From NCBI RefSeq assembly GCF_030063135.1, contig NZ_JASISO010000010.1:25876-89875 (forward strand): a stretch of 64,000 nucleotides of DNA, written 5' to 3'. Of the stretch, positions 1 through 64,000 are shown piece after piece (the stretch's first letter is position 1; each line of letters begins with the position of its first letter). The notes below the pieces were generated by a model. That model was not told where the DNA came from. It ran no database searches and saw only the letters and a list, made by a program, of their open reading frames with translations. Position numbers and translations under genes: made by a program. This DNA comes from Streptomyces sp. G-G2 (GTDB lineage: Bacteria; Actinomycetota; Actinomycetes; Streptomycetales; Streptomycetaceae).

Positions 1-92
1 GCTCGGCGGGGGGGCGTGTAGGTACTCGTGGTCGGTCCGGCCCCCTCCGCCGTGGGCGGGCGGCGCGCTCAGGTCACGAGCGGGCGGCCCGC

Positions 93-371
93 TCAGGTCA
101 TCTGCCGCCTGTTGCCCCTGACCATGTTGTAGACCAGGTCACCGAGCCCGACGACCACGACCGCCCCGGCCAGTTGGAGCAGGTGGCGGATCCAGTCGAT
201 CCCCTTGGTGTCGTGCACGCCGATCCAGCCCGCGACGGCGTTGCCGAGGATGGCGCCGATGATGCCGAAAATGGTGGTCAGCCAGAGGGGCTGGTGCTGC
301 TTGCCGGGCAGGATCGCCCGGGCGATCAGACCCAGCACGAACCCGACGATGATCGCCCACAACCAATGCAT
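93..371 (-). CDS. GlsB/YeaQ/YmgE family stress-response membrane protein
   Basis: A 92-residue, almost wholly hydrophobic protein with three predicted membrane segments (about residues 4-20, 30-48 and 64-84). The glycine-rich layout with a GLIARAILPG-type motif after the first helix is the hallmark of the transglycosylase-associated (GlsB/YeaQ/YmgE) family. Members are small inner-membrane proteins linked to general stress; no enzymatic activity is established, despite the family name. The length matches the family and the start is an ATG. It stands alone, divergent from the DUF3099 gene at 549. The family call is firm; the physiological role is unknown. Confidence 0.88.
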   Translation of the reverse strand: MHWLWAIIVGFVLGLIARAILPGKQHQPLWLTTIFGIIGAILGNAVAGWIGVHDTKGIDWIRHLLQLAGAVVVVGLGDLVYNMVRGNRRQMT

Positions 372-548
372 GCCGCCTCCTCGTGGCGCGATGTGCGCAT
401 GTCAGCACAGTCTCGTGCCGGACCCGCGGGCCCGCATTCCGGGTGACTCCAATCGGGCGATACCCGCCCTCCTCGGCGCGACGGACGCGGCGTACGGTGG
501 AAGGGTCCGGACCGGGGAGCGTCCGGCGGGCGGATCGGGTGGTGGAAC

Positions 549-881
549 GTGGAGCGGAAGAAGCGCAACGGTGCCGAGGTCTTCCGGATCACCGGAGCGC
601 GCAAGGGCCTCGCCGAGGACGTGCGGGGCCGGGAGCGCCGGTACGTGATTTCGATGGGGATCAGGACGCTGTCGGTGATCCTGACCGTGGTCCTGTGGAA
701 CGTGGAACGGCCTGTGGCGATCGTGACGCTGGTGGTGGGCGCGCTGCTGCCGTACGTCGCCGTGGTCATCGCGAACGCGGGGCGCGAGTCGACGCCTTCG
801 CTGCCCTCGCACTTCATCCCGGCACCTGTGCGCCCCGCTCTGGACCCGGGAAACCTCAAGAAAAGCTCAGATCAATCATGA
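549..881 (+). CDS. DUF3099 domain-containing membrane protein
   Basis: A 110-residue protein starting at GTG. After a charged N-terminus with GAEVFRITGAR and a RYVISMGIRT stretch there are two closely spaced hydrophobic segments (about residues 36-52 and 56-74), then a proline-rich hydrophilic tail. This is the usual shape of actinobacterial DUF3099 proteins. Function is unknown and it is probably a small integral membrane protein. No strong ribosome-binding site precedes the GTG, so the exact start is less sure than the family call. A hairpin terminator follows at 957-994. Confidence 0.85.
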   Translation: MERKKRNGAEVFRITGARKGLAEDVRGRERRYVISMGIRTLSVILTVVLWNVERPVAIVTLVVGALLPYVAVVIANAGRESTPSLPSHFIPAPVRPALDPGNLKKSSDQS

Positions 882-956
882 AGTTCCGGTGCACCGCACC
901 GGGTCCTGCGTGACATACTGCCTACGCGCTCCGCATCCCCCGTCGGAGCGACGGAC

Positions 957-994
957 CGACGCCGGGCAGCTCCCCCCGTGGCTGCTCGGCGTCG
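957..994 (+). terminator. Terminator hairpin after the DUF3099 gene
   Basis: A 14-bp stem with no unpaired base and a single G-T wobble (957-970 with 981-994) encloses a 10-nt loop. It lies between the DUF3099 stop and the next start, followed by a pyrimidine-rich stretch. Long GC-rich stems without a clean U-run are typical of Streptomyces terminators. Confidence 0.7.
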
Positions 995-1028
995 CCCTTC
1001 CGTTCGTATCGTTTGTAGGGTTGAGGCT

Positions 1029-1271
1029 GTGAACTCCCCTGATACGAGCGAGACCCCCGTCTGTTCCGGCAAGGGCTGCCGCGATGCCGCGGTCTGGGTG
1101 CTGGCGTGGAACAACCCGAAGCTGCACACTCCGGAGCGGCGCAAGACCTGGCTCTCCTGCGAGGAGCACCGGGAGCACCTCACCCATTTCCTGGGGGCCC
1201 GGGGATTCCTCAAGGACGTCGTGAAGATCGACGAGTGGGTACAGCCGGAGGGCTCGGAACGACCGTACTGA
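1029..1271 (+). CDS. Conserved actinobacterial small protein with Cys/His motifs
   Basis: I take the GTG at 1029 as the start because residues before it look non-coding and a weak GAGG precedes it; this gives 80 residues. An in-frame start exists further upstream at 978. The protein has two Cys near the N-terminus (CSGKGC), a central AVWVLAWNNPKLH segment and a later CEEHREHL, so a Cys/His pattern that could bind a metal. I recognise it as a conserved Streptomyces protein near moaA but know no function. Its 3' end overlaps a strong terminator hairpin. Confidence 0.75.
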   Translation: MNSPDTSETPVCSGKGCRDAAVWVLAWNNPKLHTPERRKTWLSCEEHREHLTHFLGARGFLKDVVKIDEWVQPEGSERPY

Positions 1272-1292
1272 CCGGCCGTTCCGAGCCCTCCG
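1246..1292. terminator. Bidirectional terminator between convergent genes
   Basis: A perfect 16-bp inverted repeat (1246-1261 with 1277-1292) with a 15-nt loop that contains the stop codon of the small gene at 1029. It lies between that gene and the 3' end of convergent moaA, so it can terminate both. Confidence 0.75.
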
Positions 1293-1341
1293 CGCCACCG
1301 TCGTACGGGTTCCCCCGGGGCGAACGGTGCCTGACGCGGTA

Positions 1342-2331
1342 CTAGCCGCCGATCGCCGACATCGGGCGGTCGGGCTGGAGGAAGGCGGGGTCGTCCAGAC
1401 CGGAGCCCGCCTTCTTGCCCCACATCGCCACCTTCCACAGGCGGGCGACCTCCTCGTCCGAGGCGCCGGAGCGCAGGGCCGCGCGCAGGTCGGACTCCTC
1501 GGTGGCGAACAGGCACGTACGCACCTGGCCGTCGGCGGTGAGCCGGGTCCGGTCGCAGGCGCCGCAGAACGGCCGGGTCACGGAGGCGATGACGCCGACG
1601 GTGGCGGGGCCGCCGTCGACCACCCAGCGTTCGGCGGGGGCGGAGCCGCGCTCGTCGGCGCCTTCCTCGGTGAGGGTGAAGCGGGTGCGCAGCGAGGCGA
1701 GGATGTCCCCGGCGGTGATCATGCCGTCGCGCTTCCAGCCGTGCTGGGCGTCGAGCGGCATCTGCTCGATGAAGCGCAGTTCGTACTCGTTGGCCACGGC
1801 CCAGGCGAGCAGGTCGGGGGCCTCGTCGTCATTGAGCCCGGGCATCAGGACAGCATTGACCTTGACCGGGATCAGCCCCGCCTCGCGGGCGGCGGCCATG
1901 CCGTCGATGACGTCCTTGTGGCGGTCACGGCGGGTGAGGGTCTTGAACACCTCGGGCCGCAGGGTGTCGAGCGATACGTTGACCCGGTTCAGGCCCGCCG
2001 CCTTGAGGGCGGCGGCGGTGCGCTTGAGGCCGATGCCGTTGGTGGTGAGGGACATCCGGGGGCGGGGCTCCAGGGCGGCGCACTGCTCGACGATCCCGAC
2101 CAGGCCGGGGCGGAGCAGCGGTTCCCCGCCGGTGAAGCGGACCTCGGTGATGCCGAGGCTGGTGACGGCTATCCGGATCAGGCGGACGATCTCGTCATCG
2201 GTGAGCAGGTCCGGCTTGCCCAGCCACTGCAGCCCCTCTTCCGGCATGCAGTACGTGCAGCGCAGGTTGCACCGGTCGGTGAGCGAAACGCGCAGGTCAG
2301 TGGCCACGCGGCCGAAGGTGTCGATGAGCAC
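1342..2331 (-). CDS. moaA: GTP 3',8-cyclase MoaA
   Basis: This 329-residue radical-SAM enzyme converts GTP to 3',8-cyclo-7,8-dihydro-GTP, the first step of molybdenum cofactor synthesis. The N-terminal [4Fe-4S]-SAM motif CxxxCxxC is at C21, C25 and C28. The second cluster that binds GTP is given by C256, C259 and C273. The SAM-binding FTGGEP motif is near residues 66-71. The chain ends in the invariant Gly-Gly needed for activity. Length is standard. It follows the acetate symporter pair on the same strand but a strong hairpin separates them, so it is probably transcribed alone. No other moa gene is in the window. Confidence 0.97.
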   Translation of the reverse strand: MLIDTFGRVATDLRVSLTDRCNLRCTYCMPEEGLQWLGKPDLLTDDEIVRLIRIAVTSLGITEVRFTGGEPLLRPGLVGIVEQCAALEPRPRMSLTTNGIGLKRTAAALKAAGLNRVNVSLDTLRPEVFKTLTRRDRHKDVIDGMAAAREAGLIPVKVNAVLMPGLNDDEAPDLLAWAVANEYELRFIEQMPLDAQHGWKRDGMITAGDILASLRTRFTLTEEGADERGSAPAERWVVDGGPATVGVIASVTRPFCGACDRTRLTADGQVRTCLFATEESDLRAALRSGASDEEVARLWKVAMWGKKAGSGLDDPAFLQPDRPMSAIGG

Positions 2332-2455
2332 TGTGGGCCCCCTTCCCTGTCCGGTTCTACAGAGGTTTTCGCCGCTTTGGATAAATGCGAGCGTTGTACT
2401 CGAGCCTACGCGACGGTTGTGACATGAAGCGCTGCCCGAAGGAACGAGACGCGGT

Positions 2456-2489
2456 GTGGCCGTGTCGTAGGGAAGTACGACACGGCCAC
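2456..2489 (-). terminator. Terminator hairpin after the acetate symporter operon
   Basis: A perfect 14-bp stem (2456-2469 with 2476-2489) with a 6-nt loop, located between the stop of the symporter gene and the start of moaA. Both genes are on the minus strand, so it most likely ends the symporter transcript and isolates moaA. There is no U-run. Confidence 0.7.
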
Positions 2490-2513
2490 GCTGGGTGTTC
2501 GGCCCCTCTCACA

Positions 2514-2570
2514 GGAGCACGCTTCACGCCGGAGCACGCTTCTCATGTGAGCACGCTTCTCATGTGAGCA
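2514..2570. repeat. 17-bp tandem duplication just past the symporter stop
   Basis: GCACGCTTCTCATGTGA occurs twice back to back at 2534-2550 and 2551-2567, with two further copies of the GGAGCACGC core just upstream at about 2514 and 2531. Each unit carries a small CTCA-TG-TGAG inverted repeat. It ends a few bases from the symporter stop codon. Function unknown. Confidence 0.6.
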
Positions 2571-2575
2571 CAGTG

Positions 2576-4201
2576 TCAGTGCGCGCCCGTTCCGGTAAGG
2601 GACCGGACCTCCAGTTCCGCGAACTTCTGGGGGTCGGCCGGCTCCTTGGAGAGCAGCGTCCCCAGCCAGCCGAGGAGGAAGCCGAGCGGGATGGAGATGA
2701 GGCCCGGGTTCTCCAGCGGGAACCAGTAGAAGTCGGCGTGCTTGAACATCGAGGTGGGCTTTCCGGACACGACCGGGGAGAACAGCACCAGGACAACCGA
2801 CGAGACCAGGCCGCCGTAGATGGACCACAGCGCGCCCTGGGTGGTGAAGCGCTTCCAGAAGAGGCTGTAGAGAATCGTCGGCAGGTTCGCGGAGGCGGCA
2901 ACCGCGAAGGCCAGGGCGACCAGGCCCGCCACGTTCATGTCGCGGGCGAAGGCGCCGAGCAGGATGGCGGCCGCGCCGATGAAGACGGTGGACCAGCGGG
3001 CGGCCCGCATCTCCTCCTTCTCCGTCGCCTTCCCCTTGCGGATCACGTTCGCGTAGATGTCGTGCGCGAAGGACGAGGAGGAGGCGAGGGTGAGCCCGGC
3101 GACCACGGCGAGGATGGTCGCGAAGGCGACCGCCGAGATGACGGCGAGCAGGACCGCTCCCCCGGTGGTGCCGACGCCGCCCAGGTACTCGGCGAGTTGG
3201 GGTGCGGCCGCGTTGCCCGCCGGGTTCTTCGCCTTGATCTCCTTCGGTCCGATGAGGGCCGCCGCGCCGAAGCCGAGCGCGATGGTCATCAGGTAGAAGG
3301 CGCCGATGATGCCGATGGCCCAGTTCACGGACTTGCGGGCGGCCTTGGCGGTGGGCACGGTGTAGAAGCGGATCAGGATGTGCGGAAGGCCCGCGGTGCC
3401 GAGGACCAGGGCGAGGCCGAGCGAGATGAAGTCCAGCTTGGAGGTCCCGGTCGCGCCGTACTTCTGTCCGGGCTCCAGGAACGCGGCGCCCTTGCCGCTC
3501 TTCTCGGCGGCCGTTCCGAGCAGGTCGGAGATGTTGAAGTTGAACTTCAGCAGCACCAGGAAGGTCATGAGCAGCGCGCCCGCCATGAGCAGCACGGCCT
3601 TGACCATCTGCACCCAGGTGGTGCCCTTCATGCCGCCGATCGTGACGTACACGATCATCAGTACGCCGACCAGCGCGACGATCAGGATCTTGCCCGCGTC
3701 GCTGGTGATCCCGAGGAGCAGCGAGACCAGCACACCGGCCCCGGCCATCTGGGCGAGCAGGTAGAAGATCGAGACGACGATGGTGGAGGCTCCCGCGGCG
3801 GTGCGCACCGGGCGCTGGCGCATCCGGTAGGCGAGGACGTCGCCCATCGTGTAGCGGCCCGCGTTGCGCAGCGGTTCGGCGACCAGGAGGAGCGCCACCA
3901 GCCAGGCGACCAGGAAGCCGATGGAGTACAGGAAGCCGTCGTAGCCGAAGAGGGCGATGGCTCCGGCGATGCCGAGGAAGGACGCGGCGGACATGTAGTC
4001 GCCGGAGACCGCGAGGCCGTTCTGGAAGGCGGTGAACTGGCGGCCGCCCGCGTAGAAGTCGGAGGCGCTCTTGGTATGGCGTCCGGCCCAGACGGTGATG
4101 CCGAGGGTGGCGGCGACGAACACCGCGAAGAGGGTGACGATCAGCGGCCGGTGCTCGGTGGTCGAACCGGCGGCGAGCTGGACGAGGGTGGTACTGCTCA
4201 C
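2576..4201 (-). CDS. Cation/acetate symporter (ActP-like, SSS family)
   Basis: A 541-residue sodium:solute symporter with about 13 hydrophobic segments. The early block AGGRQFTAFQNGLAVSGDYM (about residues 51-70) followed by SAASFLG is characteristic of ActP-type cation/acetate symporters; GGMKGTTWVQ also fits. I place the start at the GTG at 4201, whose bases overlap the stop of the upstream DUF485 gene by 4 nt (GTGA). The reading frame stays open further upstream, but that extension lacks homology-like sequence. It likely imports acetate or other short carboxylates with a cation; specificity is inferred from family only. Confidence 0.92.
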   Translation of the reverse strand: MSSTTLVQLAAGSTTEHRPLIVTLFAVFVAATLGITVWAGRHTKSASDFYAGGRQFTAFQNGLAVSGDYMSAASFLGIAGAIALFGYDGFLYSIGFLVAWLVALLLVAEPLRNAGRYTMGDVLAYRMRQRPVRTAAGASTIVVSIFYLLAQMAGAGVLVSLLLGITSDAGKILIVALVGVLMIVYVTIGGMKGTTWVQMVKAVLLMAGALLMTFLVLLKFNFNISDLLGTAAEKSGKGAAFLEPGQKYGATGTSKLDFISLGLALVLGTAGLPHILIRFYTVPTAKAARKSVNWAIGIIGAFYLMTIALGFGAAALIGPKEIKAKNPAGNAAAPQLAEYLGGVGTTGGAVLLAVISAVAFATILAVVAGLTLASSSSFAHDIYANVIRKGKATEKEEMRAARWSTVFIGAAAILLGAFARDMNVAGLVALAFAVAASANLPTILYSLFWKRFTTQGALWSIYGGLVSSVVLVLFSPVVSGKPTSMFKHADFYWFPLENPGLISIPLGFLLGWLGTLLSKEPADPQKFAELEVRSLTGTGAH

Positions 4202-4575
4202 GCTTCGGCCTCCATGCGGGACTTGATGGCCTCGGCCTTGGGGTCGAGCTTCGCCGAGGCGTGCCGCGAGTAGAGCCAGGCGATGAGGAAGGTGCTGGCG
4301 AACTGGGCGAGGCCGAGGACCAGCGCCACGTTGACGTTGCCGAAGAGCTTGGTCCCCATGAAGCCGCCCGCGTAGTTCGAGAGGAACACGAACAGCAGGT
4401 ACCAGGCGACGAACCCGATGGTGAGGGGGAAGGCGAAGGAGCGGTGGGAGCGGCGCAGGGCGGCGAACTCGGCGCTCTGCTGCTCCTGGACGAACGCTGC
4501 GACCGTGGGGCCCGGGTGGTGGTCGGGGCCGACGGCACCCGGGCCGTCGGGGGGCGGCGCTGTTTCGGTGGTCAC
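4198..4575 (-). CDS. DUF485 domain membrane protein (ActP partner)
   Basis: A 125-residue protein with two membrane segments (FAFPLTIGFVAWYLLFVFLS and the later LVLGLAQFASTFLIAWLY), separated by the conserved GGFMGTK-type turn. DUF485 proteins of the YjcH type almost always precede actP. I chose the GTG at 4575 because AAGGAG lies 8 nt before it; an in-frame ATG at 4632 would add 19 residues. The gene overlaps the symporter start by 4 nt, indicating translational coupling. Its role beside the transporter is not established. Confidence 0.88.
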   Translation of the reverse strand: MTTETAPPPDGPGAVGPDHHPGPTVAAFVQEQQSAEFAALRRSHRSFAFPLTIGFVAWYLLFVFLSNYAGGFMGTKLFGNVNVALVLGLAQFASTFLIAWLYSRHASAKLDPKAEAIKSRMEAEA

Positions 4576-4807
4576 GGGCGGCTCTCCTTGTGGCGCGGGT
4601 GCGGTGGGGACGACGGACAAGACGACCTCCATGAGGGGCGACGGTGACGCTGATCCCCCCTGTCAACGGCACGGTCGGCGCAACGAGACGGTTCAACACC
4701 CGCTGAATCTTCGGAGAGTGGGCTTCCGGATCGGCCGGAACGGGGACTGTTTTCTCGAACTGATGGCGCGGAGCCGAACACCGGCGCTAGCTTCACCTGT
4801 CATGAAC

Positions 4808-4843
4808 CCGTCCTGACGCACATCCGTGTCAGGACGGCTTTTT
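4808..4843 (+). promoter_or_regulatory. Terminator-like hairpin in the subtilisin leader
   Basis: A stem of 12 pairs (9 perfect outer pairs 4808-4816 with 4829-4837, then C-G, G-T, C-G) with a 6-nt loop and a run of five T at 4839-4843. This is a canonical intrinsic terminator on the plus strand. No plus-strand gene upstream needs ending, and it sits about 20 nt before the protease start. It may be an attenuator or stabilise the 5' end of the message. Confidence 0.6.
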
Positions 4844-4863
4844 CACGATGATGTGGAGACCCC

Positions 4864-6396
4864 ATGGCTCATCTGGGAACCGTCCGCAGGCGCGCGCTCG
4901 CCGTGCCCGTCGGCCTGGCGCTCACGGCTTCGCTCGCCTTCCTCCCCTCGGTGGCGGCCTCCGCCGCACCGCTGGGAGCGGCTGCCTCCGCCGAGCCCAC
5001 CGCCTCGGGACCGGAGCTGTCGTACGTGGTGAACCTGACCGCGTACGCCACGGCCAAGGAGGCGAAGAAGGCCGTCGAGCGCGCCGGTGGCACGGTGGTG
5101 ACGGCCTATGAGCAGATCGGGGTCGTCGTCGCCCACTCCCAGAACCCCGACTTCGCCAAGGTCCTGCGGGCCCAGCGCTCTCTGGTGGTCTCGGTGGGCG
5201 CCACCCGTACGGCCCCGCTCAAGGCGGTGCAGACCGACGAGGAGGGCACCACCCAGAAGCTCAGCGCGGCGGACGCAGCCAAGGCCGCGGCGCAGGCCGC
5301 GCCGGGCGAGGAGCCGCTGGAGCCCAACCAGTGGGACCTGCGGGCGATCAAGGCCGACCAGGCACAAAAGATCAATGACGGCAGCCCGGACGTCACGGTG
5401 GGCGTCATCGACACGGGGGTCGACGACACCCACCCCGATCTGGCGGCGAACTTCTCGAAGGGGCAGTCGGCCAACTGCGTCGGCGGGGTCGCGGACACCA
5501 CCGAGGGAGCCTGGCGCCCGTATGCCGACGGCAGCGACCACGGCACCCACGTGGCCGGGACCATCGCGGCCGCCCGCAACGGCATCGGCATCAGCGGGGT
5601 GGCGCCCGGGGTGAAGGTCGCCGCGATCAAGGTGGCCGAGCCCGGGACCAGCCTGTTCTTCACCGAGGCGGTCGTCTGCGGGTTCGTGTTCGCCGCCGAG
5701 CACCACATCGCGGTGACGAACAACAGCTACTACGTCGACCCCTGGTACTTCAACTGCAAGACGGACGACGACCAGAAGGCCCTCGTCGAGGCACTCACCC
5801 GGGCCAGCCGCTACGCGGAGCGCAAGGGCACCCTGACCGTGGCCGCGGCGGGCAACGCGAACTGGGACCTGGCCGCGCCCTCCATCCTGGACGGGACCAG
5901 CCCCGACGACGCGACCCCGGTACCGCGCACCATCGACCCGAAGGTCTGCCTCTCGCTGCCCGCGCAGCTGCCGGGCGTGGTCACGGTGACGGCCACCGGC
6001 GACCAGGGCCTGCGCTCGTACTACTCCAGCTACGGGCTCGGCGTGGCCGACGTGACCGCGCCGGGCGGCGACAAGTGGCAGGTCCCGGCCACCCCGGACG
6101 CCAACGGGCGGGTCCTGTCGACCCTGCCGGGCGGCGGCTACGGCTACAAGCAGGGCACCTCGATGGCGACCCCGCACGTGGTGGGCGTCCTGGCGCTGCT
6201 CAAGAGCAAGTACCCCTGGGCCGCGCCCTCGCAGCTCCAGGCGATGCTCAAGGCACAGGCCGACCCGAAGAGCTGCCCGGACAAGATCTACGACGCGACC
6301 GGCGCCCTGATCGACGCGGCCACCTGCAAGGCCAAGTGGGGCCAGACGAACTACTACGGCGCGGGCATGGTCAACGCCCTCGACGCGGTGAAGTAA
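4864..6396 (+). CDS. Secreted S8 subtilisin-like serine peptidase
   Basis: A 510-residue exported protease. The N-terminus has a basic start, a hydrophobic core and an Ala-rich cleavage region near residue 40, a Sec-type signal peptide. An inhibitor-I9-like propeptide follows (about residues 50-120). The catalytic triad is visible: D183 in VIDTGVDD, H226 in DHGTHVAGT and S433 in GTSMATPHV; oxyanion Asn is N331 in AAGNAN. Several Cys in the catalytic domain could form disulfides. The ATG has GGAG about 7 nt upstream. A leader hairpin with a T-run precedes it and a 19-bp terminator follows. It probably degrades extracellular protein. Confidence 0.95.
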   Translation: MAHLGTVRRRALAVPVGLALTASLAFLPSVAASAAPLGAAASAEPTASGPELSYVVNLTAYATAKEAKKAVERAGGTVVTAYEQIGVVVAHSQNPDFAKVLRAQRSLVVSVGATRTAPLKAVQTDEEGTTQKLSAADAAKAAAQAAPGEEPLEPNQWDLRAIKADQAQKINDGSPDVTVGVIDTGVDDTHPDLAANFSKGQSANCVGGVADTTEGAWRPYADGSDHGTHVAGTIAAARNGIGISGVAPGVKVAAIKVAEPGTSLFFTEAVVCGFVFAAEHHIAVTNNSYYVDPWYFNCKTDDDQKALVEALTRASRYAERKGTLTVAAAGNANWDLAAPSILDGTSPDDATPVPRTIDPKVCLSLPAQLPGVVTVTATGDQGLRSYYSSYGLGVADVTAPGGDKWQVPATPDANGRVLSTLPGGGYGYKQGTSMATPHVVGVLALLKSKYPWAAPSQLQAMLKAQADPKSCPDKIYDATGALIDAATCKAKWGQTNYYGAGMVNALDAVK

Positions 6397-6415
6397 CCGG
6401 GCGGGACGGCCGGAC

Positions 6416-6467
6416 GACATGAGGAGGGGCCGGGGGGGAGTGTTCCCGCCCGGCCCCTCCTCATGTC
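6416..6467. terminator. Bidirectional 19-bp terminator hairpin
   Basis: A perfect 19-bp inverted repeat (6416-6434 with 6449-6467) with a 14-nt loop, between the convergent protease and alcohol dehydrogenase genes. It is the strongest terminator in the window. Confidence 0.85.
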
Positions 6468-6474
6468 ACTCCGG

Positions 6475-7518
6475 TCAGAGCTTGATCATGACCTTGAGGG
6501 CGCTGCGGTCGTCCATCGCGCGGTAGCCGTCCGGCACCTCGGCCAGGGCCACGGTCCGGTCGAAGACCGGCGCCGGGTCGATCGCGCCGTTCAGTACGTC
6601 CTCCAGCAGCTCCGGGATGTAGGCCCGGACCGGGGCCACACCGCCGCGCAGGGTGATGTTGCGGTCGAACATGACCCCGAGGTCCAGGCCCGTACCGCTG
6701 CCGTGCGGCACGCCGACGTACCCGATGGCCCCGCCGTCGCGGGTGATGTTCACGGCGGTGCGCATGGACTGCTCGGTGCCGACGGCCTCGATGACCGCGT
6801 GCGCGCCCTGGCCGCCGGTCAGTTCCCGTACGGCCGCCTCGGCGGCCTCTCCGCGCTCGGCGACCACGTCGGTGGCCCCGAAGATGCGGGCTATGTCGGT
6901 GCGGGCCTCGTGGCGGCCCAGCGCGATGATCCGCTCGGCGCCCAGGCGCTTGGCGGCCAGTACGCCGCACAGGCCGACCGCGCCGTCACCGACCACGGCG
7001 ACCGTGGAGCCCTTGCGGACGCCCGCGCCCAGGGCCGCGTGGTGCCCGGTGCCCATGACGTCGGAGAGCGCGAGCAGCCCGGTGAGGAGGTGCTCGTCGG
7101 AGGCGGCCGCGGCGGGCAGCTTCACGAGGGTGCCGTCGGCGTGCGGGACGCGCACGGCCTCGCCCTGGCCGCCGTCGAAGCCCACCGAGCCCCAGAAGCC
7201 GCCGTGCACGCAGGAGGTGTGCAGACCCTCGACGCAGTAGGCACAGGTGCCGTCGGACCACATGAAGGGGGCCACGACGAGGTCGCCCGCGCGCACCCCG
7301 GAGACGGCGGAGCCGGTCTCCTCGACGATGCCGACGAACTCGTGCCCGATGCGCTGGCCCGGCTGCCGCTTGGCCTCGCCCCGGTAGGCCCACAGGTCGC
7401 TGCCGCAGATGCAGGCGCGCAGCACGCGGACGACGGCGTCTTCGGGCCGCTGGACCGCGGCGTCGGGCACCTCCTCCACGCGGATGTCGTGCGGGGCATG
7501 GATGACGGTGGCGCGCAT
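6475..7518 (-). CDS. Zinc-dependent alcohol dehydrogenase family protein
   Basis: A 347-residue medium-chain dehydrogenase. The catalytic zinc ligands are C38 in CICGSD and H59-E60 in GHE, and a structural-zinc-like group lies at C92, C95 and C103. The Rossmann motif VAVVGDGAVGLCG sits in the second half. It should oxidise an alcohol with NAD(P); the substrate cannot be read from sequence. The gene stands alone, convergent with the subtilisin gene across a strong terminator, and no regulator is adjacent. Confidence 0.92.
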   Translation of the reverse strand: MRATVIHAPHDIRVEEVPDAAVQRPEDAVVRVLRACICGSDLWAYRGEAKRQPGQRIGHEFVGIVEETGSAVSGVRAGDLVVAPFMWSDGTCAYCVEGLHTSCVHGGFWGSVGFDGGQGEAVRVPHADGTLVKLPAAAASDEHLLTGLLALSDVMGTGHHAALGAGVRKGSTVAVVGDGAVGLCGVLAAKRLGAERIIALGRHEARTDIARIFGATDVVAERGEAAEAAVRELTGGQGAHAVIEAVGTEQSMRTAVNITRDGGAIGYVGVPHGSGTGLDLGVMFDRNITLRGGVAPVRAYIPELLEDVLNGAIDPAPVFDRTVALAEVPDGYRAMDDRSALKVMIKL

Positions 7519-7564
7519 GGTGCGGTCCTTCGGTTACTTCAGGGAATCAGAGTGGCCAGAGCGG

Positions 7565-8251
7565 TCAGACTGGTAGGACTTCCCTACGGTACGCCCGGTC
7601 GCCCGCGAGGGCTCCGTCAGCCAGCAGGTACTGCGCCGCCGCGTAGGTCGCCATCACCCAGAAGTCGGGCCGGGGCAGCTGCGGCCAGTCGGCGACCCCG
7701 GTGGCGATGAGCGTGTCCGAGAGCAGGAACAGCGCCCCGCCGAGCCCGGCCCGCCACCCCAGCGCCCCGGACCGCCAGGCCATCGCGGTGAGCAGGAGGC
7801 TGTATCCGGCGACCGGGATCCGCAGCTCCGGCGGGAGGTCCCCCCAGAGCAGGCAGACGGTGGTGACGAGCGCGAGGGCGTACGCCGCCCCGGCGAGCGG
7901 GGAGACCGGGCGCCGCCCGAAGAGCACCAGGTAGCAGACGTGCCCGAGGGCGAAGGAGCCCATGCCGAGGAGGAAGGCGGGGTCGGCGTCGAAGAGCAGC
8001 GCCAGGTCTCCGCCCCAGCCGAAGAGCAGGGCGCCGGTCAGCGCGCGGGGGGCGCGGCGGCTGAGCGCGTACCCGATGAGCAGGGGCATCAGCAGGGGCT
8101 TGAAGACCTGGTGCCCGGTCTCCCACCCGGCGAGCAGGGAGCCCAGGTCGGCGGCGGTGGCGACGACGAACCCGGCCAGGGCGGCGCGGCCCAGGGCGGC
8201 GCGGCGCGGCGCGGGACGGGGTACGGGGCGCGGCGCGGCCGGGGCGCTCAC
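7565..8251 (-). CDS. Lysoplasmalogenase (YhhN family)
   Basis: A 228-residue polytopic membrane protein with about eight hydrophobic segments. The motif series KPLLMPLLIGYAL, LLFGWGGDLALLF and FLLSDTLIA is that of the YhhN/TMEM86 family, whose animal members hydrolyse the vinyl-ether bond of lysoplasmalogens. I start it at the GTG at 8251, which overlaps the stop of the sterol-desaturase gene by 4 nt, so the two are co-translated. Bacterial substrates are uncertain. The pairing suggests a joint role in membrane lipid modification. Confidence 0.88.
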   Translation of the reverse strand: MSAPAAPRPVPRPAPRRAALGRAALAGFVVATAADLGSLLAGWETGHQVFKPLLMPLLIGYALSRRAPRALTGALLFGWGGDLALLFDADPAFLLGMGSFALGHVCYLVLFGRRPVSPLAGAAYALALVTTVCLLWGDLPPELRIPVAGYSLLLTAMAWRSGALGWRAGLGGALFLLSDTLIATGVADWPQLPRPDFWVMATYAAAQYLLADGALAGDRAYRREVLPV

Positions 8252-9192
8252 GCGGCGGGCTCGGCGGCGCCGGCGGTGGCCGTGACCACGGGAGCGGCGG
8301 GAGCGGCGGGAGCCGCAAGAGCCGCAAGAGCCGCAGGAGCCGCGGGAGCGGGCACGGCGGCGCCGGCGGGCTGCCAGCCCGGGCCGCCGAAGACCCGCCC
8401 GGCCCGCTCGCGCCAGCTGGTGGCGGCCCGTACGTCCCGGGCGATGGCGGCGTACTCGTGGGTGGCCACGCGCAGCGGGTTGTAGGTCTCGATGTTCTTG
8501 GTGAGGCCGAACTCGGGCCGCTCGGTCTCCCCCACCCAGGAACCGAACATCCGGTCCCAGACGATCAGGATCCCGGCGAAGTTGCGGTCCAGGTAGCCGC
8601 CCTGCGAGGCGTGGTGGACCCGGTGGTGGGAGGGGGTGTTGAAGACGTACTCGACGGCGCGGGGCAGCTTGCCGATGCGCTCGGTGTGGATCCAGAACTG
8701 GTAGACGAGGTTGACCGAGTAGCAGAAGGCCACGGCGGCGGGGTGGACGCCCAGCGCGATCATCGGCAGGTAGAACGGCCAGGAGGTGGCGCTCGTCCAG
8801 GGCTGGCGCAGGGCGGTGGTGAGGTTGAACTTGCGGCTGCTGTGGTGCACCACGTGGCAGGCCCACAGGACACGGATGACGTGGTGCCCGCGGTGCTGCC
8901 AGTAGTAGAGGAAGTCCTGGGCGAGCAGCATCAGCGGAACCGTCCACCACAGCACGGGCACGCGCAGCGGGGTGAGTTCGTAGACCGCCGTGTAGATCGC
9001 GACGGTCGGGATCTTCCACAGCAGGTCGAAGACGAGGCTGCCCAGGCCCATGCCCACGCTGGTCACGGCGTCCTTGGCCGCGTACCCGGCGGCGTCCTCG
9101 TCGGGATGGAGCCGGTAGCTCACCAGCTCGATGACCGTGAGCAGCACGAAGGCAGGTATGGACCACAGCACGACATTGGGCAGGTTCGGCAT
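8248..9192 (-). CDS. Sterol desaturase/fatty acid hydroxylase family protein
   Basis: A 314-residue membrane di-iron oxygenase. The histidine boxes are clear: HRGHH at 100-104, HVVHH at 113-117 and HHRVHH at 189-194, on a scaffold of hydrophobic segments. Family members hydroxylate or desaturate sterols, fatty acids or carotenoids, or cleave ether lipids; alkylglycerol monooxygenase belongs here. Coupling to a lysoplasmalogenase-like gene makes an ether-lipid or membrane-lipid role attractive, but this is inference. The last ~45 residues are an Ala/Pro low-complexity tail encoded by short DNA repeats near 8280-8355 and are probably dispensable. Confidence 0.9.
   Translation of the reverse strand: MPNLPNVVLWSIPAFVLLTVIELVSYRLHPDEDAAGYAAKDAVTSVGMGLGSLVFDLLWKIPTVAIYTAVYELTPLRVPVLWWTVPLMLLAQDFLYYWQHRGHHVIRVLWACHVVHHSSRKFNLTTALRQPWTSATSWPFYLPMIALGVHPAAVAFCYSVNLVYQFWIHTERIGKLPRAVEYVFNTPSHHRVHHASQGGYLDRNFAGILIVWDRMFGSWVGETERPEFGLTKNIETYNPLRVATHEYAAIARDVRAATSWRERAGRVFGGPGWQPAGAAVPAPAAPAALAALAAPAAPAAPVVTATAGAAEPAA
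8278..8355. repeat. Short tandem repeats encoding an Ala-rich tail
   Basis: Reiterated 9-bp units (GAGCCGCAA and GAGCGGCGG variants) at the 3' end of the sterol-desaturase gene encode runs of AAP/AL. The array is likely prone to slippage and variable between strains. Confidence 0.6.
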
Positions 9193-9236
9193 GTCCGCAC
9201 CATAGAGGCGCGTTCCACCGGCCCGCTAGATGTTGT

Positions 9237-9248
9237 TACCGATCGGTA
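9237..9248. promoter_or_regulatory. 12-bp perfect palindrome in a divergent promoter region
   Basis: TACCGATCGGTA lies between the divergent sterol-desaturase and NACHT genes, flanked by two direct GTTACC copies (9235 and about 9257). It could be an operator, but no adjacent regulator gene exists. Confidence 0.35.
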
Positions 9249-9305
9249 TTCAACGGTGTTACCCGCGGTACCGGAGATACTGTCCGACCGGGGCGGGGAG
9301 GCCAT

Positions 9306-12300
9306 GTGAGCGGTTTAGAGACGGTTCTCTTGAAAGTGGCGGGCACGGCGCTGGGCGCGCTCGTCAAAACGCTGCTGGCGCAGGCTCCGGGGGCGGGCAC
9401 CACGGCCGATCCGGCCCGCCCGGCCCCGCGCTGGCGCCGCCCGGCGGAACTCGGCGAGGCGGAACTGGCCCGCCTCACCACCACCCTCGCCGGTCGCCTG
9501 CACACCCCCGGCTCCCGGCTCCCCGAGCACGAACGGCTGGCCGCGCTGGACGCCGTACAGGACGCCTTCGCCGGGCTCGGCGCACTGGACCCGGACGCCC
9601 TGTTCGCGCTGGACCTCGACCCGGACCGGCTCGCCGCGGCGCTGCCCGGCCCGCCGCCGGGCCTGGGCGACGCGGCGCGGGCACTCTACGGGGAGCTGCT
9701 GGAACTGTGCTGCCGGCACGCCGTCGAGTACGTCACCACCCTGCCGGGCTTCGGCGCCCGCGCGGACCTGGAGGTGATCCGGCGCACCGGGGACCTGGGC
9801 CGCGAGCTGGACGCCGTACGGCCGGGCTGGGTCCCGCGCCCGGATCGGCGGCGGCGGACTTCGAGGAGCGGTACGCGGCCTACATCGCGGTGGCCCACGG
9901 GCGCCTGGAGCTGTACGGGCTGACCTTCAGCCAGGCCCGCCAGGATTGGCCGCTGGACCTGGCCTACATCAGCCTCTCGGTCAGCGGCGACCAGCCGTAC
10001 GAGGAGCTGGGGCGGCAGGCGGTGACCACCGTCGAGACGGCGCTGAGCACCTCCGGACGCGTCCTGCTGCGCGGGCCCGCCGGATCGGGCAAGAGCACCC
10101 TCGTCCAGTGGCTGGCGCTGAACGCGGCCCGCCGCAGCTTCGGCCCGGAACTGCGCGAGCTCAACGCCTACGTACCCTTCGTCCTGCGGCTGCGCTCCTT
10201 CACCTCGCGCGACGCGCTGCCGATGCCGGAGGACTTCCTGCGCGCCTGCGGGATACCGCTCCACGGGGAGGCGCCGCCCGGCTGGGTCAGTTCGGTGCTG
10301 CGCGCCGGACGGGCCCTGATCCTGATCGACGGGGTCGACGAGGTACCGCAGCGGCTGCGCAACCGGACCGAGGCGTGGATCTGGTCGCTGGTCGACGCCT
10401 ATCCCGAGGCCCGGTACATCGTCACCACCAGGCCCTCCGCGGTGCGCGACGACTGGCTCTCGGGCCACGCCTTCGCCCCCATGTCCCTGCTGCCGATGGA
10501 ACGCAAGGACGTCCAGGCGTTCCTGACGCACTGGCACGACGCGGCGCGCGCGGAATGCGGATCCGCCGAGGGCCGGGCCGAACTGGACCGCTACGAGACC
10601 TCGCTGGGCCAGGCGGTGCGGCTGCGCCGGGACCTCGGCAGGCTCGCCACCAACCCCCTGATGTGCGCGCTGCTGTGCGCGCTGAACCGGGACCGGCACA
10701 TGCACCTGCCGCGCGCCCGCAAGGAGTTGTACGACGCCGCCCTCGACATGCTGCTCGTCCGCCGGGACAGCGAACGGGAGATCATCAGCGTCGAGGGGGT
10801 CTACCTCACCCGGGACGAGCAGACCCTGCTGCTCCAGCGGCTCGCCTACTGGCTGATCCGCAACGGCCAGGTCGAGGCGGACTGCGACGAGGCCGTGGAG
10901 ATGGTCGACGAGTGGCTGGACGCCATGCCGCAGGCCCGGGCCCAGGGCACTGCCCGGCAGGTCTTCCGGCACCTGCTGATCCGCAGCGGCCTGCTGCGCG
11001 AGCCGGTCCCGGGCTCGGTGCACTTCGTCCACCGCACCTTCCGCGACTACCTGGGCGCCAAGGCGGCCGTCGAGGCGCGGGACTTCGGCGTCCTGGTCCG
11101 CAACGCCCACGAGGACGACTGGTACGACGTCATCCGGATGGCGGTCGGTCACGCCCGGCCCGACGAACGGGCCCGGCTGCTGCGCCAGTTGCTGCGCCGG
11201 GCCGACCGCGCCAAACGGGACAGCAGCCGGCTGGTGCTGCTCGCGGCCGCCTGCCTGGAGCACGCCCCGGAACTGGACCCGGAGGTGTGGCGGGAGGTGG
11301 AGACCCGCACCGCCCACCTGCTGCCGCCGCATTCGGTGCGCCAGGCCGAGGAACTGGCCAAGGCGGGCGAGCTGGTCCTGGAGCTGCTGCCGGAGCCCGC
11401 GGACCTCACCGAGGCCGAGGCGGCCGCGACGATCCGCACGGCGGCCCTGGTCGGCGGGGACCGGGCGCTCCAGGTGATCGCCGGCTTCCGGCGGGACGAC
11501 CGCTATGAGGTGAGCCACGAGATCTGCGGCTCGTGGGGCCTCTTCCCCACCGAGGACTTCGCGGACGCGGTGCTCGCCGACGCCCCGGTCCGCAGCGCGC
11601 ACCTGCACGTCAGCACCCCCGAGCAGCTGGCCGCCTTCGAACGGCTCCCGCACATCCGGCGGCTCCACCTCACCTGGGACAAGGAGGTGCCGCCGGCCGT
11701 CACCGCACGCCGTGACCTGGAATGGCTGGTCCTGCACCGCAGTCCCGGGCTGACCGGCCTCTCGGAGCTGACGGACCTCCCCGCGCTGCGCCACCTCGGG
11801 GTCTACGACTGCCCGAACCTCACCGGCATCGAGGCGGTCGGCGACATACCGGCGGACAGCCTCGCCTTCGGCTACCTTCGGGACGGCCTCTCGCTCGCCC
11901 CGCTGGCCGAGGTCACCGGGCTGCGCTCGCTCGTCATCGGGTACGAGCCCCGGGAGCGCCGGATCGGGGACGTCCCGGCCGCCGGGACCCTGACCTCGCT
12001 GTCGCTGTGGCAGGGCGCCCGCGGGCTGACCCTGGACGGGATCGACCGCTGGCCGGGGGTGGAGAGCCTGACGATCGCCGGGCCCTGGCAGTACGGGCAG
12101 CTGGTCGCCCGGCTGCCGCTGGGCGGGCTGCGGAGCCTGGAGATCCGGCACACCGCGCCGGTGTCGGTCGCCGCCCTCACCCCGTACCGCTGGCTGACCG
12201 GGCTGCACCTGCGCCGCTGCGGGATCGAGGGCACGCTGGAGGCGGTCGCCGAGTTCCCGGCGCTGCGGCGGCTGACGCTGACCGAGTGCTCCGGCCCGGT

Positions 12301-12415
12301 CGACCTGTCCCCGCTCGCGGCCCTGGACGGGCTGACCGTGGAGCTGGACCGGCGCACCACCTTCACCGGGGCGGAGCGGATCCCGCCCGAGCGGCTCACG
12401 TACGTCGGGAACTGA
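9306..12415 (+). pseudogene. NACHT NTPase with leucine-rich repeats (NLR-like), frameshifted
   Basis: The N-terminal ~175 residues (GTG at 9306, GGGGAG 5 nt upstream) form a helical NACHT-N-terminal-type domain in one frame. From about 9826 the protein continues one base out of register to 12415. The second part has Walker A GPAGSGKST (10072-10098), Walker B LILIDGVDEVP (10315-10347), the winged-helix/helical region of a STAND NTPase, and at least six leucine-rich repeats (about 11580-12400). Restoring one base near 9824 gives a ~1,036-residue NLR-like protein. Bacterial NACHT proteins act in antiphage defence. The break could be a real 1-bp deletion or a sequencing error; internal starts could still make a truncated protein. 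Confidence 0.8.
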
Positions 12416-12540
12416 CCGCCCCGCCCGAGCGGCTCGGGTACGTCGGGAACTGACCGCCCCGGCCGGGCGGCTCGGGTACGTCGGGAACTGACCGCCCCGG
12501 CCGGGCGGCTCGGGTACGTCGGGAACTGACCGCCCCGGCC
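12389..12540. repeat. Four 38-bp tandem repeats at the 3' end of the NACHT gene
   Basis: Units start at 12389, 12427, 12465 and 12503. Unit 1 is the last codons and stop of the NACHT gene; units 2-4 are near-perfect copies outside the gene that each retain the YVGN-stop coding sequence. Each junction can fold as CCGCCC-(5 nt)-GGGCGG, so the array may also terminate transcription. A related G/C-rich repeat continues to about 12600. Nothing else is seen before the next gene at 12613. Confidence 0.85.
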
Positions 12541-12612
12541 GGGCCGCACGGGTGGGGCGTACCCGGGCGGCTCGGGTGGGGCGCACCCGGGCCGCCCGGC
12601 GGGGAGGCGCCG

Positions 12613-13845
12613 CTACCAGACGCGGACGGAGGCGCCGCGGGCGAAGGCCGGGCTGGTGGCCTGCGGCGGGATCTCCGTCAGGGGCTCGGCGACCTCCGAG
12701 ACGAGCGGGCCGTGCTGGGCGGCCAGCTTGTCCAGGAAGGGCAGGTCGAACCCGTAGACCCGGGCCGCGTTGCCGCCGACCATGGCCGCGACCTCCTCCC
12801 GGGGCAGGCCCGCGTAGGCGATGCGCAGCCCTTCCCGGGAGTAGGGCGTGGTGCCCTCGTCATGGGGGTAGTCGCTGCCCCACATGATCTTGTCGAGGCC
12901 GATCCGGTCGCGCAGCGGCACCTCGTGGGGGCGCATGAAGCTCGCGCCCACGAAGCAGTTGTCCCGCCAGACCTCGCTGGGGCCCTTGCCCATCGACTCC
13001 GCGAGGCCAGCGCCGAACTTGGACTCGGCGGTGGTGGCCCGGGCGGCCGCGTTCACCAGACGGGCGTGGTAGTAGTCCAGCATGTCCAGGACGCCCGGGA
13101 TCCAGCCGGAGCCCTGCTCCGTGAGGACCAGTGTGAGGTCCGGGTGACGGCGGAAGGCACCGCCGAAGACGAGGTGCCACAGGGCGCGGTGGGAGAACCA
13201 GGTGGTCTCCACCATGAAGACGGCCCGGGCCGCCGGTTCGTCGCCCAGCGGCGGTGAGGCCGAGCCGCCGTGGTGGTTGACCGGCACGTCCAGTTCCGCG
13301 CAGACCGCCCACAAGGGGTCGTACACCTGTGAGTACAGCTCCGGGACACCGCTGCCCGGCGGGGCGCCCGGCAGCAGGATCCCGCCCGTGAGCCCGGCCT
13401 CCTTGGTGCGCCGGATCTCCCGGACCGCCTCCTCGACGTCGTTCAGCAGGATCTGCCCCACTCCGGCCCGGCGCCCGGGGGCGTCCGCGCAGAAGTCGGC
13501 GAGCCAGCGGTTGTGCGCCCGCAGCCCGGCCCAGCGGAGCTGGAACTCGGCGGCGGTCGGGGGCGGCGCCATCAGGGCGGTGCTGGGGAAGAAGGGCGGG
13601 ATGGTGTTCGGGAAGAGGACTTCCGCGACGATCCCGTCCGCCTCCAGGTCGCTCAGGCGCCGCCGGGAGTTCCAGTTCCGGTCGGCGGTGTCGGCCAGGA
13701 GGTCCTCGTACGGATTGACGTAGGCGGCGGCCCAGGCGTCGAACTCCTCGTGGTGGCGCTCCTCCAGGTACGGCTTGTAGTCCAGCAGGTCGGCGCCCGC
13801 GTGGCAGTCCGCCGAGATGACCGTGTAGCGGTCGTCGGACGTCAC
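12613..13845 (-). CDS. Amidohydrolase-2 family protein (first paralogue)
   Basis: A 410-residue metal-dependent hydrolase of the amidohydrolase-2 family, related to decarboxylases such as ACMSD. The metal motif SADCHAG is at residues 11-17 (D13, H15). A metal or catalytic Asp lies in MWGSDYPHDEG near residue 325, and a His in VNHHGG mid-chain. The GTG start at 13845 overlaps the stop of the upstream paralogue by 4 nt. It is last in a four-gene operon with a decarboxylase-like protein and an SDR. The substrate is unknown; hydrolysis or non-oxidative decarboxylation of an aromatic or cyclic acid would fit. Confidence 0.88.
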   Translation of the reverse strand: MTSDDRYTVISADCHAGADLLDYKPYLEERHHEEFDAWAAAYVNPYEDLLADTADRNWNSRRRLSDLEADGIVAEVLFPNTIPPFFPSTALMAPPPTAAEFQLRWAGLRAHNRWLADFCADAPGRRAGVGQILLNDVEEAVREIRRTKEAGLTGGILLPGAPPGSGVPELYSQVYDPLWAVCAELDVPVNHHGGSASPPLGDEPAARAVFMVETTWFSHRALWHLVFGGAFRRHPDLTLVLTEQGSGWIPGVLDMLDYYHARLVNAAARATTAESKFGAGLAESMGKGPSEVWRDNCFVGASFMRPHEVPLRDRIGLDKIMWGSDYPHDEGTTPYSREGLRIAYAGLPREEVAAMVGGNAARVYGFDLPFLDKLAAQHGPLVSEVAEPLTEIPPQATSPAFARGASVRVW

Positions 13846-15134
13846 TGGTCCACCCCCAGCACCGGGAAGTCGCTCCCGGTCAGCCAGTGGCGGCCGGTCT
13901 CGCGGGAGCGGGACCAGGAAGCCGCCACGGCCGCCTGGTCGGCGCCCTGGCCCAGTTCGGCCGGGGTCGGGCCGATCCGGCGCGCCAGGGGGCCGAGCGC
14001 GGCGGTGTCGAAGCCGAAGACCTCGGCGGCGGCCAGGCCCAGCATCCGGCGGGTCTCCTCGACCGGGATGTCGTGGAAGGTGTTCTTCAGCCAGGTGCGC
14101 GTGTTCGGCCAGGTGCCCTCGGGGTGCGGGAAGTCCGAGCCCCACAGGATGTTGTCCACGCCGATCTCGTAGCGCTGCGCCAGTTCACGGCGCTTGGTGT
14201 TGGTCGCGCACACGAAGACCTGCCGGTCCAGGTACTCGCTCGGCGGGCGCTTCAGCTCGGCGAACGGCGAGAGCTTCTTGCCGCCGTGCGCGCCGAGGTA
14301 GAGCCGGTCCATGAACCACAGCTGGTTCGGCAGCCACCAGCAGCCGGACTCGGCCACCCCGAACTTCAGGCCGGGGTGGCGCTCGAAGACCCCCGACCAG
14401 AGCAGGAACCACAGGGGGCGGGCGGGCCACCAGGTGACCTCGGAGACGTAGATGCCGAGGTGGTCGCCGTACTCGTGGCGCGGCGCGGCCCCCGAGTGGG
14501 TGACGATCGGCATCGCGGTCTCGGCCGCCGCCGCCCACACGGGGTCGTAACGGCGGTCGTGGTAGGGCGCCTTGTCCACCCACATGGACGGGATCATCAG
14601 GGCCCCGAGTCCGGACTCCTTGGCCCGGTGGATCTCGGCGACGACCCGGTCGGGCTCGCCCGTGATGGGCAGCAGGGCCACCCCGCAGTGCCGCTCTGGG
14701 TTCTGGGAGACGAACTCGGCGAGCCAGCGGTTGTGCGCCTGCGCGCCCGCCATGCCCAGCTCGGGATCCTGGTCGCCGGAGAGCCCGAGGCCCACGCCGA
14801 AGGGCGCGGCGGTCTGGCTGTCGACCGCGTCGGCGTCGGGGAAGACCACCTCGGCGGCCACGCCGTCGCCGTCGAGTTCCTTGAGCCGCTGCGCGGGGTC
14901 CCAGCCGCCGCGCAGCCCTTCCTCGTTGTCGTGGAACCACTTCTCCGCGAAGGCCTCGTTGCGGATGCCCAGGCGGGTGGCCTCCTCGCGGCGGGCGTCG
15001 CGCTGGCCGAGGAACGCGTCGAACTGGGGGTGGAAGCGGCGGTCCAGATAGGGGCGGTACCGCTCGGTGGGCAGGCCCGCGTGGCAGTCGGAGGAGATGA
15101 TCAGATACGGGTCTTCGTACGGTATGTCACTCAC
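13842..15134 (-). CDS. Amidohydrolase-2 family protein (second paralogue)
   Basis: A 430-residue homologue of the preceding protein, sharing the N-terminal motif ISSDCHAG (D16, H18), AHNRWLAEF, a mid-chain VTHSG and LWGSDFPHPEGT near residue 334. The start is a GTG only 11 nt from the SDR stop. The two amidohydrolases are clearly duplicates but have diverged, so they may act on successive intermediates or form a heteromer. The W-rich segments (TWWPARPLW, GCWWLPNQLW) probably line a hydrophobic substrate pocket. Function is inferred only at family level. Confidence 0.88.
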   Translation of the reverse strand: MSDIPYEDPYLIISSDCHAGLPTERYRPYLDRRFHPQFDAFLGQRDARREEATRLGIRNEAFAEKWFHDNEEGLRGGWDPAQRLKELDGDGVAAEVVFPDADAVDSQTAAPFGVGLGLSGDQDPELGMAGAQAHNRWLAEFVSQNPERHCGVALLPITGEPDRVVAEIHRAKESGLGALMIPSMWVDKAPYHDRRYDPVWAAAAETAMPIVTHSGAAPRHEYGDHLGIYVSEVTWWPARPLWFLLWSGVFERHPGLKFGVAESGCWWLPNQLWFMDRLYLGAHGGKKLSPFAELKRPPSEYLDRQVFVCATNTKRRELAQRYEIGVDNILWGSDFPHPEGTWPNTRTWLKNTFHDIPVEETRRMLGLAAAEVFGFDTAALGPLARRIGPTPAELGQGADQAAVAASWSRSRETGRHWLTGSDFPVLGVDQ

Positions 15135-15145
15135 TGCACGGCTCC

Positions 15146-16030
15146 TCAGTCGAGGATGAAGCTCTCCAGGTAACCGGGGTTGGCGCGGTCGAGCATGGAC
15201 TGCGACCGGGCGCGGATCTGCCGGTCGCTGTGCTCGCTGGCCGGGAGCATCCAGAAGCGGTCGGCGCGGATGCCATCGACCACGTGCTCGGCGACGTCCT
15301 CGACCGGGGTGAAGTTCACGTCGTGCCCGGCCTGCCTCATCGCCGTCTCGTACTGGTCGAGGCTGCGGTACGGCGCCTTGCGCGGGCGTTCCTTGGCGTA
15401 CCGGTCGGGCCGGTTGCGGTGGGACTCCCACAGTCCGGTGCGCAGCATGTGCGGGCCGGGGAAGAGGACGGAGGCGCCGACGTCCACGCCCTCGGCCTTG
15501 AGGTGGGCGTACAGCGACTCGGTCATGGTGACCACGGCCGCCTTGGTGACGGCGTACACGGAGGCGGTGGGCAGCGGGGCGATGCCGCCGTCGCCGGAGG
15601 AGGTGTTGACGACGTGGCCGGGGGCGCCGCCCGCGATCATGCGCGGGACGAAGGCCTGGATGCCGTGGAAGACGCCCCAGACGTTGACGGAGAAGGCCCA
15701 TTTCCAGTCATTGGGCTCGTGCTCCCACATCCGCCCCTCGGCGCCGGAGCCGACGCCCGCGTTGTTGCACAGCACGTGGACCGCGCCGAAGGTGTCGTAG
15801 GCGGCGTCGGCGAGGGAGAGCACGGAGTCGCGGTCGCTGACGTCGACGGCCCGGGCGAGCACCTCGGCTCCGTCGGCGGCGAGTTCGTCGGCGGCCTTGC
15901 GCAGGGCCCCCTCCTCGACGTCGGCGAGGACCACCTTCAGGCCCTCGGCGGCGAAGCGGCGGGCCATGGCGAGGCCGATGCCGCTCGCGGCCCCGGTGAC
16001 GACGGCCACCTGGCGGGCTTCGAGGCGCAT
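15146..16030 (-). CDS. SDR family NAD(P)-dependent oxidoreductase
   Basis: A 294-residue classical short-chain dehydrogenase. The cofactor motif TGAASGIG is at residues 12-19, NNAG at 89-92, the catalytic Ser at S144/S145 and YxxxK at Y159-K163. It likely interconverts a hydroxyl and a keto group on the substrate of this operon. Its ATG shares one base with the stop of the upstream decarboxylase-like gene (TGATG). The C-terminal extension (about residues 245-294) with a Trp-rich end is longer than in minimal SDRs. Confidence 0.92.
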   Translation of the reverse strand: MRLEARQVAVVTGAASGIGLAMARRFAAEGLKVVLADVEEGALRKAADELAADGAEVLARAVDVSDRDSVLSLADAAYDTFGAVHVLCNNAGVGSGAEGRMWEHEPNDWKWAFSVNVWGVFHGIQAFVPRMIAGGAPGHVVNTSSGDGGIAPLPTASVYAVTKAAVVTMTESLYAHLKAEGVDVGASVLFPGPHMLRTGLWESHRNRPDRYAKERPRKAPYRSLDQYETAMRQAGHDVNFTPVEDVAEHVVDGIRADRFWMLPASEHSDRQIRARSQSMLDRANPGYLESFILD

Positions 16031-16827
16031 CAGACGCTCCCCTCGGGCGGCCCGTCGAGGATCTGCATCGGGTCGTCGTAGCGCTGGTGGATGTACGGGA
16101 GGAGGGCTTGGGCGCTGACCCGCTCGACCACCCTGCCCTTCTGGTCGGTGGTCTTCTCGCCGATGGTGATCTCGACGATCCGGCGCACCGGCAGGTCCGC
16201 GACCGGGTCGAACATCGACTCCCTCAGGACGATGTCACCGGTGATGTGTTCCAGCTTGCGGACCTTCTCGTTGCGCGTGCAGTGCACGAGGACCGGGTCC
16301 GCGTCGAAGCCCTCGCCGTCCACGGCGGGCAGGAACTTGAAGTAGAAGTCGGTCTTGGTGGTGGGCTCGGGCACGGGCAGCTCCCGGTCCACCGCGCCGC
16401 GCACCTCGACGAAGGCGATCCCGTGCCGGGCGAGGGAGGCCTGGACGACGAGCCCGTCGCGCTGGACGGCCACCTCGCCCAGCTTCTTCGGCTCGCCGAA
16501 CACCTCGCGGCCGCCGATCAGGGCGCGCTCGTGGGTCATCGGCATGACGAGCGGGTACCAGCCCTCGACCCCGCCGTGCTGGGCGGCGACGGCCACCGAG
16601 CCCGCGCCGAGCGGATAGCCCGGCAGGTCGACCTTGCTGATGTTGGCCCGTACGAGCGGCCGGTCGGCGGGCTTGAGCGGCGGCGGGAGCACCGCGGCGA
16701 TCACGTCCGGATCGCTCTCCCAGACGGCCACCACACCGGTGGACCAGATGTCGGGGAGCTTGGAACTCTTCTCGCGCGAGGCCGAGATCTCGGCTTCGGT
16801 CCGCGCGCCGTACCGTACGCGTGCCAT
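16030..16827 (-). CDS. Acetoacetate decarboxylase-like family protein
   Basis: A 265-residue protein of the acetoacetate decarboxylase (ADC) superfamily. The diagnostic GREVFGEPKKLGE block places the lysine pair at 114/115, matching the Schiff-base and pKa-perturbing lysines of clostridial ADC. I use the ATG at 16827 (GGTGG 8 nt upstream); a GTG at 16839 is possible. It heads the operon with the SDR and two amidohydrolases. ADC-like proteins include true decarboxylases as well as aldolase-dehydratases, so the reaction is open. It is divergent from a TetR gene with a shared palindromic operator. Confidence 0.87.
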   Translation of the reverse strand: MARVRYGARTEAEISASREKSSKLPDIWSTGVVAVWESDPDVIAAVLPPPLKPADRPLVRANISKVDLPGYPLGAGSVAVAAQHGGVEGWYPLVMPMTHERALIGGREVFGEPKKLGEVAVQRDGLVVQASLARHGIAFVEVRGAVDRELPVPEPTTKTDFYFKFLPAVDGEGFDADPVLVHCTRNEKVRKLEHITGDIVLRESMFDPVADLPVRRIVEITIGEKTTDQKGRVVERVSAQALLPYIHQRYDDPMQILDGPPEGSV

Positions 16828-16853
16828 GGGAAGCACCACCCTTCGGTCGGTTC

Positions 16854-16868
16854 TGTAACACAGTTACA
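16854..16868. promoter_or_regulatory. Probable TetR operator
   Basis: A perfect inverted repeat TGTAAC-ACA-GTTACA in the 111-bp region between the ADC-like operon and the divergent tetR gene. Position, symmetry and 15-bp size are right for a local TetR dimer, and it would overlap promoters on both strands. Confidence 0.72.
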
Positions 16869-16938
16869 CTGCCGACGATGAAGGGTAAAGAGGGCTGCAC
16901 CGACCAGAACTGACGTACCAACAGATTCGGGGACCACG

Positions 16939-17562
16939 ATGGCCAGAAGCTCGCTCACCCGCGAGGAGGTACTGGAGGCCGCCGCGTCCCTGGTCAAGCA
17001 GCACGGACCGGCGGCCCTCACCATGCGCAAACTGGCCGCCGAACTCGGTACCGCGGTGACCTCCATCTACTGGCACGTCGGCAACCGCGAATCGCTGCTC
17101 GACGCCCTCGTGGAGCGGACCGTCCGGGACATGGGAGCCGTCCGGCCCACCGGCCGCACCCCGGCCGAGCGGATCGTCTCGGTGGCCCGGATCCTGCGCC
17201 GCGAGCTGCGCGCGCGCCCGCACCTGATCGCGATGGTCCACGAACGCGGGCTGACCGAGCGGATGTTCCTGCCCGCGCAGCAGGCGCTCGTGCACGAGGT
17301 GCACGCGGCGGGGCTGCGCGGGGCGCGCGCCGCGGACGTGGTCCGCGCGGTGCAGTTCCAGATCGTCGGGTCCGTCCTCATCGAGCGCAACCGCGAACGC
17401 TCCCCCGCGCAGTCCCCCGCCGAGGGCGAGGTCTGGGACCCGGCCGCGGCCCCCGACGACCCGGCGCTCTCCCGCGCCCTGGCCCGTCCGGCGGATCCGG
17501 AGCGGCTGTTCCTGCTGTCGGTGCGGACCCTGGTGGCGGGACTCCTGGCCCCCGCCGGATGA
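16939..17562 (+). CDS. TetR/AcrR family transcriptional regulator
   Basis: A 207-residue regulator with an N-terminal TetR helix-turn-helix (about residues 25-60; LTMRKLAAELG-x-AVTSIYWHV). The remaining part is a ligand-binding, dimerisation domain with low similarity to well-known regulators. It is divergent from the ADC-SDR-amidohydrolase operon and a palindrome lies between them, so it most likely represses that operon and itself, with an operon substrate as inducer. The start ATG has GGGGA 7 nt upstream. Confidence 0.93.
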   Translation: MARSSLTREEVLEAAASLVKQHGPAALTMRKLAAELGTAVTSIYWHVGNRESLLDALVERTVRDMGAVRPTGRTPAERIVSVARILRRELRARPHLIAMVHERGLTERMFLPAQQALVHEVHAAGLRGARAADVVRAVQFQIVGSVLIERNRERSPAQSPAEGEVWDPAAAPDDPALSRALARPADPERLFLLSVRTLVAGLLAPAG

Positions 17563-17642
17563 CCGCCGGCGGACCGTCCTCCCCGGGTACTGACGGGGCA
17601 TCGGGCTCCGGGTGTCAGTCGGGGCGGATATCCTCTGTGACC

Positions 17643-18617
17643 ATGCCCGACGACCGTACGACCGCAGAGACGACGTGGCCGACCGCCTACCCGCAGGGGT
17701 ACGCGGTCGTCGACGTGGAGACCACCGGGCTCGCGCGCGACGACCGGATAATCTCCGCCGCCGTCTACCGGCTGGACGCGCGGGGCAATGTGGAGGACCA
17801 CTGGTACACCCTGGTCAACCCGCAGCGCGATCCCGGACCGGTCTGGATCCACGGACTGACCACCGACGTGCTCCAGGACGCGCCGCTCTTCGGTGAGATC
17901 GCCGAGGAGTTCGCCGGGCGGCTCGCGGACCGCGTGCTCGTCGCGCACAACGCCATCTTCGACTGGCAGATGATCGCCCGGGAGTACGCGCGGGCCGCGG
18001 CGACCGCGCCGGTCCGTCAGCGGCTGTGCACCATCGCCCTGTCGAAGGAACTGAACCTGCCGCTGCCCAACCACAAGCTGGAGTCGCTCGCCGCGCACTT
18101 CGGCGTGGTCCAGCAGCGCGCCCACCACGCGCTCGACGACGCGCGGGTGCTGGCCGAGGCCTTCCGGCCCTCCCTGCACGCGGCCGCGCGCGACGGCGTA
18201 CGGCTGCCGCTGCTGGAGTGCCGCCCGCTGACCGAGTGGTCGGACACCCCCGCCACCCCGCGCGTCGGCTACCAGGCCTCCTACGGCGGCGCGTCCAGCT
18301 GGCGCCCCTCGCGCAAGCGGCCGCCGTGCCCGCACCCGAACCCTGGGCGGTACGAGGACGGCAAGCCGCTCCGGCAGGGCATGCGGATCGCGTTCTCCGG
18401 AGACACCTCGGTGGACCGGGAGCTGCTGGAGGACCGCGCGGTCGAGGCGGGCCTGCACATCGCGACGAGTGTGTCGCGGCTCACCAGCCTGCTGGTGACC
18501 AACGACCCGGACTCGTCGACGTCGAAGACGGTCAAGGCCGCGTCCTTCGGCACCCCGGTCGTCGACGAGGCCGCCTTCACCCAGCTGCTGCGGGACGTGG
18601 CTGCGGCAGACGGGTGA
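17643..18617 (+). CDS. DEDDh 3'-5' exonuclease with C-terminal BRCT domain
   Basis: A 324-residue protein. The exonuclease part has D24-x-E26-T in VDVETTG, an AHNAIFDW Exo-II motif and HHALDDA with the Exo-III His and Asp, as in the epsilon subunit of DNA polymerase III. A linker with a small Cys/Pro patch leads to a BRCT domain (about residues 235-320; GMRIAFSGD, ASFGTPVV). This architecture is common in actinobacteria and implies nuclease activity in DNA repair or replication proofreading. ATG at 17643 is preferred; a GTG lies two codons upstream. It is followed by two small genes on the same strand. Confidence 0.9.
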   Translation: MPDDRTTAETTWPTAYPQGYAVVDVETTGLARDDRIISAAVYRLDARGNVEDHWYTLVNPQRDPGPVWIHGLTTDVLQDAPLFGEIAEEFAGRLADRVLVAHNAIFDWQMIAREYARAAATAPVRQRLCTIALSKELNLPLPNHKLESLAAHFGVVQQRAHHALDDARVLAEAFRPSLHAAARDGVRLPLLECRPLTEWSDTPATPRVGYQASYGGASSWRPSRKRPPCPHPNPGRYEDGKPLRQGMRIAFSGDTSVDRELLEDRAVEAGLHIATSVSRLTSLLVTNDPDSSTSKTVKAASFGTPVVDEAAFTQLLRDVAAADG

Positions 18618-18681
18618 CCCTCGGGCGACTCGCCCGGCGACCGCTTTCCCGTCCGGCCCGTCCGGTCCCACTCTGTGGCGC

Positions 18682-18915
18682 ATGGCACGTTGCGAGGTTT
18701 GCGGAAACGATTACGGCATGTCCTTCGAGGTGCACGCGCAGGGCGCGGTGCACGTCTTCGACTGCTTCTCCTGCGCCATCCACCGCATGGCACCCATCTG
18801 CGAGCACTGCCGGGTCCAGATCATCGGGCAGGGCGTCGAGGTCGACCAGCAGTGGTTCTGCGGGGCGCACTGCGCCCGCGCGGAGGGGAAGGTGGGCGTC
18901 GTCGACCGCGCCTGA
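18682..18915 (+). CDS. Small zinc-ribbon protein
   Basis: A 77-residue protein with seven Cys and several His arranged as CxxC (residues 4-7), CFSCAIH, CEHC and CGAHC. This pattern suggests two treble-clef or LIM-like zinc sites. Conserved in Streptomyces but without a known role; it may bind nucleic acid or protein. It lies between the exonuclease and SURF1 genes on the same strand, with room for its own promoter. Confidence 0.82.
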   Translation: MARCEVCGNDYGMSFEVHAQGAVHVFDCFSCAIHRMAPICEHCRVQIIGQGVEVDQQWFCGAHCARAEGKVGVVDRA

Positions 18916-18996
18916 CCGGCGCCCGGGCCCGGGCGGGTCACCGCCGCGGGTCACCCGGCGGCCGGGGCCCGCGCGGCGAGGGGTACCGTCAGGGGC

Positions 18997-19812
18997 GTGT
19001 ACCGCTTTGTACTGACCCGGCAGTGGCTGGGCCTGCACCTCCTGGCCCTCGTCCTGATCCCCTCGATGATCCAGCTGGGGTTCTGGCAGTTCCACCGCCA
19101 TGAGCACCGGGTCGCCCAGAACGAGCTGATCGCGGCGAACCTGTCCGCGAAGCCCGCTCCGATGACCGAGCTGACGTCTCCGGGGCACACGGTGCCCCGC
19201 GCCGATTTCTGGCGCGCCGTCACCGCCACCGGCACCTACGACACCGCGCACGAGGTCGTCGTACGCATGCGGACCTCGAACGACGAGAAGGTCGGCTTCC
19301 AGGTCGTCACCCCGCTGGTGCTGGGTGACGGCCGGGTGGCGCTGGTCAACCGCGGCTGGGTCCCGGGCAACGGCGATCCGCGCGCCTATCCCCCGGTGCC
19401 CGCCGCCCCCTCGGGCGAGGTCACGGTCACCGGGAGGCTGAAGGCCGACGAGAGCAGCGGGGACGGCGGGATCCGGGACCGCACGGGCCTCCCGGACCGC
19501 CAGGTGATGCTGATCAACAGCGAGCAGCAGACGGCGTACCTCAAGAAGCCGGTGCTCGGTGGCTACCTGGAACTGACCGGACCGGTCCCTCCCGGCGGCA
19601 GCCCCGAGCCCGTCGGTGAGCCCGACCACGACTCGATCGGCCCGCACATGGCCTACGCCGTGCAGTGGTGGCTGTTCACCGCCGCCGTGCCGGTGGGCTG
19701 GGTGATCCTGGTCCGGCGCGAGAAGCGCGACCGCGAGGAAGCGGCGGCCAAGGCCGCGGCCGCGGGCACCGGTGGGTCCGAGGAGCCGCAGCCGCAGCCC
19801 GCGACGGCGTAA
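18997..19812 (+). CDS. SURF1 family cytochrome oxidase biogenesis protein
   Basis: A 271-residue membrane protein with two transmembrane helices, near residues 9-27 (ending WQFHRH) and near 213-238 (AYAVQWWLFTAAVPVGW), and a large domain between them, exactly the SURF1 layout. The family motifs LGFWQ, NRGWVP and YAVQWW are present. SURF1 assists heme insertion in aa3-type cytochrome c oxidase. The start is GTG at 18997. The cytoplasmic tail is rich in Ala, Lys and Glu. The next SDR gene starts 9 nt after the stop. Confidence 0.94.
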   Translation: MYRFVLTRQWLGLHLLALVLIPSMIQLGFWQFHRHEHRVAQNELIAANLSAKPAPMTELTSPGHTVPRADFWRAVTATGTYDTAHEVVVRMRTSNDEKVGFQVVTPLVLGDGRVALVNRGWVPGNGDPRAYPPVPAAPSGEVTVTGRLKADESSGDGGIRDRTGLPDRQVMLINSEQQTAYLKKPVLGGYLELTGPVPPGGSPEPVGEPDHDSIGPHMAYAVQWWLFTAAVPVGWVILVRREKRDREEAAAKAAAAGTGGSEEPQPQPATA

Positions 19813-19821
19813 CGTACCGGC

Positions 19822-20577
19822 ATGGATCTTGGACTGAAGGACCGTGTCTACGTCGTCACCGGAGCCACCCGCGGCCTCGGCTTCGCCAGCGCCCGCGAAC
19901 TGACCGCCGACGGCGCGCGCGTGGTCATCACCGGCCGGGACGAGAAGCGGGCGGCCGACGCAGCCGCCGCGCTCGGCCCGGACGCGGTCGGCGCCGTCGC
20001 CGACAACGCCGACCCGGACGCCCCCGCGCGCCTGGTCGCCACCGCCCGCGAGCGCTTCGGCCGCTTCGACGGCATCCTCATCAGCGTCGGCGGCCCCGCC
20101 CCGGGCGCGGGCGCCGACAACACCGACGAACAGTGGCAGAGCGCCTTCGACTCGGTCTTCCTGGGCGCGGTACGACTGGCCCGCACCGCCGCCGCCGAAC
20201 TCGGCGAGGGCGGGGTCATCGGCTTCGTGCTGTCGGGCTCGGTGCACGAGCCCATCCCCGGGCTGACCATCTCCAACGGGCTGCGCCCCGGGCTCGCGGG
20301 CTTCGCCAAGTCCCTCTCCGACGACCTCGGCCCGCGCGGGATCCGAGTGGTCGGCCTGCTGCCCGCGCGCATCGACACCGACCGGGTACGGGAGCTGGAC
20401 GCCCTCTCGGGCGACGCGGCGGCGTCCCGCGCGGCCAACGAGTCCCGCATCCCGCTGCGCCGTTACGGCACCGACCGGGAGTTCGGCCGCGCGGCGGCCT
20501 TCCTCCTGTCCCCGGCCGCCTCGTACCTGACGGGCGTCATGCTGCCGGTCGACGGCGGCGCCCGGCACGGCTTCTGA
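19822..20577 (+). CDS. SDR family oxidoreductase
   Basis: A 251-residue short-chain dehydrogenase. The cofactor motif is TGATRGLG (residues 13-20). The middle has ISVGGPAPGAG where classical SDRs have NNAG, and the usual YxxxK active site is not clear: the SGSVHEPIPGLTISNGLR region has no Tyr. This resembles the atypical 3-oxoacyl reductase-like SDRs of actinobacteria. It may therefore be a divergent or non-canonical reductase. The ATG is 9 nt after SURF1, so the two may be co-transcribed, but no functional link is known. Confidence 0.88.
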   Translation: MDLGLKDRVYVVTGATRGLGFASARELTADGARVVITGRDEKRAADAAAALGPDAVGAVADNADPDAPARLVATARERFGRFDGILISVGGPAPGAGADNTDEQWQSAFDSVFLGAVRLARTAAAELGEGGVIGFVLSGSVHEPIPGLTISNGLRPGLAGFAKSLSDDLGPRGIRVVGLLPARIDTDRVRELDALSGDAAASRAANESRIPLRRYGTDREFGRAAAFLLSPAASYLTGVMLPVDGGARHGF

Positions 20578-20592
20578 ACCCGGCGGCAGGAG

Positions 20593-21156
20593 TCAGCTGA
20601 CCCGCTGGGCACGGTGGTCGGCGACCTGGAAGCGGGCCTCCGCGAGGAGTTCGGGGAGGCCCGCCGAGGCGCGGGCGTGGTCGAGGACCGGGCCCGTCAG
20701 GGAGGCGAGGACGTCCGCGGGGACGGCGTGCGGCTCCAAGCGCACCGCGAGCCGCAGCGCCGGGGCCGCGCGGCGTCCGCGCAGGGCGACCCCGCAGTGG
20801 GCGACCCCGTCCAGCGCGCCCACCTCGGCGGCCACCGCCTTCTCCAGGGCCCGGCCGCGCAGCAGGGCGAACTCCCCGTCCCCGGTGTCGACCACGACGG
20901 CCGCCAGGCGGGAGCGGCGCAGCTGCGCGAGCAGCCACCACAGGGCGAGCAGTACGCACAGGGCCAGGGCGGCGGCGACCGCCCACCACCACCAGGCCTC
21001 GGAGTGCCAGTGCCGTCGGCGGGCGGTGCTCAGCAGAGCCGCGTGGCGGCCTTCGAGCGGCCGGTAGCCGGTGAGTACGGCGCCCGCGCCCGCCAGCAGC
21101 ACCAGCCCGGCGAGGGCGAGCAGGATCCGGTTCACCACCCCGAGCATCCGGATCAC
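20593..21156 (-). CDS. amaP: Alkaline shock response membrane anchor protein AmaP
   Basis: A 187-residue protein with two N-terminal membrane helices (about residues 9-29 and 57-80) and a soluble C-terminal domain. This matches AmaP, which in staphylococci tethers Asp23 at the membrane. It is the last gene of a five-gene minus-strand cluster containing two Asp23/Gls24 proteins, which strongly supports the call. The GTG start overlaps the stop of the DUF6286 gene by 4 nt. Membrane-bound; role in envelope stress is inferred from the family. Confidence 0.85.
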   Translation of the reverse strand: MIRMLGVVNRILLALAGLVLLAGAGAVLTGYRPLEGRHAALLSTARRRHWHSEAWWWWAVAAALALCVLLALWWLLAQLRRSRLAAVVVDTGDGEFALLRGRALEKAVAAEVGALDGVAHCGVALRGRRAAPALRLAVRLEPHAVPADVLASLTGPVLDHARASAGLPELLAEARFQVADHRAQRVS

Positions 21157-21749
21157 CCCTTTCCGGCCGGGCTGACCCGCACGCGGGGTGCGGGCGCGTG
21201 CGCCAGGCCCAGTTCGGTGAGGCCGACGGCGAGGACGGCGTCCAGGTCGGCCCGTACGTCGTCCAGTTCACGGAAGTGCGACGCCGCGCGCACGCTCACC
21301 CGGGACCGGGTCACCTTCACCCGGGCCGACTGGACCCCGGACACCTCCATGGCCCGGTCGCGCAGCACCAGGGCGGCGGCCTTGCGGCCGATCCCGGCGC
21401 GCATCCCGGCGCCCGCGCCCGGCGACCGCATCGGCAGCACCGAACGCAGCCCGGGGGCCAGCGCGAGGAACAGCAGGAGCAGCCCGGCCAGGGCCAGCAC
21501 CGCGCCCGCGACCACCACACCGGTGTCGGCGGGGGTGTGCCGCTCCAGCAGCCGGGCGAGTTCGCGGCGCCAGCGCATCCCGGGCCGGTGGGCCCGTACG
21601 GCGGCGAGGTCGTAGAGGAGGAGCCCTGCGGCGCCCAGCACCACGAGCGCGGTGAGCGCGGCCGGGATGCGGCGGGCCGAGCGGAACCGGGGCACGGAGC
21701 CCGGCCGGGCGGTGTCCGGGCCCTCGCCCGGGCCGGGGGCCGCCGTCAC
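21153..21749 (-). CDS. DUF6286 domain membrane protein
   Basis: A 198-residue protein starting with GTG at 21749 that overlaps the previous stop by 4 nt. A Pro/Gly-rich N-terminus is followed by two transmembrane helices (about residues 32-50 and 77-98), then an AmaP/Asp23-like soluble domain with VRDRAMEVSGV-type sequence. It occurs only in actinobacterial Asp23 clusters. Topology mirrors AmaP, so it may be a second membrane anchor. Confidence 0.8.
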   Translation of the reverse strand: MTAAPGPGEGPDTARPGSVPRFRSARRIPAALTALVVLGAAGLLLYDLAAVRAHRPGMRWRRELARLLERHTPADTGVVVAGAVLALAGLLLLFLALAPGLRSVLPMRSPGAGAGMRAGIGRKAAALVLRDRAMEVSGVQSARVKVTRSRVSVRAASHFRELDDVRADLDAVLAVGLTELGLAHAPAPRVRVSPAGKG

Positions 21750-22138
21750 CGCAGCCGCTCCCGGCGGGCGGGCCCGGACCGGACCGGGTGCAGCCGCTCC
21801 ACGTCGATGTCGACTTCCGGGACGGCCATCCCGGCGCAGTCCTCGACCCGGTGCGCGACCTGGTGGCGCACGGCGGCGCACTGGGCGGCGAGGTCGGCGG
21901 GGTAGCCGAGTTCGAGGCTGATCCGGACCCGGGCGACGTCGTGGTGCACGGTGACGGTGGCGTGCGGGGGCGCGGCCTCGGCGGGCGGGGCGGCGGGCAG
22001 CCCGGCCAGGGCCTCCCGGGCCGCCTGGGCCGCGATCTTGGCCACGACCCGGTCGGCGATCTGGGTGGCGCCCCGGTCGGCGGGAGCCACCTTGGGCGGG
22101 GTGCTGCGGGGAGCACCGGCAGGACGGGGCGCGTTCAC
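21746..22138 (-). CDS. Asp23/Gls24 family envelope stress protein (short, divergent)
   Basis: A 130-residue protein started at GTG 22138 (GAGG 6-7 nt upstream). It contains the family signature RGATQIADRVVAKIAAQAAREA and a later VRISLELGYP / VDIDVERL strand pattern, so it is an Asp23/Gls24 homologue distinct from the one at 22430. It likely assembles beneath the membrane with the neighbouring anchors. Gene overlap of 4 nt with the DUF6286 gene shows tight co-expression. Confidence 0.85.
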   Translation of the reverse strand: MNAPRPAGAPRSTPPKVAPADRGATQIADRVVAKIAAQAAREALAGLPAAPPAEAAPPHATVTVHHDVARVRISLELGYPADLAAQCAAVRHQVAHRVEDCAGMAVPEVDIDVERLHPVRSGPARRERLR

Positions 22139-22145
22139 CGGGGCC

Positions 22146-22373
22146 TCACCGGCGCCGGTCGTCGCGGTCCCGGCCGCGGCCGTCGCCCCGCGGGGAGCCC
22201 CGGTCGCGGGGGCGGAAGAAGTCGCCCGGGTCGAGGTCCCCGTCCAGGAACCGGCCCACGACGAAACCGACGGCGCCGAGCGCCGCCACCAGCAGGAAGG
22301 CACCGAACCCGCCGAAGTACCCGGCGAACCCCAATGCCATGCCGGCCAACAGGCCGACGACCGCCATGCTCAT
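22146..22373 (-). CDS. Small membrane protein of the Asp23 operon
   Basis: A 75-residue protein made of one long or two short hydrophobic segments (residues 3-40) and a highly charged Arg/Asp-rich tail. It occupies the position of DUF2273-type proteins in Asp23 operons of other bacteria. It has an ATG start, and the next Asp23 gene begins 8 nt past its stop. Function unknown; co-operonic context points to the envelope. Confidence 0.78.
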   Translation of the reverse strand: MSMAVVGLLAGMALGFAGYFGGFGAFLLVAALGAVGFVVGRFLDGDLDPGDFFRPRDRGSPRGDGRGRDRDDRRR

Positions 22374-22429
22374 ACGGAGATCCTCTCGGCGAGATCGTGG
22401 TGTGGAGTGTGGAGTGCGAGGTGCGGGGG

Positions 22430-22873
22430 CTAATGGAGCCGGGGCTCCGGCTCCTCGTCCTCTTCGTCGGGCAGCTTGACGTCGCCGACGGCGATGTTGA
22501 CCTCGACGACCTCCAAGCCGGTCATCCGCTCCACGGCGGCGATGACGTTCTCCCGGACCGCCCGCGCGACGTCCCTGATCGACACGCCGTAGTCCACGAC
22601 GATCTCCACGTCGAGTGCGGTCTGCAGCTCACCGACCTCGGCCTTGACGCCCCGGCTGACCGAGGACTTCGCACCGCCGGGGACCCGGTCGCGGACCGCG
22701 CCGAAGGTACGGGAGAGACCGCTGCCGTTGCCCATGGCGTGGACGCCGAACACCTCCCGGGCGGCCAGGCCCGCGATCTTCTCCACCACGCCGTCGGCGA
22801 TGGTGGTGCGGCCCCGGTCGGCCGGGTCCTTCGACAGGCCCCCCGATGCGGATGCGGATGCCGATTCGCTCAT
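22430..22873 (-). CDS. Asp23/Gls24 family envelope stress response protein
   Basis: A 147-residue Asp23 protein, first gene of the cluster. After a Ser-rich N-terminus come GRTTIADGVVEKIAGLAARE, then a LDVEIVVDYGVSI strand and the GLEVVEVNIAVGDVKLP end, all typical. The tail is acidic (EEDEEPEP). ATG at 22873 has AAAGGA 8 nt upstream; a GTG one codon earlier is also possible. Asp23 forms a membrane-proximal layer and responds to envelope or alkaline stress in Gram-positives. A GGGTAT element lies 47 nt upstream on this strand. Confidence 0.9.
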   Translation of the reverse strand: MSESASASASGGLSKDPADRGRTTIADGVVEKIAGLAAREVFGVHAMGNGSGLSRTFGAVRDRVPGGAKSSVSRGVKAEVGELQTALDVEIVVDYGVSIRDVARAVRENVIAAVERMTGLEVVEVNIAVGDVKLPDEEDEEPEPRLH

Positions 22874-22920
22874 CACGGTGTCCTTTCACGCGTGTGGACT
22901 CCTGACCACCGTAAGCGCGC

Positions 22921-22926
22921 ATACCC
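22921..22926 (-). promoter_or_regulatory. Candidate stress-sigma -10 element
   Basis: GGGTAT on the minus strand matches the -10 box used by the SigB/SigH family of Streptomyces and lies 47 nt before the first Asp23 start. A clear GTTT-type -35 is not visible, so this is tentative. Confidence 0.4.
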
Positions 22927-23072
22927 GTCGAAGCGCCGAGGACTACGCCGGACGGCCTACAGAGATTTGTTGATCTTGCTTGACCTCAACCGAGGTCGAG
23001 GTTCGAGACTGGAGACGCGGAGGAGATCACCGCAGCGGATCACAGAGGTCACAGGGGTCACAGGGGGATGTC

Positions 23073-24026
23073 ATGCGCGCGATACAGGTGAATGAGTACG
23101 GCGGCCCGGAGGTGCTGGTTCCGGTGGAGCTGGCCGACCCGGTTCCGGAAGCGGGCGAGGTACTGGTCCGGGCCGAGGCGATCGACACGATCTACGTCGA
23201 GACCCAGATCCGGGGCGGCTGGGGCGAGGCCTTCGGGGTGCACCCGCCCTACGTCCCCGGGGGCGCCGCCGCCGGGACCGTCGTCGCGGCGGGCGAAGGG
23301 GTGGACCCGGCGTGGATCGGCCGCCGGGTGGTCGCCGCCCCCGGCACGAAGGGGACGTACGCGGAGCTGATCCGGGTCCCGCTGGACCTGGCCGTCCCGG
23401 TCCCGGACGGGCTTGGCACCCGGGAAGCGGCGGCGCTGGCGCACGACGCGGTGACGGGGATGGGGATCGCCGAAGGGGTCGCCGTCACGCCGGGCGAGCG
23501 GGTGCTGATCCTCGGCGCGGCGGGCGGGATGGGCACCCTGCTGGTGCAGCTCGCGGTGGCCGCCGGGGCGCACGTGGTGGGCGCGGCCCGGGGCGAGCGC
23601 AAGCTGGCGCTGGTACGGGAACTGGGCGCGGCCGCGGTGGTCGACTACTCGCAGCCGGGCTGGACCACGCGGGTCGGGGGCCCGGTGGACGTCCTGCTCG
23701 ACGGGGTCGGCGGTGAGCTGGGCCTGGCGGCGTTCGCGCTGGTCAAGGACGGGGGCCGGATCTCGGCGCACGGGGCGCCGAGCGGGGGCTTCGCGGAGCT
23801 GGACCCGGTGGAGGTGGCGGCGCGGGGGATCGCGCTGCGGGGGATCGCGGAGGTGCGGTTCGGGGTGGCGGACCTCGTACGGCGGGCCGCGGGCGCGCTG
23901 GGGGAGGCCGCCGCCGGGCGGTTGCGGCCGGTCATCTCCCGGACCTTCCCCCTCGCCGAAGCCGAAGCCGCCCACCGCGCCATGGAATCCCGCAGCATCC
24001 CGGGCAAGGCCCTCCTCCTCCCGTAG
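23073..24026 (+). CDS. Zinc-binding dehydrogenase / quinone oxidoreductase-like protein
   Basis: A 317-residue medium-chain dehydrogenase. It starts MRAIQVNEYGGPEVL, has AGTVVAAGEGV and a nucleotide fold GAAGGMGTLLVQLA, typical of NADPH:quinone reductase-like (QOR) proteins. Zinc ligands are absent, as expected for that branch. ATG at 23073 has GGGGGA 5 nt upstream and follows three GGTCACAG-like direct repeats (23030-23065). It stands alone; substrate unknown. Confidence 0.9.
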   Translation: MRAIQVNEYGGPEVLVPVELADPVPEAGEVLVRAEAIDTIYVETQIRGGWGEAFGVHPPYVPGGAAAGTVVAAGEGVDPAWIGRRVVAAPGTKGTYAELIRVPLDLAVPVPDGLGTREAAALAHDAVTGMGIAEGVAVTPGERVLILGAAGGMGTLLVQLAVAAGAHVVGAARGERKLALVRELGAAAVVDYSQPGWTTRVGGPVDVLLDGVGGELGLAAFALVKDGGRISAHGAPSGGFAELDPVEVAARGIALRGIAEVRFGVADLVRRAAGALGEAAAGRLRPVISRTFPLAEAEAAHRAMESRSIPGKALLLP

Positions 24027-24030
24027 CCCG

Positions 24031-24290
24031 TCGCCCTCGATCGCCGGGCGGGCTGGGGATTCGCCCTCAATCGCCGGGCGGGCTGAAGGTGCCGCCCGGC
24101 GGGCGACTCCAGCCTCGCCGGCGTTTGAGGCGCCCCCGGAGGGCCCGCACACCGCGGGATCCGGCCCCTACCGGTCCGCGCCGCCCCCGGCGGGCCCTCA
24201 AACGCCGGGCAGGCTGACATGCCGACGGGAGGCCGGAGCCCTGCGGCAGGCTGAAGTCTGCCGACGGAGCCGGAGCCCTGCGGGGGGCCG
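24031..24290. repeat. Intergenic Streptomyces-type palindromic repeat cluster
   Basis: No gene lies between 24027 and 24327. Two 30-bp direct copies of TCGCCCTCRATCGCCGGGCG plus GGCTG start at 24031 and 24061. Two related sequences face each other as an inverted pair (24110-24130 and 24195-24216; core CCTCAAACGCCGG). Two copies of GCCGACGG..GCCGGAGCCCTGCGG follow at about 24221 and 24260. They resemble the ubiquitous CGCCGG-GGCTG intergenic repeats of Streptomyces and may end transcripts of the convergent genes. Confidence 0.7.
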
Positions 24291-24327
24291 AAGGGTGCCG
24301 GCGGCCCGCGGCTCGCGGCGAGAGGGG

Positions 24328-25107
24328 TCAGTCGGCCAGGCCGGCCAGGTCGCGGAGGCGACGGGCCTGAGCCGCGCGTTCGGCGGTGCGCTGGTCGTCG
24401 TACGGGCGCTCGAGCGCACCCCGCAGCAACGCCTTAGTCTCGATCACCGCATCCCGCGGCGGCGCCACCAGCGCCGCCACCAGGTCCTGCACGGCGGCGT
24501 CGAGCTCGGACGCGGGCACCACGAGGTTGGCCAGGCCGATCCGCTCGGCCTCCTCCGCGTGGACGAAGCGCCCGGTGGCGCAGATCTCCAGGGCGCGGGC
24601 GTAGCCCACGATGTCGGTCAGCGGCCGCGTACCCGCCAGGTCCGGCACCAGCCCCAGGCTGGTCTCGCGCATGGCGAACTGCACGTCGTCCGCGACGACG
24701 CGCAGGTCACAACCGAGCGCGAGCTGGAAGCCGGCGCCGATGGCATGACCTTGCACCGCGGCGACGGAAATGATGTCGTTGCGCCTCCACCAGGTGAAGG
24801 CCTCCTGGTACTCGGCGATGGTGGCGTCCAACAGTTCGCCGGAGCCACGCGCCAGGTCCAGGAAGGACGGCTCGCCCTCGAAGCCTTCGGGCGTGAACGC
24901 CTTTCGGTCGAGTCCGGCGGAGAAGGACGTGCCTTCGCCGCGCAGCACGACGACCCGGACGGTGCCCGGCAACAACCGGCCGGCCTCTGCCAACGCCCGC
25001 CAGAGCGCGGGGGACTGAGCGTTTCGCTTGGCCGGATTGGTCAGTGTCACCGAGGCGACCGTGTCGTCGACGGTGAGCCGTACGCCGTCCTTGTCGAGCA
25101 GAGCCAT
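24328..25107 (-). CDS. Enoyl-CoA hydratase/isomerase family protein
   Basis: A 259-residue crotonase-fold protein. The oxyanion-hole regions are SFSAGLD near residue 61 and GHAIGAGFQLALGCD mid-chain. Of the two catalytic Glu of classical hydratases, the second is kept (RETSLG), but the first, normally in GGGCE, is Gln here (GAGFQ). It may therefore be an isomerase, hydrolase or weak hydratase rather than a standard beta-oxidation hydratase. The ATG follows a 138-bp intergenic gap. No other fatty-acid gene is nearby. Confidence 0.88.
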   Translation of the reverse strand: MALLDKDGVRLTVDDTVASVTLTNPAKRNAQSPALWRALAEAGRLLPGTVRVVVLRGEGTSFSAGLDRKAFTPEGFEGEPSFLDLARGSGELLDATIAEYQEAFTWWRRNDIISVAAVQGHAIGAGFQLALGCDLRVVADDVQFAMRETSLGLVPDLAGTRPLTDIVGYARALEICATGRFVHAEEAERIGLANLVVPASELDAAVQDLVAALVAPPRDAVIETKALLRGALERPYDDQRTAERAAQARRLRDLAGLAD

Positions 25108-25245
25108 CTGTATGCCTCCGGTGTGCAGTCGGCCGTGGACTCGGCCTTAAGTGACTGCACAGTAACCACCCAGTCGGCCACAGGGCCGACCGGGGGTCAC
25201 CGAAGGAATCGTAGGAGCGATTCGAACCGGGCCGGATGGCCTGGA

Positions 25246-25467
25246 TCAGGCCGAAGCCACCTTTTTCCCGCGTGTCGCGCCACCGCGACCACGGAGTGAG
25301 ACTCCGGACTCGCTGAGCATCCGGTGAACGAACCCGTAGGACCGGCCAGTCTCCTCGGCCAGCGCCCGGATGCTCGCCCCGGAGTCGTACTTCTTCTTCA
25401 GGTCTGCCGCGAGCTTGTCGCGCGCGGCGCCGGTTACCCGGCTGCCCTTCTTCAGAGTCTCGGCCAC
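25246..25467 (-). CDS. Small helix-turn-helix protein
   Basis: A 73-residue basic protein started at GTG 25467, with AGGAGG 6 nt upstream. The middle has a helix-turn-helix of the resolvase/Hin type (ASIRALAEETGRSYGFVHRML, the recognition helix being SYGFVHRML), and the C-terminus is Arg/Lys-rich. Highly conserved in Streptomyces. It probably binds DNA; targets are unknown. Confidence 0.85.
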   Translation of the reverse strand: MAETLKKGSRVTGAARDKLAADLKKKYDSGASIRALAEETGRSYGFVHRMLSESGVSLRGRGGATRGKKVASA

Positions 25468-25840
25468 CCGTGCCTCCTCATGGGAAGTGCGCTCTGGACT
25501 TCTCATGATCACCCCTCCCGGGCTTCCTGGCCACCCATTCAGCAAGGTCGGCGCGAGCGCATTTCTCAGGGAGTGCGCTCCCGAGCAGAACGGAATCTTC
25601 CCTTCCGACCCTGGGGTTCCGTCACGCTCCGCGACCCCTGACGGGAATCTCCAGGTCAGGAGGCCCGCGAGAACAACAATCGGCCCCGGGCACACTACGG
25701 TGAGTGCGCGGCCGGGGCCGTTGTACAGGGGGCGGGGGTACGAGACGTTCTCACTCAGATGATGGATCACTCGTGAGCCGAATGATCCATAAGGAACTGG
25801 ATCAACGCGCCGGACCGCGCCCGACCGCTCCCGCAGGAGG
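25468..25840. other. Intergenic region with two inverted repeats
   Basis: This 373-bp stretch holds no convincing gene. It contains a hairpin (25676-25724; CGGCCCCGG with CCGGGGCCG extended by ACAA/TTGT), followed on the minus strand by a T-rich stretch, and a perfect 8-bp inverted repeat ATGGATCA/TGATCCAT (25762-25769 with 25783-25790). Both lie downstream of the ABC-F gene and upstream of the HTH gene, so the first is a likely terminator and the second a possible operator or additional stem. Confidence 0.5.
25676..25724 (-). terminator. Likely terminator after the ABC-F gene
   Basis: A 9-bp perfect GC stem plus 4 A-T/G-C pairs across a one-base bulge, loop of 22 nt. Read on the minus strand it is followed by TTGTTGTTC, as expected of an intrinsic terminator for the gene ending at 25841. 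Confidence 0.55.
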
Positions 25841-27439
<1,599 letters not shown>

Positions 27440-27683
27440 GGAAATACTCCAGGGCGGGGGGGACGGCGGAAGGGGGGCAGGACGCGTGAAGCTTCGACGC
27501 CGCTAATCCGCGAGGAGATTTGCCATAGGAGACATTCTACCGGGGGCGCGCAACTACTTTGCGGGGCGCCCACCATCGGGCGGGCGCCGGCCCGGGTCCC
27601 CCGTTCGGCCCTCGGATGGCGCCGTCGGGCGCAGGCCCGTACCAGGATGAAGGGGTTGATACCCGCAGGGGCGGGAAGGTGAA

Positions 27684-27710
27684 CCGCCCTGCTTCATGGA
27701 TAGAGGGCGG
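27684..27710 (+). promoter_or_regulatory. Hairpin just before the metallopeptidase start
   Basis: CCGCCCT (27684-27690) pairs with AGGGCGG (27704-27710), 6 nt before the ATG. It would sequester the likely ribosome-binding region and could lower translation. Confidence 0.4.
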
Positions 27711-27716
27711 TGCGGG

Positions 27717-28607
27717 ATGCAGTTCGACGACAACGCCGATCTGGACACTTCCGAGGTCAAGGACGTGCGGGGCAGCCGCGTCCCGGGCGGGAAGGCCACG
27801 ATCGGCGGCGGCATCGTGGGCCTCATCGCGCTGGTCCTGGGGCTGCTCTTCGGTGTGGGTCCGGAGCAGCTCGGGCTGTCCGACGGGAGCCCCGAACCCG
27901 CGGCGACCTCCTCGTCGGTCGCCCAGGTGCAGCAGACCTGCAAGACGGGGAAGGACGCGAACGCGCGGGAGGACTGCCGCTTGGTCGCTGTGGTCAACAG
28001 CACGCAGGACTTCTGGAAGCGGGAGTTCACCAAGCGCGGCGGGCAGTACACCCCGGCGCAGACGGTCTTCTTCACCGGCAGGGTGGGCACCGCATGCGGG
28101 ACGGCGACCTCGGCGGTCGGCCCGTTCTACTGCCCCGGTGACCGGCAGGTCTATCTGGACCTGGGGTTCTTCAACGAGCTGCGGACGAAGTTCGGGGCGA
28201 GCGGCGGCCCCTTCGCGCAGGCCTACGTGATCGCCCACGAGTACGGGCACCACATCCAGAACCTGACCGGCACCCTGCAGAAGGCCCAGGACGGCCGGCA
28301 GGGCGCGAACAGCAACGCGGTGAAGGTGGAACTGCAGGCGGACTGCTACGCCGGGGTATGGGCGAACAACGCGACCAGGACCCCGGACAAGACCAGTGGG
28401 CGGCCGCTGATCACCAGCCTGACCGAGCAGGACATCAAGGACGGCCTGGACGCGGCGGCCGCGGTGGGCGACGACCGGATCCAGGAGAAGTTCCAGGGCC
28501 GGGTCACCCCGGAGTCCTGGACGCACGGCAGCGCCGAGCAGCGCCAGCAGTGGTTCTACCAGGGGTACCGGACCGGTGACATGGCCCAGTGCAACACCTT
28601 CCGCTGA
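27717..28607 (+). CDS. Neutral zinc metallopeptidase (YpfJ/KPN_02809 family)
   Basis: A 296-residue protein with one N-terminal transmembrane helix (about residues 30-48) and an external domain. The zinc motif HEYGHH is at residues 174-179, and the third ligand probably lies in [10 protein letters not shown]. CxxxxxxxCR pairs may form disulfides. The family is predicted to be a membrane-anchored metalloprotease; substrates are unknown. The ATG at 27717 was chosen over one 7 codons upstream because [10 protein letters not shown] is the typical start. Confidence 0.9.
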
Positions 28608-28629
28608 CTGTCGGACCCGCTGACTGTCA

Positions 28630-28658
28630 GACCCGCCTGCGAGACTGTGGGGCGGGTC
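28630..28658 (+). terminator. Terminator-like hairpin after the metallopeptidase
   Basis: GACCCGCC (28630-28637) pairs perfectly with GGCGGGTC (28651-28658). It follows a direct repeat of about 16 bp (GCTGACTGTCGGACCC, then the same with CAG) right after the stop codon. Confidence 0.5.
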
Positions 28659-28692
28659 ACATTCACGAGAGTCACGAGAGGGAGTGATCGTC

Positions 28693-29088
28693 ATGGCGGG
28701 CGTTCCGACCATCTTTCCGACGCTGCTCTACCGCGATGCCACAGCGGCCATCAAGCAGCTCACGGAGGCCTTCGGGTTCACTCAGGCCGCGGTGTACGAG
28801 GGTGAGGGCGGCGCGGTCATGCACGCCGAGCTGGCCTACGGCAACGGCATGGTGATGCTGGGCAGCAAGGGCCGGGGCGGGCTCTTCGACGCGGCGATGG
28901 CCGACGGCGGTCCGACCGGGGTGTACATCGTGGTCGAGGACGTGGACGCCCACCACCGCCGGGCCGTGGAGCACGGGGTGGAAATCCTGATGCCGCCCAC
29001 CGACCAGGACTACGGGTCGCGGGACTACATGGCCCGGGACGGCGAGGGCAACATCTGGAGCTTCGGGACGTACGCGCCGCAGGTCTGA
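28693..29088 (+). CDS. VOC family (glyoxalase/bleomycin-resistance-like) protein
   Basis: A 131-residue single VOC domain. It starts FPTLLYRDATAAIKQLTEAFGF and ends YMARDGEGNIWSFGTY, a pattern of the PhnB-like/extradiol branch. Metal ligands are not all obvious. ATG at 28693 has GGGAG 10 nt upstream; a GTG three codons earlier abuts that site. Function unknown; stand-alone gene. Confidence 0.87.
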   Translation: MAGVPTIFPTLLYRDATAAIKQLTEAFGFTQAAVYEGEGGAVMHAELAYGNGMVMLGSKGRGGLFDAAMADGGPTGVYIVVEDVDAHHRRAVEHGVEILMPPTDQDYGSRDYMARDGEGNIWSFGTYAPQV

Positions 29089-29109
29089 TCGCCGCCCGGC
29101 CCCAGGGCT

Positions 29110-29268
29110 GGGCTGTCCCGTGATCCCCGGCTGGTGCGCGACGCCGGGTGGGGCGCCTCTCCGCGGCGTCGGATCATCCGCGTACGCCCGGCATGAGGAC
29201 GACCCTCCGCCATGCGGGGGGCCGCGTCTGACGCGCGCGCCGACCCGCCGCGGACGGCGGGACAGCCC
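29110..29268. mobile_element. MITE-like element with 11-bp terminal inverted repeats
   Basis: GGGCTGTCCCG (29110-29120) and its perfect inverse CGGGACAGCCC (29258-29268) bound a 159-bp non-coding segment. The ends look like those of Streptomyces IS5-type transposons (from memory), but no transposase is inside. The right end abuts the stop codon of the gene at 29269. No obvious target duplication. Confidence 0.55.
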
Positions 29269-30753
29269 TTAGACCCCGCCGGTGTGGACCTGGAAGGCGG
29301 CCCGGCGCATGGCCTTGGCGAGCGCCGGGTCGGGGTGGGCCGCGGCGAGGGCGACCAGTACTTGCACGGTGCGGGGGTGGCCGACCGCGCGGACCTCGTC
29401 GAGGAGCCGGGGGACGGTGGTGCGGACGGCCGAGTCCAGGTGCCGGGCCAGCAGCTCCGCCTCGCCGTGGTCGGCGATCGCGGCGGCGGTGTCCACCCAC
29501 AGCCAGGTGGATTCCTCCCGGGTGAGCACGTCCTGGGCCTCGTCCGGGTCCACCCCGTCGTGCTCGGCGAGCCAGAGCAGGGCGTAGGGGCGCAGCGCGG
29601 ACTCGCGGACCGCGGCGCGCACCTCGGGTTCGGCCGGGGCGCCGACCACGCGCAGCGCCTCGAAGGCCAGTCCGCGCAGCAGCGCGTCCTCGCCGCGGGC
29701 GGCGTGCAGCAGCTCGCTGACGGCGTGCCCGACGGGCCGGGCGGCGAGCCAGGCCTGATATTCGGCGCGGGCCGGGCCCGGGGTGAGCCGGGCGCAGCCG
29801 TGCAGCATGGCGGCGGCGGATTGCTCGATGTTCCCGGCCGGGCTCTGGGCGGCCACGCAGATCTGCTCCAGCTTGACCCAGACGGCCCAGCTGCCGAGCG
29901 GGGTCAGCGCGGCCTGCGCGGGGCCCAGGGTGACGGCGTCGACGGCGGCGAGACCACCGAGGGCCCAGCGCAGCAGCCGGGCCAGCGGGACCGGGCGGTC
30001 GGCGGACGCCGCGGGGGCGCCCTGGCCGTCCGGGGCGGGCCCGGCGGCGACGGGCACGCAGACGGGCGCGCCGGGTACGGGCGCCGGGGTGGCGGACACC
30101 GGGGCGTCGTAGGGGACTTCGCAGCGCTCGTCGCGCAGTTCGGTGACGCGCTGGCCCAGCAGGTCCAGGAGCGCGGGGACGGTCACGGGACCGGCCGAGA
30201 GCTGGAGCAGGGAGAGCACCTGGGGCATCGCCTCGACCACTTCGGCGACGGCTGCGGGGGCGATGTCGGCGGGGGCCGGGTGGACGAGCGACCAGGCGTC
30301 GAAGAGGGCGACCCAGCCGCGCAGCACGGCCGCGTCGTCACGGTCCCAGGCGCGCAGCCGCCAGCCGGGGCGGGCGTGCCCGCCGTGCACCTCGACGAGA
30401 CCGGCGAGCCGGGCGCGGTCCCAGCCCACCTGGATCTGGCCGTGCGTCAGGCCCAGCTGTCCGGCGGCCCGTTCGACGTCGGCGGCGGGCAGCGCGCCCG
30501 CCGGGGCGGGCCGGGAACCGTCGGCCGGGCCGAGGTGGTGCTCGGCCCAGCGGGCCAGGCGCACGGCGTCCACCAGGGAGGCGCGGGCCCGGTTCGCGAG
30601 GTCGGGCGCGGCGGGGGTGCCCGCCGGTGGCCGGGGGGTGGGCCGGGTGCTCCGGTCCGTCACCGCCTTGCGGGCCGCGGCGACGGAGCGCGGAGAGACG
30701 AGTCGGAGTCTGGAGTCGCGAGCCAACTGCTCATCAGGCTTTCGGGACGTCAC
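29269..30753 (-). CDS. Large conserved Streptomyces hypothetical protein
   Basis: A 494-residue Ala/Leu-rich protein with no known catalytic motif. An N-terminal region (RASLVDAVRLARWAEH) leads into what may be a winged-helix-like segment (LGLTHGQIQVGWDRARLAGLVEV), then a long helical part with HEAT-like spacing, and the end QVLVALAAAHPDPALAKAMRRAAF. The same start and end patterns occur in the protein at 62499, so they are paralogues. I use the GTG at 30753; upstream in-frame starts exist. Cytoplasmic; function unknown. The element at 29110-29268 directly abuts its stop. Confidence 0.78.
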   Translation of the reverse strand: MTSRKPDEQLARDSRLRLVSPRSVAAARKAVTDRSTRPTPRPPAGTPAAPDLANRARASLVDAVRLARWAEHHLGPADGSRPAPAGALPAADVERAAGQLGLTHGQIQVGWDRARLAGLVEVHGGHARPGWRLRAWDRDDAAVLRGWVALFDAWSLVHPAPADIAPAAVAEVVEAMPQVLSLLQLSAGPVTVPALLDLLGQRVTELRDERCEVPYDAPVSATPAPVPGAPVCVPVAAGPAPDGQGAPAASADRPVPLARLLRWALGGLAAVDAVTLGPAQAALTPLGSWAVWVKLEQICVAAQSPAGNIEQSAAAMLHGCARLTPGPARAEYQAWLAARPVGHAVSELLHAARGEDALLRGLAFEALRVVGAPAEPEVRAAVRESALRPYALLWLAEHDGVDPDEAQDVLTREESTWLWVDTAAAIADHGEAELLARHLDSAVRTTVPRLLDEVRAVGHPRTVQVLVALAAAHPDPALAKAMRRAAFQVHTGGV

Positions 30754-30859
30754 GGAAGCAGTCTCGCTCGTCACCGGCCGAAAGCCCAATCGGAACCAGC
30801 CGTTACGGCTGGAGAGCAGTAGAACAGAGCGGGACAAACCATCCTTCTGTTCACGGTGG

Positions 30860-32020
30860 CTACATAAGAGGGGTCAGGAATCGGCGCAGGGCTTCCTCGT
30901 AGCCCGCGGGATCGGCGTTCCACATGGCCCCGTGCGGCGCGTCGCGGACGGTGCGCAGCGTGACGAGGTCGGGCCGGGCCGCGGCGAGCCTCCGGGAGGG
31001 TTCCCAGGGGGCGAGCGTGTCCTGCGGCCCGTGGAAGATCAGTACGGGCATCCGCAGGGCTCCCGGATCGGCGCCGGGGGGCGGCTGGCCGGCGCGGAGC
31101 CCGGACCGGCCCTCGGCGGCCCGGACGGCGAGCGGCAGCAGCGCGGCCGGGATCCGCCGGGCGGCGGCGAGCCCGCGCAGGGTCGTGGGCCAGTCCAGGA
31201 CCGGGGAGTCGAGGACCAGACCGGAGATCCGGTCGGCGAGGGCGGAGCGTTCGGCGGCGTACAGGGCCATGGTGGCGCCGGTGGACCAGCCGTGCAGGAC
31301 GACCCGGCGGGCGCCGTAGCGCAGGGCGTAACGGATCGCGGCGTCCAGATCTCGCCATTCGGAGATGCCGAGATGGCCGAGACCATCGGGTGAGCGGGGG
31401 GCTCCGAGGTCGCCCCGGTAGGCGAGGTCGAGCACCGGGAGCCGCTGCCCGTTCAGGAAGGGCATGACCACCATTGGGTGTTCACGGGTGCCGCCGAGCC
31501 CGTGCACGGTGATAACCCAGGTGTCCCGGGCGGCGGGCACGAACCAGGCGGGCAGGGCGCCCAGTTCCCCGGGGACGTCCACGTCGGCGTGGTCCAGCCC
31601 GAGGGCGGAGCGCGGGTCGCCCAGGTGGATCTGCGGCGTGAGGCGGACCTGGGCGCCGGGGGCCAGGACGCCGTGGGTGACCCCGGTCAGGCGGCGCACG
31701 ACGGTGTCCGGATCGTGCGGGACGTCGGGGAGGACCGCGCCGACGACCGCGTGCACCCCGGGCCCGGCCAGCGCGTAGGTACCGGGCCACCGCGAGGCCG
31801 GGTCGGGGGCGTTCCCGGCCGAAGGACGGGGGCGGGTCAGGACCACCCGGTCCCCGGTGACGGAGTGGACGCTGAGCCGGGGGCCGCCGGGGAGCGGGCG
31901 GCCGGGCTCGGTGCGCAGGGCGGCGTCGGCGGCGTACCGGCCCGCCACGACCGCGGCCACGCCTGCGGCGACGGTGAGAGAGGTGGTGACGGCCGCTGCC
32001 GTCGCTGTAGCGGAGCGCAC
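30860..32020 (-). CDS. Alpha/beta hydrolase family protein
   Basis: A 386-residue protein with an N-terminal hydrophobic segment (about residues 9-25), so probably membrane-anchored or exported. The hydrolase fold shows HGLGG for the oxyanion region and the nucleophile elbow GWSTG with S246. The Asp and His should be in LIFHGPQDTLAP and APHGAMW. The start at GTG 32020 follows CTGGA by 3-4 nt; the frame is open further upstream but without homology-like sequence. Lipid or ester hydrolysis is plausible; substrate unknown. Confidence 0.87.
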   Translation of the reverse strand: MRSATATAAAVTTSLTVAAGVAAVVAGRYAADAALRTEPGRPLPGGPRLSVHSVTGDRVVLTRPRPSAGNAPDPASRWPGTYALAGPGVHAVVGAVLPDVPHDPDTVVRRLTGVTHGVLAPGAQVRLTPQIHLGDPRSALGLDHADVDVPGELGALPAWFVPAARDTWVITVHGLGGTREHPMVVMPFLNGQRLPVLDLAYRGDLGAPRSPDGLGHLGISEWRDLDAAIRYALRYGARRVVLHGWSTGATMALYAAERSALADRISGLVLDSPVLDWPTTLRGLAAARRIPAALLPLAVRAAEGRSGLRAGQPPPGADPGALRMPVLIFHGPQDTLAPWEPSRRLAAARPDLVTLRTVRDAPHGAMWNADPAGYEEALRRFLTPLM

Positions 32021-32292
32021 GGGTCCAGTGTCGGGGAGCGGCGCCGCCCCGGCCAGTGGAGCGCCGCGAAAGGTACCGGTCCCGGCCACGGAACGGATCG
32101 CCCCGCCGGACGCCCGGACGGAGTGATCTGGGTCTCCTCCGGGGTGCGCGACGGGGGCCCGCGGGGCCGGAAGTCCCCCGGGTGGCCGACGGTTCACCCG
32201 CCTCTGACGTGCATAAATCGATATATCCACTCACCAACCGGGACCAGGTGCCCAAACCCGCCCGGCCCTGATACACCACTCCGCCCGTTTCA
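32021..32292. other. Divergent intergenic region upstream of pit
   Basis: This stretch between the hydrolase and pit genes shows no gene that I can support. It should contain the hydrolase promoter. An AT-richer patch with TAAATCGATATAT-like sequence (about 32214-32227) stands out from the GC-rich surroundings and may be a promoter or protein site. Confidence 0.4.
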
Positions 32293-32314
32293 GTTCACCT
32301 TCCGTTCACTCAGG
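32293..32314 (+). promoter_or_regulatory. PHO box (PhoP operator) upstream of pit
   Basis: Two adjacent 11-nt direct repeats, GTTCACCTTCC (32293-32303) and GTTCACTCAGG (32304-32314), share the GTTCA core, with a degenerate third unit starting TTGCC at 32315. This matches the known architecture of Streptomyces PhoP boxes. It is 48 nt upstream of the phosphate transporter start. Confidence 0.8.
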
Positions 32315-32361
32315 TTGCCTACGGTCGGCGAGCCACTGACGTCAAACAGAAGCCTGGGTAA

Positions 32362-33627
32362 ATGGAGCACATAACGCTTCTCCTCGGGATCGTGATCATC
32401 ACCGCTCTCGTGTTCGACTTCACGAACGGTTTTCACGACACGGCCAACGCGATGGCGACCACCATCTCGACCGGCGCGCTCAAGCCCAAGGCGGCGGTGG
32501 CCATGTCCGCCGCGCTGAACCTCGTTGGCGCCTTCCTGTCCGTGGAGGTCGCCAAGACGATCTCCAGCGGCCTGATCAACGAGAGCGGCATCCAACCCGA
32601 AGTGATCTTCGCCGCCCTGGTCGGCGCGATCCTCTGGAACCTGGTGACCTGGCTGATCGGACTGCCCTCCAGTTCCTCCCACGCCCTGATGGGCGGCCTG
32701 ATCGGCGCCGCGGTCGCCTCGGCCGGCCTCGGCGCGGTCAACGGCGGCGTCGTCGTCACCAAGGTGCTGCTGCCCGCGCTCGCCGCACCCCTGGTCGCCG
32801 GCGTCGCCGCCCTGCTCGCCACGAAGCTGACGTACAAGCTCGGCAAGCAGGTCGGCGAGAAGACCGGCACCAAGGGCTACCGGGCCGGACAGATCGCCTC
32901 GGCGGGTCTGGTCTCCCTCGCGCACGGCACCAACGACGCGCAGAAGACGATGGGCATCATCACCCTGGCCCTGGTCAGCGGCGGCGTCCTCGTCCCCGGC
33001 TCCAACCCGCCCGTGTGGGTCATCGTCTCGGCCGGCATGGCCATCGCGATGGGCACCTACCTCGGCGGCTGGCGCATCATCCGCACCATGGGCAGCGGCC
33101 TGACCGACCTCCAGCCGCAGCAGGGCTTCGCCGCCCAGACCGCGGCCGCGAGCGTCATCCTGGCCTCCTCGCACCTGGGCTTCTCCCTCTCCACCACCCA
33201 CTCGTGCTCCGGCGCGGTGATGGGCGCCGGTCTGGGCCGCAAGGGCGGCGTGGTCCGCTGGTCCACCGCCTCCCGGATGTTCATCGCCTGGGGCCTGACC
33301 CTGCCCGCCGCCGCACTGGTCGCCGCGGGCGCCGAGCTGGTCATGCGGACCGGTGACATCGGGGTCGCGGCCGTCGCGGTCTTCCTCATCGGCTCCTGCG
33401 TCGCCATCTGGCTGATCTCGCGCCGCCAGGTCGTCGACCACCACAACGTCAACGAGGCCGAGGCCGGCCCGGGCGAGGCGCCCGGCGTGGTCACCACCGC
33501 GATCGCCGCCGTCGCCGTCCCCCCGGCCGCGGGCACCACCGCCGCGGTCACGGACGAGAGCTTCAAGGCGACCATCCCCACCCCGGCCGCTCCCCCGGCA
33601 CCGGCGGCTCCCGCCGCCGCGGTCTGA
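32362..33627 (+). CDS. pit: Low-affinity inorganic phosphate transporter (PiT family)
   Basis: A 421-residue membrane protein with about ten helices and the two PiT signature repeats: DFTNGFHDTANA at residues 19-30 and GTNDAQKTMG near 189-198. PiT proteins carry metal-phosphate with protons. The C-terminal ~60 residues are a Pro/Ala-rich cytoplasmic tail. A PHO box precedes it, so PhoP probably regulates it; S. coelicolor has a second such gene under PhoP control (from memory). No strong ribosome-binding site is seen. A small membrane gene follows 19 nt after. Confidence 0.95.
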   Translation: MEHITLLLGIVIITALVFDFTNGFHDTANAMATTISTGALKPKAAVAMSAALNLVGAFLSVEVAKTISSGLINESGIQPEVIFAALVGAILWNLVTWLIGLPSSSSHALMGGLIGAAVASAGLGAVNGGVVVTKVLLPALAAPLVAGVAALLATKLTYKLGKQVGEKTGTKGYRAGQIASAGLVSLAHGTNDAQKTMGIITLALVSGGVLVPGSNPPVWVIVSAGMAIAMGTYLGGWRIIRTMGSGLTDLQPQQGFAAQTAAASVILASSHLGFSLSTTHSCSGAVMGAGLGRKGGVVRWSTASRMFIAWGLTLPAAALVAAGAELVMRTGDIGVAAVAVFLIGSCVAIWLISRRQVVDHHNVNEAEAGPGEAPGVVTTAIAAVAVPPAAGTTAAVTDESFKATIPTPAAPPAPAAPAAAV

Positions 33628-33646
33628 CCACAGAGGAATCGGCAGT

Positions 33647-33868
33647 ATGAAGATCGACTGGGCAGCACTCGGCTCCGTGTTCGGCGTCAGCCTCTCCGCG
33701 ACCGTCGCCCTCGTGACCCTGTTCACCCTGGGCATCGTGGGTCTGTCGAAGCACGAGGCCGCGACCGGCCAGGGGGGCACCGCCCACCTGGCGCGCACCG
33801 GCGCCTACGCCTGCTTCGCGCTGTGCGCGGTGGCCGTCGGCTACGCGATCTTCCTGATCGTCAACTGA
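33647..33868 (+). CDS. Small membrane protein downstream of pit
   Basis: A 73-residue protein with two transmembrane helices (about residues 8-33 and 52-72) and a short loop. It is regularly found after pit in Streptomyces. GAGGAATC precedes the ATG. Probably co-transcribed with pit and ended by the hairpin at 33900. Role unknown; an accessory subunit is possible. Confidence 0.85.
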   Translation: MKIDWAALGSVFGVSLSATVALVTLFTLGIVGLSKHEAATGQGGTAHLARTGAYACFALCAVAVGYAIFLIVN

Positions 33869-33899
33869 CCCACCCGCGCACCACCGGCACCACCGCGCA

Positions 33900-33938
33900 C
33901 GAAAGCTCCCTCCGGCCCACCGCCGGGGGGAGCTTTCG
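33900..33938 (+). terminator. Terminator after the pit operon
   Basis: CGAAAGCTCCC (33900-33910) pairs perfectly with GGGAGCTTTCG (33928-33938), enclosing a second GC stem. It separates pit from the cobalamin operon. Confidence 0.8.
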
Positions 33939-33984
33939 CAGGTCCGGCGACAGGGGACGGGCAGGTCAACGGCAAGTTGACGGG

Positions 33985-34125
33985 CGTTCGCGGTGCGTGG
34001 TGGACTGCCGGAGCCAATACGGCGGCATGAAGAGGAAGTCCGGTGCGAATCCGGCGCGGTCCCGCCACTGTCACCGGGGAGCCAACGCCCCCCGGAAGCC
34101 AGGAACTCTCGCCACCGGACACGTC
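33985..34125 (+). promoter_or_regulatory. Cobalamin riboswitch
   Basis: The conserved core reads GAAGTCCGGTGCGAATCCGG followed by CGCGGTCCCGCCACTGT and, further on, GAAGCCAGGAA. These are the B12-box and core elements of adenosylcobalamin riboswitches. It lies 40-180 nt upstream of cbiB and should repress the cobalamin genes when B12 is plentiful. Confidence 0.95.
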
Positions 34126-34165
34126 GAACCAGGGCGCGGACCCTGAGTGAGGACCTACCTGCCAC

Positions 34166-35146
34166 ATGCGTGCCGATCGCGTTTTCGCGTACGGCGCGAC
34201 GGCCGGCCTGATCGGCGACCGGATCCTCGGTGATCCGCGCCGCGGGCATCCCGTCGCTGCTTTCGGGCGGACCGCCGCCACCGTTGAACGAGCCCTGTGG
34301 GGTACGAGCCGGGCCCGGGGCGTGGTGCACGCCCTGGTGTGCGCCGGGGGCGCGGCCGCCATCGGCGCGCTCGGCGCCCGCGCCGTGCGCTCCGGGCCCG
34401 CCGCCGCCCGTATCGCCCTGACCGCCGCCGCGACCTGGGCGGTCGTCGGCGGTACCTCGCTGGGCCGCGAGGCTCGCGCCATCGGCGGCGCGCTCGCCGC
34501 CGGGGACACCGAGGTGGCCCGCGAGCGGCTGCCGCACCTGTGCGGGCGCGACCCGCAGGCCCTGGACGAGCAGCAGATCGCCCGCGCCGTCGTGGAGTCG
34601 GTCGCCGAGAACACCTCCGACGCCGTCGTCGGCGCCCTGGTGTGGGGCGCGCTGGCGGGGGTGCCCGGGCTGCTGGGCTTCCGCGCGGTGAACACCCTGG
34701 ACGCGATGGTCGGCCACAAGTCCCCCCGCTACCTGCGCTACGGCTGGGCCTCGGCCCGGCTCGACGACGTCGCGGGCTGGCCGGGGGCGCGGCTGACGGC
34801 GCTGGCCGCCGTACTGGCCGGCCCCGACCGGCGCGGCGCCGTACGGGCCTGGCGCGCGGACGCGGCCGCCCACCCCAGCCCCAACGCGGGCCCGGTGGAA
34901 GCCTCCTTCGCGGGGGCGCTCGGGGTCCGGCTCGGCGGAACCCTGGCGTACGCCGGGCGCGTGGAGCACCGGGCGGTGCTGAACGGGGACGGGGGGCGGC
35001 CCGTCGAAGTCGCCGACATCGAACGGGCCGTACGGCTCTCCCGGCAGGTCACCTGGATCTCCCTGGGAGCCTGCGTGGCCCTGCGGCTCCTGGTCTCCCG
35101 GCTGTCACCCGGCCCGTCGGGCCGTACTACGAAGGGACGCGCATGA
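34166..35146 (+). CDS. cbiB: Adenosylcobinamide-phosphate synthase (CbiB/CobD)
   Basis: A 326-residue polytopic membrane enzyme that attaches aminopropanol (or its phosphate) to adenosylcobyric acid. Family motifs DRILGDPRRGHPV near the N-terminus, VAENTSDAVVGAL mid-chain and AHPSPNAGPVEA later are all present. First gene behind the riboswitch; its stop overlaps the cobQ ATG by 4 nt (ATGA). Confidence 0.95.
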   Translation: MRADRVFAYGATAGLIGDRILGDPRRGHPVAAFGRTAATVERALWGTSRARGVVHALVCAGGAAAIGALGARAVRSGPAAARIALTAAATWAVVGGTSLGREARAIGGALAAGDTEVARERLPHLCGRDPQALDEQQIARAVVESVAENTSDAVVGALVWGALAGVPGLLGFRAVNTLDAMVGHKSPRYLRYGWASARLDDVAGWPGARLTALAAVLAGPDRRGAVRAWRADAAAHPSPNAGPVEASFAGALGVRLGGTLAYAGRVEHRAVLNGDGGRPVEVADIERAVRLSRQVTWISLGACVALRLLVSRLSPGPSGRTTKGRA

Positions 35147-36702
35147 GCGGCGCGCGGCGCGGCGGCGGACTCCTGGTCGCCGGCACCACATCCGACGCGG
35201 GCAAGAGCGTGGTCACCGCGGGCATCTGCCGCTGGCTCGCCCGCCAGGGCGTGAAGGTGGCGCCCTTCAAGGCGCAGAACATGTCGCTGAACTCCTTCGT
35301 CACCCTGGAGGGCGCCGAGATCGGCCGCGCCCAGGCGATGCAGGCCCAGGCGGCGGGGGTCGAGCCGACCGCGCTGATGAACCCGGTGCTGCTCAAGCCC
35401 GGGAGCGACCGCAGCAGCCAGGTGGTGCTGCTGGGCAAGCCGGTGGGTGAGATGAGCGCGCGCGGGTTCTTCGGGGAGTCCGGGGCTGCCTCCTCCGGCA
35501 AGGCTCTGCACGGCGGCAGGCAGGAGCAGTTGCTCGGCGTCGTCACGGACTGCCTGGAGCAGCTGCGGGGCACGTATGACGCCGTGATCTGCGAGGGGGC
35601 GGGCAGTCCGGCCGAGATCAATCTGCGGCGCACGGACATCGTGAACATGGGCATCGCGCGGGCCGCGCGCTTCCCCGTGGTCGTGGTCGGGGACATCGAC
35701 CGGGGCGGGGTCTTCGCCTCCTTCTTCGGTACGACGGCCCTGCTGTCCCCCGAGGACCAGTCGCTGATCGCGGGCTACCTCGTGAACAAGTTCCGCGGTG
35801 ACGTGTCCCTGCTGGAGCCCGGCATGGAGATGCTGCGCGGGCTGACCGGCCGGGCCACCTACGGCGTCCTGCCCTTCCAGCACGGCCTCGGCATCGACGA
35901 GGAGGACGGGCTGCGGGTCTCGCTGCGCGGCGCGGTGCGCGAGTCGGTGACGGCGCCTCCGGTCGGCGAGGACGTGCTGCGGGTCGCGGTCTGCGCGGTG
36001 CCGCTGATGTCGAACTTCACGGACGTGGACGCGCTGGCCGCCGAACCCGGGGTCGTGGTGCGGTTCGTGGACCGCGCCGAGGAACTGGCCGACGCCGACC
36101 TGGTCGTCGTACCGGGGACGCGCGGCACCGTGAAGGCGCTGGCCTGGCTGCGCGAGCGCGGGCTCGCCGACGCGCTGGCCCGGCGGGCCGCCGAGGGGCG
36201 CCCGGTGCTGGGCATCTGCGGTGGCTTCCAGGTGCTGGGCGAGTCGATCGAGGACGAGGTCGAATCGCGGGCCGGGACCGTGGACGGGCTCGGGCTGCTG
36301 CCCGTACGCGTCCGTTTCGAGCGGGAGAAGACCCTGTCGCGGCCGAGCGGGCGCGCGCTGGGCGAGAGCGTCGAGGGGTACGAGATCCACCACGGCGTGG
36401 CCGATGTGCGGGGCGGGGTTCCGTTCCTGGACGGGTGCCGGGTCGGGGAGGTCTGGGGCACGCACTGGCACGGGTCGCTGGAGAGCGACGGCTTCCGGCG
36501 GGCCTTCCTGCGGGAGGTCGCGCGCGCGGCCGGACGGCGGTTCGTGCCCGCGCCGGACACCTCCTTCGGGGCGCTGCGGGAGGAGCAGCTGGACCTGCTG
36601 GGCGATCTGATCGAGGAGCACGCCGACACCGGGGCGCTGTGGCGGCTGATCGAGGGCGGGGCCCCGGTGGGCCTGCCGTTCCTGCCGCCGGGCGCGCCGT
36701 GA
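35143..36702 (+). CDS. cobQ: Cobyric acid synthase CobQ/CbiP
   Basis: A 519-residue amidotransferase that amidates four carboxylates of adenosyl-cobyrinic acid a,c-diamide. The N-terminal half has the ATP-binding P-loop TTSDAGKS (residues 15-22) and FKAQNMSLNS; the C-terminal class-I-like glutaminase has C359 in GICGGFQ and a THWHGS His motif. ATG overlaps the cbiB stop. A hairpin-like sequence (36701-36731) follows the stop. Confidence 0.95.
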   Translation: MSGARRGGGLLVAGTTSDAGKSVVTAGICRWLARQGVKVAPFKAQNMSLNSFVTLEGAEIGRAQAMQAQAAGVEPTALMNPVLLKPGSDRSSQVVLLGKPVGEMSARGFFGESGAASSGKALHGGRQEQLLGVVTDCLEQLRGTYDAVICEGAGSPAEINLRRTDIVNMGIARAARFPVVVVGDIDRGGVFASFFGTTALLSPEDQSLIAGYLVNKFRGDVSLLEPGMEMLRGLTGRATYGVLPFQHGLGIDEEDGLRVSLRGAVRESVTAPPVGEDVLRVAVCAVPLMSNFTDVDALAAEPGVVVRFVDRAEELADADLVVVPGTRGTVKALAWLRERGLADALARRAAEGRPVLGICGGFQVLGESIEDEVESRAGTVDGLGLLPVRVRFEREKTLSRPSGRALGESVEGYEIHHGVADVRGGVPFLDGCRVGEVWGTHWHGSLESDGFRRAFLREVARAAGRRFVPAPDTSFGALREEQLDLLGDLIEEHADTGALWRLIEGGAPVGLPFLPPGAP

Positions 36703-36731
36703 CGGCCCGCCGGGCCCCGCGGGCGGCCGTC
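36701..36731 (+). terminator. Possible terminator after cobQ
   Basis: GACGGCC (36701-36707) pairs with GGCCGTC (36725-36731), with further CGC/GCG pairing inside. It starts at the cobQ stop codon, in the 148-bp gap before the chelatase-like gene. Weakly supported as a terminator. Confidence 0.4.
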
Positions 36732-36850
36732 CCCTCCCCGCTCCTTCCCGGCACCGGGCCCTGCCCGGACCCGGTCCTCGAGCACCGGACAGGCCGGAAG
36801 ACCCGGCATTCGTACGCACCACACGTCCCGCCCAGAGGAGTGAGCACTCG

Positions 36851-39022
36851 ATGAGTCAGCCCTATCCGTTCACCGCGGTGGTCGGCCAGGCCGATCTGCG
36901 GCTGGCACTACTGCTCAACGCCGTGAGCCCCGCCGTCGGCGGTGTGCTCGTGCGCGGGGAGAAGGGGACCGCCAAGTCCACCGCCGTGCGGGCCCTGTCC
37001 GCGCTGCTGCCGCAGGTCGAGGTCGTGCCCGGGTGCCGCTTCTCCTGCGCGCCGACGGCGCCGGACCCGGCCTGCCCCGACGGTCCGCACGAGGCGGGCT
37101 CCGGGACCGCCCGGCCCGCGCGGATGGTGGAGCTGCCGGTGGGCGCCTCCGAGGACCGGCTCGTGGGGGCGCTCGACATCGAACGGGCCCTGGCCGAGGG
37201 CGTGAAGTCCTTCGAACCGGGTCTGCTCGCCGACGCGCACCGCGGGATCCTGTACGTCGACGAGGTCAACCTGCTGCACGACCACCTCATCGACCTGCTC
37301 CTCGACGCCGCCGCGATGGGCGCCTCCTACGTCGAGCGCGAGGGCGTCTCCGTGCGGCACGCCGCCCGCTTCCTGCTCGTCGGCACGATGAACCCGGAGG
37401 AGGGCGAGCTGCGTCCGCAGCTGCTGGACCGGTTCGGGCTGACCGTCGAGGTCGCCGCCTCCCGCGAACCCGCCCAGCGGGTGGAGGTGGTGCGGCGCAG
37501 GCTCGCGTACGAGGACGACTCCGCCGCCTTCGCCGCGCGCTTCGCCGGGGACGAGGCGGACGTACGGACCCGGGTGGTGGCGGCGCGGGCGCTGCTGCCG
37601 CAGGTGGTCCTCGGGGACGGCGCGCTGATGCGGATCGCCGCGACCTGCGCCGCGTTCGAGGTGGACGGGATGCGGGCCGACATCGTGATGGCGCGCACCG
37701 CCACCGCGCTGGCGGCCTGGGCCGGGCGGACGGACGTACGCAAGGAGGACGTCCGGCAGGCCGCGCTGCTGGCGCTGCCGCACCGGCGGCGGCGCAACCC
37801 CTTCGACGCGCCGGGGCTGGACGAGGACAAACTGGACGAGATCCTCGACTCCTTCCCCGACGAGGAGCCCGAGCCGGACCCCGACCCGGAGCCGGAGCCG
37901 GAGCCCGACGGCCCGGACGACGGCGGACCCGAGGGCGGACCGGACGGCGGACCCGAGGGCGGTCCCGACGGAGACGGCGGGGTGCCGCCACAGGGCCACG
38001 GGCAGGACCCCGCGTCCCGCCCCGCCCAGGAACCGGACGGCGGCGCCACGGACCCGGCCGACCCGGCGGACCCCCAGCGGGACCCCGAACCCGCGCCGGC
38101 CCGCGCCGACGCGGCCGAGGCGCCGACCCAGGCGGCCGTTGCGGCCGCCGACCCCTTCCGGACCCGGATGCTCAGCGTCCCGGGGCTCGGTGAGGGCGCG
38201 TCCGGACGGCGCTCGCGGGCCCGTACCGCGCACGGGCGCACCACCGGCGCGCAGCGCCCCCGGGGGCACCTGACCACGCTGCACCTCGCCGCGACCATCC
38301 AGGCGGCCGCCCCGCACCAGCTGGCGCGCGGGCGCACCGGGCGCGGGCTGGTCGTGCGCAAGGACGATCTGCGCCAGGCCACCCGGGAGGGGCGCGAGGG
38401 GAACCTCGTGCTCTTCGTCGTCGACGCCTCGGGCTCGATGGCGGCCCGCAAGCGCATGGGCGCGGTCAAGGGCGCGGTCCTCTCGCTGCTGCTGGACGCC
38501 TACCAGCGGCGGGACAAGGTCGGTCTGATCACCTTCCGCGGGTCCGGCGCCGAGCTGACGCTGCCGCCCACCTCCTCGGTGGACGCGGCGGCGGCCCGGC
38601 TGGAGCAGTTGCCGACCGGCGGGCGCACCCCGCTGGCGGCCGGGCTGCTCAAGGCCCACGACGTCCTGCGGATCGAGCGGCTGCGCGATCCCTCGCGCCG
38701 TCCGCTGCTGGTGGTCGTCACCGACGGGCGGGCCACCTCGGCGGGTCCGGCGGGCGGTGACGCCCGGGCGCTCGCGCGCCGGGCCGCGCTGCTGCTCCGC
38801 GGCCAGGACACCGCCTCGGTGGTCGTGGACTGCGAGGCGGGGCCGGTGCGGCTCGGGCTGGCCGGGGTGCTGGCCGCCGATCTGGGCGGGCCCGCGGTGA
38901 CCCTCGACGGACTGCGGGCCGACTCGTTGGCCGGGCTCGTCAAGAACGTGCGTACAGCGGTGTCGGCCCAGCCCCGGACCGGCCGCCAGAGCGACAACTC
39001 CAGCCACAGGAAGGCCGCGTAA
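36851..39022 (+). CDS. Cobalt/magnesium chelatase ChlI-ChlD fusion (AAA+ plus VWA)
   Basis: A 723-residue protein. Residues 1-320 are an AAA+ domain with Walker A GEKGTAKST (36-44) and an ILYVDEVNLL Walker B. A long acidic, Pro/Gly/Asp-rich linker follows (about residues 335-440). The C-terminal VWA domain carries the MIDAS motif DASGS near residues 524-528. It should be the motor/adaptor of an aerobic cobaltochelatase, normally working with CobN, which is not in this window. ATG with GAGGAG upstream; stop and the cobO ATG share one base. Confidence 0.9.
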   Translation: MSQPYPFTAVVGQADLRLALLLNAVSPAVGGVLVRGEKGTAKSTAVRALSALLPQVEVVPGCRFSCAPTAPDPACPDGPHEAGSGTARPARMVELPVGASEDRLVGALDIERALAEGVKSFEPGLLADAHRGILYVDEVNLLHDHLIDLLLDAAAMGASYVEREGVSVRHAARFLLVGTMNPEEGELRPQLLDRFGLTVEVAASREPAQRVEVVRRRLAYEDDSAAFAARFAGDEADVRTRVVAARALLPQVVLGDGALMRIAATCAAFEVDGMRADIVMARTATALAAWAGRTDVRKEDVRQAALLALPHRRRRNPFDAPGLDEDKLDEILDSFPDEEPEPDPDPEPEPEPDGPDDGGPEGGPDGGPEGGPDGDGGVPPQGHGQDPASRPAQEPDGGATDPADPADPQRDPEPAPARADAAEAPTQAAVAAADPFRTRMLSVPGLGEGASGRRSRARTAHGRTTGAQRPRGHLTTLHLAATIQAAAPHQLARGRTGRGLVVRKDDLRQATREGREGNLVLFVVDASGSMAARKRMGAVKGAVLSLLLDAYQRRDKVGLITFRGSGAELTLPPTSSVDAAAARLEQLPTGGRTPLAAGLLKAHDVLRIERLRDPSRRPLLVVVTDGRATSAGPAGGDARALARRAALLLRGQDTASVVVDCEAGPVRLGLAGVLAADLGGPAVTLDGLRADSLAGLVKNVRTAVSAQPRTGRQSDNSSHRKAA

Positions 39023-39621
39023 TGCCCCAGGGACAGCCGACCGTCGTTCCCGACGACGGTCTCACGACACGCCAGCGCCGCAACCGCCCGCTGGTCTTCG
39101 TCCACACCGGACCCGGCAAGGGCAAGTCGACGGCCGCCTTCGGGCTGGCGCTGCGCGCCTGGAACCAGGGCTGGCCGGTCGGGGTGTTCCAGTTCGTCAA
39201 ATCGGCGAAGTGGAAGGTCGGCGAGGAGAACGCGCTCAAGGCCCTCGGCGAGACGGGCAAGGGCGGCCCGGTCGTCTGGCACAAGATGGGCGAGGGCTGG
39301 TCCTGGGTCCAGCGTGACGCGCAGCTCGACAACGAGCAGGCGGCGAAGGAGGGTTGGGAGCAGGTCAAGCGCGACCTGGCCGCCGGGACGCACACCCTGT
39401 ACGTCCTGGACGAGTTCACCTACGCACTGCACTGGGGATGGATCGACGTGGACGAGGTGATCGAGGTGCTGCGGAACCGCCCCGGGACCCAGCACGTGGT
39501 CATCACGGGCCGCAACGCCCCCGAGAAGCTCGTGGAGTTCGCGGACCTGGTCACCGAGATGACCAAGGTCAAGCACCCCATGGACACCGGCCAGAAAGGC
39601 CAGAGAGGCATCGAGTGGTGA
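39022..39621 (+). CDS. cobO: Corrinoid adenosyltransferase CobO
   Basis: A 199-residue enzyme that transfers adenosyl from ATP to cob(I)yrinic acid a,c-diamide. P-loop TGPGKGKST at residues 29-37 and the WGWIDVDEVIEVL and VITGRNAPEKLVE motifs identify the CobA/CobO family. It is translationally coupled to genes on both sides: TAATG upstream and a GTG/ATG cluster at the cobB start downstream. Confidence 0.96.
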   Translation: MPQGQPTVVPDDGLTTRQRRNRPLVFVHTGPGKGKSTAAFGLALRAWNQGWPVGVFQFVKSAKWKVGEENALKALGETGKGGPVVWHKMGEGWSWVQRDAQLDNEQAAKEGWEQVKRDLAAGTHTLYVLDEFTYALHWGWIDVDEVIEVLRNRPGTQHVVITGRNAPEKLVEFADLVTEMTKVKHPMDTGQKGQRGIEW

Positions 39622-41051
39622 TGTCCGTGAACGTCCCGCGCCTGGTGATCGCCGCGCCGTCCTCCGGCAGCGGAAAGACCACGGTCGCGACGGGCCTGAT
39701 GGCGGCCTTCACGGAGCGCGGTCTCGCCGTGTCCCCGCACAAGGCCGGTCCGGACTACATAGACCCCGGCTACCACGCGCTGGCCACCGGGCGGCCCGGG
39801 CGCAACCTGGACGCCTTCATGTGCGGGCCGGAGCTGATCGGCCCGCTGTTCGCGCACGGGTCGGCCGGGTGCGACCTCGCCGTGATCGAGGGCGTGATGG
39901 GCCTCTACGACGGGGCCGCCGGGCGGGGCGAACTCGCCTCGACCGCGCACGTGGCGAAGCTGCTGCGGGCCCCGGTGGTGCTGGTCGTGGACGCGTCCTC
40001 GCAGTCCCGGTCGGTGGCGGCGCTGGCCCACGGCTTCGCGTCCTTCGACCCGCGGGTGCGGCTCGGGGGCGTGATCCTGAACAAGGTGGGCTCCGACCGG
40101 CACGAGGTGATGCTGCGGGAGGCGCTGGAGGAGGCCGGGATGCCGGTGCTCGGCGTACTGCGCCGGGCCCCGCAGGTCGCGGCGCCCTCGCGGCACCTGG
40201 GGCTGGTCCCGGTCGCCGAGCGCCGCGCCGACGCGCTGGCGTCGGTGGCCGCGCTGGCCGAGCAGGTGCGGGCGGGGTGCGATCTGGAGGCCCTGATGGC
40301 GCTGGCCCGTACCGCGCCGGCGCTGACGGACGAGGCGTGGAGCCCGGAGCGGGAACTGCCCGCCGCCCCGGCGTCCGGGCGGCGGCCGGTGGTCGCCGTC
40401 GCGGGCGGGCCCGCCTTCACCTTCTCCTACGCCGAACACGCCGAGCTGCTGACCGCGGCCGGGGCGGAGGTCGTCACCTTCGACCCGCTGCACGACGAGG
40501 CCCTGCCCGAGGGCACGGCGGGGCTGGTCATCGGCGGCGGCTTCCCCGAGGTGTACGCGCCCGAGCTGTCCGCCAACGAGCCGCTGCGCGTCGCGGTGGC
40601 CGCCTTCGCCGCGTCGGGGGCGCCGGTCGCCGCCGAGTGCGCCGGGCTGCTCTACCTGGGGGGTTCCCTGGACGGGAAGCCGATGTGCGGGGTGCTGGAC
40701 GCCGACGCGCGGATGTCGGACCGGCTCACCCTCGGCTACCGCGAGGCGGTGGCCCTCTCGGACAGCCCGCTGGCGCTGACCGGGACCCGGCTGCGCGGGC
40801 ACGAGTTCCACCGCACCGTGATCGAGCCGGGCGCCGGGCGCGCGCCCGCGTGGGGGTTCACCCACCCCGAGCGCCGGGTGGAGGGCTTCGTCCGGGGCGG
40901 TGTGCACGCCAGCTACCTGCACACGCACTGGGCGGCGGAGCCTTCGGTGGCACGGCGCTTCGTGGACTCGGCGCGCGCCGCGCGGGGCGGGCGCGCCGAG
41001 GGCCCGTCGGCGGTGGAAGGACCGGTGGAAGGACCGGCGGAAGCCCGGTGA
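39621..41051 (+). CDS. cobB: Cobyrinate a,c-diamide synthase CobB/CbiA
   Basis: A 476-residue glutamine-dependent enzyme that amidates the a and c carboxylates of (hydrogeno)byrinate. P-loop SSGSGKT (14-20), KAGPDYIDPGYH, EGVMGLYDG, and glutaminase C340 in AAECAGLLYLGG are clear. ATG at 39621 shares one base with the cobO stop; GTGs at 39618 and 39615 are alternatives. The last ~20 residues are a repetitive EGP tail. Confidence 0.95.
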   Translation: MSVNVPRLVIAAPSSGSGKTTVATGLMAAFTERGLAVSPHKAGPDYIDPGYHALATGRPGRNLDAFMCGPELIGPLFAHGSAGCDLAVIEGVMGLYDGAAGRGELASTAHVAKLLRAPVVLVVDASSQSRSVAALAHGFASFDPRVRLGGVILNKVGSDRHEVMLREALEEAGMPVLGVLRRAPQVAAPSRHLGLVPVAERRADALASVAALAEQVRAGCDLEALMALARTAPALTDEAWSPERELPAAPASGRRPVVAVAGGPAFTFSYAEHAELLTAAGAEVVTFDPLHDEALPEGTAGLVIGGGFPEVYAPELSANEPLRVAVAAFAASGAPVAAECAGLLYLGGSLDGKPMCGVLDADARMSDRLTLGYREAVALSDSPLALTGTRLRGHEFHRTVIEPGAGRAPAWGFTHPERRVEGFVRGGVHASYLHTHWAAEPSVARRFVDSARAARGGRAEGPSAVEGPVEGPAEAR

Positions 41052-41053
41052 CC

Positions 41054-41800
41054 TCAGTCCGCGAGTCCGACGACCAGCCAGATCCCGGCGACCCCGCCCA
41101 CCGTGCACATCAGCGTGGACAGGGCGGGGTGCCGGTGGTGCGCCTCGGGCAGGATCTCGGCCGACGCGAGGTAGAGCAGCACTCCGGCGAAGAAGCCGAG
41201 GTATCCCCCCAGCGGTTCCTCCGGAAGGGTGAACAGCAGAGTGGACAGCGCGCCGACGACGGGGGCCACGGCATCCGCGAAGAGCATCATCAGGGCCTTG
41301 CGGCGGGCGTTCCCGTAGAGGCTGGTCAGGGTGTAGGTGTTGAACCCGTCGGCGAAGTCGTGGGTGATCACGGCCAGGGCGACGGCCACCCCCATCCCGC
41401 CGCCGACCTGGAACGCGGCGCCGAGCGCCACCCCGTCGGCGAGGCTGTGGCCGACCATCGCGCCCGCCGCGGTGAGGCCGACCTCGGGGACCCGGCCGCC
41501 GTGTTCCCCTTCCCCGGTGCCGTTCTCGCCGCCGTGGGAGGCCTGGCGCACGGCCAGCACCCGTTCCACGACGTGCGCGACGAGGAACCCGGACACGAAG
41601 AGCAGCAGGGCCAGCGGTACGCCGAACACCTCGTGCCCGGCCGCCCGCATCGCCTCCGGCAGCAGGTCCAGGCCCACCACCCCGAGCATCAGTCCGCCGG
41701 CCAGGCCCAGCACGAGGTGGCGGCGGTCGGTGACGCGTTGCGCCGTCCACCCGCCCGCCAGCGTCATCAGGAACGCGCCCAACGCCACGATCACCGCCAT
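41054..41800 (-). CDS. ZIP family metal transporter
   Basis: A 248-residue membrane protein with about eight helices. The ZIP metal sites are evident: VGHSLADGVALGA and THDFADGFNTYTL, plus HHRHP near the end. A His/Gly/Glu-rich cytosolic loop (HGGENGTGEGEHGG) lies at about residues 89-102. ZIP proteins import Zn2+, Fe2+ or similar ions. It sits on the opposite strand inside the cobalamin cluster, its stop 3 nt from cobB's. ATG with AGGGG upstream. A cobalt role is possible but unproven. Confidence 0.9.
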   Translation of the reverse strand: MAVIVALGAFLMTLAGGWTAQRVTDRRHLVLGLAGGLMLGVVGLDLLPEAMRAAGHEVFGVPLALLLFVSGFLVAHVVERVLAVRQASHGGENGTGEGEHGGRVPEVGLTAAGAMVGHSLADGVALGAAFQVGGGMGVAVALAVITHDFADGFNTYTLTSLYGNARRKALMMLFADAVAPVVGALSTLLFTLPEEPLGGYLGFFAGVLLYLASAEILPEAHHRHPALSTLMCTVGGVAGIWLVVGLAD

Positions 41801-41903
41801 AGGCCCCTGAATACCGACTGCCGGGCCCGGGCGCGACTTCGCGTCCGGGTGGCGCGCGATGAGATGTTGACGGCTGACGATGTCGAGGGAGCGAGGACCC
41901 CGG

Positions 41904-43340
41904 GTGGGCGAGCAGGGCGGTAACAACGGGTACGAGCGGGTCGTGGTCGGGATCGGCGGCCGTGCGGGGGTCTCGGCGGCGGAGGTCCGCGCCCTGGTCG
42001 AGGAGACGCTCCGGGACGCCGGGCTGCCCCTGGCCTCGGTCGCCGCACTGGCGACGGTGGAGTCGAAGGCGGCCGAGGCCGGGATCTCGGGCGCCGCGGA
42101 GGGTTTCGGCGTACCGCTGCTCACGTACGGGGCCCAGCAGCTGGCCCGGATCGCCGTACCGCATCCGAGCGAGGCCGCGCGGAACGCCGCCGGGACCCCC
42201 TCGGTGGCCGAGGCGGCGGCGCTGGCGGGGGGCGGCGAGCTGCTCGTGCCCAAGCGGAAGTCGGCGGCGGCGACCTGCGCGGTGGCCCGGGCCGAGGCGC
42301 ACGACCTGCGCCACCACGGGGACGCGGAGCTGGTGGACGCGGGCGGGTCGCTGGTGGACCTGGCCGTCAACGTACGGTCGGACACTCCCCCGGCCTGGCT
42401 CAAGGAGCGGATCGCCGCCTCGCTGGACACCCTTTCGGCGTATCCGGACGGGCGGGCGGCGCGGGCCGCGGTGGCCGCGCGGCACGGGCTGCCGGTGGAG
42501 CGGGTGCTGCTGACGGCCGGGGCGGCCGAGGCGTTCGTGCTGATCGCGCGGGCCGTGGGCGCCGTACGGCCGGTGGTGGTGCACCCGCAGTTCACCGAGC
42601 CGGAGGCGGCCCTGCGGGACGCCGGGCACCGGGTGGAGCGGGTGCTGCTGCGCCCGGAGGACGGGTTCCGCCTGGACCCGTCGGCGATACCCGAGGACGC
42701 GGACCTCGTGGTCGTCGGCAATCCGACCAACCCGACCTCGGTCCTGCACCCGGCGGCGGCGCTGGCCGCGCTGGCCCGGCCGGGGCGGACGCTGGTGGTG
42801 GACGAGGCCTTCATGGACGCGGTGCCGGGCGAACGCGAGGCGTTGGCCGGGCGCACGGACGTACCCGGACTGGTGGTGCTGCGGAGCCTGACCAAGACCT
42901 GGGGGCTGGCGGGGCTGCGGATCGGTTACGTACTCGCCGAGCCCGGGGTGATCGCGGCGCTGGCGGCCGCGCAGCCGTTGTGGCCGGTGTCGAGCCCGGC
43001 GCTGGCGGCGGCCGAGGCCTGCGTGGAGCCCGCGGCGCTGGCCGAGGCGGAGGCCGCGGCCCGGCAGATCGAGGTGGACCGCGACCACCTGCTGGCCGGG
43101 CTGGCCGAGTTCGACGAGGTCGCGGTGGCGGGGGTGGCCGCGGGGCCGTTCGTCCTGATCCGGGTGGACCGGGCCCCGGAGGTGCGGGCACGGCTGCGGG
43201 CCCTCGGGTTCGCGGTGCGGCGCGGGGACACCTTCCCGGGGCTGGACCGGTCCTGGCTGCGGCTGGCGGTGCGCGACCGGGCGACGACGGGACGGCTGCT
43301 CCAGGCGCTGGACCACGCGCTGACGCTGACCTCTTCCTGA
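41904..43340 (+). CDS. cobC: CobE/CbiG-like domain fused to PLP-dependent CobC
   Basis: A 478-residue fusion. Residues ~10-125 resemble the CobE/CbiG C-terminal domain (VVVGIGGRAGVSAAEV, PLASVAALATVESKA, GGELLVPKRKSAAATCAVA). The rest is a fold-type-I PLP enzyme of the Rv2231c/CobC type with DEAFMD and K331 in SLTKTWGLAGLRIGY. CobC makes (R)-1-amino-2-propanol phosphate from threonine phosphate or acts near that step. GTG at 41904 with GAGGA about 8 nt upstream is preferred; an ATG at 41880 would add 8 residues. Confidence 0.92.
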   Translation: MGEQGGNNGYERVVVGIGGRAGVSAAEVRALVEETLRDAGLPLASVAALATVESKAAEAGISGAAEGFGVPLLTYGAQQLARIAVPHPSEAARNAAGTPSVAEAAALAGGGELLVPKRKSAAATCAVARAEAHDLRHHGDAELVDAGGSLVDLAVNVRSDTPPAWLKERIAASLDTLSAYPDGRAARAAVAARHGLPVERVLLTAGAAEAFVLIARAVGAVRPVVVHPQFTEPEAALRDAGHRVERVLLRPEDGFRLDPSAIPEDADLVVVGNPTNPTSVLHPAAALAALARPGRTLVVDEAFMDAVPGEREALAGRTDVPGLVVLRSLTKTWGLAGLRIGYVLAEPGVIAALAAAQPLWPVSSPALAAAEACVEPAALAEAEAAARQIEVDRDHLLAGLAEFDEVAVAGVAAGPFVLIRVDRAPEVRARLRALGFAVRRGDTFPGLDRSWLRLAVRDRATTGRLLQALDHALTLTSS

Positions 43341-43373
43341 GCCCGCCGGGCGACCGGGCCGCGGCGCGCGGCC

Positions 43374-43460
43374 GCCTGCCCGCTTGCCCGCTTGCCTGCC
43401 CGCTTGCCTGCCCGCTTGCCCGCTTGCCTGCCCGCTTGCCTGCCTGCCTGCCTGCCTGCG
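43374..43460. repeat. Short-period tandem repeat (CCCGCTTG / CCTG)
   Basis: About 87 bp of alternating CCCGCTTG and CCTG units, ending in a run of about six consecutive CCTG copies. It lies in the 287-bp gap between cobC and the CapA-like gene. No gene is seen in the gap. This is simple-sequence DNA likely to be length-variable. Confidence 0.85.
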
Positions 43461-43627
43461 GACGCCCACGGCAACGCCGCAGGTCACGGGCCGGACTCGG
43501 GCGTGTCCGCGTCCTGTGCGGCTCGCCCCGTTCCGCTCGCCCGAAGCGAACGGCCGTGCGAGAGTTGCCCGACAGGCGCAGGGGCCGCAATGGGCCGAAA
43601 TCATAGGTTCCGGGGGGGAACACCAGG

Positions 43628-44845
43628 ATGAGAGCATCCACCAGGGCAGCGGTGGGCGTGGCGGCGCTGGCGGTGGTCGCCGGTGGCCTCTACGTCGTGC
43701 CCGACCTGATCGACAAGGGGAGTTCGGCGGCCGGGCAGAGGCTCGGCGGCGACACCGTCGAGCCCGTCGAGTCCGGCGCGAGCACGCCGCCCGGCGCCCG
43801 GCCCTTCACGCTCGTCGGTACGGGCGACATCATCCCGTACCCCTCGATCATCGAGCGCTCGGCCCTCGACGCGGGCGGCGACGGGCACGACTTCCGCAAG
43901 ATACTCGCGGGCGTCAAACCCGTCGTGAGCGCTGCCGACGTGGCGATCTGCCACCACGAGATACCGTACGGCGAGCCCGGCGGCCCCTTCACGGGCTACC
44001 CCACCTTCAAGGCGCCGCACGAGCTGGCCGACGCACTCAAGGACACCGGTTACGACAGCTGCTCGACGGCGTCGAACCACACGCTGGACGCCGGGTACCC
44101 CGGCCTCGCCCGGACGCTCGACCACCTCGACCGGGTCGGCGTCAAGCACACCGGCTCGGCCCGCAGTCCCGAGGAGGCGAAGGCCCCGGCCCTGTTGGGC
44201 GCGGGCGGCGCGAAGATCGCCCAGCTGTCGTACACGTACGGCACGAACGGCATCCCGGTACCCGAGGACAAGCCCTGGTCGGTCAACCTCATCGACCAGC
44301 GGCGGATCATCGCCGACGCCCGCGCCGCCCGGGCGGCGGGCGCGAACGTGGTGGTGCTCAGCGTCCACTGGGGCACCGAATGGCAGACCGCCCCGGACCA
44401 GCAGCAGGGGGAGCTGGCGCGGGAGCTGACCGCGTCGAAGACGGACGGCCAGCCGGACATCGATCTGATCCTGGGCACCCACAACCACGTTCCGCAGCCG
44501 TACGAGAAGATCAACGGCACCTGGGTGGTCTACGGGATGGGCGACCAGGTCGCCAGCTTCGTGCCGCCCGAGATGAAGCGCGGCAACATGGGCTCGATCC
44601 CGCGCTTCACCTTCAGTCCGTCGGCCGACCGGCCCGGGCACTGGGACGTGACCAAGGCCGAATTCCTCACCCAGTACTCGGACATGGACCCGCCGTTCCG
44701 GGTCGTCTGCGCGGCCTGCGCCGCTTCGGACGCCGGCCTGAGCGCCGCGAAGCGGACCGAGTACGCCGCCGTGGACAAGCAGGTGACGGAGGCCGTGCTG
44801 TCGCGCAAGGCGGGCGAGGCGGGGCTCACGCACGCCACCCGCTGA
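43628..44845 (+). CDS. CapA family (poly-gamma-glutamate/metallophosphatase-like) protein
   Basis: A 405-residue exported protein: signal peptide/anchor at residues 5-26, then a CapA domain with LVGTGDIIPY, SNHTLDAG, VLSVHWGTEW and LGTHNHVPQP. These motifs belong to the calcineurin-like metallophosphoesterase fold shared by PgsA/CapA. True poly-gamma-glutamate synthesis is unlikely since capB/capC are absent, so it may be a hydrolase acting outside the cell. ATG start with GGGGGGA upstream. Confidence 0.9.
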   Translation: MRASTRAAVGVAALAVVAGGLYVVPDLIDKGSSAAGQRLGGDTVEPVESGASTPPGARPFTLVGTGDIIPYPSIIERSALDAGGDGHDFRKILAGVKPVVSAADVAICHHEIPYGEPGGPFTGYPTFKAPHELADALKDTGYDSCSTASNHTLDAGYPGLARTLDHLDRVGVKHTGSARSPEEAKAPALLGAGGAKIAQLSYTYGTNGIPVPEDKPWSVNLIDQRRIIADARAARAAGANVVVLSVHWGTEWQTAPDQQQGELARELTASKTDGQPDIDLILGTHNHVPQPYEKINGTWVVYGMGDQVASFVPPEMKRGNMGSIPRFTFSPSADRPGHWDVTKAEFLTQYSDMDPPFRVVCAACAASDAGLSAAKRTEYAAVDKQVTEAVLSRKAGEAGLTHATR

Positions 44846-44872
44846 CACGTCCCGAGCGGGAGGCGCGGCGCG

Positions 44873-45844
44873 CTACTGGATCCGGCCGCGGCCCCGGGCG
44901 CGGGTCAGGAGGAGGGCGGCGGCGCCCGCGCCCAGCAGGAGCAGCGCGCCGCCCGCCACGTACGGGGTCGCCGAACCGGCGCCGGTCTCGGCCAGGTCGG
45001 CGCCGGCCCCGCTTCCGGTTCCGGTTCCGCCCGACTGCGGCGTGACGTCGGCGACCGCGGCGGGCTTCGCGGAGGCCTGGCCGGAGGGCGCGGTGGAGGG
45101 GGCGCCGGAGGGCGCGGGACCGGCCGGGGCCGTGCAGTGGGCCTCGGCCAGGACGACCTCTCCGGTCACCTCGGCGACGTTCAGCTTGCCGGGGTTCACC
45201 GACACCTTGAGCCGCAGGGCCGCGGCGGCGGCGGTGGTCGAGGTGGTGCGCGTACCGGACAGCTCCAGGGAGACCTCGCCCACGCCCGGGACCTCCACCC
45301 GGGTCGGGCCGCCCGCGGAGAGGGTGATCCTCTTGCCGAGCGCGGTCACCGTGCCGAGCACGTTCGAGGTGGCCACGGGCGTGCGGCCCGGTTCGCACAC
45401 GGCCTTCGAGGTGACCTTCTCCACCTCGATCAGGGAGAGCGCGGGCAGGCCGGGGACATGGACCCTGGCGTGGGCGAGGTTGGCCTCGGCGCGGGCCCCG
45501 GTCCGGTCCGCCGTCGCCTTGGAGGTGGCCACGTCGGCGCGCAGGACGCTCACCGGCTGCCCCTGGTCGACCCCGTCGAGGGTCACGGTCAGGGCGGTCT
45601 TCGCGGCGTCGGCGGGGGCGCTGACCTCGTTGAGGGTGGCGGACAGGGGCACGTGGACGGTCTTGTTGAGCAGGCCCACGTCGAGTCCGGCGCGCAGGAC
45701 GACGGCGCCCGCCGTGCCCGTGTTCGTGCCCGTGTTCCCGGCGCCGGAGCCGCCCGTGGCGTGGGCGGCGGGCGCGGTGAGCAGGGCGACCGCTCCCGCG
45801 GCGAGCAGGACGGCCGCGGGCATGCGGAAGGTGTTGCTGTTCAA
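44873..45844 (-). CDS. SCO1860-family LAETG-anchored surface protein
   Basis: A 323-residue secreted protein. A signal peptide (about residues 8-29, ending AHATGG) is followed by a beta-rich, Thr/Val-rich region with two Cys. The C-terminus has the sortase signal LAETG at 284-288, a hydrophobic helix and an Arg-rich end, typical of class-E sortase substrates of Streptomyces. I take the TTG at 45844 (GGGGG about 9 nt upstream) as start; an ATG at 45823 would shorten the signal peptide. No sortase gene is in the window. Function unknown. Confidence 0.85.
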   Translation of the reverse strand: MNSNTFRMPAAVLLAAGAVALLTAPAAHATGGSGAGNTGTNTGTAGAVVLRAGLDVGLLNKTVHVPLSATLNEVSAPADAAKTALTVTLDGVDQGQPVSVLRADVATSKATADRTGARAEANLAHARVHVPGLPALSLIEVEKVTSKAVCEPGRTPVATSNVLGTVTALGKRITLSAGGPTRVEVPGVGEVSLELSGTRTTSTTAAAAALRLKVSVNPGKLNVAEVTGEVVLAEAHCTAPAGPAPSGAPSTAPSGQASAKPAAVADVTPQSGGTGTGSGAGADLAETGAGSATPYVAGGALLLLGAGAAALLLTRARGRGRIQ

Positions 45845-46169
45845 GGTGGTGGAACCCCCAGGGAGATGGGAGCCGTCGCGCCGCCGATGGGGGACATCGC
45901 GGGCGCCGACGACTGAGACTCCGAAAGCTTTACGCACTGAGAGTGAATGAGTGACAACCTGACGTGAGTTCACCCCAAAGGGTGGTTTCCACGCACATAT
46001 TCGAATCCTGAGGCACCAGGAGTGCGCTGACGTCACATCAGCCACGAACAAGTGGGGGGTTCCGACCGGGTCTCGGCTGGCTCCAGTTGCTTGGGGCTGG
46101 TTTCGGCCATGCACAACGACCAGGCGTACGGGAATGTCACGCCCCGTCAACCGGGCGCCGCGGGCAACC
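45845..46169. other. Intergenic region upstream of the LAETG gene
   Basis: No gene is supported between 45845 and 46253. The minus-strand part near 45900-45965, less GC-rich than its surroundings, contains a TTGTCA-like box and should hold the promoter of the LAETG gene. The remainder looks like non-coding DNA. Confidence 0.4.
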
Positions 46170-46227
46170 CCTCAGCCTCGGCCCCCAGTCACGGTCCCTC
46201 AGCCTCGGCCCCCCAGTCACGGTCCCT
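46170..46227. repeat. Two 27-28-bp direct repeats
   Basis: CTCAGCCTCGGCCCC followed by CAGTCACGGTCC occurs at 46171 and 46198, the second with one extra C, and CTCAG recurs at 46253. It lies beyond the 3' end of the minus-strand amidohydrolase gene. Confidence 0.6.
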
Positions 46228-46253
46228 CGGTCACGGCTCCCCGTCCCGGCCCC

Positions 46254-47348
46254 TCAGCCGCGGATGCGCCCCGCCAGCACCACCCGGCGCGGGGCGGCCA
46301 GCACGGACACATCCGCGCGCGGATCCGATCCATAGACCACCAGGTCCGCCGGAGCGCCCTCCTCCAGGCCGGGCCTGCCCAGCCAGGCGCGGGCCCCCCA
46401 CGCCGTCGCCGACAGCGCGGCCGACGCCGGGATCCCGGCCTTGACCAGCTCGGCGACCTCGGCCGCGACCAGCCCGTGCGGCAGCGAACCGCCCGCGTCC
46501 GTACCGACGTACACCGGCACGCCCGCGTCGTACGCCGAGCGCACCGTGTCGTAGCGCCGCTCGTGCAGCCGCCGCAGATGGGCCGACCAGCGGGGGAACT
46601 TGGCTTCGCCGCCCGACGCGAGCTTCGGGAAGGTCGCGATGTTCACCAGTGTCGGCACGATCGCCACCCCGCGCTCGGCGAAGAGCGGAATGGTGTCCTC
46701 GGTCAGGCCGGTGGCGTGTTCGACGCAGTCGATGCCCGCCTCGACGAGATCGCGCAGCGAGTCCTCGGCGAAGCAGTGGGCGGTGACGCGCGCGCCGAGC
46801 CGGTGCGCCTCGGCGATGGCCGCCTCGACCTCGGCGCGCGGCCAGCACGCCGTCAGGTCGCCGACCTCGCGGTCGATCCAGTCGCCGACCAGCTTCACCC
46901 AGCCGTCGCCGCGCCGGGCCTCCCGGCCGACGTACTCCACGAGGTCGGCGGGCTCGATCTCGTGGGCGTAGTTGCGGATGTAGCGGCGGGTGCGGGCGAT
47001 GTGGCGGCCCGCCCGGATCACCTTGGGGAGGTCCTCGCGCGCGTCGATCCAGCGGGTGTCGGACGGTGAACCGGCGTCCCGGATCAGCAGGGTGCCCGCC
47101 TCACGGTCGGTCAGGGCCTGCTTCTCGCTGGTCGCGTCGTCGACCGGACCGTGCGCGTCCAGTCCCACGTGACAGTGCGCGTCGACCAGACCCGGCAGCG
47201 CCCATCCGGTCACCGTGGTGACCTCGTGCGCGCCGGAGACGGCGCGCGGGCGCTCGTACGAGATCCGGCCGCCGACGACCCACAGCTCGTCGCGGACCTC
47301 GTCCGGCCCGACGAGCACCCGCCCCTTCACGTGCAGCACATCGCTCAT
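46254..47348 (-). CDS. Amidohydrolase family protein (imidazolonepropionase-like)
   Basis: A 364-residue metal-dependent hydrolase. N-terminal LPGLVDAHCHVG gives the HxH pair, VTAHCFAE a further His, and GTDAGGSLPHG the catalytic Asp. The C-terminal APADLVVYGSDPRAD is the composite-domain end typical of the DAEB2/imidazolonepropionase-like amidohydrolases. It is separate in sequence from the pair at 12.6-15.1 kb. ATG start, divergent from the aminotransferase at 47413. Substrate unknown. Confidence 0.9.
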   Translation of the reverse strand: MSDVLHVKGRVLVGPDEVRDELWVVGGRISYERPRAVSGAHEVTTVTGWALPGLVDAHCHVGLDAHGPVDDATSEKQALTDREAGTLLIRDAGSPSDTRWIDAREDLPKVIRAGRHIARTRRYIRNYAHEIEPADLVEYVGREARRGDGWVKLVGDWIDREVGDLTACWPRAEVEAAIAEAHRLGARVTAHCFAEDSLRDLVEAGIDCVEHATGLTEDTIPLFAERGVAIVPTLVNIATFPKLASGGEAKFPRWSAHLRRLHERRYDTVRSAYDAGVPVYVGTDAGGSLPHGLVAAEVAELVKAGIPASAALSATAWGARAWLGRPGLEEGAPADLVVYGSDPRADVSVLAAPRRVVLAGRIRG

Positions 47349-47412
47349 GGCCGCACTGTAGCCACCCGCTCGGTACGCTCTGGCGGTAACCCCGAACGAA
47401 GAGAGCACCACC

Positions 47413-48495
47413 GTGACCAGCACCGCGCCCCACCCTCTGCTCGACCTGCCGCCGCTGACCGCGGAGCGCTTCGCGTCGATCGAACGGGGGGTCGCGGACC
47501 TCCTGTCCACCCGCCAGGACGTCGTGATCACCCAGGGCGAGGCACTGCTGCCGCTGGAGGGCTGCATCCGGTCGGGGGCGCGGCCCGGTTCGACCGCGCT
47601 GAACATCGTGACGGGGCCGTACGGGACCACCTTCGGCAACTGGCTGCGCGACTGCGGCGCGACGGTGGTGGACCTCGCGGTGCCCTTCGACACCGCGGTG
47701 AGCGCGGAGCAGGTGGCGCGGGCCCTCGCCGCGCACCCGCAGACCGACTTCGTCTCGCTCGTCCACGCGGAGGCGGCGACCGGGAACACGAACCCGGTCG
47801 CGGAGATCGGCGAGGTGGTGCGGGAGCACGGCGCGCTGTTCATGCTCGACGCGGTGGCCTCGGTGGGCGCGGAGCCGCTGCTGCCGGACGCGTGGGGCGT
47901 GGACCTGTGCGTGATCGGCGCGCAGAAGGCGATGGGCGGACCGGCCGGGGTCTCGGCCGTGTCGGTCTCGGAGCGCGCCTGGGACCGTTTCGCGCGGAAC
48001 CCGGCGGCGCCCCGGCGCTCGTACCTCTCGCTCCTGGACTGGAAGGAGCGCTGGATCGACGGCGGCCGCACGACGCTGCCGCACGCTCCGGCGCAGTTGG
48101 AGATGCTGGCCCTGGAGGCCTGCCTGGCCCGGATCGCCGAGGAGGGCCCGGCGGCCGCCGCGGCCCGCCACGCGGCGGCCGCGGCCGCGACCCGGGCCGG
48201 GTCGGTGGCGCTGGGAGTGGCCCCGTACGTCCACGACGCGGGCGACGCGGCCCCGGTCGCCACCACCCTGCGGGTGGCCGACGCCTCGGCGGTGGCCGCG
48301 AAGGCCCTGGCGGCCGACCCGCGGGTCCCGCTGGCCGCGGGCGGCGGGGCGCTGGCCCAGGAGATGATCCGGGTCAACCACTACGGTCCGGCGGCCTCGC
48401 TCGATGTGGTGCGCGCCTCGCTGTCGGCGCTGGCCGCGGCCCTCTCCGTCCCGGCCGCCCCCGCCCTGGAGGCGGCCGGCGCGGCGTGGGGCTAG
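47413..48495 (+). CDS. Class-V PLP-dependent aminotransferase
   Basis: A 360-residue protein of the alanine-glyoxylate/phosphonate aminotransferase type. It has GCIRSGARPGS, the LDAVASVGAEP strand with the cofactor Asp, and the PLP lysine K172 in IGAQKAMGGPAG. The C-terminus is Ala-rich. The start is a GTG at 47413 preceded by AGAGAG. It is convergent with another, unrelated-branch class-V enzyme. Confidence 0.9.
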   Translation: MTSTAPHPLLDLPPLTAERFASIERGVADLLSTRQDVVITQGEALLPLEGCIRSGARPGSTALNIVTGPYGTTFGNWLRDCGATVVDLAVPFDTAVSAEQVARALAAHPQTDFVSLVHAEAATGNTNPVAEIGEVVREHGALFMLDAVASVGAEPLLPDAWGVDLCVIGAQKAMGGPAGVSAVSVSERAWDRFARNPAAPRRSYLSLLDWKERWIDGGRTTLPHAPAQLEMLALEACLARIAEEGPAAAAARHAAAAAATRAGSVALGVAPYVHDAGDAAPVATTLRVADASAVAAKALAADPRVPLAAGGGALAQEMIRVNHYGPAASLDVVRASLSALAAALSVPAAPALEAAGAAWG

Positions 48496-48496
48496 G

Positions 48497-48533
48497 CGGA
48501 TCGGGGCTGGTCGGATCAGGGCTGGTCGGATCA
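48497..48533. repeat. Short tandem repeat (GGATCAGGGCTGGTC)
   Basis: Two and a half copies of a ~15-bp unit between the convergent aminotransferase genes. May contribute to termination; otherwise unexplained. Confidence 0.45.
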
Positions 48534-49595
48534 GGCGGGCGTGGACAGGGCGTCGAGCGCCCGGTCCACGTCCGCCTCCGTGTTGTACAGGTGGAACGAG
48601 GCCCGCAGCGCCCCCGCGCGGGCCGCCGTCACGATGCCCGCCGCCAGCAGGGCGGCCCGGCGGTCGGCCAGGCCGGGGACCGAGACGATCGGGGCGCGGC
48701 CCGGTACCGGCTCGTGGCCCAGGGCGGTCAGGCCGGCCCGGAAGCGGGCGGCCAGCGCGGTGTCGTGGGCGTGGACCGCCTCGATGCCGACCCGTTCCAG
48801 CAGGGCCAGCGCGGGCTCGGCCGCGTGGTAGGCGAGGAAGGCCGGGGATTCGTCGAACCGCCGCGCGTCGTGGGCCAGTTCCGCCCCCGGGCCGTAGATG
48901 GAGTCCCACACCGAATGGGCCGACACCCATCCGGCGTGCAGCGGCACCAGCGTCTCCTGCGCCTCCTCCGAGACCGTCAGGTAGGAGACCCCGCGGGAGG
49001 CCAGCAGCCACTTGTACCCGGCGGTCACCGTGTAGTCGTACGGCGACGCGTCGAACGGCAGCCAGCCGACCGCCTGCGTCGCGTCCACCAGCATCCGCGC
49101 CCCGTACCCGGTGCTCGCCTCGCGGACCGCCGCGAGATCGGCCACCCGCCCGTCCGCGGACTGGACGGCGCTCAGCGCGACCAGCGCCGTCCCCGCGCAC
49201 ACGGCTCCGGCGACCGACTCCAGGGGCACGAACCGCAGCTTCAGGTCGCCCCGCACCACGAAGGGGTTCAGCACCGAGGCGAAGTCGTCCTCCACCAGGA
49301 CCACTTCGGCCCCGGCGGGCAGCGCGGCGGCGATCAGCCCCACATGGGTGGAGACGGCCGAACCGAGGGCCACCCGCTGCGGCGCGACCCCGGTCAGGCG
49401 CGCGAAGGCCTCGCGGACCCGGCCCACCGTCTCGAAGTCTCCGAAGCCCGCGGGATGCCCGGCCCCGGCCGCGTCGGCCAAGGCGTGCACCGCCGCCACC
49501 GCGGCGCGCGGGAGCACGCCGCAGGTGGCGGTGTTCAGGTAGGTGGTGGTGTGCGCGAACTCCGCACCGGTCACGTCGGCGAGGGCAAGATCCAT
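48531..49595 (-). CDS. Class-V aminotransferase / cysteine-desulfurase-like protein
   Basis: A 354-residue fold-type-I PLP enzyme. It starts with a TYLNTATCGVLPRA motif, has LVDATQAVGWLPF with the cofactor Asp and K195 in TAGYKWLLASRG, like the isopenicillin N epimerase/SufS-like branch. A catalytic desulfurase Cys loop is not evident, so sulfur transfer is unlikely. ATG at 49595. Substrate unknown. Confidence 0.88.
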   Translation of the reverse strand: MDLALADVTGAEFAHTTTYLNTATCGVLPRAAVAAVHALADAAGAGHPAGFGDFETVGRVREAFARLTGVAPQRVALGSAVSTHVGLIAAALPAGAEVVLVEDDFASVLNPFVVRGDLKLRFVPLESVAGAVCAGTALVALSAVQSADGRVADLAAVREASTGYGARMLVDATQAVGWLPFDASPYDYTVTAGYKWLLASRGVSYLTVSEEAQETLVPLHAGWVSAHSVWDSIYGPGAELAHDARRFDESPAFLAYHAAEPALALLERVGIEAVHAHDTALAARFRAGLTALGHEPVPGRAPIVSVPGLADRRAALLAAGIVTAARAGALRASFHLYNTEADVDRALDALSTPA

Positions 49596-49681
49596 GCCCC
49601 CACTCTGCCCCGGCGACCACCCGGCGTCCATGGCGGGTTGAGCCACCCAGGGCCGGGCCGGCTCCGGCTCGGGCGGGTGGC

Positions 49682-50392
49682 TCAGGCCTGGCCGGGCACC
49701 GCGCACGCGCCGTCCGGCTCGCAGGCCTCCGCCGCGGCGGAGGTCTCCACCGCCTCACGACCGGCCCACGCCTGCTCCAGTGCCTGGGTGAACACCTCGG
49801 CGGGCTGGCCGCCCGAGATCCCGAAGCGCCGGTCGAGGACGAAGAACGGCACGGCGTTCGCGCCCAGTTCGGCGGCCTCGCGCTCGTCGGCCCGTACGGC
49901 GTCGGCGTAGGCGGTGGCGTCGGCGAGCACCGCGCCCGCCTCCGCCTCGTCCAGCCCGGCCTCGACGGCCAGCGCGAGGAGCGTCGCGGAATCGAAGACG
50001 GACCGCTCCTCGGCGAAGTTCGCCCGGTAGGCGAGGTCCAGCAGCTCCTCCTGGCGGCCACGGGCGGCGGCCAGGTGCAGCAGGCGGTGGATGTCGAAGG
50101 TGTTGCCGTGGTCACGACCCTCGGTGCGGTACGCCAGCCCTTCGGCACGGGCACTCGCGGCCACGTGCTCCTCCATGCCGCGCGCCTCGTCGACGGTGCG
50201 GCCGTACTTCTTGGCCAGCATCTCGACGACGGGAGCGACGCTCCCCTTGGCGCTGTTCGGGTCGAGCTCGAAAGAGCGGAAGACCACCTCGACCTCGTCG
50301 CGGTGCGCGAAGGCGGCCAGCCCCTTCTCGAAACGGGCCTTGCCTATGTAGCACCAGGGGCAGGCGATGTCGCTCCAGATCTCGACGCGCAT
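49682..50392 (-). CDS. DsbA family oxidoreductase (FrnE-like)
   Basis: A 236-residue thioredoxin-fold protein without a signal peptide. The CPWC active site is at C11-C14, followed by YIGKARFEK and, later, the cis-Pro strand GANAVPFFVLD. These features define the cytosolic FrnE/DsbA-like branch. Its C-terminal tail has two extra Cys (ACEPDGAC), which in FrnE-type proteins can form a second redox pair. ATG at 50392 with AGAAGAAGGATC upstream. Confidence 0.92.
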   Translation of the reverse strand: MRVEIWSDIACPWCYIGKARFEKGLAAFAHRDEVEVVFRSFELDPNSAKGSVAPVVEMLAKKYGRTVDEARGMEEHVAASARAEGLAYRTEGRDHGNTFDIHRLLHLAAARGRQEELLDLAYRANFAEERSVFDSATLLALAVEAGLDEAEAGAVLADATAYADAVRADEREAAELGANAVPFFVLDRRFGISGGQPAEVFTQALEQAWAGREAVETSAAAEACEPDGACAVPGQA

Positions 50393-50485
50393 GATCCTTC
50401 TTCTCTCCGGGTCCGGGATGGGCTGTCGCGGGTGCGGAGGGGTCACCTCCGCCGTCCCGGGGGCACAACGCCCGGCCCGTGCGAC

Positions 50486-51043
50486 TCATTCCCCGTCGGC
50501 GCCTCCGTCGGCGGCGACGCCGGCTTCCGCGTCGGCGGGCACCGTGGCTTCCGCGTCGGCGGGGACCGTCAGCCAGAGGGTGCGGTGCGAGCCCGCCTGG
50601 AGGGTCTGCGGGTCGGGGCGCCAGCCGTGGGCGGCGTAGAAGGCCTGGGCGCGCAGGTTGTGCTCGTAGACCTCGAGGCGGACCCGGGGCACCCCCGCCC
50701 GGCGCCAGCGGTCGAGGCAGGCGGCGTGCAGGGCGGCGCCGGTGCCGCGCCGCCAGTGGGCGGGGTCCACGTGGAGCTGGGTGAGGGTGGTCTCGCCGGC
50801 CGTGGTGCGGAAGGCGGCCACCCCGGTCAGCTCGCCGTCCTGTTCGGCGCAGAGCACCCCGCCGTCGCCCCGGTCGCCGCCGCCGCGCGCGACGGCGCGC
50901 GACCAGCCCTCGCGCGTACGGGCCAGCTCGGCGCCGCCCGCGTAGGCGTCCTCGGGGATCCGGCCCCGGTAGTAGGTGGCGCGGGCCCGGGTGTGCAGGG
51001 CGGCGATCGCGTCGAGATCGGCGGGAAGCGCGGTTCTGATCAT
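50486..51043 (-). CDS. GNAT family N-acetyltransferase
   Basis: A 185-residue GNAT protein: MIRTALPADLDAIAALH start, LHVDPAHWRRGTGAALH acetyl-CoA loop (Q/RxxGxG/A type) and VYEHNLRAQAFYAAHGW end. The last ~25 residues are a repeat tail (TVPADAEA twice). There is no Shine-Dalgarno before the ATG: only 9 nt separate it from a strong terminator hairpin with a U-run, so the message may be leaderless or nearly so. Substrate unknown. Confidence 0.9.
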   Translation of the reverse strand: MIRTALPADLDAIAALHTRARATYYRGRIPEDAYAGGAELARTREGWSRAVARGGGDRGDGGVLCAEQDGELTGVAAFRTTAGETTLTQLHVDPAHWRRGTGAALHAACLDRWRRAGVPRVRLEVYEHNLRAQAFYAAHGWRPDPQTLQAGSHRTLWLTVPADAEATVPADAEAGVAADGGADGE

Positions 51044-51052
51044 GGGGAAAAC

Positions 51053-51087
51053 AACGCGCCGGGGACCGTGGCGGTTCCCGGCGCGTT
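51053..51087 (-). terminator. Intrinsic terminator after the penicillin-binding protein gene
   Basis: AACGCGCCGGG (51053-51063) pairs perfectly with CCCGGCGCGTT (51077-51087); on the minus strand GTTTTCC follows. It ends the PBP transcript directly in front of the GNAT start. Confidence 0.85.
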
Positions 51088-51176
51088 CGCACTTCAGTAC
51101 GTCGCGTGCTCGCGGCTGCGGCTCCAGCGGCCGCTCGGCGCCCGCTCGGCCGGTGGCGGCGCGGCCGGTGGCGCGG

Positions 51177-52637
51177 CTACTTCTTGAGCCACGCCTCCAT
51201 CATCTTCTGCGCCACGGGCGCGGCGAGCAGACCGCCGCCGATCTCGGAACGGTCCGTGTCCGAGTTCTCGACCATCACGGCCACCACGATCTGCTTGCCG
51301 CCGCTCGTCTTGCCGTAGGACGTGAACCAGGCCAGGGGCGCGAGGCTGTTGTTGACGCCGCGCTGCGCGGTGCCGGTCTTGCCGCCGACCTCGGCCCCGG
51401 ACACCTTGGCGGGCTTGCCGCCGCCGTCCGACACCACCGTCTTCATGGCGTCGCGGACCATCGTGGCCGTCTTCTCGCTCATGACCTGCTGGGACTTCGC
51501 GTCCTTGAAGCTCTCCAGGACGTTGCCGTCGGAGTCGGTCACCTCGGAGACCACGTGCGGGGCGACGAGCTTCCCGTCGTTCTCGATCGCGGCCGTCACC
51601 ATCGCCATCTGGAGCGGAGTGGCCTGGACGTCGAACTGGCCGATGCCCGTCTGCGCCACCTGGTCCTTGGACATCTTCTTCGACGGGTACTTGCTCGTCG
51701 GAGAGGTGCCGATCGGGATCTTGGTGTCGGCGTTGAAGCCGAGCTTCTCCGCCGTGGCGCGCATCTTGTCCTGGCCGAGCCGGTAGGCCAGCTCGGCGAA
51801 CACGTTGTTGCAGGACTTCTTGAGGCCGTCGCGCAGTGTCACGTTGTTGCAGCCCGGGGTGGCGACCTCGCTCTTGAGGACGGTCGTGGTGCCCGGGATC
51901 GTGTACGGGTCCGGAATGCCGGTCGGCTGGTCGATCGAGCTGAACAGACCGTTCTCCAGCGCGGCCACCAGGGTGACCAGCTTGAAGGTGGAGCCGGGCG
52001 CCTGCGGCTTGCGCAGCGCCACGTTCAGGATCGGCTCGCCCTTGTTCTCGGAGAGCTTCGTCCAGGCCGCCTCGGCGTCCTTGCCGCTGCCGGTGATGCT
52101 GCCCGGGTCGTAGGACGGATTGTTCACGATGCCGAGGATCTCGCCGGTGCCCGGGTCGATCGCGACGGCCGCGCCCTGCTTGCCCTGGAGGGCGTCGTAC
52201 CCGGCCTTCTGGACGTCCTTGTCGATGGTCGTCAGGACGTTGCCCGGGGCCGCCCGCTTGTTCGTGAGGACGTCCATGAACGACTTCAGCCGGTTGTCCG
52301 AGCCGTTCAGGATGTTCTTGTAGATCCCCTCCAGCATCGTGGAGGTGTACACCTGCGAGGTGTGGCCGGTGATCGGCGCGTACAGCGGGCCGTCCTTGTA
52401 GGTCCGCTTGTACCCGAAGTCCTTGCTCCCCTCGGTCTTCGTCGAGCCGGTGATCGCCTCCCCGCCCACGATGATGTTGCCCAGCGGGTTCTCGTACTGC
52501 CCGATGATGTTCCGCCGGTTGTGCGTGTCGTCTGCGAGGGCCTGGCCTTGGTACGCCTGCACCCAGGTCACCCGCACCAGAAGGGCAAGCACCAGAAGCA
52601 GACAGAAGACCGACGCGCGCCTGATCGTCTTGTTCAT
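51177..52637 (-). CDS. Penicillin-binding protein (class B transpeptidase)
   Basis: A 486-residue D,D-transpeptidase. One N-terminal helix (residues 9-26) anchors it; a PBP-dimer-like region follows. The active-site motifs are SxxK with S216 in PGSTFK, SxN with S275 in KSCNN, and KTG at K420 in GGKTGTAQ. It cross-links peptidoglycan and is similar to the PbpA-type proteins of actinobacteria. ATG at 52637. Neighbouring two-component genes lie just upstream on the same strand but the 63-bp gap suggests separate control. Confidence 0.94.
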   Translation of the reverse strand: MNKTIRRASVFCLLLVLALLVRVTWVQAYQGQALADDTHNRRNIIGQYENPLGNIIVGGEAITGSTKTEGSKDFGYKRTYKDGPLYAPITGHTSQVYTSTMLEGIYKNILNGSDNRLKSFMDVLTNKRAAPGNVLTTIDKDVQKAGYDALQGKQGAAVAIDPGTGEILGIVNNPSYDPGSITGSGKDAEAAWTKLSENKGEPILNVALRKPQAPGSTFKLVTLVAALENGLFSSIDQPTGIPDPYTIPGTTTVLKSEVATPGCNNVTLRDGLKKSCNNVFAELAYRLGQDKMRATAEKLGFNADTKIPIGTSPTSKYPSKKMSKDQVAQTGIGQFDVQATPLQMAMVTAAIENDGKLVAPHVVSEVTDSDGNVLESFKDAKSQQVMSEKTATMVRDAMKTVVSDGGGKPAKVSGAEVGGKTGTAQRGVNNSLAPLAWFTSYGKTSGGKQIVVAVMVENSDTDRSEIGGGLLAAPVAQKMMEAWLKK

Positions 52638-52699
52638 CTCTGGGAATGACGCACCAGCGGTGCCGGTCGTTCCACTCTGCCCCGATTGTGGCGGGGTTC

Positions 52700-53401
52700 T
52701 CAGCTTTTCTTCATGAGGAAGCCCCCCTCGTAGGCGGCGATCACCGCCTGGGTCCGGTCGCGGGAGCCGGTCTTGGCCAGGACCGCCGCCACGTGTGTCT
52801 TCACCGTCTGCGGGCCGACCCCGAGCCGCTCGCTGATCTCGTGGTTCGACAGTCCGGTGGCCATCAGCCGCAGTACTTCCGCCTCCCGGTCGGTCAGCCG
52901 GGCCGCCCAGGACGCGGTGGCCGGACCGCCGGCGCCGTGGGCGGCGGCCAGCGCCCGGACGGCCGCCGGGAACAGCAGCGAGTCGCCCCGGGCGACCAGC
53001 CGCACCGCGCCGATCAGCTCCTCCGGGTGGGCGCGCTTGAGCAGGAACCCCGCGGCGCCCGCGCGCAGCGCGTCGTACACGTACGAGTCGTTCTCGAACG
53101 TGGTGACCACCACGATCCGGGGCGGCTCCGCCATGGTGGCGAGGATCTGCTCGGTGGCCCGGATGCCGTCGATCCCCGGCATCCGGACGTCCATGAGGAC
53201 GACATCGGGGGCCAGCGCCCGCACCAGGGAGAGGGCCTCGGCCCCGGACGCCGCCTCCCCGACCACGTTCAGGTCGGGTTCCGCGTCGAGGATGACCCGC
53301 AACGCCGTACGGACCATCCGCTCGTCGTCGGCGACCACGACCCGCAGCCCCGCCCCGCTCCCCGCCCCGTTTCCCTGCCCGGGACCCGCTGGCGCGGTCA
53401 T
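52700..53401 (-). CDS. NarL/LuxR-type response regulator
   Basis: A 233-residue regulator: receiver domain with acidic pocket D25/D26 and phospho-acceptor D71 in LMDVRMPG, then a LuxR helix-turn-helix (about residues 168-225; TDREAEVLRLMATGLSNHEISERLG). ATG overlaps the histidine kinase stop by 4 nt, so it is the partner of that kinase. Targets are unknown; the adjacent PBP gene is a candidate. Confidence 0.94.
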   Translation of the reverse strand: MTAPAGPGQGNGAGSGAGLRVVVADDERMVRTALRVILDAEPDLNVVGEAASGAEALSLVRALAPDVVLMDVRMPGIDGIRATEQILATMAEPPRIVVVTTFENDSYVYDALRAGAAGFLLKRAHPEELIGAVRLVARGDSLLFPAAVRALAAAHGAGGPATASWAARLTDREAEVLRLMATGLSNHEISERLGVGPQTVKTHVAAVLAKTGSRDRTQAVIAAYEGGFLMKKS

Positions 53402-54777
53402 CGGGGGGTCCCGCCGAGGGGAAGGACGGCGCGCAGGTGCCAGTGCCCGTCCGGCCGGGGGCCCGCCTCCACGCGGCCCCCCAGCAGGGCGGCGCGCTCG
53501 GCGGAACCCCGCAGACCGCGGCCCCCACCAGTGCGGGGCTCCCGCCCCGTCGCGTCCGCGGGACCCGCGGGACCCGCGGGGCCTGCCGGGGGGTTGGTCA
53601 TGCTCAGCTCCAGTTCACGCAGTAGGTCGTGCTCGCCTCGGGGCCCGCGCCCGTGTCCCTCGTCGTGTACGAGGATCCGCAGGTCGACGGGGCCGCCTCC
53701 GTGCCGCAGGGCATTGGTCAGGCCCTCCTGGACGATCCGGTACGCCTCCCGGGACACGATCGCGGGCAGCTGCCCCCAGTCGCCCACGGGCCCGGGATCC
53801 TGGCGGACCGTGATGGGGATCCCGGCGGCCCGACACCGGGCCAGCAGCCCCTCGAGGTCGGCGGCCAGGGTGGGGGCGGGGGCGGCGCCGGACCATTCGC
53901 CCCCTCCCCCCGCCCCGCCCACGCCGTCCCCGTCGCGGAGGAGGCCCAGGACGGTGTCCAGCTCGCCCACCGTGCGGCGCGTGGTGTCCTCGATCGCGGC
54001 CAGCGCCTCCCGGACGAACTCCGGGTCCGTGTCCAGTACCCGCCGCGCCGCCCCCGCCTGGAGGGTGACCGCGCTCAGCGCGTGCCCCACCGCGTCGTGC
54101 AGTTCCCGGGCCAGCCGGTTGCGCACCGCGAGGTCGGCGGTCCGTTCCTCGGCGGCGGCCAGCCGGTCCGCCGCGGTCGGCCCGAGGAGTACGGGCGCCA
54201 CCCGGGCCAGCAGGGCCCCGGCCCCCACCGCGCAGAGCCCCAGCCCGGCCAGCAGGCCGACCCCGGCGAAGGGGGCGACGTACAACGGGGCCTGCGTGCC
54301 GAACCAGCCGAGACCCACCGGGGGCTTCCGCAGCGCGCTCACGACCGGCAGGACGACCAGCATCACGGCCATGGGCGGCACGGCCAGGGTCATCCCGCTC
54401 ACCAGCGCCCCGACGCCCAGGTGCAGGGTCCACCAGACGGAGGCCCGCCCCCGCGCCGCCCAGGACCGGCCCGGACCCGAGGCCAGCCGCTCCTCCGGCA
54501 CCCCGCACAGGGCTCGCACCGCGGCCACCGACATCGGCCTGACCAGGGGGAACACCGCGCTGACGGCCGCCAGTGGCAGCGCCACCACATAGGCGACCAG
54601 GCTGAGCGGGAGGGAGGCGAGGGCATTGACCCCGCCCGAGACGACCCCGACCACCACCTGAGCCAGCAGGAAGTAGGGCATCAACAGCGCCCCACCGAGC
54701 ACCAGGTGCACCCATCTCAGCCCCGCCGTCGCCAGACTTCCCCTCGACAGTCCGGCCCGGACCCCGGCAGGCCTCAC
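53398..54777 (-). CDS. Sensor histidine kinase (HisKA_3 type)
   Basis: A 459-residue membrane kinase. About five to six hydrophobic segments occupy residues 15-200, with short loops, so it probably senses membrane or intramembrane signals. The HisKA_3 box RNRLARELHDAVGHAL has the phospho-acceptor H227. The HATPase N-box is REAYRIVQEGLTNALRHGG, with GGGRGLRGSAERAALLGG near the end. GTG at 54777 overlaps the stop of the upstream membrane protein. Confidence 0.92.
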   Translation of the reverse strand: MRPAGVRAGLSRGSLATAGLRWVHLVLGGALLMPYFLLAQVVVGVVSGGVNALASLPLSLVAYVVALPLAAVSAVFPLVRPMSVAAVRALCGVPEERLASGPGRSWAARGRASVWWTLHLGVGALVSGMTLAVPPMAVMLVVLPVVSALRKPPVGLGWFGTQAPLYVAPFAGVGLLAGLGLCAVGAGALLARVAPVLLGPTAADRLAAAEERTADLAVRNRLARELHDAVGHALSAVTLQAGAARRVLDTDPEFVREALAAIEDTTRRTVGELDTVLGLLRDGDGVGGAGGGGEWSGAAPAPTLAADLEGLLARCRAAGIPITVRQDPGPVGDWGQLPAIVSREAYRIVQEGLTNALRHGGGPVDLRILVHDEGHGRGPRGEHDLLRELELSMTNPPAGPAGPAGPADATGREPRTGGGRGLRGSAERAALLGGRVEAGPRPDGHWHLRAVLPLGGTPR

Positions 54778-56003
54778 GCCGAACGGTCGGCGCGGCGGGC
54801 CGCGTACGGGAGGGATCCCCGGGCTGCGGGCCCGGCGGTGAGGAACCTGGTGAGCACGGCGGCCGCCAGCAATCCGGTGATCATCTGGCCAGCGTAGATC
54901 AGGTACATGACGCTCGTGGTCCCCCCTTCGCCCTCGAACTGCCCGCCCAGTGACGTGACCAGCATCCAGCCTCCCCAGCACAGCGTCGCCGCCGAGCCGA
55001 CCCAGCCGAGGGCCAGCGGCCACCTCGCCCAGCCCTCGCCACCCCCGCCCCCGCCCCCGCCCCGGGCCCGGCTCCGGCCCCGGGCCAGCAGCAACGCTCC
55101 CGCACCCGCGGCGAACGCGCACGCCGCGTGGGCCACCGACACCACGCTCAAGTCCCCGGTGCGCTCGGCGCCCCGCGCCGCGCCGAGCCCGGCCGAGCCC
55201 CCGCACGCCCAGTACAGGTGCGCCGCACAGATCACCAGACCCGCCATCGCCGCGGCTCCCGCCACCACCCCCGTGGACGGCGGGAGCCGCTGATCCGGTA
55301 CGCCCCGCCATATGTGCCCCCAGCGCTGACGCGCGTAGGGCACGAACAGCCCGGCCAGGGCGAGTCCTTGAACGGTGAAGCCGGCGTAGACGACGGTGAA
55401 CACCCACGCGTCGAGGAAGGGCCTCGGGGTGGCCTGCGGCATGGTCGGCCCCCCTGCCGCACCCAGCGCCCCCACGAGCAGTTGGCCCGGGAACCCGATG
55501 AGGATCGGGGTGAGCAGTCCGGTGGCCACGAAGACGGGCAGGGCGAGCGGCCAGGCCGGTATCCGGACACCCCAGGGGCGGGTCAGTACGAGGACGAGCA
55601 GGATCACGCACCCGTCCATCGCCAGCGTGACGGAGTTGGCCACGAGGAGGATCGGCCCCGCATCCCGCAAGACGCTGTCGTCGGGTATGCCGATGGTGCT
55701 CCCGGCCACCCAGGCGGCCTTGAGGGCCAGATAGGGCGCGGTGGCGGCCAGCGCCACCACGCGCAGGACCCGGCGCCCCGCACCCAGAGCGGGTGGTGCG
55801 GGGCCCGCCGGATCCTCCGGCCGCGCCGGCCCCACCGCCTGCGCCTCCCGCGTCGGGTCCGTCGGCCGCGTCTCCCGCATCGGCTCCGTCGGCCGCGCTG
55901 CGCGCGGGGTCGTGGATCGCGGCTGATCGGTTCGTGTGGTCGCGGCTCGCGACCGCGCGGCTCGTGTGGTGGCGGTGCCGGTGCGCTTGGCTCGTGTGGT
56001 CAT
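54774..56003 (-). CDS. Multi-pass membrane protein of the two-component operon
   Basis: A 409-residue protein. The first ~70 residues are hydrophilic and repetitive (Thr/Arg/Pro-rich, with TRP-TDP-like units). At least eight hydrophobic segments follow. There is a glycine run (GGGGGGGG) near residue 323 in a cytoplasmic loop. I do not recognise a family. Overlap of 4 nt with the kinase gene, and its position first in the operon, suggest it works with or is sensed by the kinase. Confidence 0.82.
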   Translation of the reverse strand: MTTRAKRTGTATTRAARSRAATTRTDQPRSTTPRAARPTEPMRETRPTDPTREAQAVGPARPEDPAGPAPPALGAGRRVLRVVALAATAPYLALKAAWVAGSTIGIPDDSVLRDAGPILLVANSVTLAMDGCVILLVLVLTRPWGVRIPAWPLALPVFVATGLLTPILIGFPGQLLVGALGAAGGPTMPQATPRPFLDAWVFTVVYAGFTVQGLALAGLFVPYARQRWGHIWRGVPDQRLPPSTGVVAGAAAMAGLVICAAHLYWACGGSAGLGAARGAERTGDLSVVSVAHAACAFAAGAGALLLARGRSRARGGGGGGGGEGWARWPLALGWVGSAATLCWGGWMLVTSLGGQFEGEGGTTSVMYLIYAGQMITGLLAAAVLTRFLTAGPAARGSLPYAARRADRSA

Positions 56004-56086
56004 GGCTCCACGGTCCCGTGAGGACGGACGCGGCGCCTCCCCCGTGAAGGTGAACCGTCTCCCCCGCGCGGGGGAGACCCCCCGCC

Positions 56087-56950
56087 TCACATCCGGCGCG
56101 TCACGACCGTCAGCCGGTCGCGGGCCTCGAACAGGGCCGCCTTGATGGCCTGTTCGCGCCCCGGCGTCAGCCGTGCCACCGGAACCGAGCAGCTCACCGC
56201 GTCCCGCGCCGGGGTCCGGTACGGTACCGCCACCCCGAAGCAGCGCAGCCCGAGGGTGTTCTCCTCCCGGTCCACCGCGTACCCCTGCTCGCGCACCAGC
56301 GCCAGCTCCTCGATCAGCCGCTCGCGGTCGGTGATCGTGTGCTGGGTGACCGGCTCCAGCCGCGCCGGCAGCAGTCGCCGCACCTCCCCGTCGGTGTGCG
56401 TGGCCAGCAGCGCCTTGCCGAGCGCGGTCGAGTGCACCGGGAGCCGCCGCCCGACCCGGGTGAAGGGGCGGAGGTAGTGCTGGGACTGGCGCGTGGCGAG
56501 GTACACCACGCTCGTGCCGTCCAGCCGGGCCAGGTGGATGGTCTCGGTCGTCCCCTCGGAGAGCCGGTCCAGGGTGGGCCTGGCGGCCGCGACCACCTCG
56601 TCCCCGTCGATGTACGAACTCCCGACGAGCAGCGCCCGTACGCCGATCCCGTACCGCGTCCCCGAGGCGTCCGTCTCCACCCAGCCCAGGCCCACCAGCG
56701 TGCGCAGCAGCATGTACAGGCTGGATTTGGGCAGTCCGAGGTCGTGCTGGATGTCCGCCAGGCTGTGCGGACCGGGGCGCGCCGCGAAATGCTCCAGCAA
56801 CCGCACCGTCCGCTCCGCGGACTTCACCGGCGCACCGGCCGCCGCCCCCGCCGGACCACCCGCCGCACTCTCCGTACTCTCCGCGCCCGTCGGACCCGTC
56901 GGACCCGTCGGACCCGCCAACGCCGTACCCCCCGATTCGGCTGTCGCCAT
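56087..56950 (-). CDS. IclR family transcriptional regulator
   Basis: A 287-residue regulator. The N-terminal 40 residues are low-complexity with repeated GPTG units, coded by 9-bp DNA repeats near 56890-56920. A winged helix-turn-helix follows (about residues 43-100; SLADIQHDLGLPKSSLYMLL), then the IclR effector domain (LPVHSTALGKALLA, YAVDREENTLGLRCFG, PVAR). It is divergent from an aldehyde dehydrogenase gene, which it probably represses via the palindrome at 57037. Confidence 0.93.
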   Translation of the reverse strand: MATAESGGTALAGPTGPTGPTGAESTESAAGGPAGAAAGAPVKSAERTVRLLEHFAARPGPHSLADIQHDLGLPKSSLYMLLRTLVGLGWVETDASGTRYGIGVRALLVGSSYIDGDEVVAAARPTLDRLSEGTTETIHLARLDGTSVVYLATRQSQHYLRPFTRVGRRLPVHSTALGKALLATHTDGEVRRLLPARLEPVTQHTITDRERLIEELALVREQGYAVDREENTLGLRCFGVAVPYRTPARDAVSCSVPVARLTPGREQAIKAALFEARDRLTVVTRRM

Positions 56951-57036
56951 GCGCGTTCTCGCCCCTTTGTCTTGTCAACCCCGAAGACACGGAAATAGAG
57001 TCCACAGCGGATGTGATCATTCATCCACCGGAACGG

Positions 57037-57054
57037 CGTTCAGAGTACTGAACG
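57037..57054. promoter_or_regulatory. Probable IclR operator
   Basis: CGTTCAG-AGTA-CTGAACG, 7-bp perfect arms, lies 40 nt before the aldehyde dehydrogenase start and between it and the divergent iclR-type gene. Confidence 0.65.
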
Positions 57055-57094
57055 ACTGGACGATCCACAGCCAGACCTCAGGAGGCAGTGCGCC

Positions 57095-58633
57095 ATGGCA
57101 GGAACCCCAGTCTGGAGTGTGGACCCCCGTACCGGGAAGGAACGCGAACAGGTCGCGGTCGAGGCCACGCCCCACGAGGTGGACCAGGCCGTACGGGCCG
57201 CCCACGCCGCCCGCGGCGCGCTCGCCGACCGCGCCGCCCGGATCGGATTCCTGCGCGCCGCGGCCGATCTGCTCGACGCCTCGGCCGCCCACGTCGTCGA
57301 GGCGGCCGACGCCGAGACGGCGCTCGGCCCCGGCCGCCTCACCGGCGAGCTGGCCCGCACCACCTACCAGTTGCGCGCGGTCGCCGACGCCGTCGAGGAC
57401 GGCTCGTACCTCGACGTCCGGATCGACCGCGCCGACCCCTCGCTGAGCCCGCCCCGCCCGGAGCTGCGCCGCTTCAAGGTGCCGCTCGGCGTGGTCGCGG
57501 TCTATGCCGCCTCCAACTTCCCGCTCGCCTTCTCGGTTCCCGGCGGCGACACCGCCAGCGCGCTCGGCGCGGGCTGCCCGGTCGTCGTCAAGGCGCACCC
57601 CGACCACCCCGCCACGTCCGAACTGTGCGCCTCGCTGCTGCGCCGCGCCGCCGAGTCCGTCGGGCTGCCGCCGGAACTCGTCGCCGTCGTGCACGGGTTC
57701 GACGCGGGCCTGGAGCTGATCCGTCACCCGCTCGTCACCGCCGCCGGGTTCACCGGGTCCATCCGGGGCGGCCGGGCCCTGTTCGACGCGGCCGCCGCCC
57801 GGCCGGTCCCCATTCCCTTCCACGGCGAACTCGGCTCCCTGAACCCCGTCGTGGTCACCCCCGCGGCCGCCGCCGAGCGCGCCGAGGAGATCGGGGCCGG
57901 GCTGGCGGGCTCGGTCACGCTCGGCGTCGGCCAGTTCTGCGTCAAGCCCGGGCTGGCCCTCGTACCCGCGGGAGCGGACGGCGACCGGCTCACGGACGCG
58001 CTCACCAAGGCGCTCGGCGAGACCGAGCCGGGGGTGCTGCTCGACCACCGGATGCGGGAGAACTTCGTCGCCGGGGTCCAGGAGCGGGCCGCGCTGCCCG
58101 GGGTCGACGCCCCGGTCACACCCGGCTCCGGCGGCGCGCACACGGTCGGCGCGGGCTACCTGGCCGTCGCGGCGCACCGGCTGCTGGCCGACCCGGCCGC
58201 GTACGAGCCGCTGTTCGAGGAGTGCTTCGGGCCCGTCACGGTCGTCGTGCGGTACGACGGCCAGCGCGAGGCGGCCTCGGTCCTGGACCGGCTCCCCGGC
58301 AACCTCACCGCCACCCTCCAGCTGTCGGCGGCCGAGACCGAGGGCGCTCCGGGCCCCGCGACGGAACTGATCGGGCAGGTCACGGGCCTGGCCGGGCGGG
58401 TCGTGGTGAACGGCTGGCCGACCGGTGTCGCGGTCGCTCCGGCCCAGCACCACGGCGGCCCGTACCCGGCGGCGACCTCGCATTCGACCTCGGTGGGCGG
58501 GACCGCGATCGAGCGGTGGCTGCGGCCGGTCGCGTACCAGTCGGTGCCGGACCCGCTGCTGCCGCCGGAGCTGCGCGAGGCCAACCCGCTGGGGCTGCCG
58601 CGCCTGGTGACGGGCGGCCCGGCGGGCGCGTAG
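57095..58633 (+). CDS. Aldehyde dehydrogenase (ketoglutarate-semialdehyde type)
   Basis: A 512-residue NAD(P)-dependent dehydrogenase. The catalytic Cys is C282 in GVGQFCVKPG and the general base E245 in HGELGSLNP; FTGSIRGG is the cofactor loop. These motifs and length match alpha-ketoglutaric semialdehyde dehydrogenases, which finish pentose, hexarate or hydroxyproline breakdown. It has AGGAGG 9 nt upstream of the ATG. It is divergent from the IclR regulator; no other pathway genes follow. Confidence 0.9.
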   Translation: MAGTPVWSVDPRTGKEREQVAVEATPHEVDQAVRAAHAARGALADRAARIGFLRAAADLLDASAAHVVEAADAETALGPGRLTGELARTTYQLRAVADAVEDGSYLDVRIDRADPSLSPPRPELRRFKVPLGVVAVYAASNFPLAFSVPGGDTASALGAGCPVVVKAHPDHPATSELCASLLRRAAESVGLPPELVAVVHGFDAGLELIRHPLVTAAGFTGSIRGGRALFDAAAARPVPIPFHGELGSLNPVVVTPAAAAERAEEIGAGLAGSVTLGVGQFCVKPGLALVPAGADGDRLTDALTKALGETEPGVLLDHRMRENFVAGVQERAALPGVDAPVTPGSGGAHTVGAGYLAVAAHRLLADPAAYEPLFEECFGPVTVVVRYDGQREAASVLDRLPGNLTATLQLSAAETEGAPGPATELIGQVTGLAGRVVVNGWPTGVAVAPAQHHGGPYPAATSHSTSVGGTAIERWLRPVAYQSVPDPLLPPELREANPLGLPRLVTGGPAGA

Positions 58634-58760
58634 GGCGCGTAGGGCGCGTCGCAGTCCCGTCCGGCCGGACCCCGCCGCGGCGCCCCGCCGCCCACCGGCG
58701 CCTCCGGCCGCGCGCCAAACCCCATTGCCCGCCCTGCCCCGCGCGGGGCAGGCTGCGGGC

Positions 58761-58982
58761 ATGCCGAGACCTCATGGATTCACGTACGAACAGCGCGGCG
58801 ACGGCAGTGTCGTCATCACCCATCAGGGCCGCGGGGCGAGCACCCTGCGCGGCGCCCGGGCGGTGAAGTTCCTGGGCGAGGCCGGGTCGGGTGACGCGCA
58901 GTTGGTCATGGCCCGCTGGACGGGCGCGTACAAGTTCGGCAACGAGCGGACGGCGCGCAGCCACCCGCGCAACCAGCGGTAG
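58761..58982 (+). CDS. Small conserved hypothetical protein
   Basis: A 73-residue basic protein started at ATG 58761. It begins PRPHGFTYEQRGDGSVVITHQG and ends in an Arg/His/Asn-rich tail. Conserved in Streptomyces in my memory; no domain is recognised. Single gene after the aldehyde dehydrogenase. Confidence 0.75.
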   Translation: MPRPHGFTYEQRGDGSVVITHQGRGASTLRGARAVKFLGEAGSGDAQLVMARWTGAYKFGNERTARSHPRNQR

Positions 58983-59113
58983 CGGGGGGGCTCGGGTGCC
59001 CGGCGGGGCCGCGCCGCCGAAGCCCGGGCCGCCGCGGGACGCGCCGCCACGGGTCGCACCACCAAAGGACGCGGGTAAGGGAACGGCAAAGGGCCTTCGG
59101 TCGTTGTCGGGGC

Positions 59114-60358
59114 ATGACCGCTATGACCCCTGGTTCGAACCTGCCGCTCAATGCCGTCCGCGTGACGGTGGACGTGGCTGCTCCGGTACGGCTGGATGTA
59201 TCCGGGCTGCTGCTCGCCGCGGACGGCAAAGTGCGCTCGGACGCCGACTTCATCTTCTACAACCAGCCCTCCGGCCCCGGCGTCAGCTACCGCTCGGGCG
59301 GCGGCACGGCGCCGGACTCGATCACCGTGGACACCTCCGCGGTGCCGCCCGGCATCGAGCGGATCGTGGTCACGGCCAGCCCCGACGCCGCCGGGCAGAG
59401 CTTCCAGGGCGTGGAGCCCACCGCCACCGTGCGCGACGCCGACGGCGGCGCCGTGATCGCCAGCTTCACCCCGCCGCGCCTGGGCACCGAGACCGCGCTC
59501 GTCGTGGTCGAGGTGTACGTGCGCGGCGGCGTGTGGAAGGTCCGCGCCGTGGGCCAGGGGTACGCCAACGGCCTCGCCGGGATCGCGACCGACTTCGGGG
59601 TCTCCGTGGACGAGGAGCCCGCCGCCCAGGCCCCGGTCGCCGCCCCGACGCCGGCCGCCCCGGCCCCGGTGACCGCCCCGGCCCCGGTGGCCTCGCCCGT
59701 CGCGGCCGCCCTGTTCCCGTCCTCCACCCCGCCCGCACCGCCCGCCCCGCCGGTGGCCGCCGCCCCCGCTCCCGGCTCCGGCAAGGTCAACCTCGACAAG
59801 GGCCGGGTCAGCCTCCAGAAGAACCAGACCGTGTCCCTCGTCAAGGGCGGCCGCCCGCTGCTGTCCCAGGTCAAGATGGGGCTCGGCTGGGAGCCCGCGT
59901 ACGGCGGCCGGGACATCGACCTCGACGCCTCGGTGATCGCGTACGGCCCGCAGCGCAACCACATCGACAGCTGCTACTTCGGCAAGCTCTCGATCCTCGG
60001 CGGTGCCATCAAGCACTCCGGTGACAACCTGACCGGCGAGGGTGCCGGGGACGACGAGGTCATCGTCGTGGACCTGGGCCGGATCCCCGCCGAGGCCACC
60101 GGCCTGCTCTTCACGGTCAACTCCTTCTCCGGCCAGAAGTTCAGCGAGGTGGCCAAGGCCTACTGCAGGCTCATCGACGCGGCCAGCGGCGAGGAGCTGG
60201 TGCGCTTCGACCTCACCGGCGCCGAACCGCAGACCGGCGTGATGATGGCCAAGCTGGTCAAGCAGTTCTCCGGCGAATGGGAGATGACGGCGATCGGGGA
60301 CTTTGTGAAGTCCCGCACAGTGCGGGGCATGGTCAAACCCGGCGCACAGGCACTCTGA
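59114..60358 (+). CDS. Tandem TerD-domain protein
   Basis: A 414-residue protein with two TerD domains. The first (about 5-165) lacks some Ca2+-binding acidic residues but keeps the YNQPSGPG loop. A Pro/Ala linker (about 170-222) joins a second, canonical domain that begins with GKVNLDKGRVSLQKN and has DIDLDASVIAY, SGDNLTGEG and DDEVIVVDL. TerD proteins bind Ca2+ and are linked to tellurite resistance, phage inhibition and stress signalling. ATG at 59114; no other ter genes here. Confidence 0.92.
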   Translation: MTAMTPGSNLPLNAVRVTVDVAAPVRLDVSGLLLAADGKVRSDADFIFYNQPSGPGVSYRSGGGTAPDSITVDTSAVPPGIERIVVTASPDAAGQSFQGVEPTATVRDADGGAVIASFTPPRLGTETALVVVEVYVRGGVWKVRAVGQGYANGLAGIATDFGVSVDEEPAAQAPVAAPTPAAPAPVTAPAPVASPVAAALFPSSTPPAPPAPPVAAAPAPGSGKVNLDKGRVSLQKNQTVSLVKGGRPLLSQVKMGLGWEPAYGGRDIDLDASVIAYGPQRNHIDSCYFGKLSILGGAIKHSGDNLTGEGAGDDEVIVVDLGRIPAEATGLLFTVNSFSGQKFSEVAKAYCRLIDAASGEELVRFDLTGAEPQTGVMMAKLVKQFSGEWEMTAIGDFVKSRTVRGMVKPGAQAL

Positions 60359-60462
60359 CGCAGGTGGGCGGGGGCTGAGCGCCTCCTGCCGGGATCCCGG
60401 GGTGATCGATGCCACCCTTTAACCGGAGGAGGCTGTCAGTGCCCGCCCGTAGCCTTGACCTC

Positions 60463-60642
60463 ATGTACGAGAGACTCCCGACTTCGGGTCCCGCCCGCCC
60501 GTCCGCCTCCGAGGCGAACGAGGCGATTCGGCACCTCGTCGAGATCGGTGTGGCCGACGACTGGCCCTCCGAGGCGTACGAGTTCCTGCTCGGCGAATGG
60601 GCCGCGGGCAGCCGCGAGGAAGTCGGCTCCGCGGTCCCGTAG
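60463..60642 (+). CDS. Small conserved acidic hypothetical protein
   Basis: A 59-residue protein from ATG 60463 (an upstream in-frame start at 60409 looks non-coding). Sequence RPSASEANEAIRHLVEIG followed by AYEFLLGEWAAG is helical and amphipathic. I know of Streptomyces homologues but no function. Confidence 0.7.
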   Translation: MYERLPTSGPARPSASEANEAIRHLVEIGVADDWPSEAYEFLLGEWAAGSREEVGSAVP

Positions 60643-60823
60643 CCCGCCGCCGTCGTCACCACCCCGCCACCACCACCCGGGCCCGCGCCGCGCCGACCCG
60701 GCCCGGCCCGGCCCGCGGCAACCGTCCCCGGTCACCGCATCCACCGCATCCCGGACCCCCGTACGAGCGCGTGCGGGCCAGGGCTCCCGGCCCGTACGCC
60801 TCCTCGCCGGGAGCCGGACCGCG

Positions 60824-62263
60824 TCAGTGCTTGCGCCGCCACGGACCGGTGATCGCCAGCATGATCCCCGGCTCCTGGATGTTGGCGAAGAGGGTCCGCC
60901 CGTCGGGCGAGAAGCACACCCCGGTGAACTCCGAGTACTCGGGCTCCGCAGCCGTCCCGATGTTCAGCTCGTTGCGCGCCAGCGGGTAGGTGCGCCCCTC
61001 CTCCGTGGCTCCGAAGAGGTGCTGGAGACCGGAGCCGTCCTCCGCGATGATCAGGCCGCCGTACGGCGAGACCGTGATGTTGTCGGGGCCGTCGAGGGCT
61101 CCGTCCGCCGAGGGCGTGGCGTTCACCCCGAGGATCACCATCAGCCGCATCGTGCGCCGCTTGGCGTCGTAGAACCACACCTGGCCGTCGTGCGCCACGC
61201 CCGGGCTCTCCGCACGGGCGTACGAGGAGACGAAGTACGTGCCCCCGTCCGCCCACCACATGCCCTCCAGCTTGCGGGCCCGGGTCACCGCGCCCGTCCC
61301 GAACTGCTTGCGGACCGACATCGTCCGCGCGTCGCGGTCGGTGACCTCCACCCAGTCCACCCCGTACACGGTGCCCACCTTGGTGGCGCGCGAGAGGTCG
61401 TCCACGAACTGCCCGGCCTTGTCGAAGCACTTCGCGGCGGCCAGCACGCCCGCGTCGGGGGCGAGGGTGCGCAGCTTGCCCCGGCCGTGCCGGAAGCCCT
61501 GCGGCGGGGTCCAGCGGTAGAGCAGCCCGTTGGGGCCGGACGCGTCCTCGGTCAGGTAGGCGTGGCCGCTCCGCGGGTCGATCACCACGGCCTCGTGGGC
61601 GTACCGCCCGAAGGCCTTGACGGGCTTCGGGTCTCGGTTGGCGCGCCGGTCGTGGGGGTCGACCTCGAAGACGTAGCCGTGGTCCTTGGTCATCCCGTTC
61701 TTGCCCGCGAGGTCCTCGGTCTCCTCGCAGGTCAGCCAGGTGTCCCAGGGGGTGGCCCCGCCCGCGCAGTTGGTCGACGTACCGGCGACGCCGACCCATT
61801 CGGCGACCTCGCCGCCGCGCCGCACCTCGACGACCGTGCAGCCGCCCGCCGCGGCCGGGTCGTAGACGAGGCCCTCGGTCAGCGGGACGGGGTGGGCCCA
61901 GTCGGCGCGCTTGCCCTTGAGTTCGTGGTTGTTGACCAGGAGGGTGACCCCCCGGTGGCCCTCGAAGGCGGCCGTGCCGTCGTGGTTGGAGGGGGTGCTC
62001 TCGCCCGAGTCCAGCCGGGTGACCCCGCTGTGGGTGACGACGCGGTACGAGAACCCCGCGGGCAGGGCCAGCATCCCGGCCGGGTCCGGGACGAGCGGGC
62101 CGTACCCGGGCTGCCCGGGGCGGCCCTGCGGGTCGTGGCGGGCGGTGTCGTCGGCGGCGAGGGCTCCCGGGGCGGTGGCCAGCGCCCCGACCGTACCGGT
62201 GAGGGCGACGCCCGCTCCGGCGAGGACGGTACGGGCGGTGAAGTCTCTGCGGCTGAGCGGCAT
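60824..62263 (-). CDS. PhoX-like (DUF839) Tat-secreted phosphatase
   Basis: A 479-residue exported protein with a Tat signal (SRRDF at residues 4-8 followed by a hydrophobic stretch to about residue 40). The mature part has DUF839/PhoX motifs: NNHELKG, TPWDTWLTCEET, GRYAHEAVVIDP, GPDNITVSPYGGLIIAED and a final EFTGVCFSPDGRTLFAN. PhoX enzymes are Ca/Fe-dependent alkaline phosphatases. ATG at 62263 with AGGAGC upstream. It probably releases phosphate outside the cell. Confidence 0.9.
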   Translation of the reverse strand: MPLSRRDFTARTVLAGAGVALTGTVGALATAPGALAADDTARHDPQGRPGQPGYGPLVPDPAGMLALPAGFSYRVVTHSGVTRLDSGESTPSNHDGTAAFEGHRGVTLLVNNHELKGKRADWAHPVPLTEGLVYDPAAAGGCTVVEVRRGGEVAEWVGVAGTSTNCAGGATPWDTWLTCEETEDLAGKNGMTKDHGYVFEVDPHDRRANRDPKPVKAFGRYAHEAVVIDPRSGHAYLTEDASGPNGLLYRWTPPQGFRHGRGKLRTLAPDAGVLAAAKCFDKAGQFVDDLSRATKVGTVYGVDWVEVTDRDARTMSVRKQFGTGAVTRARKLEGMWWADGGTYFVSSYARAESPGVAHDGQVWFYDAKRRTMRLMVILGVNATPSADGALDGPDNITVSPYGGLIIAEDGSGLQHLFGATEEGRTYPLARNELNIGTAAEPEYSEFTGVCFSPDGRTLFANIQEPGIMLAITGPWRRKH

Positions 62264-62498
62264 CAATGCTCCTGAGCGGGGAGGGGTGCGGATCGTACGG
62301 TCGGCGGGGCCAGACTCCCGCCCGCACGTGAACGGCGGCTGACTTCCCCGCCAAGAGGAATGGTCCCCTTGTCCCCGGCCGTTTGGCCGACTCACGCCCA
62401 GGAACGGCGCGTTACGCCGCCCTTTACGCCGTACGGCGCACCCTCTCCCTCCACCGCCCTCCCGCCCTGCGCCCCCGCGCCCCCGCCCCGGGGCCTAC

Positions 62499-64000
62499 CT
62501 ACGCGCCCGAGGACTGCCGTGAGCGCGCCTTGAACGCGGCCTTGCGGGCCTCCTTCGCGGACTTGCGGTCCGGGTGCAGGCGCCCCATCGCCTCCAGCAC
62601 CTGGGCCGTCGCCGGGTGCTCCACCCGCCACGCCGTGGCGAAGAAACCGGTGTGATGAGCGGTCAGGCTCTCCATCAGCGCGGGCAGTTCGTCGGACTCG
62701 CCGTCGTCGGCGAGCTGCGCGGCGATGGTGTCCACGGTCAGCCAGAACACCATGGCCTCGGAGGGCGCGGGGACGTCGCCCGTGCCGCGTTCGGCGAGCC
62801 AGACGCGGGCGAGTCCGCCGAGTTCGGGGTCGTCCAGGACCGCGCGGACCACCGGTTCCGCGGCCGGTCCGGCGGTGGCGAGCGCCTGCTGGCAGCGCAG
62901 TCGGCGCAGCGGGCCGCCCGCGTCCGCGCCGCGCGCGGCGGCGAGGAGGTCGGCGACGGCGGCGGGGAGTTCGCGGCCTTCGAACCACTGCTCGATCTCG
63001 GCCTGGGCGGCGTCCTCGGGGTAGCCCGCGACCGTGTCGAGCAGGGCGTCGGCGCCCTTGTCGGCGAGGTCACCGATGGCGGGGGCCTCGACCCCGGCCT
63101 CCAGCATGCGCGCGCGGATGCCGTAGAGGCCGAGGGGGGTCAGGCGGACCATTCCGTACCGGGAGACGTCCTCGTCGTCGGGCTCCGGGAGGAGCTCCTC
63201 GTCGTCGGCCTCGGCCATCAGCTCCTCGTCGACGGGCTTGAACTCGACCAGTCCGATGGGCTCCAGCTGCCGGAACTGGTCGTCCAGGCGCATCATCGCG
63301 TCCGAGACCTGCTCCAGGACCTCGTTGCTGGGCTCGGCCATGCCGTCGGGTACGACCATCGACGCGGCCAGCACGGGCAGCGGCACCGGACCCGCTCCGG
63401 CGCCGCCCTCGGCGACGGTGAGCAGGTACAGGTTGGCGAGGACCCCGTCGAGGAAGTCCGCCTCGCGCTGCGGGTTCCAGTCGAGCCGGGTGAAGTCGAT
63501 CTCGCCGCCCGCGTCCAGGGCTTCGACGAGGTCGTCCAGGTCGGGTACGGCGGCGTCCGCGAGGACCGCGTCCAGGGCGGCGAGCCACAGGTCCAGTACG
63601 TCGCCGGGCGCGCCGCCGGTCACCAGGGCGAGGTCGTCGCCCGGTCCGGCGACCCCGAAGGCCTCCGGCAGGCCGTCGTCCGCGACGACTTCCGCTCCCG
63701 GGTCCCCCGCTTCGATGTCCTCGGCGTCGGTGACCTCGATGAGGCCGGTGTCGACGGCCACCCGCCAGGCCTCGCCCGCGTACGCCGTCCCGTCCGCGTC
63801 GTCGGCGAGTCCGAGCAGCCGCGCCGCCTCGGGCAGCCGGTCGGCCAGGAGTTCCCCGCCGGGGCCGACCGGGGTTCCGGGGGTGGCCCAGCGGGCCAGC
63901 CGTACGGCGCGGGCGAACAGCGGTGCGACGAGGGCGTCGCGCGCCAGTTCCGCCTCGGAGTGCAGCCGGACCGGCGGCAACGTGGGATGCGCGTCAGCGG
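62499..64000 (-). CDS. Large conserved Streptomyces hypothetical protein (5' end missing)
   Basis: The frame is open from its stop at 62499 to the window edge; the reading frame continues past a TTG at 63980 (ADAHPTLPPVRL), so the real start is probably beyond 64000. At least 500 residues: Ala/Leu/Glu-rich, with an ELARDALVAPLFARAVRLA start, a long acidic middle (EELMAEADDEELLPEPDDED) and HPATAQVLEAMGRLHPDRKS near the C-terminus. Its ends match the protein at 29269, so the two are paralogues. No catalytic motif is visible; function unknown. Confidence 0.8.
   Translation of the reverse strand, partial: ADAHPTLPPVRLHSEAELARDALVAPLFARAVRLARWATPGTPVGPGGELLADRLPEAARLLGLADDADGTAYAGEAWRVAVDTGLIEVTDAEDIEAGDPGAEVVADDGLPEAFGVAGPGDDLALVTGGAPGDVLDLWLAALDAVLADAAVPDLDDLVEALDAGGEIDFTRLDWNPQREADFLDGVLANLYLLTVAEGGAGAGPVPLPVLAASMVVPDGMAEPSNEVLEQVSDAMMRLDDQFRQLEPIGLVEFKPVDEELMAEADDEELLPEPDDEDVSRYGMVRLTPLGLYGIRARMLEAGVEAPAIGDLADKGADALLDTVAGYPEDAAQAEIEQWFEGRELPAAVADLLAAARGADAGGPLRRLRCQQALATAGPAAEPVVRAVLDDPELGGLARVWLAERGTGDVPAPSEAMVFWLTVDTIAAQLADDGESDELPALMESLTAHHTGFFATAWRVEHPATAQVLEAMGRLHPDRKSAKEARKAAFKARSRQSSGA

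Follow-up and report, generated by a model that had tools for sequence, protein, structure and literature searches.

The window, a 64,000-nt stretch of one contig of Streptomyces sp. G-G2, contains a NACHT-leucine-rich repeat (LRR) gene, which we refer to as the receptor, flanked by a divergent hydroxylase gene and a convergent amidohydrolase open frame (Table 1). The receptor is read in two forward-strand frames. An ORF at 9306-9923 (+) begins with GTG and encodes 205 aa, and a second frame is open from 9230 and closes at 12415 (+). The start at 9306 has a matching start residue in the alignment that most orthologs use. The original prediction had proposed an N-terminal helical domain, a NACHT NTPase and LRRs, and we recover that architecture as Pfam NNH1, Pfam NACHT and about 12 repeats. 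The NNH1 match covers residues 8-171 of the 9306 frame and scores 128.7 bits (128.9 bits in a whole-genome search) against a curated cut-off of 27. The NACHT match falls in the second frame, so that in the window NNH1 and NACHT lie in different frames; a single-protein Pfam scan of this second frame reported LRR_4 only below threshold (E 0.0017). NACHT and the C-terminal LRR are in one chain, through their common open frame to 12415. The NACHT domain reads GPAGSGKST and LILIDGVDE, which we take to be the P-loop and a Walker-B-like motif. A NACHT with an intact P-loop and an LRR in the same chain agrees with the proposed parallel to eukaryotic NLRs and to bacterial NACHT proteins.

Table 1. Features of the receptor locus, in window coordinates.
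Feature	Position	Strand	Basis and remarks
Fatty acid hydroxylase family gene, divergent neighbour, one edge of the slot	8248..9192	-	Pfam PF04116, E 6.4e-29
TTACCGATCGGTAT, containing a perfect 12-bp palindrome, in the hydroxylase-receptor intergenic region	9236..9249	.	Exact-match search and locus comparison
NNH1 (NACHT N-terminal helical domain 1), 5' part of the receptor gene	9306..9815	+	Pfam PF22733, E 3.3e-37; frame continues to a stop at 9923
Linker with the frame break in this genome, a single open frame in relatives	9814..9848	+	Homology and third-position GC
NACHT-helical-LRR part, frame uninterrupted, 855 aa from 9848	9848..12415	+	Open frame, Pfam
NACHT NTPase domain	10061..10543	+	Pfam PF05729, E 1.7e-25, residues 72-232
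Helical region joining NACHT to LRR, residues 236-585	10553..11600	+	Conserved alignment block; model helices in the 3' part
Segment matching the part replaced among close relatives	11260..12415	+	5' limit approximate, by alignment transfer from L050/L051; 3' limit about the stop codon
Leucine-rich repeat putative sensor domain, about 12 repeats of 20-23 residues	11600..12412	+	Profile, Pfam, model
38-bp tandem repeat, 4.5 copies	12382..12553	+	Begins in the receptor's last codons and extends beyond the stop
Amidohydrolase (Amidohydro_2) open frame, convergent neighbour, other edge of the slot	12613..14145	-	Pfam PF04909, E 2.2e-36 for 12616-13863; order conserved in many orthologs

The change of frame had been described as an apparent 1-bp frameshift near 9824. 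By third-position GC, frame 0 leads in the blocks between 9306 and 9786 (with one tie) and frame 2 leads from 9906 onward. Both frames therefore look coding with a switch in between, and homology to relatives places that switch in the linker, from about 9814 to 9848. The break itself therefore stands. Its size may differ from 1 bp, because linker length differs among relatives. The gene had been expected to be intact in relatives, unless homologs showed the N-terminal domain to be a separate gene; in 30 of 30 other ortholog loci examined (L009 and L011-L039) the N-terminal part shares an open frame with NACHT, and in none of them is it separate. Since all of these loci keep the two parts in one open frame, the window copy is either broken or misread: either the gene has lately lost its function or the sequence contains an error, and as it reads the chain is interrupted between NNH1 and NACHT.

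We give about equal weight to these two outcomes. An error in sequencing or assembly would leave the gene whole in the organism, and it is compatible with the interpretation of the receptor that we favor below. The source genome is a draft (8.19 Mb in 139 contigs), apart from this single lesion the coding sequence is clean, with third-position GC high on either side of it, and the break sits in a G+C-rich stretch. Against an error, broken or partial copies recur in the ortholog group. Among the 30 loci, L025 has an in-frame stop and L033 a frame break in its C-terminal part, both of them further along the gene, and more degraded copies are the remnants in two genomes (G119 and G005) and a plasmid copy annotated as two genes, all of which we describe below.

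Judged by sequence profile and predicted structure, the LRR domain is real. A family profile of 27 rows matches solved LRR proteins (a Roco protein and internalins) with E down to 2.7e-24. LRR_4 is present at E 0.001 or better in 16 of the 27 rows scanned, and among the proteins scanned singly it is above the Pfam cut-off in L037. An AlphaFold2 model of the region 11165-12412, made with two sequences, has a mean pLDDT of 76, with block means of 76-92 over model residues 161-410, and shows 13 main strands at a spacing of 20-23 residues between residues 146 and 414. When this model was used with Foldseek, it matched internalins, LRRC8 and plant NLRs, although the TM-scores were low (0.46 or less on either length), so these matches support no more specific reading than "LRR-like". 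The proposed C-terminal repeats could have failed structure prediction as an LRR, and the segment does model as one. A full-length NACHT-LRR model was poor (mean pLDDT 52) and we set it aside.

NNH1 is above its cut-off in the same chain as NACHT in 10 of the 17 orthologs that we scanned singly. The other seven (L009, L013 and L015-L019) are a seven-genome clade in which the NNH1 match is absent or, in L019, reaches 26.7 bits against the cut-off of 27. In the alignment that we call A1, 22 of the 27 rows, one of which is the NNH1 row of the window, have an NNH1 match at E 0.001. Long low-complexity linkers, rich in Gly/Ser/Thr or in Pro/Gly, lie upstream of NACHT in L015 and L019, beside the shortened NNH1 region. 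A sequence search for a solved structural relative of NNH1 returned none, with a single match at E 0.72, so we offer no structural suggestion on how NNH1 acts, and its mode of action as given below is a guess.

Relatives of the receptor are present at E 1e-60 in 201 of 295 Streptomyces genomes. The ortholog group is smaller: it comprises 38 of the 295 genomes (our own included) in which the best match scores at least 835 bits over nearly the whole query, and its members are 52-74% identical to the window receptor, the window itself excluded. The next best score below the group is 650 bits at 44% identity, although some shorter, lower-scoring matches reach 53%. We compared the surroundings of 35 of the 37 other orthologs and of L009, giving 36 loci. 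The fatty acid hydroxylase gene adjoins the receptor divergently in 28 of them, and the other eight receptors are elsewhere or in a changed order. The closest group keeps the order ADH, YhhN, hydroxylase, receptor, amidohydrolase, amidohydrolase, SDR, decarboxylase. On this comparison, the orthologs mostly share one fixed slot in the chromosome, and the window receptor gene is one of their alleles.

A match to the hydroxylase at E 1e-60 was found in 103 of 150 genomes (a few of these are only 44-60% identical), and by our reading of both searches the receptor adjoins it in 19 of the 103. We also chose 40 hydroxylase loci from genomes that have no ortholog, two of which end at contig ends; they contained no whole receptor and two remnants. 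One remnant, in G119, is an LRR-only frame of 292 aa (L097) and the other, in G005, is an 83-residue NACHT-like fragment (L107), each beside the hydroxylase gene. In three further genomes (G038, G046 and G054) the slot is empty, with the hydroxylase gene, the palindrome and the amidohydrolase in place and the receptor absent. At L088, in a genome without a receptor, a VIT-family gene (1399-2127; PF01988, E 1.6e-68) lies between hydroxylase and amidohydrolase.

Among 72,556 plasmid records, 15 contain a match to the receptor at E 1e-20. NZ_CP108391.1, which has the best match, is a 616-kb linear Streptomyces plasmid that carries a 57% relative (L135, 6494-9581), annotated as two genes, with transposases near it, one of them downstream.

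Of 150 Streptomyces genomes, 13 have the palindrome listed in Table 1 in its 14-base form, each of them a single time. Twelve of the 13 exact matches are beside the hydroxylase gene, nine with the receptor and three without, and one (G096 contig 3) is located elsewhere. We considered the palindrome as an operator of the receptor and set this aside, because it remains beside the hydroxylase gene where the receptor is missing. It is probably the hydroxylase gene's own element.

Aligned against one another, the loci of several lineages have a receptor whose 3' half (the end of the helical region and the LRR, to about the stop codon) differs blockwise in close relatives that are similar in the 5' half and in the flanks. 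Mean pairwise identity over 25 orthologs falls from 79% in residues 235-420 to 39% in the LRR. In one close pair, L050 (G071) and L051 (G134), which come from two species, NACHT is 96% identical in amino acids. Over 14.5 kb compared in 300-bp windows, DNA identity in this pair is 81-99% in 45 of 48 windows, 41 of them at 91-99%, and the remaining three, all inside the LRR, are 57-61% identical. Identity at fourfold-degenerate sites is 95% for NACHT (125 sites) and 47% for the LRR (75 sites), where 41-44% is expected by chance; synonymous sites in the LRR of this pair are near saturation. The corresponding identities for NACHT versus LRR are 73 versus 51% in L028/L037 and 74 versus 45% in L022/L037. 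Fine mapping of three pairs, two of them with L065 in common, puts the 5' drop in identity at roughly one and the same point, and in these pairs identity recovers at points from the stop codon to about 140 bp past it. The pair L052/L065 diverges again at a second place downstream. Of 81 genomes covered by a search for the nearest relatives of G134, 7 have the receptor, and no pair among them is closer than those already known.

Among the 666 pairs of 37 loci, 24 have a DNA identity of 92% or more in the hydroxylase and amidohydrolase genes. Most of them (21 pairs) lie within the seven-genome clade with the shortened N-terminal domain, and these keep their LRR at 84-94% identity, so exchange is not universal. 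The LRR identity of the other three is 34-40%, and in one of the three, L044/L065, the difference extends over the entire receptor (NACHT 71%). The close pairs that show sensor turnover are all ones with a complete N-terminal signalling domain; we mention a link between the two as a suggestion that comes from one clade. We looked for a near-identical donor LRR and found none, so part of the LRR divergence could be due to fast evolution.

Trees of the two halves disagree. We built quick maximum-likelihood trees from 26 rows, and in the NACHT tree L020 is in a clade with L021 (97) and L028 with L037 (98), whereas in the LRR tree L020 goes with L014 (96) and L021 with L028 (99). In AU tests, whose p values are optimistic because the groups were picked after the conflict had been seen, forcing L020+L021 on the LRR was rejected (p 3.7e-64), as was forcing L020+L014 on NACHT (p 7e-20), and L028+L037 forced on the LRR was rejected more weakly (p 0.011). 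The window gene is a mosaic too: its NACHT groups with L014 (99) and its LRR with L011 and the L009 clade (87), and with the same caution on p values the reverse groupings were rejected (p 0.001 and 0.004).

Some of these observations would also be expected from an ordinary vertically inherited NACHT-LRR gene in which the LRR evolves fast by point mutation, with no block exchange. LRR repeats are loosely constrained, LRR identity declines along with NACHT identity over all 666 pairs, the L009 clade retains its LRR, and the donor LRR that we searched for did not appear. We nevertheless consider point mutation a rather improbable account, given that the synonymous sites of close pairs approach saturation in the LRR and not in NACHT, that the exchange boundary is at about the same place in three pairs, and that the two trees conflict. 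We find it harder still to credit that the diversity is generated within the genome, by a diversity-generating retroelement (DGR) or from donor cassettes elsewhere, even though DGR-diversified NACHT-linked sensors have been proposed in other multicellular bacteria (PMC10907252, available text). The reverse transcriptase profile PF00078, which as a control matched in 3 of 14 genomes, had no match in the window genome, to which the search applied, and a DNA search of the same genome found no second copy of the LRR, save the tail repeats and, at other places, matches 43-80 bases long; a DGR is therefore unlikely there. Searches with the LRR alone, in which the best 8 candidates per genome were scored, bear on where donors may come from. 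The window LRR was found in at least 39 places in 38 of 295 genomes, namely 37 orthologs (our own included), the slot remnant of G119 and one paralog. The LRR of L021 was found in at least 37 places in 37 of the 295 genomes, namely 36 orthologs and the G119 remnant. Among the scored matches this LRR family is almost confined to orthologs, and the donor pool therefore looks allelic, not paralogous. Our reading, held with modest confidence, is that the locus works like a plant resistance-gene allelic series, with one slot, a conserved NNH1-NACHT half, and an LRR half that would be exchanged in blocks between species by homologous recombination.

Variability is also uneven inside the LRR. Over 22 sequences, and in a strand register set by eye from the window sequence and the model, mean entropy is 2.64 bits at exposed LRR strand positions, 2.15 at other polar-consensus positions and 1.69 at hydrophobic or small ones. 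Shifting the mask of exposed positions by one to six residues lowers its entropy every time. We looked for the same excess within the six proteins of the window's LRR type and found none (0.72 versus 0.82), so exposed-position variability fails as a feature within that type.

The receptor had been described, on condition that it is intact in relatives, as a defence-type gene that is not next to other defence genes, and its surroundings bear out the second point: of 10 neighbouring frames, seven have a Pfam match, none of these is to a defence family, and three have no match. PADLOC at E 0.001 had no match among the same 10 frames. For the receptor itself, no PADLOC system model matched beyond the P-loop region (best E 0.0011), and NCBIfam gave no meaningful match. 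We found no relative of the receptor in phage records, nor in viral contigs scanned with two peptide patterns.

STAND proteins in bacteria also act as regulators, and the receptor could be a regulator or a developmental STAND switch, acting for example in hyphal lysis or on envelope lipids together with the adjacent hydroxylase. Its place is mostly constant, with a lipid-type gene as its neighbour in 28 of 36 loci, and none of the 10 neighbouring frames is a recognised defence gene. We regard a regulatory or developmental role as unlikely. The receptor is patchily distributed (38 of 295 genomes), its slot can be empty or hold a remnant, some copies are broken, and the presumed ligand-binding half is swapped, all of which would be expected of conflict more than of housekeeping; the hydroxylase gene also retains its palindrome where the receptor is missing. 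The defence role is our inference. Overall, we think it likely that the receptor is a Streptomyces NLR in which NNH1 is a helical signalling domain, NACHT an ATPase switch and the LRR a sensor, that it is probably anti-phage, and that its sensor is exchanged between alleles by homologous recombination. In such a receptor, the LRR would bind an invader-derived molecule, most likely from phage, and binding would free the NACHT module for ATP binding and oligomerisation. The clustered NNH1 bundles would then bring about death or arrest of the infected cell. Renewal of the sensor would come from homologous recombination with incoming allelic DNA, which could use the conserved NACHT/helical part as one flank and the downstream gene as the other.

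Plant and animal NLRs combine an N-terminal helical signalling domain and an NTPase switch with a sensor made of LRRs, in which the exposed strand positions vary, and in the allelic series of plant NLRs the sensor diversity is among alleles at a single locus. The receptor resembles them in its predicted three-part layout, in exposed strand positions that vary across LRR types, and in the diversity of putative sensors among the alleles of one locus. It differs in that plant NLRs use NB-ARC, whereas the receptor is bacterial with a NACHT, and in that exchange here would be between species and not within an interbreeding population. Among bacterial proteins, the sensors of Avs are TPR-like, whereas the receptor has an LRR and its match to a PADLOC model is confined to the P-loop region. 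What it would have in common with Avs (AVAST) is a STAND NTPase with an N-terminal effector and a variable C-terminal sensor, the organization that the available text of PMC10907252 gives for antiviral STAND proteins, with TPR as an example of the sensor.

Bacterial NACHT-LRR proteins are already known: proteins with NACHT modules and leucine-rich repeats in a single ORF are called bona fide bacterial NLRs in the available text of PMC12169576. The central NACHT module is what the receptor shares with these and with bNACHT proteins as that text describes them, and bNACHT25 has a nuclease N-terminally where the window receptor has NNH1 (PMC12169576). Unlike bNACHT proteins, the Streptomyces receptor is mostly in a fixed chromosomal slot, with an LRR half that would be exchanged between alleles. 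DGR systems of multicellular bacteria, in which an error-prone reverse transcriptase diversifies C-type-lectin domains, are covered in the available text of PMC10907252. The NACHT/nSTAND sensors treated there are similar in being NACHT-linked proteins whose putative sensor is diversified, and they differ in that the window genome has no reverse transcriptase match and in that whole LRR blocks differ here. For another actinobacterial conflict system, recombination on chromosome arms has been suggested to foster variability, and related conflict systems are described in PMC7159879, which makes that suggestion in its available text, and in that of PMC13236601. Our literature search, with most subscription papers outside it, returned no report that we recognised as describing sensor exchange at a fixed bacterial NLR locus. 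Within the literature searched, sensor exchange in a fixed slot appears to be new.

If an NLR in a fixed place does have its LRR alone renewed by recombination, then the allelic logic of plant NLRs exists in bacteria, and in a genus that is genetically tractable. Natural swaps such as L050/L051 would then be domain-swap experiments already done by nature; they hint at the start of the sensor module, and they could tie LRR type to phage trigger. A defence-like receptor without recognised defence neighbours also means that searches based on defence islands could miss such genes. Around the receptor stop codon, some relatives have, as judged by eye, a short inverted repeat in place of the tandem repeat.
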